32,120 nucleotides of DNA from Deinococcales bacterium (GTDB lineage: Bacteria; Deinococcota; Deinococci; Deinococcales; JAAFIG01). Below are positions 1-32,120 of this stretch, piece by piece (within the stretch, counting starts at the first letter, position 1; each line of letters begins with the position of its first letter). The stretch spans positions 1 to 32,120 of the forward strand of contig JAAFJQ010000015.1 of assembly GCA_013298185.1 (NCBI GenBank). Direction: 5' to 3'. The notes beneath the pieces were generated by a model. The model was not told the DNA's origin. It worked only from the letters and a program-made list of their open reading frames with translations, and ran no database searches. The position numbers were made by a program, and so were the translations under genes.

Positions 1-228
1 ATGAAACTGAAATGGCTCGGCAGCATCCTTGCCTTTATAAACCAAAACCACACTTGTACCAGAATTGCTGCGGCTGACAATTGGCAATTGGCTAAAAGCC
101 GCGATATTCACCACTTCACCAGACACCCGACCATTGCTGCTGGCACTCGAGGTTAAACGCAGCACAGGAGCAGCCAAAGCGATGCTGGCGAGGGTCAGGG
201 CGGTCAAAGCAATCACAATTTTTTTCAT
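1..228 (-). CDS. Secreted protein of unknown function, N-terminal part only
   Basis: This is the first 76 codons of a gene that runs off the left edge of the window. The ATG at 228-226 is preceded by a strong ribosome binding site (GGAGGA, complement of 232-237). The translation begins MKKIVIALTALTLASIALA, a clear Sec signal peptide with a predicted cut after Ala-Leu-Ala at residue 19. The mature part begins APVLRLTSS and is rich in Ser, Val and Gly, as expected of an exported, probably beta-rich protein. No family is recognisable from this fragment. The gene is divergent from the ribokinase gene, with a shared 187-base intergenic region. Confidence 0.75.
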   Translation of the reverse strand, partial: MKKIVIALTALTLASIALAAPVLRLTSSASSNGRVSGEVVNIAAFSQLPIVSRSNSGTSVVLVYKGKDAAEPFQFH

Positions 229-415
229 AAATCCTCCAAGATTTTTGGGCAACAACAACCCAGCGTCATCCAAATGAATGACGAACAAAACAAGGTTTTT
301 AAGATCGCAATTTCCAAAGCGCCAACGTCTCGAGCCGAGCGCTTTTGGGTGCGTCAAAAAGAGATACGCACAAATGTAGCCAAAGGTTCAAATGAATTTA
401 TTGTTAAAATAACCC
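229..415. promoter_or_regulatory. Divergent intergenic region with leaderless-type -10 for ribokinase
   Basis: The region separates the divergent secreted-protein and ribokinase genes. On the plus strand TAAAAT (405-410) ends five bases before the ribokinase ATG, and no Shine-Dalgarno sequence lies in front of that ATG. This matches the leaderless promoter arrangement common in Deinococcota. No convincing -35 box is visible. A short inverted repeat, CGTCAT at 264-269 and ATGACG at 278-283 with an 8-base loop, lies nearer the minus-strand gene. It could be an operator or chance. I see no other gene here. Confidence 0.45.
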
Positions 416-1312
416 ATGATTGTAGTTGTTGGAAGCCTGAACCTTGATTATGTGACCCGTGTTGAACGCCACCCTAAACCGGGTGAAACGATCTTAGGTT
501 CTGACCTTGAGTTGCATCCCGGTGGAAAAGGCGCTAATCAGGCGGTTGCCGCAGCGCGGGCTGGTGCAGCTGTGCGTATGGTTGGTTGTGTAGGCTCTGA
601 TTTAGCAGCCAATTTGTTACGCACCAACTTGGAACATGAAGGCATAGACACCAGCAGCCTTGAAACCCGCCAAACCGCTTCTGGTTCGGCGTTTATTACC
701 TTAAATGCCCAAGGGCAGAACACGATTGTGGTTTCCCTCGGAGCCAACAGCCAATTGCGTCCATCGGATTTACGAGCCAGCACCGTTGCCAATGCCAAAG
801 TGCTGCTCTTGCAACTCGAGATTCCGCTCGAGACAACCTTGGCTGCCGCCAAACTCGGACGGGTTGCAGGCTCGAGGGTGATCTTAAACCTTGCACCTGC
901 TCGTCATCTCGAGCCAAATCAATTGCGTGATGTGACCACCTTGGTGGTCAATGAAAGCGAAGCGGGTGTACTTCTTGGGCGAGCGCCGCAGAACATCAAA
1001 GAAGCGCTTTTAGAAGCCCAAGCCTTGCGTGAGCTTGTCCCAGAAGCGATCATTACTTTAGGTGCAAGTGGTGCAGTCTATGCCAGCAGCGCGGGTGAAG
1101 GGCATATCCCCAGTTTTCCTGTCAAGGTTGTGGACAGCACGGCTGCCGGAGACGCCTTTATCGGCGCATTTGCAGCTGCGTTATGCGAAGATGTACCGCT
1201 CGAGCAAGCTGTGCGGCGCGGTGTGGCAGCAGGCGCTTTGGCTTGCACCCGAATTGGCGCTCAGCCAAGCCTACCATTTGAATCAGATGTGGATATGCTC
1301 TTAAAAAAATAG
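416..1312 (+). CDS. rbsK: Ribokinase (PfkB family carbohydrate kinase)
   Basis: The gene encodes a cytoplasmic sugar kinase of 298 residues, the usual ribokinase length, which would phosphorylate ribose at O-5 with ATP. The N-terminus VVGSLNLDYVTRV (3-15) and PGGKGANQAVAAARAG (35-50) form the first PfkB signature and sugar-binding segment. NESE is at 179-182. DSTAAGDAF (240-248) is the second signature, with the catalytic base D246 and the anion hole. The PGGKGANQA and DSTAAGD versions fit ribokinase better than fructokinase or adenosine kinase. The start is supported by the -10-like TAAAAT just upstream. No ribose transporter or pentose operon lies beside it in this window, so the substrate is inferred from motifs only. 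Confidence 0.85.
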   Translation: MIVVVGSLNLDYVTRVERHPKPGETILGSDLELHPGGKGANQAVAAARAGAAVRMVGCVGSDLAANLLRTNLEHEGIDTSSLETRQTASGSAFITLNAQGQNTIVVSLGANSQLRPSDLRASTVANAKVLLLQLEIPLETTLAAAKLGRVAGSRVILNLAPARHLEPNQLRDVTTLVVNESEAGVLLGRAPQNIKEALLEAQALRELVPEAIITLGASGAVYASSAGEGHIPSFPVKVVDSTAAGDAFIGAFAAALCEDVPLEQAVRRGVAAGALACTRIGAQPSLPFESDVDMLLKK

Positions 1313-1320
1313 CGGCTCAG

Positions 1321-1430
1321 TGCAGCGTTTCGTAAGTCCTTACATTGCTGCTAAAGCAGAATTGTCGGACTAAGAAGACGCTGCACCTTTTTCCACTCGC
1401 TCTGCTCGGAAGTCATAAAGACTTCTGAAA
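1321..1430. terminator. Compound hairpin region between convergent genes
   Basis: The arms GTGCAGCGT (about 1320-1328) and ACGCTGCAC (about 1378-1386) can pair and enclose partly complementary flanks (GTAAGTCC / GGACTAAG) and an inner hairpin, CTGCTAAAGCAG. The outer arm is followed by CTTTTT, as expected of a rho-independent terminator for the ribokinase gene. A second hairpin, GAAGTC-ATAAA-GACTTC (1409-1425), lies closer to the protease stop and may serve the minus strand. Sizes and pairing were judged by eye. Confidence 0.5.
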
Positions 1431-1438
1431 CAAAGCAC

Positions 1439-3832
1439 TCAGCCCGGGCATTTGGTCGGACCACCTGCCACGCTGCCGTCTCTCGAGCAGATGATCTGAG
1501 GTGAATTCTCGAGAGTCACTTCGGTGGCAACGGGTGAATCAAACGCAAATAAACCGCGTTGCTCGCCCAGTTCAGTTACATTGATCGTGCCATCAGGGTT
1601 GGTACTGCCCTCGCGGTAAGCGGTCAGGTCGTACTGCCCCGGCTCGAGGTTATCAAAAGCAAAAGTACCACCAGCCCCAACGGGTGTATCAGGGTAATTC
1701 AAGCGGGTTCGACTGCCATCGGAGTTGATCTGATAAATCCGCAAGTAATGCCCAGCTGGGTTGGCAAGGACACTGCTGCCTTGGCGATAATAAATTCGCT
1801 GCTCAAAACTGCGGCTGCCATAGGTTAAGTTAATGCGCCCAGCAAATTGTCCATTTAAGCCAGACCGATTGAGATTCACCGTAATCACCTGAGTTTGTCC
1901 AGCTGCCAATACAACACTGCTTGGTGAGACACTTAAACCTATACCTGATGCACTGATGCTGAGGTTAGCGCTGGCATCACCGACATTCTGCACCGTGAAC
2001 GTGGTTTGGGTTTCATTGGTGCTTAAATCCAATTCGCCTTGTGTGGTTCGCACCACCACTGCACCAATGGCAGGTAGGCTAACGGCTTTTTGCACAGCGC
2101 TGCTCGCATCCAGCAAACCCGCGCCACACCCCTCGAGGCAGCGGCTTAAACCAGTTAGGCTCGAGCTGTCTGTCAGGTACGAACGAATCCTCAGCCAGTT
2201 TTTTGGATCTGTGCCGCGCAGGGCTGGGTTGCGGCTCATCATCAAAGCAACCACACCAGCCACATGCGGTGAAGCCATGCTTGTTCCATGGTACGAACCA
2301 TAACCCCAATCGGTACAAGGTGGGTTACTACCACCTGGAGGGTTAAAGTACTGACCAACATCGCCAGTGCCGCAAGCCAAGGTGGACAACACCCCGTCTT
2401 CGGCAAGGTTGCGCTGGGCAAAATCACCACCGGGTGCCATCAAAGCCACGGTTGAACCATAATTGGAATAACTGGCTCGAGACTTGGTTGGCGAAAGCGC
2501 CCCAACAGCAATCACACCTTGCAAATTCGCCGGAGTAAACTTTGCAGCATCAATGCCACTGTTGCCAGCCGCCACCACAATCACCACACCTTTGGCATTG
2601 GCAGCATTCACAGCGGCTTGTAAAACAGGGCTGGGAACTTGCTCACCACCAAGGCTCATGTTGATGATGTTGGCAGGATTGGGATTATTGGGAACGCCGC
2701 TGATCGGTATTCCAGCTCCCCACTGAATCGCTCTGGCAATACTGGCAATATCGCCGCCAGAGCTGTCCAAAGCCCGAATCGGTAGAATCTGGCTGCGCCA
2801 AGCCACCCCTGCCACACCAAGCCCATTGTTGCTACAAGCCCCAACTGTACCAGCCACATGCGTCCCGTGATAACTGGCGTTGGCATCGGTATCAAATGGA
2901 TTATCATCGGTTTGCACAAAATCATAACCAGGTAGCACCTTGGGCTTACTCGGGGCAACATCGCAATTAAAATCAGGGTGTTGACGGGCGACGTTGGTGG
3001 CATCCCATAAAATCCCTGAATCCAACACCCCAACCACCACACCCGCCCCAACCTCGGTTTCGCTCGAGAAACCATCCCAAGCGTTTGGTAAATTCAGCAT
3101 CCCATAATGCCACTGCTTAGCGTACAACGGATCGTTTGGCACAATTTGAGCTTTTAAGATGGTGTTCGGCTCAGCCGCAAGAACATCCGGGCGCTGCTGC
3201 AAACTCTGTACAAAAGCCAATGTCTCGAGGGCAGCTTGTCCGCTGACACGGGTACTTGAACCTTGGGTTCTGGCTCGAGCCAGCATACTTGGCGCAGTCA
3301 GCACAGCTGTATTGGGTGCAACCCATGTTTTGATCTCAAGACCAGCTGCTTGCAAACGCGCCGATGCCCCAGCTGCTTTAAACTGCACAATCGCTTCGCC
3401 TAAGCGTATTTCGGCATTTTCATAGCCACGCAGCGCTGCGAATTGAATACCAGGGCGCACAAACCCAGCGATACTCGAGCAGTTTTTGCTGCTTGCTCCT
3501 GCCAGAACCTTGATGGTTTTCGGGGCTGTTTGCACCACATGCAGCCCATCGGAAATCGTGGCAGTAAAGACCAAATTGCGTTCAACCAAACTATTTGGCG
3601 AAAGCAACCAAATCGCGGTTGTACCTTGTTTATCGAGCGTTCCAATGTTCGGCGTGACCTGAAAGTCATAACGCAAGGTTGCGTTTTCTGGGTCAGAAGC
3701 ACGAACGCTTAAATTGATCGATTGACACGTACCAGCGGTTGGACTCGAGACTGAAAAATCCTCGAGCAGAGGCGGTAAGTTACGACCACAAGCCAACAAC
3801 AAAATTGGCAACAACAATATAAGACGGCGCAT
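1439..3832 (-). CDS. Subtilisin-like serine protease, predicted lipoprotein (S8 family)
   Basis: This 797-residue exported protease starts with a lipoprotein signal peptide; the lipobox LLAC puts the lipidated cysteine at C15. Residues 25-110 look like an Ig/cadherin-type domain, followed by an inhibitor-I9-like propeptide segment (about 140-230). The catalytic domain (about 245-585) has D271 (GVLDSG), H322 (HGTHVAGT), the oxyanion residue N424 (AAGNSG) and S518 (GTSMASPHVAG), so the triad is complete. The C-terminal part carries a beta-sandwich (about 590-680) and a carboxypeptidase-regulatory-like or SdrD-type fold (about 690-775). It probably acts at the cell surface on external protein or in envelope turnover. 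The minus-strand sequence TAAGCT ends six bases before the ATG, as in a leaderless promoter. The secreted protein gene at 3902 lies directly upstream on the same strand. Confidence 0.9.
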   Translation of the reverse strand: MRRLILLLPILLLACGRNLPPLLEDFSVSSPTAGTCQSINLSVRASDPENATLRYDFQVTPNIGTLDKQGTTAIWLLSPNSLVERNLVFTATISDGLHVVQTAPKTIKVLAGASSKNCSSIAGFVRPGIQFAALRGYENAEIRLGEAIVQFKAAGASARLQAAGLEIKTWVAPNTAVLTAPSMLARARTQGSSTRVSGQAALETLAFVQSLQQRPDVLAAEPNTILKAQIVPNDPLYAKQWHYGMLNLPNAWDGFSSETEVGAGVVVGVLDSGILWDATNVARQHPDFNCDVAPSKPKVLPGYDFVQTDDNPFDTDANASYHGTHVAGTVGACSNNGLGVAGVAWRSQILPIRALDSSGGDIASIARAIQWGAGIPISGVPNNPNPANIINMSLGGEQVPSPVLQAAVNAANAKGVVIVVAAGNSGIDAAKFTPANLQGVIAVGALSPTKSRASYSNYGSTVALMAPGGDFAQRNLAEDGVLSTLACGTGDVGQYFNPPGGSNPPCTDWGYGSYHGTSMASPHVAGVVALMMSRNPALRGTDPKNWLRIRSYLTDSSSLTGLSRCLEGCGAGLLDASSAVQKAVSLPAIGAVVVRTTQGELDLSTNETQTTFTVQNVGDASANLSISASGIGLSVSPSSVVLAAGQTQVITVNLNRSGLNGQFAGRINLTYGSRSFEQRIYYRQGSSVLANPAGHYLRIYQINSDGSRTRLNYPDTPVGAGGTFAFDNLEPGQYDLTAYREGSTNPDGTINVTELGEQRGLFAFDSPVATEVTLENSPQIICSRDGSVAGGPTKCPG

Positions 3833-3901
3833 GGTACTAGCTTAAAGGAAAAATGGTTTTGTACATGAGTAATACTCAAATTGGGCAGGAACTCCAGACC
3901 T
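3833..3901 (-). promoter_or_regulatory. Leaderless-type promoter of the subtilase gene, with a short palindrome
   Basis: TAAGCT (complement of 3839-3844) ends six bases before the subtilase ATG. No Shine-Dalgarno sequence is present. About 22 bases further up, TGAGTAATACTCA (3866-3878) is a near-perfect palindrome that could bind a dimeric regulator. Both readings are by eye. Confidence 0.35.
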
Positions 3902-4747
3902 TTAATACCTTGGCAAGTCCTTCTCGAGCGTGGTGCTGCCAGCCCCGCAAGTAACGCGAACCGTGGCGTCGGTGGGTTTGGTTGGCGCAATTTGGCAGTT
4001 AAACACATTGAGGACTCGAGCAGGGACAACGGTGCGTCCATTTTTGGTGACTTGAACAGCTTTGGGTAATTCAAAGGTGGTTTGACGCAGTAAGTTCTGC
4101 ACGGTTGTTTTTCCGACTTGTAAACCCAAGCGAATGCCGTTGTATTCCCAGACCAAAAGACCGTTTTCAGGAGCGAAACGCCCTCCGAAAATTTGCACGA
4201 ACTCGAGTGGGGCAATAAAGGCTGTGGTCGCATCGAGGATTGCCGTGGCTGCTGGAGGAGGCGTCGGAGGGGTTGGAGTTGTGGGGCTGCTGATGTTGCC
4301 CAGCGGCACACTGGTATTGCAGGGCAGTTGACCAAAGACATCTCGGAAATTGGCGGTGCTGAAGTTCGCTTCCCAAAGCGGGTTTGTTCCAAGAATCGTG
4401 AGACTCAAGGTTGGATTGGCTGCCATACCTTCAACAAAGGCTTTGGTGGCACTGGCAGGCAGCAGCACTTCGCCGCTTTCTGGAATAAAATCCCAGCGTA
4501 TTTCTTGGTTCAGGCTGCGAATCAGTGGGGCTTGGCTTTGATTGAGGTAAACCTTTGGGTCAAGCACCACTTCGATGTTTGCGCCGACACAACGCATGGT
4601 CAGGGTGGCAGCTCGAGGTGTGTTTTCGGTGTTGACCAAGCGAATTCCTTGTCCAGCTGCTCGAGTGACCTGAAAACCCGTGTTGTTTTGAGCCAATGCC
4701 AAACCAAGGATAGCGGTTGTGCCAAGCAGTAATAAGTATGTTTTCAT
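3902..4747 (-). CDS. Secreted protein of unknown function with proline-rich linker
   Basis: This 281-residue protein begins with a Sec signal peptide, MKTYLLLLGTTAILGLALA, with a predicted cut after A19. The mature N-terminal part (20-150) contains two cysteines (C53, C143) and ends in a Pro/Thr-rich linker (about 154-167). A second region (170-281) also has two cysteines (C251, C267), which could form a disulfide. The arrangement suggests two small extracytoplasmic beta domains joined by a flexible linker, but I recognise no family. The gene lies upstream of the subtilase gene on the same strand with a 69-base gap that seems to have its own promoter. The two may be co-expressed, but nothing ties the functions together. 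Confidence 0.75.
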   Translation of the reverse strand: MKTYLLLLGTTAILGLALAQNNTGFQVTRAAGQGIRLVNTENTPRAATLTMRCVGANIEVVLDPKVYLNQSQAPLIRSLNQEIRWDFIPESGEVLLPASATKAFVEGMAANPTLSLTILGTNPLWEANFSTANFRDVFGQLPCNTSVPLGNISSPTTPTPPTPPPAATAILDATTAFIAPLEFVQIFGGRFAPENGLLVWEYNGIRLGLQVGKTTVQNLLRQTTFELPKAVQVTKNGRTVVPARVLNVFNCQIAPTKPTDATVRVTCGAGSTTLEKDLPRY

Positions 4748-4786
4748 GCTTGTATCTTGCGCCGCTTCAGTGAGAAAGCCCTAAAT

Positions 4787-5119
4787 TTACTGCTCGAGGA
4801 CTCGCACCTCGAGAACCCCACGGATGGCTCGAAATTCAACTTGGGCATTGTCAATTTCAAGGTCAGCCAGTTCGTATGGTTCGAGTAGGATTGGTATGCA
4901 GCCATCCAAATATAGGGTTTGTGGTGGGTAGAAACTGACCTCGAGAATTTCGATTTGGCTTGGGCAGATTGCTAAAAGCGCATAACAAACCCGAGTCTCG
5001 AGCATCTTGTGGGCTAAGCAAATCAGGTTCTGTGAACTGCGTTCAAGTCTGGTATCGGGTAAAAGCGGGTATGAAAAAACCAAAGGGGCTTTTAAGCCCC
5101 TCGAGAGGATGCGCTGCAT
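4787..5119 (-). CDS. Small hypothetical protein, start uncertain
   Basis: An open frame of up to 110 codons lies between ssb and the secreted-protein gene. From about residue 20 it reads like a real protein with alternating hydrophobic strands (CYALLAICPSQIEILEVSF, then YELADLEIDNAQVEFRAI). It could be a short beta-rich domain of about 70-90 residues. The first ATG (5119) cannot be trusted because codons 8-17 lie inside the ssb terminator hairpin and its T-run. The start is more likely the TTG at codon 13 or the ATG at codon 39 (position 5005), but no good ribosome binding site marks either. I recognise no family. The frame could also be partly non-coding. Confidence 0.4.
   Translation of the reverse strand: MQRILSRGLKAPLVFSYPLLPDTRLERSSQNLICLAHKMLETRVCYALLAICPSQIEILEVSFYPPQTLYLDGCIPILLEPYELADLEIDNAQVEFRAIRGVLEVRVLEQ
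5074..5100 (-). terminator. Rho-independent terminator of ssb
   Basis: On the minus strand GGGGCTTAAAAGCCCC (complement of 5085-5100) forms a 6-7 bp GC-rich stem with a tiny loop. It is followed at once by TTTGGTTTTTTC. It lies 28 bases after the ssb stop codon and is the clearest intrinsic terminator in the window. Confidence 0.85.
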
Positions 5120-5127
5120 GGTGAAAC

Positions 5128-5934
5128 CTAAGCAGCAGCGCGGCGTTGACGACGTGGGGCAGCAGGAGCAGCAAACGGAATTTCTTCGGCTTGGATACTT
5201 TCGCTCGCGTCAATGTTTTCTTGGGTAGCGCGGCGTTCGAGGATTTCAAGCCGCTCGGCGCTGATTTGCAACTTCGAGCGCTTCTGCCCTGTGCTGTCGG
5301 TCCAAGAATCGGACTCGAGCCGACCCGAAACAAAAATCGGTGTGCCTTTTTGCAGCATGGCAGCCTGTTCTGCCATTGAACCCCAAAGCGTGACATCCAA
5401 GTAATGGGCTTTGTCGCGCCAGTTACCAGTGGCATCTTTCCAAGATTCGTTGACGGCAACGCTGAGGCTGGTGACAGGTGTGCCGCTTGTGGTGTGGCGC
5501 AACACGGCATCCTTGGTCAGGTTGCCAGCAATCACGGCACGGTTGACCCCCTCGAGCAGCCTGTAGCCGCCAGTGCGGTCAGCGGTTAAGCGTTCGGTGC
5601 TGGATTCACGCAGCACCTCGAGTTGATTGACCCGCAGAATCACACGGCTGCGTTTCTCGCCAAGGTCGTTTTCCCATGCTTGGTACTCGAGTTTGCCCTC
5701 GAGAAGTAACGCCGAACCGGGTTTGAGGCTTTCGGCTAGGCTTTCGGCTGTTTTGGAAATGTACTCGGCACGATGATACCAAGCCACATTGCGAACCTCG
5801 CCTGTGCTGTCGGTGATGGTGCTGTCGCCAGCCACTGTGAATGAAAGGACGGCTGCGCCGTTGGGGGTGTAACGAAGTTCTGCATCCCGAACCAATGCGC
5901 CAATTAAAAGAATACTGTTGATACCTCGAGCCAT
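5128..5934 (-). CDS. ssb: Single-stranded DNA-binding protein with two OB folds
   Basis: This 268-residue protein binds single-stranded DNA in replication, recombination and repair. Two OB folds lie in tandem: residues 1-110 (starting MARGINSILLIGALVRDAEL) and about 125-233 (NRAVIAGNLTKDAVLRH, then DKAHYLDVTLWGSMAEQAA). This two-OB, dimeric form is characteristic of Deinococcota; most bacteria have one OB fold of about 170 residues in a tetramer. A short tail follows. The expected acidic partner-binding tip is present as EEIPF (250-254) but is not terminal: fourteen more residues, AAPAAPRRQRRAAA, follow. A ribosome binding site (GGAGAA) precedes the ATG. Transcription is driven by a consensus sigma-70 promoter and ends at the hairpin at 5074-5100. 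Confidence 0.95.
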   Translation of the reverse strand: MARGINSILLIGALVRDAELRYTPNGAAVLSFTVAGDSTITDSTGEVRNVAWYHRAEYISKTAESLAESLKPGSALLLEGKLEYQAWENDLGEKRSRVILRVNQLEVLRESSTERLTADRTGGYRLLEGVNRAVIAGNLTKDAVLRHTTSGTPVTSLSVAVNESWKDATGNWRDKAHYLDVTLWGSMAEQAAMLQKGTPIFVSGRLESDSWTDSTGQKRSKLQISAERLEILERRATQENIDASESIQAEEIPFAAPAAPRRQRRAAA

Positions 5935-6116
5935 AATCTGTTCTCCATTTCCGTTGAGTGAGTGAATTGCTTGTTTGCCTGGTTAAGCTGTGGTGACACT
6001 CGAGTGTGTCGTTTATGATTATAGCAGAATAACAAAAACTTGTCAAGTCCCCTCGAGCCAAACAATAATTTAGTGATACATCACACTTTAAGATTGAAAT
6101 CCAGTAAACTGTTCCT
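5935..6116. promoter_or_regulatory. Divergent promoter region of ssb and the cation exchanger
   Basis: For ssb (minus strand) there is a perfect consensus promoter: TTGACA (complement of 6041-6046), a 17-base spacer, and TATAAT (complement of 6018-6023). Transcription should begin near 6011. A perfect 12-bp palindrome, ACACTCGAGTGT (5996-6007), sits just inside the resulting leader. It may be an operator or simply one of the many CTCGAG motifs. For the exchanger (plus strand), TAAACT (6105-6110) ends six bases before the ATG at 6117, again a leaderless arrangement. No -35 is visible for it. Confidence 0.75.
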
Positions 6117-7217
6117 ATGTTGAATTGGTTACTTGTGCTTGTTCCCGTAGCGTTTGTTCTCGAGTTTATTGTGCATCCGGGCGATATGTGGATTTTTATT
6201 GTCTCGGCAGCCGCCATTTTGCCACTGGCGGGTTTAATGGGTAAAGCCACCGAAGAACTGGCGGCTCGTACAGGCGCAACCATTGGTGGTTTGCTCAATG
6301 CCACCTTCGGCAATGCCACCGAGCTGATTATTGCTTTTTTTGCGCTCTCCGCCGGCAAATTTGATGTGGTCAAAGCCAGCATCACTGGTAGCATCATTGG
6401 TAATTTGCTGCTGGTTTTGGGTTTGGCGCTGTTTTTAGGGGGCTTAAAGTACCCAAAGCAAACCTTTAACCGTGAAAGCGCCGGAACTGCCGCCAGTCTG
6501 CTTGTTATCAGCGTGATTGCTTTTCTTGTACCCGCGCTGTTTGACCTCACCGAAAAGCAATTTGGTATCTCGAGCGCCCAAGTCAAAATAGACGATGCCA
6601 ACCTTGCGCTGGGTGTGGCGTTTGTGCTGCTGGCACTCTATGCCGCCAATATTATTTTTACGCTGGTGACGCATAAAGATATTTTGTCCACAGCTGACGA
6701 AGCCAACGCTGAACACCACAAAACCGAATGGAGCGTGCCGGTCGCCCTTGGTGTGCTGCTGGGCAGCACGGTCTTGGTTGGTTTTATGTCCGAATTTTTG
6801 GTCGGTAGCATCGAAGGTTTTACCAAAACCTTTGGTTTATCCGAGTTCTTTGTTGGCTTAATTATCATTCCAATTGTTGGCAATGCGGCTGAACATGCCA
6901 GTGCCGTGGTCTTTGCGATGAAAAACCGCATGGAATTGGCAGTCACAATTGCTGTCGGCAGCACCATCCAAGTAGCACTTTTGGTCGCACCAATTTTGGT
7001 ATTGCTTTCATGGGTGATTGGTAAACCCATGGATTTGGTCTTAAACAACCCGCTCGAGATTGTGACCTTAATTGGCGCGGTTTTAATTGGAAATAGCGTC
7101 ACTCGGGATGGCGAAACCAATTGGCTCGAGGGGTTTATGTTGCTTGGGGTCTATGTGATTCTGGCATTGGCGTTTTTCTTCTTACCAAGTGCGCCTGGAA
7201 TCGCTGGGCATGGTTAG
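6117..7217 (+). CDS. cax: Ca2+/H+ antiporter (CaCA family)
   Basis: This 366-residue inner-membrane protein has about 10-11 hydrophobic segments and would export Ca2+ in exchange for protons. Both alpha repeats of the family are plain: GGLLNATFGNATELI (57-71) with acidic E69 in the first half, and IPIVGNAAEHASAVV (251-265) with E259 in the second. The halves are linked by a short hydrophilic stretch rich in Asp, Glu and His (about 186-204). The motifs match Cax/ChaA proteins rather than Na+/Ca2+ exchangers. The start is fixed by the closely placed -10 box. The gene converges with the HD-GYP gene, with only 3 bases between the stops, and shows no functional link to the gas vesicle genes. Confidence 0.9.
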   Translation: MLNWLLVLVPVAFVLEFIVHPGDMWIFIVSAAAILPLAGLMGKATEELAARTGATIGGLLNATFGNATELIIAFFALSAGKFDVVKASITGSIIGNLLLVLGLALFLGGLKYPKQTFNRESAGTAASLLVISVIAFLVPALFDLTEKQFGISSAQVKIDDANLALGVAFVLLALYAANIIFTLVTHKDILSTADEANAEHHKTEWSVPVALGVLLGSTVLVGFMSEFLVGSIEGFTKTFGLSEFFVGLIIIPIVGNAAEHASAVVFAMKNRMELAVTIAVGSTIQVALLVAPILVLLSWVIGKPMDLVLNNPLEIVTLIGAVLIGNSVTRDGETNWLEGFMLLGVYVILALAFFFLPSAPGIAGHG

Positions 7218-7220
7218 ACT

Positions 7221-8057
7221 TTACAAATTTTGAATGAGTGGTAAAAAAGCACTGACCAATTCAGATTGAAATTGCTGATTGCGTTGCTGTTCAAAGTAAT
7301 CCACAACTTTTGATAGCTCCCAAGCAGGTTTATAAGGTCGGGGTTGAATCAGCGCATCGTAAACATCAATGATGCTAAAAATATGGGCAAGTCTTGGAAT
7401 GTCAAAAGCATGTTTTTGAGTTGGATAACCTGTGCCATCAAAACGCTCATGATGGTATAAAATTACTTCAAGTGCGGCAATTGGCACTTCGGGTATCAGC
7501 ATTGCAATGTGATGCCCTATCAGGCTGTGCTGCTCAATAATTTGGCGTTCCTCGAGACTTAAAGCGCCTGGTTTTTGTAAAATCTGGCTCGGCATGGCAA
7601 TTTTACCAATGTCATGCAGGTAAGCCCCTATACGTAAAGCAAAGGTTTCTTGTTGACTTAAACCCAAGACACCTGCCAATTGCTGACTCAAACCCACCAC
7701 CCGTGCAATGTGTCCATGGGTTTCAATGTCGTGTTGCTCGAGCGCAATGCTAAGGGCATTGAGCAGTCGTTCTAAGCGGCTGTTTTGTGTGCTGTAAAGC
7801 AGTTGTAGTTGTTCGTTGGTGGCATTTGGCTTTGGCTCGAGGTGCGCGAAAGTCTTAGCCAGTAAAACTCGAGCTGCGCTAAATTCACCAAGGCGCAGTG
7901 CAGTGTAGGCGCCTAACAAGGAAGCCCGAATCTCGAGCAGCGAATCTTGGTTGGCGATGGCTTGGATAATCACTTGTTGCGATAAGCCAAAGCTGCGATT
8001 GGCATCGGTTAGTGCCAAGCGTTCAGCTAAGTCCAATTGAGGATTATTGGTCATCAT
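7221..8057 (-). CDS. HD-GYP domain protein, probable cyclic-di-GMP phosphodiesterase
   Basis: This cytoplasmic protein has 278 residues. Residues 1-105 are helical and could be a TPR-like or other sensory region. The HD-GYP domain (about 110-278) has H114, HDIGK (148-152), H177, HHERFDGTGYP (202-212) and DVYDALIQPRPYK (231-243). All catalytic and signature residues are present, so it should hydrolyse cyclic di-GMP. It is the last gene of the minus-strand run, 13 bases after the small gene at 8071, and may be the distal end of the gas vesicle operon. It is the only HD-GYP domain here with fully standard motifs. ATG codons at 8057 and 8054 are both possible starts. Confidence 0.88.
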   Translation of the reverse strand: MMTNNPQLDLAERLALTDANRSFGLSQQVIIQAIANQDSLLEIRASLLGAYTALRLGEFSAARVLLAKTFAHLEPKPNATNEQLQLLYSTQNSRLERLLNALSIALEQHDIETHGHIARVVGLSQQLAGVLGLSQQETFALRIGAYLHDIGKIAMPSQILQKPGALSLEERQIIEQHSLIGHHIAMLIPEVPIAALEVILYHHERFDGTGYPTQKHAFDIPRLAHIFSIIDVYDALIQPRPYKPAWELSKVVDYFEQQRNQQFQSELVSAFLPLIQNL

Positions 8058-8070
8058 AAAGCCCCTAAAT

Positions 8071-8307
8071 TTATAGGGTGTCTTTCAAAAAAAGATGCAG
8101 TTCACGGCGTGGTATGGTGGCAAAACCAACCCATTTGGGTTGATGGAATTGGTTGTACACGCCAATTGAAATGAGGTAATGTTCTTGGAACGAAGTCAGG
8201 CGCAAAATCGTGTTTTCGCGTTCGATTAAAACTGCATCTTTTTCGATGTGTGTCCAAGCCCCCAAGTCGGCACAAAGATGCTCGATTTCCTGCACCCAAC
8301 GGTTCAT
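8071..8307 (-). CDS. Small hypothetical protein next to the two-component genes
   Basis: This 78-residue protein starts MNRWVQEIEHLCADLGAW. A GTG two codons upstream (8313) directly abuts the GGGAG ribosome binding site, whereas the ATG at 8307 is five bases from it, so 8307 is chosen. The chain alternates short hydrophobic strands and ends in LHLFLKDTL, suggesting a small alpha/beta domain. I recognise no family. It lies between the response regulator (36 bases upstream) and the HD-GYP gene (13 bases downstream), so it is probably co-transcribed and could be an accessory of the signalling system. Confidence 0.6.
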   Translation of the reverse strand: MNRWVQEIEHLCADLGAWTHIEKDAVLIERENTILRLTSFQEHYLISIGVYNQFHQPKWVGFATIPRRELHLFLKDTL

Positions 8308-8343
8308 GGACACTCCCAGTTCATACGGCTACCCGATACCCGT

Positions 8344-9003
8344 TCATATGATTCCAGCCCTGAGCGCCCGCACTGCTGCGTGGGTTCGGTCTGAAGCGCG
8401 GAGTTTACCGATTACATTCTGGACAATTTTTTTAATTGTTTCGGGGCTGACATCAAGGCGCTGCGCGATTTCTTTGTTGGTTTTACCATCAGCAATTAAG
8501 ATCAATGCCTCGTGTTCTCGAGGGGTCAGCGCATCCATCTCGAGTGAGTCTTCGACACTTGGTTTCATGGCAAAATTCATGGCGCCGCGCAGCAAACTGC
8601 TCGAGATCAGCACCCCACCACTCGAGGCGGCGCGAATCATTTCCAGCACTTCTTTACGCGGTGAGTCTTTGAGTAAATACCCAGATGCTCCAGCTTGAAT
8701 GGCTTGCAGCACATGACTTTCGGTGTGGTGCATGGTCAGCATGATAATGGTGCATTGTGGCAATAAACGCTTGACCAGTTTGGTGGCTTCTAAGCCGTCC
8801 ATTTGTGGCATGGAAATGTCCATTAAAATAATTCGGGGCTGTAACTCTTGCGCTAAACTCACGGCGCGTTCACCGTTTTCGGCTTCGCCAATCACTTCAA
8901 AGCCAGCGTCAGTCTCGAGCATGGCGCGTAAGCCTTCGCGGACAATCGCGTGGTCGTCTACCAGCATGATGCTGACTTTATCGTTGGTTGAAATTTCAAG
9001 CAT
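8344..9003 (-). CDS. NarL/LuxR-family response regulator
   Basis: This 219-residue transcription factor has a receiver domain (about 10-125) with the acidic pair D16-D17, phospho-acceptor D62 (LMDISMP) and K112. A LuxR-type helix-turn-helix (about 155-215) follows: LTPREHEALILIADGKTNKEIAQRLDV and then SPETIKK. It is the natural partner of the HisKA_3-type kinase, whose stop codon it overlaps by 8 bases. Because the kinase is coupled to gvpJ, the regulator is the distal product of the gas vesicle operon. I infer that it controls gvp transcription. NarL-like half-sites in the gvpA upstream region (22353-22409) support this but do not prove it. Confidence 0.92.
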   Translation of the reverse strand: MLEISTNDKVSIMLVDDHAIVREGLRAMLETDAGFEVIGEAENGERAVSLAQELQPRIILMDISMPQMDGLEATKLVKRLLPQCTIIMLTMHHTESHVLQAIQAGASGYLLKDSPRKEVLEMIRAASSGGVLISSSLLRGAMNFAMKPSVEDSLEMDALTPREHEALILIADGKTNKEIAQRLDVSPETIKKIVQNVIGKLRASDRTHAAVRALRAGII

Positions 9004-12000
9004 GGTCTATCCTTTGCGGCGCAGCACTGGTATTTGAAGCATAGAACTGACTCATCAAAACAGGGTCAGCGTGGTTGGGCATCACAAAGCGCACGGTTGT
9101 ACCGCTGCCCGCAGTGCTGTGAACACTGAGCTGAGCGCCGAGCAGTTCAGCTCGTTTTTTCATGCCTATTGTGCCTACTCCTTGGTGCAATTTCGGTTGA
9201 GGTGGTTTTTCGGGATCAAAGCCAATGCCGTTGTCCTGAATTTCTAGAATTGTGGTGTACTTATCGTGCCAAAGGTACAGACGCACATGACTGGCTTTGG
9301 CATGACGACGGGTGTTGTTCAGCGCTTCGATCACAATTCGGTACAAGGTCACTTCGGCATCTCGAGCCAAGCGCACTGGGTCAAAATGAAAATCGGTTTG
9401 CCAGTTTTCCGAGCGTGCCATTTCCTCGAGCCGTTGGCGCAGCACATCACGCAAACCCAATATCTCGAGGTCTGGTGGAATTAAATCAGTAATCGTTTCT
9501 CGGATTTGCCGAATCGAAGAGCCAATCAGTTCTAAGCTGCGCTCGAGTTGCTTTTTTAAGGTGCTGTTCTCGATTTCCGAGGTTTCTAAGCTGGTTTCAA
9601 TGAAACGCAATGCCGAAACCATGGTTTGTGCTGGACCATCGTGCAAATCTATGGCGATGCGTTCGCGTTCGGCTTCTTGGGCGCGTAGGGTGACTTCAAT
9701 AAATTGCTTAGAGCGCTCTTCGCGTTCGATGATAAAACGATATGCCAAGACCCGTTCGAGCGCTTCAGTGAACTGGGCTTTGTACTCCAGAAGCGTAATG
9801 CTTTCTGCCAAATGCCCGACATCATTCCAGCGCATGGTTAAAAAACCACTTAAGCCCTGAACCGACTCGAGTTTTAAGACGCTGTTGCTGTCTTGGGAAA
9901 GGACTGTGTCGAGGTCTGGTTGAAAAACAATGGTTTCGCTTTTTTGAGTGCTAATGTAAAGATCTGGGGCAATGATCTGAGCTTCTTTTGCGCCCAAAAA
10001 CTGACTCAGTGCCAGCAGCGCGGCATTCAGGTCATCGGCGTTGTAAAATTTATTCTGGCTGTGACTGACGTGGTACTGTACGGCTTTTTCTTTGGAATCG
10101 GTGATGTCTGTGACCATGGCGGTGATCCCAACCAAAGCGGCTTGTTCATAACGAAAATGCAGTGTGGCTTCAATCCAACGCAGACGGCTGGCACGGCTGA
10201 CCAAGCGCATCTCGAGACGTAAACTGGGTTGTTGTTGCTTGACGGCTCGGGTAATCTGACGAAAAACCATACTGCGATGACTGCCGTGAACAAACTTTAA
10301 GACACTGCTGCTGTTGAGCGTCGTGCTTTCACCGTAACCACTTAAACGCTTCCAAGCTGGGTTGGCATAGGTGGCACGCCCTTGTGGGTCAATCCGAAGA
10401 ATCGCATCGTTGATGCTTTCAACCACCGTGCGGTAACGGTGTTCAGAATCACGCAATTGGGCTTCTTGAAGGAGGCGTTCGGTCAAGTCAGTGCCTGTAA
10501 AGACCAAAAATTCAATTTCTTTGCTGCTGTTGCCAATGATCGTTTTGACAGTCCAAGCCACTTGGCGTTGTTCTCCTGAAACGGGTATCACCGCCACGGT
10601 TTCAGTGGCTGCATCTTTGGGATTGGCTAAAAATAATTTAAGGTTTTCCATGGCTTTGTCGTTAAGCGGAATTAATTCAGTGACGTGCGTGCCGAGGGCG
10701 CGTTGGGTATCCACATTGAGTTTTTGTCCAATGGTTTGATTTAAGCGAACCACATTGCCTTGGGCGTTACAAACCACAACCAAGGAAGTTGAACTGTCCA
10801 AAATTGAACTGACAAACTGATGCTGGCGTTGTTGTTTTAAGCCAATCAAACGCAATTCGGTGGTGTCATGACCCACCCAGTACAAACGCTGTTCGGTCAA
10901 GGAAACACTGATATTCCAGGTTAAGTACCTTGACCAGTTGGCATCGGGGTAAGCCCTTGTTTCGAGCGGCATCGGTTGGGAAGTAAAGGTCAGTTGTTGG
11001 ATGGCTTCCTTGACTTTTTGGGCATTGTCTGATTCAAGTTTCGCCCAAACAGCATGTCCCATGGTTGCCCCAAACATCGCTTCGGCATGAACATTGGCAT
11101 AAGTCACCAAGCCAGATAGGTCAGTCACGACAATTGCATCCTGCACCATTTCAAGTAACCGATGCTGCTCAACATGTTGTTTGCGTAAGCTCGAGACATC
11201 GTGTTGCAGTGAAATAAAGTACGGAATACTGCCATCAGAGGCATAAATCGGGGTGACGCTGATTTGCGACCAGAATTCTGTGCCGTCCTTGCGATAATTG
11301 ATCACTTCGGTTTGGCAAGGCTCACCGCGTTCAATGCCATTTTTGAGCAAGTCAAGCGCTTCACGGCTGCTGCGAACGCCTTGTAGCATTCGCGGGGTGC
11401 GCCCGAGAACATCGGTGATGTGATAACCCGTGGTGCGTAAAAAGGCTGGGCTGACCTCGAGAATTCGCTGTTGGTGATCGGTTAAAATCACAGCTGCATC
11501 CGAAGAAATCAGTGCCTGCCTGAAAATATCACTCGGGCGCAAGGTGGTGGGTTGGGCGATTTGATCTGGTTCAATCCAAAGAAGCACCAAGCCGCCTTCG
11601 CCGAATTCATCATTGATTAATTTGGTTTCAATGTGTTGCCTAACCGCTTCGGTGTGCTTCATCTGGGTGTTCATCTCGAGCGCCGCATGGAAACTATGAC
11701 GCACTTCTTGCACCTGTGCCAGCAGTTGTGGGCGCTTCTCGGCATCCACCAATTCCAAAATATCAAGTAAAGTGCTGCGTAGAGGGTCGAGATGCTTTAA
11801 GAGCATCGGACTGGCATAACACACATAACCACGTTCATCAAGCAAAGCAAATTGAGCTTGACTGGGCAAAGCCACCTGATTGATTTTTTCACGATGCGGC
11901 TTTTGCTGACGAATGTTCTTATAATTCTGATCAGGTGAAACCATCAAGCGCAGCACCCGTCCAAGCGCATCCACCATCCGAGGTTCAAAAGCTGTGCCAC

Positions 12001-12529
12001 GTTCATTCCAAAGTTCATACAACGCCCCTGTACCACTGATGGCACGGCGCATCCACCAATCGGCAGTCATGGCAACAAAGGCATCCACCACCGCAAAAAG
12101 CCGAGCCGAAAGTGGAATCTCGAGTCCATGCAAGCCCTTGGGATAGCCTGTGCCATCCCAGCGTTCGTGATGATATAAGACCAAATCCAAACTGGTTTTT
12201 GGTAAATCCAAATGCCCAAGTAAATCAATACCCAAATCCACATGAGCGCGAATACTACGCCATTGGTTTTCAGACAGCATTTGGGTTTCTTGCAACAAAT
12301 GCCGTGGCAAATCGAGCTTACCAAGGTCATGCAAATACGCCCCAACTTCAATCGCTTGGATCTCTTCTTCGGATAAACCAAGTTCAGCTGCTATGGAAAC
12401 CGCCAGCATCACAATTCGGTCGGTATGACCTTGTGGTTCAACCCCACGGGCTTCGAGGGTCAAACCCAAAGCCCGCCAAACACGGCGTTGGTCATAAAAC
12501 GAACTTGGGCTAACGGCATCCATATTCAT
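8996..12529 (-). CDS. Hybrid sensor: HD-GYP domain, PAS repeats and histidine kinase
   Basis: This 1177-residue signalling protein has no evident membrane segment. Residues 30-195 are an HD-GYP domain with HDLG (67-70) and HHERWDGTGYP (120-130). The usual D-A-L...RPY segment is changed to DAFVAMTADWWMRR. About four PAS domains follow (about 335-445, 455-560, 570-685, 695-810), then a GAF-like region (about 820-930). The kinase core is HisKA_3 type: phospho-acceptor H963 in IAIDLHDGPAQTM, N-box EALNNTRRHAKA (1068-1079), DNGIGFD (1099-1105) and a GVGTIGM lid (1117-1123). Its ATG overlaps the gvpJ stop as ATGA, and its own stop overlaps the response-regulator start. Putting an HD-GYP domain at the front of a NarX-like kinase is unusual. 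It would let one protein sense several inputs and possibly cyclic di-GMP. Confidence 0.9.
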   Translation of the reverse strand: MNMDAVSPSSFYDQRRVWRALGLTLEARGVEPQGHTDRIVMLAVSIAAELGLSEEEIQAIEVGAYLHDLGKLDLPRHLLQETQMLSENQWRSIRAHVDLGIDLLGHLDLPKTSLDLVLYHHERWDGTGYPKGLHGLEIPLSARLFAVVDAFVAMTADWWMRRAISGTGALYELWNERGTAFEPRMVDALGRVLRLMVSPDQNYKNIRQQKPHREKINQVALPSQAQFALLDERGYVCYASPMLLKHLDPLRSTLLDILELVDAEKRPQLLAQVQEVRHSFHAALEMNTQMKHTEAVRQHIETKLINDEFGEGGLVLLWIEPDQIAQPTTLRPSDIFRQALISSDAAVILTDHQQRILEVSPAFLRTTGYHITDVLGRTPRMLQGVRSSREALDLLKNGIERGEPCQTEVINYRKDGTEFWSQISVTPIYASDGSIPYFISLQHDVSSLRKQHVEQHRLLEMVQDAIVVTDLSGLVTYANVHAEAMFGATMGHAVWAKLESDNAQKVKEAIQQLTFTSQPMPLETRAYPDANWSRYLTWNISVSLTEQRLYWVGHDTTELRLIGLKQQRQHQFVSSILDSSTSLVVVCNAQGNVVRLNQTIGQKLNVDTQRALGTHVTELIPLNDKAMENLKLFLANPKDAATETVAVIPVSGEQRQVAWTVKTIIGNSSKEIEFLVFTGTDLTERLLQEAQLRDSEHRYRTVVESINDAILRIDPQGRATYANPAWKRLSGYGESTTLNSSSVLKFVHGSHRSMVFRQITRAVKQQQPSLRLEMRLVSRASRLRWIEATLHFRYEQAALVGITAMVTDITDSKEKAVQYHVSHSQNKFYNADDLNAALLALSQFLGAKEAQIIAPDLYISTQKSETIVFQPDLDTVLSQDSNSVLKLESVQGLSGFLTMRWNDVGHLAESITLLEYKAQFTEALERVLAYRFIIEREERSKQFIEVTLRAQEAERERIAIDLHDGPAQTMVSALRFIETSLETSEIENSTLKKQLERSLELIGSSIRQIRETITDLIPPDLEILGLRDVLRQRLEEMARSENWQTDFHFDPVRLARDAEVTLYRIVIEALNNTRRHAKASHVRLYLWHDKYTTILEIQDNGIGFDPEKPPQPKLHQGVGTIGMKKRAELLGAQLSVHSTAGSGTTVRFVMPNHADPVLMSQFYASNTSAAPQRIDHA

Positions 12530-12873
12530 GACTTCCTTATTTTTTCTAACTCGGCTTTCAAACGAGCATTCTCGAGTTCAAGTTGCAAACGACTGTTCTC
12601 GAGTTCAAGCACCAAACGGCTGTTCTCGAGTTGCTGGATTGGGTTGTTTTCTAAGGTTTTTTGGCTCGAGAGGGTTGGATCAGAGCGCCACCAATCAATC
12701 CCCATGGCTTGCGCCCGTTCAACACTTGCCACAATCAGACGAATCCGAATTGAGAGCAAATCCACGCCACCAACGGCTACGCTGATGTCACCAGCAATCA
12801 CAATGCCTTTGTCCAAGACCCGCTCGAGAATATCGGCTAAATTGGTTGGTGCAAACGAAGTTCCTTGACTCAT
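12526..12873 (-). CDS. gvpJ: Gas vesicle protein GvpJ with coiled-coil tail
   Basis: This 115-residue minor gas vesicle protein is homologous to GvpA. Residues 7-67 carry the family core: LADILERVLDKGIVIAGDI, then GGVDLLSIRIRL and VASVERAQAMGIDWW. The IDWW ending is typical of GvpJ. A C-terminal extension (about 76-115) follows, made of a nine-residue repeat (LENSRLVLE, LENSRLQLE, LENARLKAE) that should form a coiled coil. GvpJ is thought to act in nucleation or at the tips of the vesicle shell. The gene overlaps gvpK upstream and the sensor kinase downstream by ATGA junctions. Confidence 0.92.
   Translation of the reverse strand: MSQGTSFAPTNLADILERVLDKGIVIAGDISVAVGGVDLLSIRIRLIVASVERAQAMGIDWWRSDPTLSSQKTLENNPIQQLENSRLVLELENSRLQLELENARLKAELEKIRKS
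12550..12630 (-). repeat. 27-bp tandem repeat in gvpJ, each unit with a CTCGAG
   Basis: Three tandem units of 27 bp encode the LENxRLxxE repeat. Their CTCGAG sites lie at 12571-12576, 12598-12603 and 12625-12630, exactly 27 bases apart. The units have diverged slightly at silent and coding positions. Confidence 0.85.
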
Positions 12874-13196
12874 AACAGCCTGCCTAGCGGACCCAAGTCC
12901 AAGTTTAAATCGGTGTCAGAGAGTTCAAATTGGTCTTTTAATTCCTGCATTTTTTGATTTAAGCGCATAAACGCCAAACCCATACGCTCGATTTCTTCAT
13001 CCGACAACGAACCGCTTTCCATCCGCGCCAACGCCTGACGCTCACAGAGTTGACGCAGCAACTCAACCACAGTCAAAACCAATTTGGCTAAACCATTCTC
13101 GGTTTTTTCAGGGTCAAGTTCTAAGCGCTCAGCTTGGCGCAACAAACCCGCCAATTGCACCGTCTCGAGGGTCGGGTTAGAAATTGGCTGCATCAT
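12870..13196 (-). CDS. gvpK: Gas vesicle protein GvpK
   Basis: This 108-residue assembly protein is required for gas vesicle formation. The core LAKLVLTVVELLRQLCERQALARM (36-59), followed by SGSLSDEEIERMGLAFMRL (61-79), is the GvpK signature. The C-terminus, DLNLDLGPLGRLL, also matches the family. The protein is helical and soluble. It sits between the 96-residue unknown and gvpJ with 4-base ATGA overlaps at both ends. The K-J order matches that in Bacillus megaterium. Two adjacent start codons (MM) exist and the first makes the overlap. Confidence 0.93.
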   Translation of the reverse strand: MMQPISNPTLETVQLAGLLRQAERLELDPEKTENGLAKLVLTVVELLRQLCERQALARMESGSLSDEEIERMGLAFMRLNQKMQELKDQFELSDTDLNLDLGPLGRLL

Positions 13197-13483
13197 GATG
13201 CCTTTGAAAGTTTCTCGAGCAGTTCAAGCGCGAGTCTGGATTTCCCACTGGCTTCATAATGAGCTGCCAAATCAGACAACAAAGAAGCAGCTTGGCTGCC
13301 TTCTGGGGTCATTGGGCGCTCGAGGTAGAGTTCAAGCAGTTGCTCTGTTGCCGTGGCGTATTTGGCAGCATAAAAATTTTCCAAAGCCACTTTTAACCTG
13401 AGGCTACGAATCTTTGCCTTAAAATCAATTGGCGCAACACTGTTTTCGGCTTGCATAGCACCAAGCCGTGAATCATGATTCAT
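13193..13483 (-). CDS. Small helical protein of unknown function in the gvp operon
   Basis: This 96-residue protein is coupled by ATGA overlaps to the preceding gvpF/L gene and to gvpK. From residue 22 it is mostly amphipathic helices: IRSLRLKVALENFYAAKYAT, then ATEQLLELYLERPMTPEGSQ, then LSDLAAHYEASGKSRLALEL. The pattern resembles two or three TPR-like hairpins, suggesting a protein-binding scaffold or chaperone. I do not recognise it as a named Gvp family. Its position inside a strictly overlapping run argues that it is needed for vesicle assembly at a level similar to GvpK and GvpF/L. Confidence 0.75.
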   Translation of the reverse strand: MNHDSRLGAMQAENSVAPIDFKAKIRSLRLKVALENFYAAKYATATEQLLELYLERPMTPEGSQAASLLSDLAAHYEASGKSRLALELLEKLSKAS

Positions 13484-14145
13484 TGGGTAACTCCTTTCGA
13501 TGTAATAAAACCATACGGCGCAAAAGCACCATGCAAACCAAGATGCGAAAAAGCACTCTTGAACGGCTCGAGCATTGGCTGGCAGCTTTTAGCAAACACA
13601 GCCAAATCAGCTTCCTTAACCAAAAAAGCCAAGCGATAACGCTGCAGCGAAGATTCCAGTACCCGCCATTCACGGTGCGGCAAGCCCTGCACCAATTGTG
13701 CTTGCAAAGTAAGTGCCAACTCGAGATCATTGGCTTGCGTTTTTTGCTGTGCTGCCAAAGCCTCGAGGTACGCCCGACCAGAACTGTGTTGCGCCTCAGG
13801 TTTTACAGTTTTGAATTCGATTCGCAGCCCGTACTCACGGCAACCACGCACGGCGGCTAAGCGCTCGAGTGGCTGGCTAGGCTGGTTTAACTGCTCGAGC
13901 AACTGGCAAAGGCTAATTGGGGTGCTAAAGCGAGCAGGCAGCAACGGCACTTGATTCAGCACCGCCTCGACCATGCGGTTATGCAGTAGGGCATGGTTGA
14001 TGGCTTGGGATTGATCATTTTCCCAAATCGGCTTTGTTACCAAAGCTGCCAACGAACCAATTGCAATCGTCTCGAGGGGAAAACCTTCATTCCAGTGGGT
14101 TGGAATTTCAGCCGTACAAAGCCAGCCTAAAAGATGCCAGTTCAT
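13480..14145 (-). CDS. GvpF/GvpL-family gas vesicle protein (short paralogue)
   Basis: This 221-residue protein has the GvpF/L plan: an N-terminal alpha/beta domain, the segment LLPARFSTPISLCQLLEQ (about 73-90), then LAAVRGCREYGLRIEF (about 98-113), and a C-terminal GAFAPYGF that matches the family ending (G-PFAPYNF). The usual YLYAFV opening is replaced by WHLLGWLCTAEI. Members of this family bind GvpA and help nucleate and add shell subunits. It is one of four F/L paralogues here and the most divergent. It is coupled to gvpS and the 96-residue gene by ATGA overlaps. Confidence 0.85.
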   Translation of the reverse strand: MNWHLLGWLCTAEIPTHWNEGFPLETIAIGSLAALVTKPIWENDQSQAINHALLHNRMVEAVLNQVPLLPARFSTPISLCQLLEQLNQPSQPLERLAAVRGCREYGLRIEFKTVKPEAQHSSGRAYLEALAAQQKTQANDLELALTLQAQLVQGLPHREWRVLESSLQRYRLAFLVKEADLAVFAKSCQPMLEPFKSAFSHLGLHGAFAPYGFITSKGVTQ

Positions 14146-14396
14146 GCGTCCCCCTGCGTTAAGCCATTGGCAAAGGCTTGAACTGGAGCATGAAAATTTT
14201 CATTCAAGGACTTGGCTCGTTCAACACTGGTGAGTAAGGCGCGTAAACTCAGGTAAACCAAGTCAACGCCCGCTACACTGATGGTCACATCGCCAACCAA
14301 GACCACACCAGTATCCAGTACCCTGTCCAGCAACTCGAGAAGCGTGAATCGGTCTTCTTCGGGAATCGGTGGTAAAGCGCTTTTGGGGAGGCTCAT
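14142..14396 (-). CDS. gvpS: GvpA-family minor protein, GvpS-like
   Basis: This 84-residue protein has the GvpA/J/M/S core: LLELLDRVLDTGVVLVGDVT, then ISVAGVDLVYLSLRALLTSV. The GVDLVYLSLR form, with Tyr-Leu in place of the Ser-Ile-Glu/Arg of GvpA/GvpJ, fits GvpS or GvpM. Its place after gvpF-G-L matches gvpS in the Bacillus megaterium order F-G-L-S-K-J. Such proteins are minor and are thought to act in nucleation. There are ATGA overlaps on both sides. Confidence 0.85.
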   Translation of the reverse strand: MSLPKSALPPIPEEDRFTLLELLDRVLDTGVVLVGDVTISVAGVDLVYLSLRALLTSVERAKSLNENFHAPVQAFANGLTQGDA

Positions 14397-15172
14397 GATT
14401 GCCCTCCGTTTTCATCTGGGTCTTCTACAAAATTGTAGGGTGCAAATGGTCCGCTCAGTTCGACCACAAAGCCGTATCGTTCTGCCCATGACTCGAGTTC
14501 AGCGGGTAAAAGCAGTGCAGCTCGAGGCTCGAGGAGGACGGCAGCCTCGAGTAAACCAAATCGTTGCTCGGTGTTTTTTGGGGTGCGTGGCAAGGCGACC
14601 AGTTGATCTACCAAATCGGCGAGTTGCCCAAAAGCAATGCTGCGATAGGTTGGAAGCTGCTGACTAAACAGTCGCTCCACCCCATCTTGGAGGCGTTTTT
14701 GTAGCATGTAGGCTTTACCGCCTGAGGTGCTGCCAAGTTGCACCGATAAATCATCCAAGTTTTCGTCTGAGTCAATCAAGCGCGGGGTTAAAACAGTTTT
14801 ATCTGCCCAAACGCGCACGGCATACTCGGCTTTACCACGCACGGCTGCTAGGCGCTTGGCAAGCCCTTGGCTCTGCTCGAGCAGGGCGGTTATGGCTTCT
14901 TGGGTAGAAAGAATGGTGCCAAAACGCAATGGCAGCACACCCACGCCAAGGTAGGCTTCTATGATTTCATTGTGTCGCAAGGCTTTTTCTGCCAGCCATG
15001 CGGGGTTTTGGGCATTGGCTTCGAGTTCGGCTTGAAAGCCTTCAGGAATTTTTTCGATCAGCGCTGCGAGGTCTTGGTGCGTTTGCAACTCGAGGTTTGT
15101 TTGTGCCACGCCTTTATTGTCCAAGGCAATTGGACTGTTTGGTGCGACAAAAGCGTACAAGTAATAACTCAT
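14393..15172 (-). CDS. gvpL: GvpF/GvpL-family gas vesicle protein, GvpL position
   Basis: The protein has 259 residues from the ATG at 15172. That start (MSYYLYAFVAPNSP) forms an ATGA overlap with the gvpG stop and gives the family's typical N-terminus, so it is preferred over the in-frame start 33 bases upstream. Other family marks are VLPLRFGTILSTQEAITALL, LAAVRGKAEYAVRVW and the end SGPFAPYNFVEDPDENGGQS with an acidic tail. It should be a cytoplasmic accessory protein that binds GvpA monomers and seeds the shell. The assignment as L rather than F rests on the order F-G-L-S. Confidence 0.9.
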   Translation of the reverse strand: MSYYLYAFVAPNSPIALDNKGVAQTNLELQTHQDLAALIEKIPEGFQAELEANAQNPAWLAEKALRHNEIIEAYLGVGVLPLRFGTILSTQEAITALLEQSQGLAKRLAAVRGKAEYAVRVWADKTVLTPRLIDSDENLDDLSVQLGSTSGGKAYMLQKRLQDGVERLFSQQLPTYRSIAFGQLADLVDQLVALPRTPKNTEQRFGLLEAAVLLEPRAALLLPAELESWAERYGFVVELSGPFAPYNFVEDPDENGGQS

Positions 15173-15435
15173 CTTAACCGAGCTTCCTTTTGTTGGGTGA
15201 TCCATTCCAGCCGCTCGAGCAGTTCAGCTTCGCGTTCGTAAAAATCATTTTCTTCGATGCGTCCAGCGTCCAAATCCGCACCCAATCTGGTCAGTTCATG
15301 GACAATTGGTTTTTCGTCCAGTAAGGCTTCTTCGGCTTGGTCAGCGATGTTCTCGGCGATAAACAAAATCGGACCCAGAAAAGCCCCAAGCGGACCCAAG
15401 AGTTCGATCCCCTCGAGACCTTCGCGTTTGCTCAT
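15169..15435 (-). CDS. gvpG: Gas vesicle protein GvpG
   Basis: This 88-residue accessory protein is of standard GvpG size. It opens with a Gly/Leu/Pro-rich stretch (LEGIELLGPLGAFLGPILFI) followed by a charged helix: AENIADQAEEALLDEKPIVH, then YEREAELLERLEW. GvpG lies between GvpF and GvpL in most clusters, as here, and both junctions are 4-base ATGA overlaps. It is thought to join the F/G/L assembly complex. Confidence 0.92.
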   Translation of the reverse strand: MSKREGLEGIELLGPLGAFLGPILFIAENIADQAEEALLDEKPIVHELTRLGADLDAGRIEENDFYEREAELLERLEWITQQKEARLR

Positions 15436-16208
15436 GATTCGTCCTCATCGTCTGACCAGCGAATCGTCATTTCCGAGAAGGTAAACGGTGCAAGTGGACC
15501 GGTGATTCGCACCACGGTCAGGTCATTTTCGGCATCAAAGGTGTAAATCGCTTCTTCGACTTGCTCGAGTTGTGACTCGGGAATCAGCAGCGATAAATTG
15601 GCTACCACACCTTCGGGCAGCGTACCTCGAGCCAAATCCTCGACCAAGGGTTTTAAGTACGCCTCGAGTTTTGCGCCTAGGGCATCACGGCGTTTCAAAA
15701 TCGCATTTTCGACCATTTGCCCAAGACGGATGCGCTCTTGGTGTCCAGCGCCATTTTGCAGCGAATCACGCAAGGCGCGGATGCTGCTGTCCTCTTCTAA
15801 AATCCGCTCGAGCAGCTTGGCTTCGTCTAACCACGTTGCACGGATGGAAAGTTCAATTCGACCTTCGACGGATTTGATTTTGTTTTTGAGTTCATCGGCT
15901 TTTTCGGTCAGCAAACGCGCCCGCACCAACTCGAGTGACGGCGCAATGGTGTTAAAACGCACTGGCAAACTTGGGGTCAGGCGAATCATCTGCTCAACCA
16001 CGTTCTTATGCGCCATCAGGTTCTTGCGGCTGATTGGATAGCGGTCTTTGCTGTTATCGCTCAGCACCGCCACCAAGCCGTTGGCACTGAGCAAAAAAGG
16101 TTGTCCAGCCCCCTCGACAGGACTATGCTCGAGGAGTTTTGGTAAATCAGCGCTGTCTCGAGCGATGGCGTACAAATAAAAAGGTGCGGTCAATTCTGAT
16201 TGCTCCAT
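15432..16208 (-). CDS. gvpF: GvpF/GvpL-family gas vesicle protein, GvpF position
   Basis: The protein has 258 residues from the ATG at 16208, which has AGGA six bases upstream. A GTG four codons earlier directly follows the previous gene's stop and is less likely, because the AGGA would then lie inside the gene. Family features are FYLYAIARDSADLP, SLPVRFNTIAPSLELVRARL, the regular Glu/Leu-rich helices of the C-terminal domain, and the end TGPLAPFTFSEM. The acidic tail WSDDEDES is like that of the GvpL paralogue. It should bind GvpA and help nucleate the vesicle. It is the first gene of the eight-junction ATGA overlap chain. Confidence 0.9.
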   Translation of the reverse strand: MEQSELTAPFYLYAIARDSADLPKLLEHSPVEGAGQPFLLSANGLVAVLSDNSKDRYPISRKNLMAHKNVVEQMIRLTPSLPVRFNTIAPSLELVRARLLTEKADELKNKIKSVEGRIELSIRATWLDEAKLLERILEEDSSIRALRDSLQNGAGHQERIRLGQMVENAILKRRDALGAKLEAYLKPLVEDLARGTLPEGVVANLSLLIPESQLEQVEEAIYTFDAENDLTVVRITGPLAPFTFSEMTIRWSDDEDES

Positions 16209-16220
16209 GGTGTTCCTCAC

Positions 16221-17198
16221 TTAATTACTGACCATTTTCTGGACGCGAACGCCTACGCCGCTGCCAGCCAACTCCAAGAGTTCCCGCGCCCAACTGAGTT
16301 CCTGCATGTCCTCGGCGGCAAACGGCTGGTGTGGATTGCGGTCTGGATGACGCTCGAGCGCCAATTGCTTAAAAGCACGTTGAATCTGAGCAGGAGCATT
16401 GGGTGTATTCGATGGTAAACGCAGAATCAAACGGGCTTTCTCGAGGTCAGCCACCCGAGGTTCAATCACTTCAAGTAAACGAAAAGCCGTAGCAACCTGC
16501 GGAGCGGACAGGGCAAAAACGATTCGCGCCCCGAGTTCAATTTGAATTTTTTCTAGTGTAGCACGTAAATTCATTTCTAGGGCTTGTTCAGCTAACAGTG
16601 CGATGTTAAACGCCACATCTTCTTGGTCGCGTCCGACAAAACCATACTCGGAAAGCATTGGCTCGAGTTGCAACAAAACCTTATCGGTCAGGCGCTGGCG
16701 TTCATGCTCGAGGTGCATTGAAATCAGTTCACCCAGACGGGCTTGATCCTCGAGTTGAATTTTTCCACTGATTTGCAAGTCAGACTTAAATTTCTGCACG
16801 TCTTGGTTACTGGCGGCGGTTTGAATTTCCCCATTTAAATCCCAACGCGCCGTCAAATGAAACTGCACTTTATGGGCAACGGTTTGTAACTGCTCGAGCA
16901 GCAGGGCTTCGTGGCGTTGCAATAAAAATTCAATTGCGCCTAGGCTTGATAAACCACTGCCAAAACGAGTTGGTAATAGTGCTTTGACTTTGACCTGACC
17001 AAGAATCTCGAGTTGCTTTTGGTACAGCCCAAGAATCAGTGATGAATCTTTTCCAAGTTCAAACGCACCATCTGAAACCAAAGCGGCAACCTGACCGTGC
17101 CGAACAATATACAAATGCCGACCTTGTAGACCGGTTAAGCCTTCGGGCAATTGAACGTCCGAGCTGACAATGGCGTAAATATGACAATGATTGGACAT
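16221..17198 (-). CDS. GvpF/L protein fused to a C-terminal J domain
   Basis: The protein has 325 residues from the ATG at 17198, chosen because GGGAG lies four bases upstream and the chain then opens MSNHCHIYAIVSSDVQLPEG as in other F/L proteins. Residues about 1-245 are a GvpF/L module (ALLPTRFGSGLSSL, AHKVQFHLTARW). Residues about 255-312 read as a J domain: LILRLPSNTPNAPAQIQRAF, then KQLALERHPDRNP with the diagnostic HPD at 284-286, then a third helix (DMQELSWARELLELA). J domains stimulate Hsp70 (DnaK) ATPase, so the fusion should recruit DnaK to GvpA or nascent shells. It follows the Cdc48-type ATPase gene by 23 bases. The usual G-PFAPY ending of F/L proteins is absent, replaced by the J domain. 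Confidence 0.85.
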   Translation of the reverse strand: MSNHCHIYAIVSSDVQLPEGLTGLQGRHLYIVRHGQVAALVSDGAFELGKDSSLILGLYQKQLEILGQVKVKALLPTRFGSGLSSLGAIEFLLQRHEALLLEQLQTVAHKVQFHLTARWDLNGEIQTAASNQDVQKFKSDLQISGKIQLEDQARLGELISMHLEHERQRLTDKVLLQLEPMLSEYGFVGRDQEDVAFNIALLAEQALEMNLRATLEKIQIELGARIVFALSAPQVATAFRLLEVIEPRVADLEKARLILRLPSNTPNAPAQIQRAFKQLALERHPDRNPHQPFAAEDMQELSWARELLELAGSGVGVRVQKMVSN

Positions 17199-17221
17199 AA
17201 TGCTCCCAGTGGATTGTGTGG

Positions 17222-19429
17222 CTAACTGAGTTCTTGCCACGCTAAATCAAAATGTTGGTCTTTAATCCAACAAATCCGCTCTGATTCTATATCTCCCATT
17301 AGGGTATTGTTGTGCAGAATGTGCATTGAAAGAGTATCCAAGCGTACATTATCAGGCTGATTTTTAGTAACATTTTCTACATTTGACAGGGCATTATTAA
17401 AGCAAAGTGCTTCCCTGAGCGCCGATAACGCCGCTCGGCGCACCAGCAACGCCAACTTCGCGCCACTCCAACCTTGGGTCTTATCCGCCCAGACCTCGAG
17501 TGAATCTATTTGGTGTGGACGGTCACGCAAATGCACCTGCAAAATCTCGAGGCGTTCTTGTTGGGTTGGCAAGGTAAATTCAAGCACCTGCTCGAACCGC
17601 CCAGCCCGCAACAGCGCAGGGTCAAGGGCTTGAGGGCGATTGGTTGCCCCAATAATCACCACGCTGCCCAAAGCATTTGTGCCGTCCATTTCAGCTAAGA
17701 ACTGCCCGACAATTCGCTCTGAAACCGCGTCCTGACCTGTGTCGCGGCTGGAGAGCAGCGCATCTATTTCATCAAAAAACACAATGCACGGCGCGGTGGC
17801 TCGAGCCTTAGCAAACAATTCACGCACAGCTTTTTCGGATTCACCATAGTATTTACTTAAGAATTGAGCGCCACGCACCGAAATAAAATTGGCTTGAGTT
17901 TCCTTGGCAACTGCCTTAGCCACTAGCGTTTTGCCTGTGCCGGGCGCACCAGTCAGTAGAATCCCTCGAGGTGGCTCGAGTTTCAGGGCAGCGAACAACT
18001 CAGGGTGCAAAAGTGGCAATTCAACTGCTTCTCGCAGTGCTGTTTTAATTTGTGCCAAGCCGCCAATATCAGACCAACTGGCTTCGGAAATATCGTTCGC
18101 GCCTTCTCGGATCAGACTCGGTGCGATTTCACGCAGCGCACTTTGGAAATCATCATGCCGCACCTCGAGCGCCAAGAGTTCAGAGGCACTCGGTTGACCA
18201 CCCGCAGCAATCCAGAGCGGCAATTGCAAACGCACTCGGTTCATGGCAGCTTCGCGGCACAGTGCTGCCAAATCCGCACCAACAAAACCATGGGTGATGT
18301 TGGCGAGTTGCTGCAAATCCACATTGGCTGCCAAAGGCATTCCCCTTGTGTGAACCTCGAGAATTTCACGACGACCCGCAATGTCTGGCGGGGCAATCAG
18401 CACCTCACGGTCAAAACGCCCCGGGCGGCGCAAGGCAGGGTCGAGGCTATCAGGACGATTGGTTGCACCAATCACCACAACCTGACCGCGTCCACCCAGA
18501 CCATCCATGAGCGATAGAAGCTGGGCTACGACCCGTTTTTCGACTTCACCCTGAACTTCGGAGCGCTTGGGGGCAATGGCATCAATTTCATCTAGGAAAA
18601 CAATACTTGGCGCTTTTTTACGCGCCTCTTCAAAGACTTCACGAAGGCGTTTTTCTGAATCCCCATAGAATTTACCAATAATCTCAGGACCCGCGACACT
18701 AAAAAAACTGGCTTTGGTTTCCCTTGCCACGGCTCGAGCAATCGTGGTTTTACCCGTGCCGGGGGGACCAAAAAGCAACACGCCCTTGGGTGCTTCGATA
18801 CCAAGTTGCTCAAAGACTTGTGGGTAACGCAGAGGCAACTCCACAAGTTCACGAACTCGAGCCACTTCCTTGGTCAAACCACCGATGTCATCGTAATTCA
18901 CAGCTGTTGCCGCAGGAGCATTGGCGCTGCGTTCAGACGCCCCATCCAATGCCAAACGGGTACTCGGCACAATCACCGAAGCCGCATTTGGCTCGAGTTG
19001 ACGCACCGTGAACTCAACGGGTTTAGCGCCGTACAAATCCACACGAATTCGATCACCAAGCGAAACCACCCGATCAAGCAGCAAGGTTCTCAGGTCAGCA
19101 ATCGCAGGACTCGAGCCGTGTGCTTCTAGCACCACACCTACTGCTTGACTGGGTTGCACGACCTTGACCCGCACCATTTCTGCCAATGCCACACCCGCAT
19201 TGGCTCGAGACAAGGCATCCAACAAAATACTGGCATCCATCTCTGAACCCGTCGCGGCAGGAAGAACCCGCACCGCCGAAACTCGAGAACCGTGCAGTTC
19301 GAGCAGCCCACCGCTTCGCACCCCAAGTTCCGCCATCAGTTTAAGCGAAACTCGAGCCAAACCTCGACCCGCATCCCGAGGAGCAAGTTCAGCCACCCGA
19401 AGCTCAAGGATAGAATCAATCACAGGCAT
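17222..19429 (-). CDS. Cdc48/VAT-type AAA+ ATPase with two AAA domains
   Basis: This 735-residue protein has the full Cdc48 plan. The N domain (about 1-165) is a double-psi barrel plus CDC48_2-like part. D1 has GPPGTGKT (221-228), IVFLDE (276-281) and the arginine-finger region RRPGRFD (334-340). D2 has GAPGTGKT (494-501), IVFFDE (549-554) and RAGRFE (608-613). It should form a hexamer that threads or remodels proteins. Such proteins are common in archaea and eukaryotes and uncommon in bacteria. Its place between Hsp20 and a J-domain GvpF/L suggests a role in remodelling GvpA aggregates or recycling vesicles. The last 55 residues are Asn-rich and unlike Cdc48 tails. AAGGAT precedes the ATG. 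Confidence 0.92.
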   Translation of the reverse strand: MPVIDSILELRVAELAPRDAGRGLARVSLKLMAELGVRSGGLLELHGSRVSAVRVLPAATGSEMDASILLDALSRANAGVALAEMVRVKVVQPSQAVGVVLEAHGSSPAIADLRTLLLDRVVSLGDRIRVDLYGAKPVEFTVRQLEPNAASVIVPSTRLALDGASERSANAPAATAVNYDDIGGLTKEVARVRELVELPLRYPQVFEQLGIEAPKGVLLFGPPGTGKTTIARAVARETKASFFSVAGPEIIGKFYGDSEKRLREVFEEARKKAPSIVFLDEIDAIAPKRSEVQGEVEKRVVAQLLSLMDGLGGRGQVVVIGATNRPDSLDPALRRPGRFDREVLIAPPDIAGRREILEVHTRGMPLAANVDLQQLANITHGFVGADLAALCREAAMNRVRLQLPLWIAAGGQPSASELLALEVRHDDFQSALREIAPSLIREGANDISEASWSDIGGLAQIKTALREAVELPLLHPELFAALKLEPPRGILLTGAPGTGKTLVAKAVAKETQANFISVRGAQFLSKYYGESEKAVRELFAKARATAPCIVFFDEIDALLSSRDTGQDAVSERIVGQFLAEMDGTNALGSVVIIGATNRPQALDPALLRAGRFEQVLEFTLPTQQERLEILQVHLRDRPHQIDSLEVWADKTQGWSGAKLALLVRRAALSALREALCFNNALSNVENVTKNQPDNVRLDTLSMHILHNNTLMGDIESERICWIKDQHFDLAWQELS

Positions 19430-19439
19430 CAGAAATCCT

Positions 19440-19931
19440 TTAGGTCAGCACAACCAACTCGAGAATCCCATGCTGATACGAACGCTTTATTCCATCCGCC
19501 CGCACAGGTTTTTCAAGCATCAAGACTTTTTTGTACACCCGAGCGCCACTCCCAGCTTCAATCCGCAACGATTGCCCCTCGAGAAACACCTGAATGCTGT
19601 TGGCATCCACCCCGGGCAGCTCGACAATAATCGTGTAACCATCATCCTGCTCGAGAACATCGGTCAGTGGTTCACGCACCGATTCAACACTTGTGCCTTC
19701 TTTGGAACGCACCACATTGCCAAAAGGCTCAACTCGAGCCTCGCCGTTGATGCTACGCACATTGACCCCAAAGACCCCACTTAAACCACTTTCGGTCTTA
19801 AAGGTTTGTTCACTCGAGCCGCCTTGCTTGGCTTGGCTTTGCAATTCCTGAGCCAACTCGAGCAGCTTACCAAGCCCACCAAAAATACCACCAAGGTTGG
19901 CTGTGACATCAGGTTTTTTATCATCTGGCAT
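19440..19931 (-). CDS. gvpH: Hsp20/alpha-crystallin protein, GvpH-like
   Basis: This 163-residue small heat-shock protein has a Gly/Ser/Gln-rich N-terminus (LGGIFGGLGKLLELAQELQS) and an alpha-crystallin domain at about 88-163: GYTIIVELPGVDANSIQVFL, then LRIEAGSGARVYKKVLML and GILELVVLT. It stops at the last beta strand and lacks the C-terminal I-x-I anchor of large oligomers. In haloarchaeal clusters GvpH is an Hsp20-like protein, so the name is given by domain and location. It probably keeps GvpA or other Gvp proteins soluble. AAGGA precedes the ATG, and the gap to the Cdc48 gene is 10 bases. Confidence 0.85.
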   Translation of the reverse strand: MPDDKKPDVTANLGGIFGGLGKLLELAQELQSQAKQGGSSEQTFKTESGLSGVFGVNVRSINGEARVEPFGNVVRSKEGTSVESVREPLTDVLEQDDGYTIIVELPGVDANSIQVFLEGQSLRIEAGSGARVYKKVLMLEKPVRADGIKRSYQHGILELVVLT

Positions 19932-19939
19932 AAGATTCC

Positions 19940-20230
19940 TTAATACTCGAGAACAATCGTTCCTTTTGTGCCTTTCAACAAACGCTTAGGACGGGTGGAT
20001 AATCTGAGTGGCTCAGCTTGTTCTTGTAATTCTTCAATGCGGGTGTTGATTTTATCCAAGTTGCCTTGGGCTTCTTCTAAACGCATTTTCCATTCGTGAA
20101 TGCTTCGCTCGAGGCGTTTGCGTTCGGCTGTGAGTTGATAAATTTGTAGGAATGTTCGACTCTCAGAAGCTGGTATTGCCGAGCGCCGAAGGCTTGTTGG
20201 GGGAAGTGCGGTCTTTCTTGGGGCGGACAT
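19940..20230 (-). CDS. Small coiled-coil protein, possibly GvpV-like
   Basis: The protein has 96 residues from the ATG at 20230, which has a strong GGAGGG eight bases upstream. An open frame extends further upstream, but that part overlaps gvpN in another frame and is rejected. A basic N-terminus (APRKTALPPTSLRR) leads to a coiled coil (about 27-70: IYQLTAERKRLERSIHEWKM, then LEEAQGNLDKINTRIEELQE) and a basic tail (RLSTRPKRLLKGTKG). The size and arrangement recall GvpV of other clusters, but I cannot confirm this without a search. The gene starts within the last 68 bases of gvpN, so the two are probably translationally linked. Confidence 0.7.
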   Translation of the reverse strand: MSAPRKTALPPTSLRRSAIPASESRTFLQIYQLTAERKRLERSIHEWKMRLEEAQGNLDKINTRIEELQEQAEPLRLSTRPKRLLKGTKGTIVLEY

Positions 20231-21167
20231 ATCGTGATCCCTCCTGTGTGGCGGTGCTGGCGTAACTTGGGGCTGCTCCTGTGAGTCGGTTGAGAATGGC
20301 GAGGATTTGCCGATTGGCTTCGTCGCGTTTGCTGTCATCCAAAACGCTACCTGTCAGGACATCAAGCACAACCCGTTGGAACTCGAGGCTGCTGGCACTG
20401 ACCTCTAAACTGCGGGTCACGGCAACTCGAGCAATTTGTAGCGCAGCGCGAACGCTGTGTTTGACACGGTACAAATGGCTGTCCGAACGTGCAAGGCTGA
20501 CCAGTTCGGTGATGAGTTTTGCGCTTTCTGCATCTAAGCCGCTTCTGGCAGCCACAATGCCACTTTGAGTCTCGAGGTCAAAGCCACCAAGGCGCATGGT
20601 CACAAGGCGGTCTCGTAAGGCTTCCTGAGCAAGGTGAACACCCGCATAATCGTCGGGGTTGCTGGTGAAGATGGCACGAAATTCTGGGTGAACTTTCATG
20701 TACCCACCCTTGCCTGCGCTGCTTGGAAAAATCAGCAGTCCTTCCTCGAGAACCGGCAGCAGCACATTGTTGGCTTCGGCTTTGGAGCGGGTGAATTCAT
20801 CGTAAATCAGGGTATAACCGTTTTTACAGGCAATCGTCAGGCGCTCATCCACCCAAGAAGTTGAGCTTTCCTCGTCCACTTTCAGCACACTATGGATAAA
20901 ATTATCCACGACTTTGCGCCGCCGAAATCCACTGTTGCTACCAAGCAAGTTGCTCGAGCCAAATTCGGAATCGCCTGTAATCAAAACCATCGGGCGACCC
21001 CGTTGCGTGGCAAGGTGCAATGCCAAAGTGGTTTTGCCTGTGCCGCTCGCGCCTTCAAAGTTCACACCCAAGCCAGCGTCCAAATAACCCATGGCTCGCT
21101 CAGTGATTTCATTCACCTGCGGCGTGGCAACAAAATCCTCGCGTGGACGGGTGACCAATTCACTCAT
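20163..21167 (-). CDS. gvpN: Gas vesicle AAA+ ATPase GvpN
   Basis: This 334-residue MoxR-type ATPase is a conserved gas vesicle protein needed for vesicles to grow to full width. The Walker A motif GASGTGKT is at 39-46, Walker B YTLIYDEFTR at 118-127, and a sensor-like FTSNPDDYAGVH at 167-178, followed by LRDRLV (184-189). The N-terminal VATPQVNEITERAMGYLDAG is typical of GvpN. The last 45 residues are Ser/Pro/Arg-rich and divergent; this is where the next gene starts in another frame. The start overlaps the stop of the coiled-coil/winged-helix gene as ATGA. Confidence 0.95.
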   Translation of the reverse strand: MSELVTRPREDFVATPQVNEITERAMGYLDAGLGVNFEGASGTGKTTLALHLATQRGRPMVLITGDSEFGSSNLLGSNSGFRRRKVVDNFIHSVLKVDEESSTSWVDERLTIACKNGYTLIYDEFTRSKAEANNVLLPVLEEGLLIFPSSAGKGGYMKVHPEFRAIFTSNPDDYAGVHLAQEALRDRLVTMRLGGFDLETQSGIVAARSGLDAESAKLITELVSLARSDSHLYRVKHSVRAALQIARVAVTRSLEVSASSLEFQRVVLDVLTGSVLDDSKRDEANRQILAILNRLTGAAPSYASTATQEGSRYVRPKKDRTSPNKPSALGNTSF

Positions 21168-21979
21168 GACTCAGCCCGTGGTAACAACCAAAAAGAACCA
21201 TCATTGTGCTTTAAAATTTGAGTTGTGACCAAGCGCTTCAACATCGCTTGCAGTTCTGACCGATCCATGTACAAGTGTTTCTCGAGGTGCTGACCTGTGA
21301 TTCCAGGATTGGCAGCAATCATCTTGATAATCATGTGTTCACGCCGACGCGCAATTGAGGTCATTGGGTCTGGGCTTTGCATCGCCCCAACCACATCTGG
21401 TTTTATAGGCTCGAGAACTGCTTTTGCAACAGCCACAGGTTTTCTACTCACTCGAGCTGGACTCGAGACTGGAATTTCAACTCGAGAAGCACCGCTACTG
21501 GCGCGGCGCAATTGCTGACGAAAACCTTGCAAGTCTTGCTGCACTGCTTGGCGTTGGCTCGAGGCATCCGCCAATAAATGCTGCGTGGTTTCGGTGGTGC
21601 GTTGACGTTGCACACGGCGCTGCACCGCCCGTTCAGCCCCACCAACCACACGATCCGTTGCGTGCTGCTCGAGGCGCTGACTAACTTCAAGGTGCAAAGC
21701 AGCTCGAGAAGTGGCTCGAGATTCCGCACCGAGTTGCGCTTGAATCACACGCCGCTCGGAAGTCTGCTCGAGCCAATCTTTGACTTTGGCTGCTTCGCGT
21801 TTGACCTTCACACTGCGTTCCACCACTTCTTCGCGGCGGTCTATTGCTTTTTCTTGGCGCTCGAGTTGGTTTTCGAGACTTTCGACTTTGAGGCGTTTGG
21901 TGGCTGAGAGTCGTTGTTGGGCGCTGGCATCCAAGGCATCACGCAGTTTGCTTCCAGCCATTTGATCGAGTTTGCTCAT
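21164..21979 (-). CDS. Coiled-coil protein with C-terminal winged helix, between gvpA and gvpN
   Basis: This 271-residue protein has a good AGGAGG ribosome binding site. Residues about 20-165 are long, charged, Arg/Glu/Gln-rich helices (VESLENQLERQEKAIDRREE and onward), predicted as coiled coil. A Pro/Val-rich linker (about 168-200) follows. Residues about 208-268 look like a winged helix: RREHMIIKMIAANPGITGQH, then SELQAMLKRLVTTQILKHND and a short wing ending in SFWLLPR. I do not recognise a named Gvp family. It could be a regulator, a DNA-tethering factor or a structural protein. No GvpC is seen in the window, and a long helical protein just after gvpA could fill that role, but it lacks GvpC's 33-residue repeats as far as I can see. 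Confidence 0.8.
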   Translation of the reverse strand: MSKLDQMAGSKLRDALDASAQQRLSATKRLKVESLENQLERQEKAIDRREEVVERSVKVKREAAKVKDWLEQTSERRVIQAQLGAESRATSRAALHLEVSQRLEQHATDRVVGGAERAVQRRVQRQRTTETTQHLLADASSQRQAVQQDLQGFRQQLRRASSGASRVEIPVSSPARVSRKPVAVAKAVLEPIKPDVVGAMQSPDPMTSIARRREHMIIKMIAANPGITGQHLEKHLYMDRSELQAMLKRLVTTQILKHNDGSFWLLPRAES

Positions 21980-22015
21980 GGAGTCCTCCTAAAAAGAAAA
22001 AAAGAATTCTTGATT

Positions 22016-22051
22016 TATAAAAATGTTGGGACGGAGAAACCCCCGTCCCAA
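22016..22051 (-). terminator. Attenuator-like hairpin just after gvpA
   Basis: On the minus strand TTGGGACGG and CCGTCCCAA (complements of 22043-22051 and 22026-22034) form a perfect 9-bp stem with an 8-base loop, followed by CATTTTTATAA. It starts five bases after the gvpA stop codon. It should end most transcripts after gvpA and let some read through into the assembly genes. Such an arrangement would make GvpA far more abundant than the accessory proteins. Confidence 0.8.
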
Positions 22052-22056
22052 TCAAC

Positions 22057-22275
22057 TTAGGCTGCTGGTGCGGCGATGGTGCTGGTTAAGCCAATGGCTT
22101 CGGCGTACTTTAAGTACGTTTCAACGCTGGCGGCAACCACGCGGGCTTCGATTGATAAGAGTTCAATGCCCACCAATGATACGCGCACAAATGCGTCCAC
22201 GACGATTCCTTTGTCGAGGATACGGTCTACCACTTCACCGAGACTCGAGCTGCCCATGCTTTTTTCTACTGCCAT
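22057..22275 (-). CDS. gvpA: Gas vesicle structural protein GvpA
   Basis: This is the main shell subunit, 72 residues, close to the usual length of about 70. The core [20 protein letters not shown], then [20 protein letters not shown] and [13 protein letters not shown], is the standard GvpA sequence of helix, two strands and helix. The ATG at 22275 is set by AGGAGG at 22281-22286. A longer open frame extends 68 codons upstream, but that part covers the promoter and operator region and is not coding. GvpA is first in the operon, followed by a hairpin that should raise its level above the others. The tail TSTIAAPAA is short and Ala-rich. Confidence 0.97.
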
Positions 22276-22280
22276 AAAGA

Positions 22281-22286
22281 CCTCCT
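22281..22286 (-). promoter_or_regulatory. Ribosome binding site of gvpA
   Basis: AGGAGG on the minus strand, five bases before the gvpA ATG, is a full match to the anti-Shine-Dalgarno sequence. It decides the start and fits strong expression. Confidence 0.9.
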
Positions 22287-22352
22287 GATAGGTTTGCTTG
22301 CCGGTTTGCCCGGTTGGGACTATCTTGCAGAAAACCTTGGTTCTCGAGGTAG

Positions 22353-22416
22353 CCCCAATTGGGGATGGTGGTCTTACCCAATTGGGGGTGGGTGGTGTAC
22401 CCATTTGGGTATACCC
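22353..22416. promoter_or_regulatory. Array of three phased palindromes between the divergent operons
   Basis: CCCCAATTGGGG (22353-22364), CCCAATTGGG (22377-22386) and CCCATTTGGG (22400-22409) have centres at 22358.5, 22381.5 and 22404.5, exactly 23 bp apart. A further palindrome, GGGTATACCC (22407-22416), overlaps the third. The second and third extend to TACCCA/TGGGTA half-sites, like the TACYYMT heptamer bound by NarL-family regulators. The array lies 78 bases upstream of gvpA and about 90 bases upstream of the divergent operon. I see no good -35/-10 pair for gvpA, which would fit activator dependence. Confidence 0.75.
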
Positions 22417-22503
22417 ACTCGAGGCTGTTGTGATGTTGCTTAAAGTGGGTAAGTTATGCCTCATGAATCGAAATCCCAATCGAAAAGGGGGCGAAAAGTG
22501 AGC

Positions 22504-23733
22504 ATGGCATTTAGCAATGAAGAAACGTGGGATACAGTGTTTCTGGATGGAATCGAGTCAGATTTATCTGATTTTCTTGACCCAGATCATTTTGAATCCG
22601 AAGTCGCAATAGATGAAAATGGGCAATTCCTCAATTGGCTCGAGGGCGAAGCGAGGCTTGTCAGCAATCCATTGCCGAGTTTTGAAGCGCCGACCTTACC
22701 GCCTGTCAGTGGTGATTTTCTTGGTTTTACCGAGAAGAGCGGTTTTGGCATGTCGTCGGTGCGAACCACTTCGCCTTTAGAAACCATGAACCGCAGCTTG
22801 GGCTTAGAAGCCGCCAATGTGGATGCGGTGCGCGGTGAGAACCTTGGTTTGACCGCCGTGGAGAACTTTGAGGCGCTGCTCGAGGAACAACCTAAAACAG
22901 TTGAACCGACCAAGCCTAGTGGTTTTCAAAAACCAGAAATTCAAGTCAAGTCCGATGACCTTGATGATATTCCAGATATTCCAATGCTGGATTTGATGGA
23001 TGCCATCGAACCGCGCAAACCCAAAACGGCTGCCGCACCAACTCAACCTGCCCTCGAGCCAGTTTCGGCACTCGAGCCAGTGGTTGCCCTTGAGCCGATG
23101 CTCGAGCCTGTGGTGATTCCAGAGCCAACACCTGTTCTCGAGCCTGTGGTTGCGGCTGTTCCAGTGGTTGCACCAGCTCCAGTCATCGCCACGCCAGCCC
23201 CACATGTCAGTACGCAAATCAGCAATGTTGCGCTGCCAAGTGGCACAACCATGCGCCGTTACTTTGACATCACTGATTTGCTCGAGGCGCAAACCAAGCT
23301 CATCGAAGTGCTGTCCATGCCGAGCGTGCCTCTGGTGGTTTTCCTTGGTCGCGCGGCTGAGCGCTGCTCGAGTTTTATGCCAAGCATTAGCAGCATTGCT
23401 CTTGCCGAAGCCCACGACGAAGGTCTGGTCAATGTTCACACCATCAGCGCTCATGAGAGCTTCCGTAAGGTACTGCTCGAGGTCAATGAATCTCGAGCCG
23501 AGGGTCAAGCCGATTTGACCGTGGCTGATTTGTCCGACCTTGAACTGGATGAAGTGACGTTGCCAGTCACCAGCCCGCATTTGTTGCTGACGCGGATTAC
23601 CCCAGACCCAGATAAGTCAGGGCGGATGCGTGGCACGCTGACCTTAACTGGCAATGTTGGTTTACGTTCAGGCGCAGCTTTCCTTAAGGCAGTGGTGACC
23701 CGTCTCGAGTCGCCAATCACCTTGATGTTGTGA
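22504..23733 (+). CDS. Protein with LEP repeats and a degenerate E2 acyltransferase-like domain
   Basis: The protein has 409 residues from the ATG at 22504; an in-frame ATG at 22456 would add 16 basic residues and cannot be excluded. Residues 1-175 are acidic and low in structure. Residues about 183-226 are a Leu-Glu-Pro-Val repeat linker. Residues about 250-409 resemble the catalytic domain of 2-oxoacid dehydrogenase E2 or chloramphenicol acetyltransferase: [20 protein letters not shown], then [27 protein letters not shown] and [20 protein letters not shown]. The linker before it also recalls E2. The active-site stretch, normally D-H-R-x-x-D-G, reads NVGLRSG (about 383-389), so the catalytic His and Asp are gone. 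I infer a non-catalytic, perhaps trimer-forming scaffold. It is first in the operon divergent from gvpA. Confidence 0.6.
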
Positions 23734-23781
23734 GCAGCCAATCACCTTGATGTTGTGAGCAGCCAATCACCTTGATGTTGT
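23712..23781 (+). repeat. 25-bp tandem repeat, nearly three copies, across a stop codon
   Basis: Units start at 23712, 23737 and 23762. The first two are identical, and the third matches for its first 20 bases before diverging. Each unit begins GCCAATCACCTTGATGTTGT. The first contains the gene's last codons and its TGA, so the extra copies are outside the coding region. The unit is not a multiple of three. This looks like a recent slippage or duplication. Confidence 0.95.
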
Positions 23782-23799
23782 AAGTACAGGAGTATAACC

Positions 23800-24441
23800 A
23801 TGAGTGAAGTTTTTAGAGATGGATTTATAGATGAAATTGTCGAAGCCTACGTCAAAGACTTTGGCGAGCGCGTAGAAAACACCGACAAATTTGAACACTA
23901 CGCCCCCGGTCATGCGCGTCGTGTGGCAGAAGTCAGTGTTGCACTTTGCGAAGCGCTGGATTTTGAAGAAGAAGACATCCGCGTTGTCAAAACCGCTGCC
24001 CTACTGCACGACATCGGCGAAGTGATTCAGCGCCATGCCTTTTATGGAGCGCCGCGTCCGCTGACACCACAAGAAACCGTAGAAATGTGGCAACACAGTT
24101 TAATCGGTGAACGCGAAGTGGCGCGTCGTGGTTTTGGTCGCCGTGAACAACTCTTGGTGCGTTGGCATCACGAGCGTTGGAATGGTCAAGGCTACCCCGA
24201 TATGCTCTTTGGACCAGATTTGCCGCTTGGCGCTCGGATTATTCGCTTGGCAGACACTTGGGATGCGCTGACCAATGACCGCCCTTGGCGCAAAGTCATG
24301 CCGCTCGAGACGGCTCTGGACGAAGTTCGCCTTGGGGCTGGCACAGAATTTGATCCAGAATTGGCGCAGCTCTTCTTGGAACTCCAAGCCACCAACAGCC
24401 TTAAACCAAGTGGGAAGTATGCGCTTTCAGGAGGTGCATGA
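23800..24441 (+). CDS. HD-GYP-like protein with altered signature residues
   Basis: This 213-residue protein is almost entirely one HD domain. Visible residues are H38 (GHARRV), HD at 70-71 in LLHDIGEV, H99, HHERWNGQGYP (123-133) and DTWDALTNDRPWR (152-164). Metal ligands are kept, but the HD-GYP Lys (HDxGK) is Glu and the Asp of HHExxDG is Asn. It could still be a phosphodiesterase, or it could bind cyclic di-GMP or another nucleotide without cleaving it. GGAG six bases before the ATG marks the start. The next gene overlaps its stop as ATGA. Confidence 0.85.
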   Translation: MSEVFRDGFIDEIVEAYVKDFGERVENTDKFEHYAPGHARRVAEVSVALCEALDFEEEDIRVVKTAALLHDIGEVIQRHAFYGAPRPLTPQETVEMWQHSLIGEREVARRGFGRREQLLVRWHHERWNGQGYPDMLFGPDLPLGARIIRLADTWDALTNDRPWRKVMPLETALDEVRLGAGTEFDPELAQLFLELQATNSLKPSGKYALSGGA

Positions 24442-25376
24442 TGTCTTTAGTGAAAGAATACGTCGGCGCAGAGATCATGCTGCTCAGTAAAATCCTCAAA
24501 TCCGAAAGCGTTGCCATTCCCTTTGGTGGTCGTAACCCGATGTGGATGCCTTGGTGGTTAAAAACCTTGGGCAAAACCGTTCACGTCAATGACATCCTGC
24601 ATTTTTCGTATATGGACACCGTTGGCATGATCGAAAATGACGGTGTGCTGCTCGATAAGGACACCGTGGCTGGTCTGCTCGAGGGCTTGGGCAATCAAAA
24701 CCGCACGCTCGAGAATCCAGAACTGGCGAAACTCGTGCCGCACGATGATGCTGTGTTCTTTGACCAACTGCGTACCCGCATCGAACGCCTAACCCCACGT
24801 CAGCGTGGCATGGCAATCCGGGCTGGTTACAACACCATTCGCTACTCGCAAGTCATGGAATCCAGCCGTTTCTCGAGCATCAGAATGCCGCTTGCTCGAG
24901 TGTTTGAACGCGAAGTCGAAGAACTCAATAAGCGTGTCACCAGTGCTGGCAACGGCGTGGCGTACCGCATGAATGCTGTGGATTTTGTGCAACAACACCA
25001 AGCGCAATCCTTATACCTTCAATTCCCAGTTGCAACGGGTCTAAGCACCGAGTACGCCACAGGCGCTCGTCCTCGCGGCGCTCTTGGACGCGAAATCTGG
25101 ACAAGAGGTCCAAGCAAGAACTGGATGCCAGAACTTCGCTCGACCTTGAAAGGCACATTCGGTGATCGTTTCACCAGCCGCGAAGCGTATTTTAGTGCCG
25201 TAGCCAACTTGCTCGAGTCGAGCCAGAATTTCCCAGCTTGGGTGATTAACGTCGAAGAATCCGATTACCCAGACATGATTCGTGCAGTCTCGAAATTCCG
25301 TAAACCCAAAGCAGTTCACCGCATGGACACCCGCGAAGCCAGTGGCGGGTACATGGGCTACTTTGTGATGGCATGA
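24438..25376 (+). CDS. Unknown protein resembling a catalytically dead D12 DNA adenine methyltransferase
   Basis: This 312-residue protein begins with an ATGA overlap with the HD-GYP-like gene. Several segments line up in order with D12 (Dam-type) methyltransferases: IPFGGRNPMW (27-36) in place of the PFxGxG SAM motif; VHVNDILHF (48-56) in place of the NDxN motif; a GYNTIRYS segment (130-137) where F/Y-N-G-L-Y-R is usual; MNAVDFVQQ (178-186); and SLYLQFPVATG (191-201) where V-Y-L-D-P-P-Y is expected. The essential DPPY is therefore QFPV. This is a reading by eye. If right, the protein keeps the fold and perhaps DNA or SAM binding but cannot methylate. It could also be an unrelated new family. 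Confidence 0.5.
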   Translation: MMSLVKEYVGAEIMLLSKILKSESVAIPFGGRNPMWMPWWLKTLGKTVHVNDILHFSYMDTVGMIENDGVLLDKDTVAGLLEGLGNQNRTLENPELAKLVPHDDAVFFDQLRTRIERLTPRQRGMAIRAGYNTIRYSQVMESSRFSSIRMPLARVFEREVEELNKRVTSAGNGVAYRMNAVDFVQQHQAQSLYLQFPVATGLSTEYATGARPRGALGREIWTRGPSKNWMPELRSTLKGTFGDRFTSREAYFSAVANLLESSQNFPAWVINVEESDYPDMIRAVSKFRKPKAVHRMDTREASGGYMGYFVMA

Positions 25377-25395
25377 CCCTTAAAAGGCAACACTC

Positions 25396-26703
25396 ATGAC
25401 CGAGACTTTAACCCCAAACCAATTGCTCTCTGACCAAATCCGACTCGAGGCGGTCAGTCAATACCTTCCTGTGGTGGCGGCAGCTCATGCCCGCACTGCG
25501 CGGGTGGCGGCTCGAGCGGCAGCAACCCCGTTTGCTTTGGTTTGCATGGTGGATCAAACCCATGTGCATTTCAAAGCGGGTTTTGGCTTGGAGATTCGTC
25601 AGAATAAACACCTGTTACCAGATACGATCAGCACGTTCTTACCCGAGAAATTTTGGCAGACCAATCATCCGAACATGCTCGAGACTTTGAACCGCATGTT
25701 CTCGAGCAAAAGCGGTTGGCAAAAGCACTTTTTTGCCTTTCAAGCCAGCATTCCACTGCGCGGCGCGGATGGACAGATTCTGGGCGCGTTGATTGTGTTG
25801 GACGAACAAATCCGCGAACTGGACACGCACACCGTAGCCATGCTCGAGGATATTGCCGAGAGTTTAATCAGCGAGTTGGATTTGCGTCAGCAACTCGAGA
25901 GCAAAGTTGAGATGCAACCAGTTCTCGAGCCTGTTATTCAACCAATTCTCGAGCCTGTTATTCAACCAGTTCTCGAGCCAGTGGTTCAGCCAGCTCCAGA
26001 AGTCAGTGCAGCACCAGTCGAACAGCCTTTTGGCAGCCCATTTGACCCAAGGAAATTACTCGATGGTAGCGGCTGTGCCGCCATCGCCGAAACCTTGGAT
26101 GGTATGATTATGTACGCCAACCAAGCTGTGCTACAAGCCTTTGGTTACACCAGCGAAGAACTGCTCGGTGCGAATACTTCGGAATTGCTACCCTCCAAAC
26201 AAGTTGAACTGTCCCCAGACTTACTCGAGCAATTGTATGGTGGTCAAAAACTTGCACCAGTCCTCGCCAAACGCCGTCATTACAACCGCCAAGAAATCCA
26301 ATTTTATGTCACGTACTCACCCATTTTCAATCAACGCGGCGTGGTGATTGGGGTTTTCAGTCAGTACCTCGAAGCTCCGAAAATCCCAGAACCAGTCAAC
26401 TCGAGCATCCCTGTTATGCCAGCCGCTGTGTTTAGCGTCAATATCGAAGGGCAAATCACGGCTTGTACGGGTGCATCCATACCCATATTTGAAAACCCAG
26501 AAGCCCTAATCGGACAACTGATTTTCAAAGTCTTTCAACCATGTAACGCACTGCTCGAAGCGGTTTGCTTTGCGCTTTTGGGCGAAGAACATGAATCAAC
26601 CATTCAACTAGGCACACAATCGGTGCGCCTGCACTTACACCCAGTACACCGCGTTGGACAACCCAGCGATGTCATTGGAATCGCCATTCCAATGGCGCAC
26701 TAA
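25396..26703 (+). CDS. GAF-PAS sensory protein with LEPV repeat linker
   Basis: This 435-residue protein has a GAF domain at about 15-165 (AATPFALVCMVDQTHVHFKA, then ASIPLRGADGQILGALIVLD), a Leu-Glu-Pro-Val-Ile-Gln repeat linker (about 174-200), a PAS domain (about 222-326: GMIMYANQAVLQAFGYTSEE) and a weaker second PAS-like region (about 340-435). No output domain is present, so it probably senses a ligand, redox state or light and acts by binding partners. The linker is like that of the first gene of the operon. It lies 19 bases after the methyltransferase-like gene and 12 before the ParA-like gene. Confidence 0.8.
   Translation: MTETLTPNQLLSDQIRLEAVSQYLPVVAAAHARTARVAARAAATPFALVCMVDQTHVHFKAGFGLEIRQNKHLLPDTISTFLPEKFWQTNHPNMLETLNRMFSSKSGWQKHFFAFQASIPLRGADGQILGALIVLDEQIRELDTHTVAMLEDIAESLISELDLRQQLESKVEMQPVLEPVIQPILEPVIQPVLEPVVQPAPEVSAAPVEQPFGSPFDPRKLLDGSGCAAIAETLDGMIMYANQAVLQAFGYTSEELLGANTSELLPSKQVELSPDLLEQLYGGQKLAPVLAKRRHYNRQEIQFYVTYSPIFNQRGVVIGVFSQYLEAPKIPEPVNSSIPVMPAAVFSVNIEGQITACTGASIPIFENPEALIGQLIFKVFQPCNALLEAVCFALLGEEHESTIQLGTQSVRLHLHPVHRVGQPSDVIGIAIPMAH
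25921..25992 (+). repeat. 24-bp tandem repeat encoding the LEPV linker
   Basis: Three in-frame 24-bp units (25921, 25945, 25969) encode VLEPVIQP-type octapeptides. The first two differ at only one position, and the third differs more. Each unit contains a CTCGAG. Confidence 0.9.
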
Positions 26704-26715
26704 AAGGGAGGATTT

Positions 26716-28536
26716 GTGGACAGTAAACCTCAGTCCGGCGCAGTTGATGCCAGCAACATAACAGCACTCCTTTCGGATTTGCTGCTCGACGCCCAAGTGA
26801 TGCAAATTGAATTTAGACACGACACCGGAATTATTGGTGGCATCTGGATCAGGGGCGATCAACTGATTGCCGCCAAAATCGGAGATGTGCGCGGCGCAGA
26901 AGCCATCGAAGCGCTGCTGACCCAACCAGATTTACGGGCTTATACCGCCTACCGCTTAAATGCCAAAGATACCTTGGGCATAGAACCGATTGGCAGTCTT
27001 AGCCAAATTTTAGACGACCTGACTTTTCCAGCCGTACCGCGTCGGCGTTTGGTTGAACCAAGCCAAGCTGGTGAAAACCAAGCTCTCGAGGAATCCAAGA
27101 AAGCCTTATCCCCTAGCCAGAGTTTGGAAGAGGTCTTACAACTGCCACCAGAGGTCTTAGAAGCTCAAGCCCAAGCAACAGAAACCGCTGGCAAAGCCGA
27201 AGTCGTTGAAACTCGAGAAATTGAAGTCATTGAAGATCAAAGATCTGAAGTCGTTGAAGCTCGAGAAGTTGAAATAATCGCAGAAGCTCCAGAAGTTGTT
27301 GAAACTCAAGAACCAGAAGCTATTGCCCAAACTCGAGAACCAGAAGTTATTGCAGAAGCTCCAGAAGTTGTTGAAATTCAAGAACCGGAAACTCAAGAAC
27401 CACGAGCTATTGAGACTCCAGAAGTCGAAATTGTTGCAGAAACTCGAGAAGTTGAAATAATCGCAGAAGCCACAGAAGTTGAAATTGTGGAGACTCAAGA
27501 ATCCGAAACTCGAGAAGTTGAAATTGTTGCAGGAACTTCAGAAGTTGTTGAAGCTCGAGAAGTCGAAATTGTTGCCGAGACTCGAGAACCTGAAGCTATT
27601 GTCGAACCAGAAGCACCACAAGCTGTTGCCGAGACTCGAGAACCTGCTCCTCAGCCTCAACAAGCCAAAGTCAATCCAGCTCCACAAAAAAACACTCAGA
27701 AACAAGGTAAGTCAAAAGAAAAAGCCCAACGTATTCTAGCAGTGGTCAGTCCCAAAGGTGGGGTTGGCAAAACCACCATCTCGCTGAACTTAGCTGTGAT
27801 GTACGCCCAACAGGGCTTATCGGTGATTCTGATTGACACCGACCCTCAAGGCGGTATCAGCAACTCACTGATCTCTTCTGATGATGCACCAGCCGGTATT
27901 TACGATGTGCTGATGGGCAGAATCCCTTTTCGTCAAGCCATCAAAAATACACGCTTTGAGAACTTGCGTTTGATCACGGCTGGCGTACTGCTGCCCGAAG
28001 AAGTGATTACTCGGAGTGGACAACTCTCTAGCCCAGAACTGTGGCAAAAAGTCCTCTCCCCTATTGGCAAAATCGCTGATGTGGTGATTGTGGACACCCC
28101 AGCAGGTGTACAAGGTGTAACCACGCCGATTCTGACGGCAGCCACCCATGCGATTGCCGTCAGCCAACCTGAGCCTCTGAGCTTACGCGCCTTAGGGCAA
28201 CTCAAAAAAACCATGAGCAGCCTCGAGAAACTTGGCAAAGTCGCAGAACTCAGCGGTGTGGTGATCAACATGGCATTTGCTGAGCGCCTTGTGCCTCTGA
28301 ACATTTTGCAAACCACTTCTAAAGGTGTGATTAACCCGCAAACCCTGCTCGAGCCGATGCTGGTTCGCAATGACGCGGTTTTCAAAGCCTCGATCAGTGC
28401 TACGCCTGTGGCGCTCTCCACCCAAGCCAATCAGCAAATCTGGGTTTCGGCACTGCATGAACTTTCAGATTCAATTTTGCAACGAATTGGTTTACAGGCT
28501 GTGGATACAAACGTGATCGAATCGTTGTTGGTATAG
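26716..28536 (+). CDS. DUF4388 domain fused to a ParA/MinD-type ATPase through a Glu-rich repeat
   Basis: This 606-residue protein starts at a GTG with GGGAGG four bases upstream. Residues about 10-105 are a DUF4388 (PATAN) domain: ALLSDLLLDAQVMQIEFRHD, then GGIWIRGDQLIAAKIGDVRG. Residues about 160-312 are an acidic repeat of VVETREPEVIAEAPE type. Residues about 338-590 are a ParA ATPase with the deviant Walker A KGGVGKTT (347-354), DTDPQGG (374-380) and VVIVDTPAG (456-464). ParA proteins position plasmids, chromosomes and protein cargo by gradients on the nucleoid. I infer positioning or segregation of gas vesicles or of a signalling cluster. No ParB is seen nearby. DUF4388 appears again in the next gene. 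Confidence 0.88.
   Translation: MDSKPQSGAVDASNITALLSDLLLDAQVMQIEFRHDTGIIGGIWIRGDQLIAAKIGDVRGAEAIEALLTQPDLRAYTAYRLNAKDTLGIEPIGSLSQILDDLTFPAVPRRRLVEPSQAGENQALEESKKALSPSQSLEEVLQLPPEVLEAQAQATETAGKAEVVETREIEVIEDQRSEVVEAREVEIIAEAPEVVETQEPEAIAQTREPEVIAEAPEVVEIQEPETQEPRAIETPEVEIVAETREVEIIAEATEVEIVETQESETREVEIVAGTSEVVEAREVEIVAETREPEAIVEPEAPQAVAETREPAPQPQQAKVNPAPQKNTQKQGKSKEKAQRILAVVSPKGGVGKTTISLNLAVMYAQQGLSVILIDTDPQGGISNSLISSDDAPAGIYDVLMGRIPFRQAIKNTRFENLRLITAGVLLPEEVITRSGQLSSPELWQKVLSPIGKIADVVIVDTPAGVQGVTTPILTAATHAIAVSQPEPLSLRALGQLKKTMSSLEKLGKVAELSGVVINMAFAERLVPLNILQTTSKGVINPQTLLEPMLVRNDAVFKASISATPVALSTQANQQIWVSALHELSDSILQRIGLQAVDTNVIESLLV
27200..27660 (+). repeat. Degenerate Glu-rich coding repeat with many CTCGAG sites
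   Basis: The stretch is built of imperfect units such as GAAGTTGAAATTGTTGC and ACTCGAGAA, encoding E-V-E-I-V-A-E-T-R-E variants. About eight CTCGAG sites fall here, read as Thr/Ala-Arg-Glu (xCT CGA GAA). This is a different frame from the Leu-Glu reading in the LEPV repeats. Confidence 0.8.
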
Positions 28537-28598
28537 GGCTATGAGCCAAGTCAACGATGAAGAGCTTGATGACACCACCACGAATTGACAGGAGTGTT

Positions 28599-29972
28599 AT
28601 GACTGCCCCTCACTTAGAATCAAGTTCCACAGAAATCAATGCTGTTGGGATACTTGAATCAGCCTTGCACCTGATGTGTCAAACCGTGGCTGCGCCCGCA
28701 GCACTTTTAGGTTCGCTCGAGGATAACCGCTTTCGGGTTTTAGCAGCGTATGGACTCGACTTGCGGGTTGGGCAGATTATTCCTCATGCCGAAACGTGGT
28801 TGCTGCCTGAACGCATGAGCCTGATTCGTTCGCACATGCTGCCAACCTTTGCGACATGGATCAACAAATACCTCGAGAGTGCGGTAGGAATGCGAATTGG
28901 TAGCAGCAACACAGCGGTTTGGTTACTGAATGCAGCTCAGCCAAACCTCGAGACGACGCATCAAGGTTTGCAATTGGCAGGTAGCCACCTGCAAACCCTG
29001 CTCGAGACAACCCAAGAACTGCGTCAGTTGCGTTTGGTACAACGCCAAAGCCGTGATAAAGACTTTGCCAGTGGCATTGCCCAAAGCATCCCCACGGCGC
29101 TTTTGGTCACCGATTTGCAAAACCGTATTGGGTTTATCAACCCTGCGCTCACCCAACTCCTTGGTTATGGTTTACAAGATATTTATTTACGTAACCTGAC
29201 CGATTTTGTGGATGCAACCGATCATCATCTGCTCGAGCAATCCAACCAAGCCATTCAAGCAGGCGAAAACGCAGTGCATTCGCTACAATTAAAACATGCC
29301 AACCAGCACTGGGTTTGGCTCGAGATTCATCGTTACCCTCGTTTGGACAGTCAAAAACAAGTGATTGGTTCAGTCGCAACCCTGCGCGACATCAGCCAAG
29401 AAATGCAAACTCAAGAACGAATTTTAAGCATTGAACACGACTTAAAAAGCATTCAAAGCAACTTAAAACAAGGCTCGGGCTTTGTGGGTCGTTTAGAGGA
29501 CATCGAAGGAGCGGTTGGTTTGCTGCAAATGCTTGCCAGCAACGGCACAGATGGTGCGATTGCCTTGGATGATTCGATTATTTTCCTCGAAAAAGGACGA
29601 ATTGTTGCCACCCAACACCCGCGTTTAGAAGGCATTGAAGCAGCTCGAGCCATCACGCAACGCCGCCGAGGGCAATTTCAGTTCTTTCCCGGGGTGAAAA
29701 CCGAACGGGCTTCAATGTCACTTGATCCAGTGGCATTAGCACTCGAGTATGCCAAGCAATTTGATGAATCCGAACGTACCGAAGGTGCGTACCAAACCAG
29801 TGTCACCCTTGCCAACAGCAAAGCAGCTTGGGCTTTTATGCACGGCATCAGTCACCCCGAAAAGTTCCAAGCCATAAAAGTCGGCAGAGATGTTCATTTG
29901 GTCAGTCAACGCATGAAAATCATTGTTCTCGAGACAGCCGCTTCTGAATTTAAGGACTTGGCACTGTTCTAG
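28599..29972 (+). CDS. GAF-PAS-DUF4388 regulatory protein
   Basis: The protein has 457 residues. The ATG at 28599 has AGGAG five bases upstream and is preferred over the in-frame ATG 42 bases earlier. Residues about 10-130 look like a divergent GAF domain, 150-265 are a PAS domain (ALLVTDLQNRIGFINPALTQ), 270-295 a linker helix, and about 296-380 a DUF4388 domain: IEGAVGLLQMLASNGTDGAI, then IIFLEKGRIVATQHPRLEGI. The C-terminus (385-457) is unassigned. It shares DUF4388 with the ParA-like protein and GAF-PAS with the gene before that, so the three may act together. It is last in the operon. Confidence 0.82.
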   Translation: MTAPHLESSSTEINAVGILESALHLMCQTVAAPAALLGSLEDNRFRVLAAYGLDLRVGQIIPHAETWLLPERMSLIRSHMLPTFATWINKYLESAVGMRIGSSNTAVWLLNAAQPNLETTHQGLQLAGSHLQTLLETTQELRQLRLVQRQSRDKDFASGIAQSIPTALLVTDLQNRIGFINPALTQLLGYGLQDIYLRNLTDFVDATDHHLLEQSNQAIQAGENAVHSLQLKHANQHWVWLEIHRYPRLDSQKQVIGSVATLRDISQEMQTQERILSIEHDLKSIQSNLKQGSGFVGRLEDIEGAVGLLQMLASNGTDGAIALDDSIIFLEKGRIVATQHPRLEGIEAARAITQRRRGQFQFFPGVKTERASMSLDPVALALEYAKQFDESERTEGAYQTSVTLANSKAAWAFMHGISHPEKFQAIKVGRDVHLVSQRMKIIVLETAASEFKDLALF

Positions 29973-30001
29973 GGTTGTATGAGTTGATTTTAAGTTCAAG
30001 A

Positions 30002-30018
30002 AGCCCGATACTCGGGCT
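30002..30018 (+). terminator. Small hairpin between the sensory operon and the glycosyltransferase gene
   Basis: AGCCCGA-TAC-TCGGGCT is a perfect 7-bp stem with a 3-base loop, followed by ACTTTAT. It may be a weak terminator for the operon. It also lies five bases before the glycosyltransferase ATG and could hinder translation initiation. Confidence 0.5.
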
Positions 30019-30023
30019 ACTTT

Positions 30024-30950
30024 ATGAACGTTGTCCTTGACAAACTCCCCTTAAGCAAAGCCACGCAGCAAGCGCCGCTCGAGCAATTGAGTATTATTAT
30101 TCCGTCCTACAACGGAATTCGGGTTCTCGAGAAGTGCATGAGCATTCTTGGTGAAATCGCCTCCAAAGCCGAAGTGATTGTGGTGGATGGTGGTTCAACC
30201 GATGGTAGTTTTGAATTGGTGCGTGACCATTTCACTTGGGCGCACTTGGTGCGTGTGCCGAATTTTGGTTGGGCGCATGCCACCAACCGAGGTTTTGAAC
30301 TGGCTAAAGGCAAATTTCTGGTCACGCTCAATTCCGATGTGTTTTTAACCGCCGAAGCCCTCGAGGCAATGGTGTTGCGGCTTGACCAAAACCCAAGCAT
30401 CGGCGGGATTCAACCGTATTTATTAAACGGTGATGGCACAAGGCAACTGGTCTTTGGTATTTTGTACCCACCGCATTGGACTCCGATGAACCAAGCTGTC
30501 AATGCACCAATTCTGTCTGGCGCTTGCCTGATGACTCGGCGTGATGTCTTAGAAAAAATCGGTGGTTTTGACGAGAATTTTTTCTTCTACAACGAAGAAT
30601 TTGATTGGTGCTGGCGAGCCAGAAAAGCTGGTTACAAAATGGAACTCCGCCCAGAACGGGTGGTGCATCTCGAGGGAGGCTCGACCCCAGATAATCCTAA
30701 TTTTCAACTCGAGGCGCAGCGCGGCGCATTGTATTTAATCCAAAAGCACTTTCATCCAATTATTTTCGAGGCTTCTCGGCTAGGAGCGCAATTGGTTTGC
30801 TGGTTAGCGATTGACTTTGAACCGCGCAAACATTACCGCGAGGCGTGGCGCACGATGGAACGGATTGTGCGCGAAAAACGTTACCTCGAGACTCCATTTC
30901 AACTGTCTGGACGTAGCGTGGTGCAGTTCAAACCGAAAAATGAGCTTTGA
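30024..30950 (+). CDS. Family 2 glycosyltransferase (rhamnosyltransferase-like)
   Basis: This 308-residue, GT-A-fold enzyme has the N-terminal nucleotide-binding part [20 protein letters not shown], then [12 protein letters not shown]. The metal-binding region is [10 protein letters not shown] (about 108-117), followed by [20 protein letters not shown] and [20 protein letters not shown] (about 191-210), which is typical of dTDP-rhamnosyl and similar transferases that build cell-surface polysaccharide. No membrane segment is clear. No Shine-Dalgarno sequence precedes the ATG; GATACT, 17 bases after TTGATT, is a possible promoter. It converges on uvrC with a 23-base overlap of the two coding ends. 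There is no evident link to gas vesicles. Confidence 0.88.
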
Positions 30951-32120
30951 TCACTTTGGCGAAATTGCCACCGATGCCCGGTACACCCGCAATTTGCTCC
31001 AAACTCGCGGCGCGGATTTCTTCTAGACTGGTGAAATGCTCGAGCAAGGCTTCTTTGCGTTTCTCGCCGATGCCCGGGACATCATCAAAAACCGATTTCA
31101 GCATTGCTTCGGCTCGCAATTTTCGGTGGTAGGTAATTGCATAATGATGCACTTCGTCGCGCACCGCAATCATCATCCGCAGGGCTGGATGCGTCTCGAG
31201 CAAGCGCACTTCGCGGTTCTTGCCAACTTCTGTGCCGCTGCCCAACCACCACTGAGCGCCATAAATGCTGGGCAGAATCAGGGTTTCTTCGCGTTTGGCT
31301 AAGCCCACCACAGGCACTTGCACACCAGCTTCGCGCAACGCATCGAGTGCTGCATTCACTTGTCCGCGCCCACCATCAATCATCAGCAAATCTGGCATTG
31401 GTAATTTCTCGGATAAACTGCCGGTGAAGCGCCGCAGCACGGTTTGGTGCATACTGGTGTAATCATCGGGGTGGTCTAAGCCTTTGACCTTAAAGCGCCG
31501 ATGCTCACCTTTGCGGGCGCGTCCGCCTTCAAACACGACCATGCCCGAAACAATGTGTGTGCCGAATAAATTGCTGTTGTCATAGCCTTCAATGCGCCAC
31601 GGGCGTTCTGGCAGCGCCAAAACTTCTTTCAGCGCCTCGAGTCCGGGGTTCTCGCCACGTTTCTCAAGCAGCGCTAATTCAGATTCCAAACCAGTCTGAG
31701 CGTTGCGGGTTGCCATCTCGAGCAAATCCACTTTTTCGCCGCGTTGCGGGTGGCGCAATTCGACTTTTCGGTGCGCCCGAGATGACATAAATTCTTGCCA
31801 GACATCGGCGTCCTCAAATTCGACTGGCACAAGCACCAGTGGCGGAATTTGCATGGCAACACCGTAGTAATCCTGCATAAAGGCTTTGAGGATTTCTTCC
31901 AAGGTGCTTTCTTCTGCGCCAGTCAAGAAGCGTTTATCGCGCCCAATTACCCGACCAGAACGCATCTGAAAATGCTGTACCATGGCAAATTCGCCAGCTT
32001 GCGCCACGCCCAAAAAGTCCATGTCCTCGAGACCCGTGTTCAGCGCCACTTGCTGATCCGAACCAAAGAGTTTTTCGACGGCTTGTACCCGATCGCGGAT
32101 GCCAGCCGCCAATTCAAATT
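30928..32120 (-). CDS. uvrC: Excinuclease ABC subunit C, C-terminal part
   Basis: The gene is open to the right edge, so the N-terminal GIY-YIG nuclease domain is outside. The first visible residues, [18 protein letters not shown], are the UVR motif that binds UvrB; the reading frame continues across the edge, so no start is claimed. The central part holds the RNase-H-like endonuclease domain: [20 protein letters not shown], then [14 protein letters not shown] and [10 protein letters not shown]. Two helix-hairpin-helix motifs close the chain: [18 protein letters not shown] and [15 protein letters not shown]. It makes the 5' and 3' incisions in nucleotide excision repair. About 397 codons are visible of the roughly 600 usual. 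Confidence 0.95.

Follow-up and report, generated by a model that had tools for sequence, protein, structure and literature searches.

An evenly spaced palindrome array upstream of gvpA in Deinococcota and its candidate two-component regulator

Three palindromes with centres exactly 23 bp apart lie between gvpA (minus strand) and a divergent operon (plus strand) in the window, the whole 32,120-nucleotide stretch analysed here, which is contig C57 of a Deinococcales genome (4.4 Mb, 457 contigs). The array is conserved in the other gas-vesicle genomes of the phylum, is unique as a set, sits at a fixed distance from a -10-like block and is co-inherited with a response regulator gene. We have little doubt that the three palindromes form an operator array for the flanking promoters. 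Our main reading, to which we give a probability of about 0.6, is that they are activator sites of the local two-component system, the candidate regulator, and possibly serve both operons; the identity of the binder, activation rather than repression and control on the divergent side are what we infer.

Table 1. Coordinates of the features discussed (positions in the window)
Feature	Position	Strand	Remarks
Response regulator, NarL/LuxR-type	8344..9003	-	proposed array binder; Pfam Response_reg and GerE
Histidine kinase	8996..12529	-	proposed regulator partner; HD-GYP-type, PAS, HisKA_3 and HATPase domains
Coiled-coil protein with C-terminal winged helix	21164..21979	-	gvpC position; rival binder
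Terminator-like hairpin 3' of gvpA	22026..22051	-	11 bp stem, T-rich tail
gvpA, gas vesicle structural protein	22057..22275	-	first gvp gene; Pfam PF00741
Predicted gvpA -10, CAAGAT	22322..22327	-	31.5 bp from S1 centre in all three genomes
S1, AGCCCC-AATT-GGGGAT	22351..22366	.	centre 22358.5; promoter-proximal for gvpA
S2, TTACCC-AATT-GGGGGT	22374..22389	.	centre 22381.5
S3, GTACCC-ATTT-GGGTAT	22397..22412	.	centre 22404.5
Near-site ATACCCACTCGAGGCT	22411..22426	.	overlaps S3; almost identical to third site of G001
Tentative divergent-operon -10, TAAAGT	22441..22446	+	weak; from start-codon alignment
First divergent gene, 411 aa	22498..23733	+	no family found; start reassigned
HD-GYP-type protein	23800..24441	+	96% and 90% identical in relatives
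Conserved protein, 312 aa	24438..25376	+	no family match; 88% and 78% identical in relatives

The array and its conservation

The first-pass annotation of the window had reported three palindromes with a 23-bp period, and both the centres and the exact spacing were reproduced (Table 1). The window sites contain two exact copies of CCCAATTGGG (22354-22363 and 22377-22386) and one of CCCATTTGGG (22400-22409). There are 11 copies of CCCN4GGG in the window with one equally spaced triple among them, and none of 1000 window sequences simulated with a first-order Markov model contained such a triple.

Only 3 of 111 Deinococcota genomes carry gvpA: that of the window (G000), one of the same genus (G001, record JAAFIG010000007.1) and one of another genus (G002). 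These were compared with G003, a sister genome that lacks gvpA and gas vesicles, giving four genomes of one family (~17.7 Mb). Conservation upstream of gvpA had been named beforehand as a point on which the proposal could fail, and the array was found at the equivalent place in both G001 and G002, with spacings of 24/24 bp versus 23/23 bp in the window; the three genomes are few, related and not independent. The intergenic sites are AGCCCCGACTGGGGAT, ATACCCGAATGGGTAT and ATACCCACTCGAGGGT in G001 and AGCCCCAACTGGGGAT, ATACCCGAATGGGTAT and ATACCCAAATGAGGGT in G002. In both relatives S1 reads AGCCCC-NANT-GGGGAT and S2 reads ATACCC-GAAT-GGGTAT with perfectly palindromic arms. S3 is perfect in the window only, being degenerate in the relatives (ATACCC-N6-GGGT, six bases between the arms). 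The G001-like near-copy of the third site that overlaps S3 in the window argues that the array has been remodelled.

Across the sites the CCC and GGG arms are constant and the central bases variable (AATT, GACT, AACT, GAAT, ATTT). Given the different centres and the 24/24 spacing of the relatives, the motif is better written as CCC-N4-GGG, in most cases with TA on its flanks, rather than CCCAATTGGG; S1 and the window S2 lack TA on one or both arms. Hence the CCCAATTGGG-type palindrome described by the first-pass annotation is present in the window, but its AATT centre is not the motif, and comparison of the sites gives (A)TACCC-N4-GGGTA(T) or CCCC-N4-GGGG as the part that is conserved.

A genome-wide motif scan, suggested at the outset, gave a divided answer. 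CCCN4GGG pairs at 23 bp were found in G000 only at the gvpA promoter array (control 0) and pairs at 24 bp in G001 and G002 only at the equivalent gvpA promoter, all by whole-genome scans, and the scan of G003 detected no pair at 23 or 24 bp and no array. Single CCCAATTGGG copies, however, are not special: G000 has 15, of which the 13 outside the array fall mostly within coding frames, and exact CCCAATTGGG was discarded as the motif. About one chance CCCN4GGG pair would be expected per spacing, a rough estimate that takes its frequency from these same loci, and thus we place weight on the triple and its conservation and not on the rarity of pairs. A wide regulon was also discarded, the count of TACCCN4GGGTA being near chance and all inspected near-matches lying within open reading frames; as these lie in coding sequence, the binder looks dedicated to the gvpA promoter. 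A copy of ACCCATTTGGGT at 8129-8140 was set aside, being inside an 80-aa gene behind the regulator and absent from the counterparts in the relatives. Outside the window, ACCCATTTGGAT occurs four times with an exact 26-bp period (G000:C35:5321-5410, L023). Even spacing, retention in the gas-vesicle relatives and uniqueness as a set together indicate that the palindromes are very probably docking sites of a dedicated regulator.

Two other readings of the palindromes themselves seem very improbable. One would make them operators of the CsoR/FrmR family (DUF156), which here read roughly TA-CCCC-TA(T)-GGGG-TA. CsoR-family genes are present in all four genomes and adjacent sites such as TACCCCCATAAGGGGATA are superficially similar to those of the array, but the CsoR-type sites found next to metal-ATPase genes carry longer runs of C and G, mostly with TA or TAT in the middle, and adjoin the Shine-Dalgarno sequence. 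In the array, by contrast, N4 is constant with A and T in set positions, and the three phased sites lie further upstream; moreover, CsoR is also found in G003, which lacks the array. With no long C/G tracts, central TA or neighbouring metal genes at the array, CsoR/DUF156 is largely excluded. Paired CsoR-type sites were seen between csoR and metal-ATPase genes at L057 1928-2076 and L058 1039-1243. The other reading, only marginally less improbable, lets the palindromes work at the RNA level (as terminator, attenuator or leader hairpins) or treats the array as a centromere-like site of the ParA/MinD-type ATPase (26716-28536) that the divergent operon encodes together with a PAS protein. The array strand does fold well (z -4.9), but so would any palindromes, and RNA structure was discarded as an explanation; the transcript predicted on the gvpA side begins outside the array, a T-run is lacking, and changes between the genomes fall mostly in loops and are not compensatory. 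As for a centromere, a ParB gene was not found among the genes scanned.

Promoter geometry on the two sides

In the relatives the -10-like block upstream of gvpA reads CAAGAT and CATGAT (consensus CAWGAT), the longer block being GCAAGAT/GCATGAT at an ungapped distance to S1. None of 20,000 composition shuffles gave an equally good block-to-S1 match. If CAWGAT is read as the -10 element, the centres of S1, S2 and S3 would lie at about -43.5, -66.5 and -89.5 in the window. No -35 element was recognisable at the gvpA promoter and a consensus promoter scan did not find a standard promoter facing gvpA. Placement of S1 at about -43.5 together with the lack of a recognisable -35 gives the picture of an activator-dependent gvpA promoter. 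The array consists of evenly spaced inverted repeats suited to dimers, and the nearest falls within the -42 to -45 expected for a NarL/FixJ-type regulator when the start is taken from the -10-like block.

On the other side, the ATG at 22456 is probably the wrong start for the first divergent gene, which probably begins at GTG 22498, preceded by a G-rich Shine-Dalgarno-like sequence common to the three genomes. The C-terminal part of its product, which has no family match, presumably resembles the core of a dihydrolipoyl acyltransferase, minus the catalytic motif. Sequences resembling a -10 element (TAAAGT, TAGTTT and TAAACT) are found 57-58 bp before this GTG in the three genomes, and with these tentative elements S3 would lie near -48.5 in the window, -41.5 in G001 and -42.5 in G002. 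The first-pass annotation had suggested that the regulator also drives the divergent operon. The site positions make this plausible, although the divergent -10 elements are weak guesses, weaker than that of gvpA, and we lean towards the array controlling both operons. Within the phylum the 312-aa protein of the divergent operon is found in the three gas-vesicle genomes only; its predicted structure has a mean pLDDT of 33.

Comparison with known activator arrays supplies both likenesses and differences. BvgA, a NarL/FixJ-family activator, occupies the Bordetella fha promoter as three head-to-head dimers with a 22-bp period; the nearest of them adjoins the -35, and the primary site spans 14 bp as an inverted heptad without a gap, TAAGAAATTTCCTA (PMC7250471). 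The array shares with fha the three evenly spaced head-to-head sites and, by the predicted start, the nearest site abutting the -35 position, and the arm geometry of TACCCATTTGGGTA equals that of TAAGAAATTTCCTA. However, the spacing here is 23 bp (24 bp in the relatives), the half-site sequence is another one, and three recognisable palindromes lie between two divergent operons. Lacking inverted heptads with centres 22 bp apart, the array seems to work alike without being a member of the BvgA type, and its 23-24 bp spacing would rotate each dimer by 69-103 degrees relative to the next (10.5 bp per turn), less neat than the 22 bp of BvgA. NarL activates ogt from -44.5 (PMC7419079), close to the -43.5 estimated for S1, and the NarL test site TACCCCTAAAGGGGTA (PMC4549865) contains the CCC-N4-GGG core. 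A resemblance of the half-sites to the NarL heptamer had been claimed; it stands for S3, where TACCCAT fits TACYYMT, but the layout is 7-0-7 and not 7-2-7 and S1 has no outer TA. The arms of S2 and S3 are 2 bp closer than in the NarL sites (14 bp in total), and pairs of TACYYMT heptamers separated by 2 bp, as in the E. coli 7-2-7 sites of ogt and narG, were not found in the array.

The candidate binder and its rivals

The gas-vesicle cluster on the minus strand runs from gvpA (22275) through the histidine kinase, the response regulator and a small gene to an HD-GYP-type gene; gvpA is 97% and 96% identical in the relatives. It also encodes a GvpF/GvpL-family protein that ends in a DnaJ domain (16221-17240), and its neighbours are a CDC48-type ATPase and an Hsp20-like protein. 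Assignment of the gene at 8344 to the NarL/LuxR type held up: the protein has Response_reg and GerE domains, its nearest solved full-length structures are VraR and NarL, and its DNA-binding domain is closest to entries 4wsz and 4wt0. It is a distant NarL relative (E 8.7e-37; 164 versus 250 bits, far under the NCBI NarL cut-off). Orthologs (85% and 71% identity) lie beside the gvp genes in both relatives, whereas the best match in G003 is a 43% paralog and the ortholog is missing, so that a linked NarL/FixJ-type regulator is co-inherited with the array. The recognition helix, SPETIKK-x-VQN-x-IGKLRASDRTHAAVRA, is almost invariant in the three orthologs, unlike in the paralogs. We therefore consider the clustered response regulator a reasonably good candidate for the array binder, although in principle one of its paralogs might bind there.

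An unlinked chromosomal regulator, for instance a different response regulator of the LuxR type or a global one, is an unlikely binder but the least unlikely of the rivals. Searching with the regulator gave 31-40 matches per genome, some of them full-length paralogs of ~40-45% identity. A regulator with many targets fits poorly with near-matches that, where inspected, lay within open reading frames, and G003, without gas vesicles, has no array. Rather more doubtful is that the array is the operator of the coiled-coil/winged-helix protein encoded directly behind gvpA and near the array, the chief rival within the cluster, acting as an autoregulatory repressor or activator. Its C-terminal winged helix is predicted with high confidence (H-H-H-E-E), has a sub-threshold MarR_2 match and is kept in the three gas-vesicle genomes. 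The gene, however, occupies the gvpC position and its product is mostly a predicted helix of ~160 residues, as expected of a protein associated with vesicles; as a whole it is poorly conserved (42% and 32%), and a structure search gave weak, general winged-helix matches, none with E below 0.001.

To return to the two-component system, the regulator had been placed in the gvpA transcription unit. The genes from gvpA to the regulator have one orientation and are tightly packed and mostly overlapping, which makes a common transcript plausible. Against this, a strong terminator-like hairpin follows gvpA, with stable hairpins also 3' of gvpA in both relatives, and expression of the regulator from the gvpA promoter would need read-through. 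Hence the autoregulatory loop proposed by the first-pass annotation would rest on read-through past this hairpin, and an internal promoter for the regulator is possible.

Proposed mechanism and significance

We propose that the kinase would drive phosphorylation of the NarL/FixJ-type regulator, three dimers of which would occupy S1, S2 and S3 side by side. The S1 dimer at about -43.5 would recruit RNA polymerase to the gvpA promoter, which has no recognisable -35, and the S2 and S3 dimers would strengthen binding, while in the opposite direction the array would probably activate the operon that starts at GTG 22498. The gas-vesicle structural genes and the accessory signalling operon would thereby be turned on jointly, and read-through past the hairpin would put the kinase and regulator under weak positive feedback. 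As a whole, a dedicated two-component system with an HD-GYP-type domain in its kinase that activates gvp and a lineage-specific divergent operon through one bidirectional three-dimer array is a tentative picture.

To our knowledge direct evidence on gas vesicle activation is confined to a few organisms, and a literature search by title found no paper on gas vesicles in Deinococcota. In Serratia 39006 GvrA, GvrB and GvrC are likewise encoded in the gas-vesicle cluster and control the gvpA operon, but the proposal for GvrA is that it works together with sigma-54 (PMC11778176), whereas here a NarL-type regulator and three palindromic sites are predicted. Three HD-GYP-type domains are encoded within and near the gas-vesicle locus (8996-12529, fused to the histidine kinase; 7221-8057; and 23800-24441), and a link from cyclic-di-nucleotides to flotation is possible.

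The gain is a sharply defined control element with one main candidate regulator and possibly co-controlled genes of unassigned role, and gas vesicles seem to be rare in this phylum. If the reading of an HD-GYP-type kinase and a bidirectional array is true, flotation would be tied to cyclic-di-nucleotide signalling in Deinococcota.
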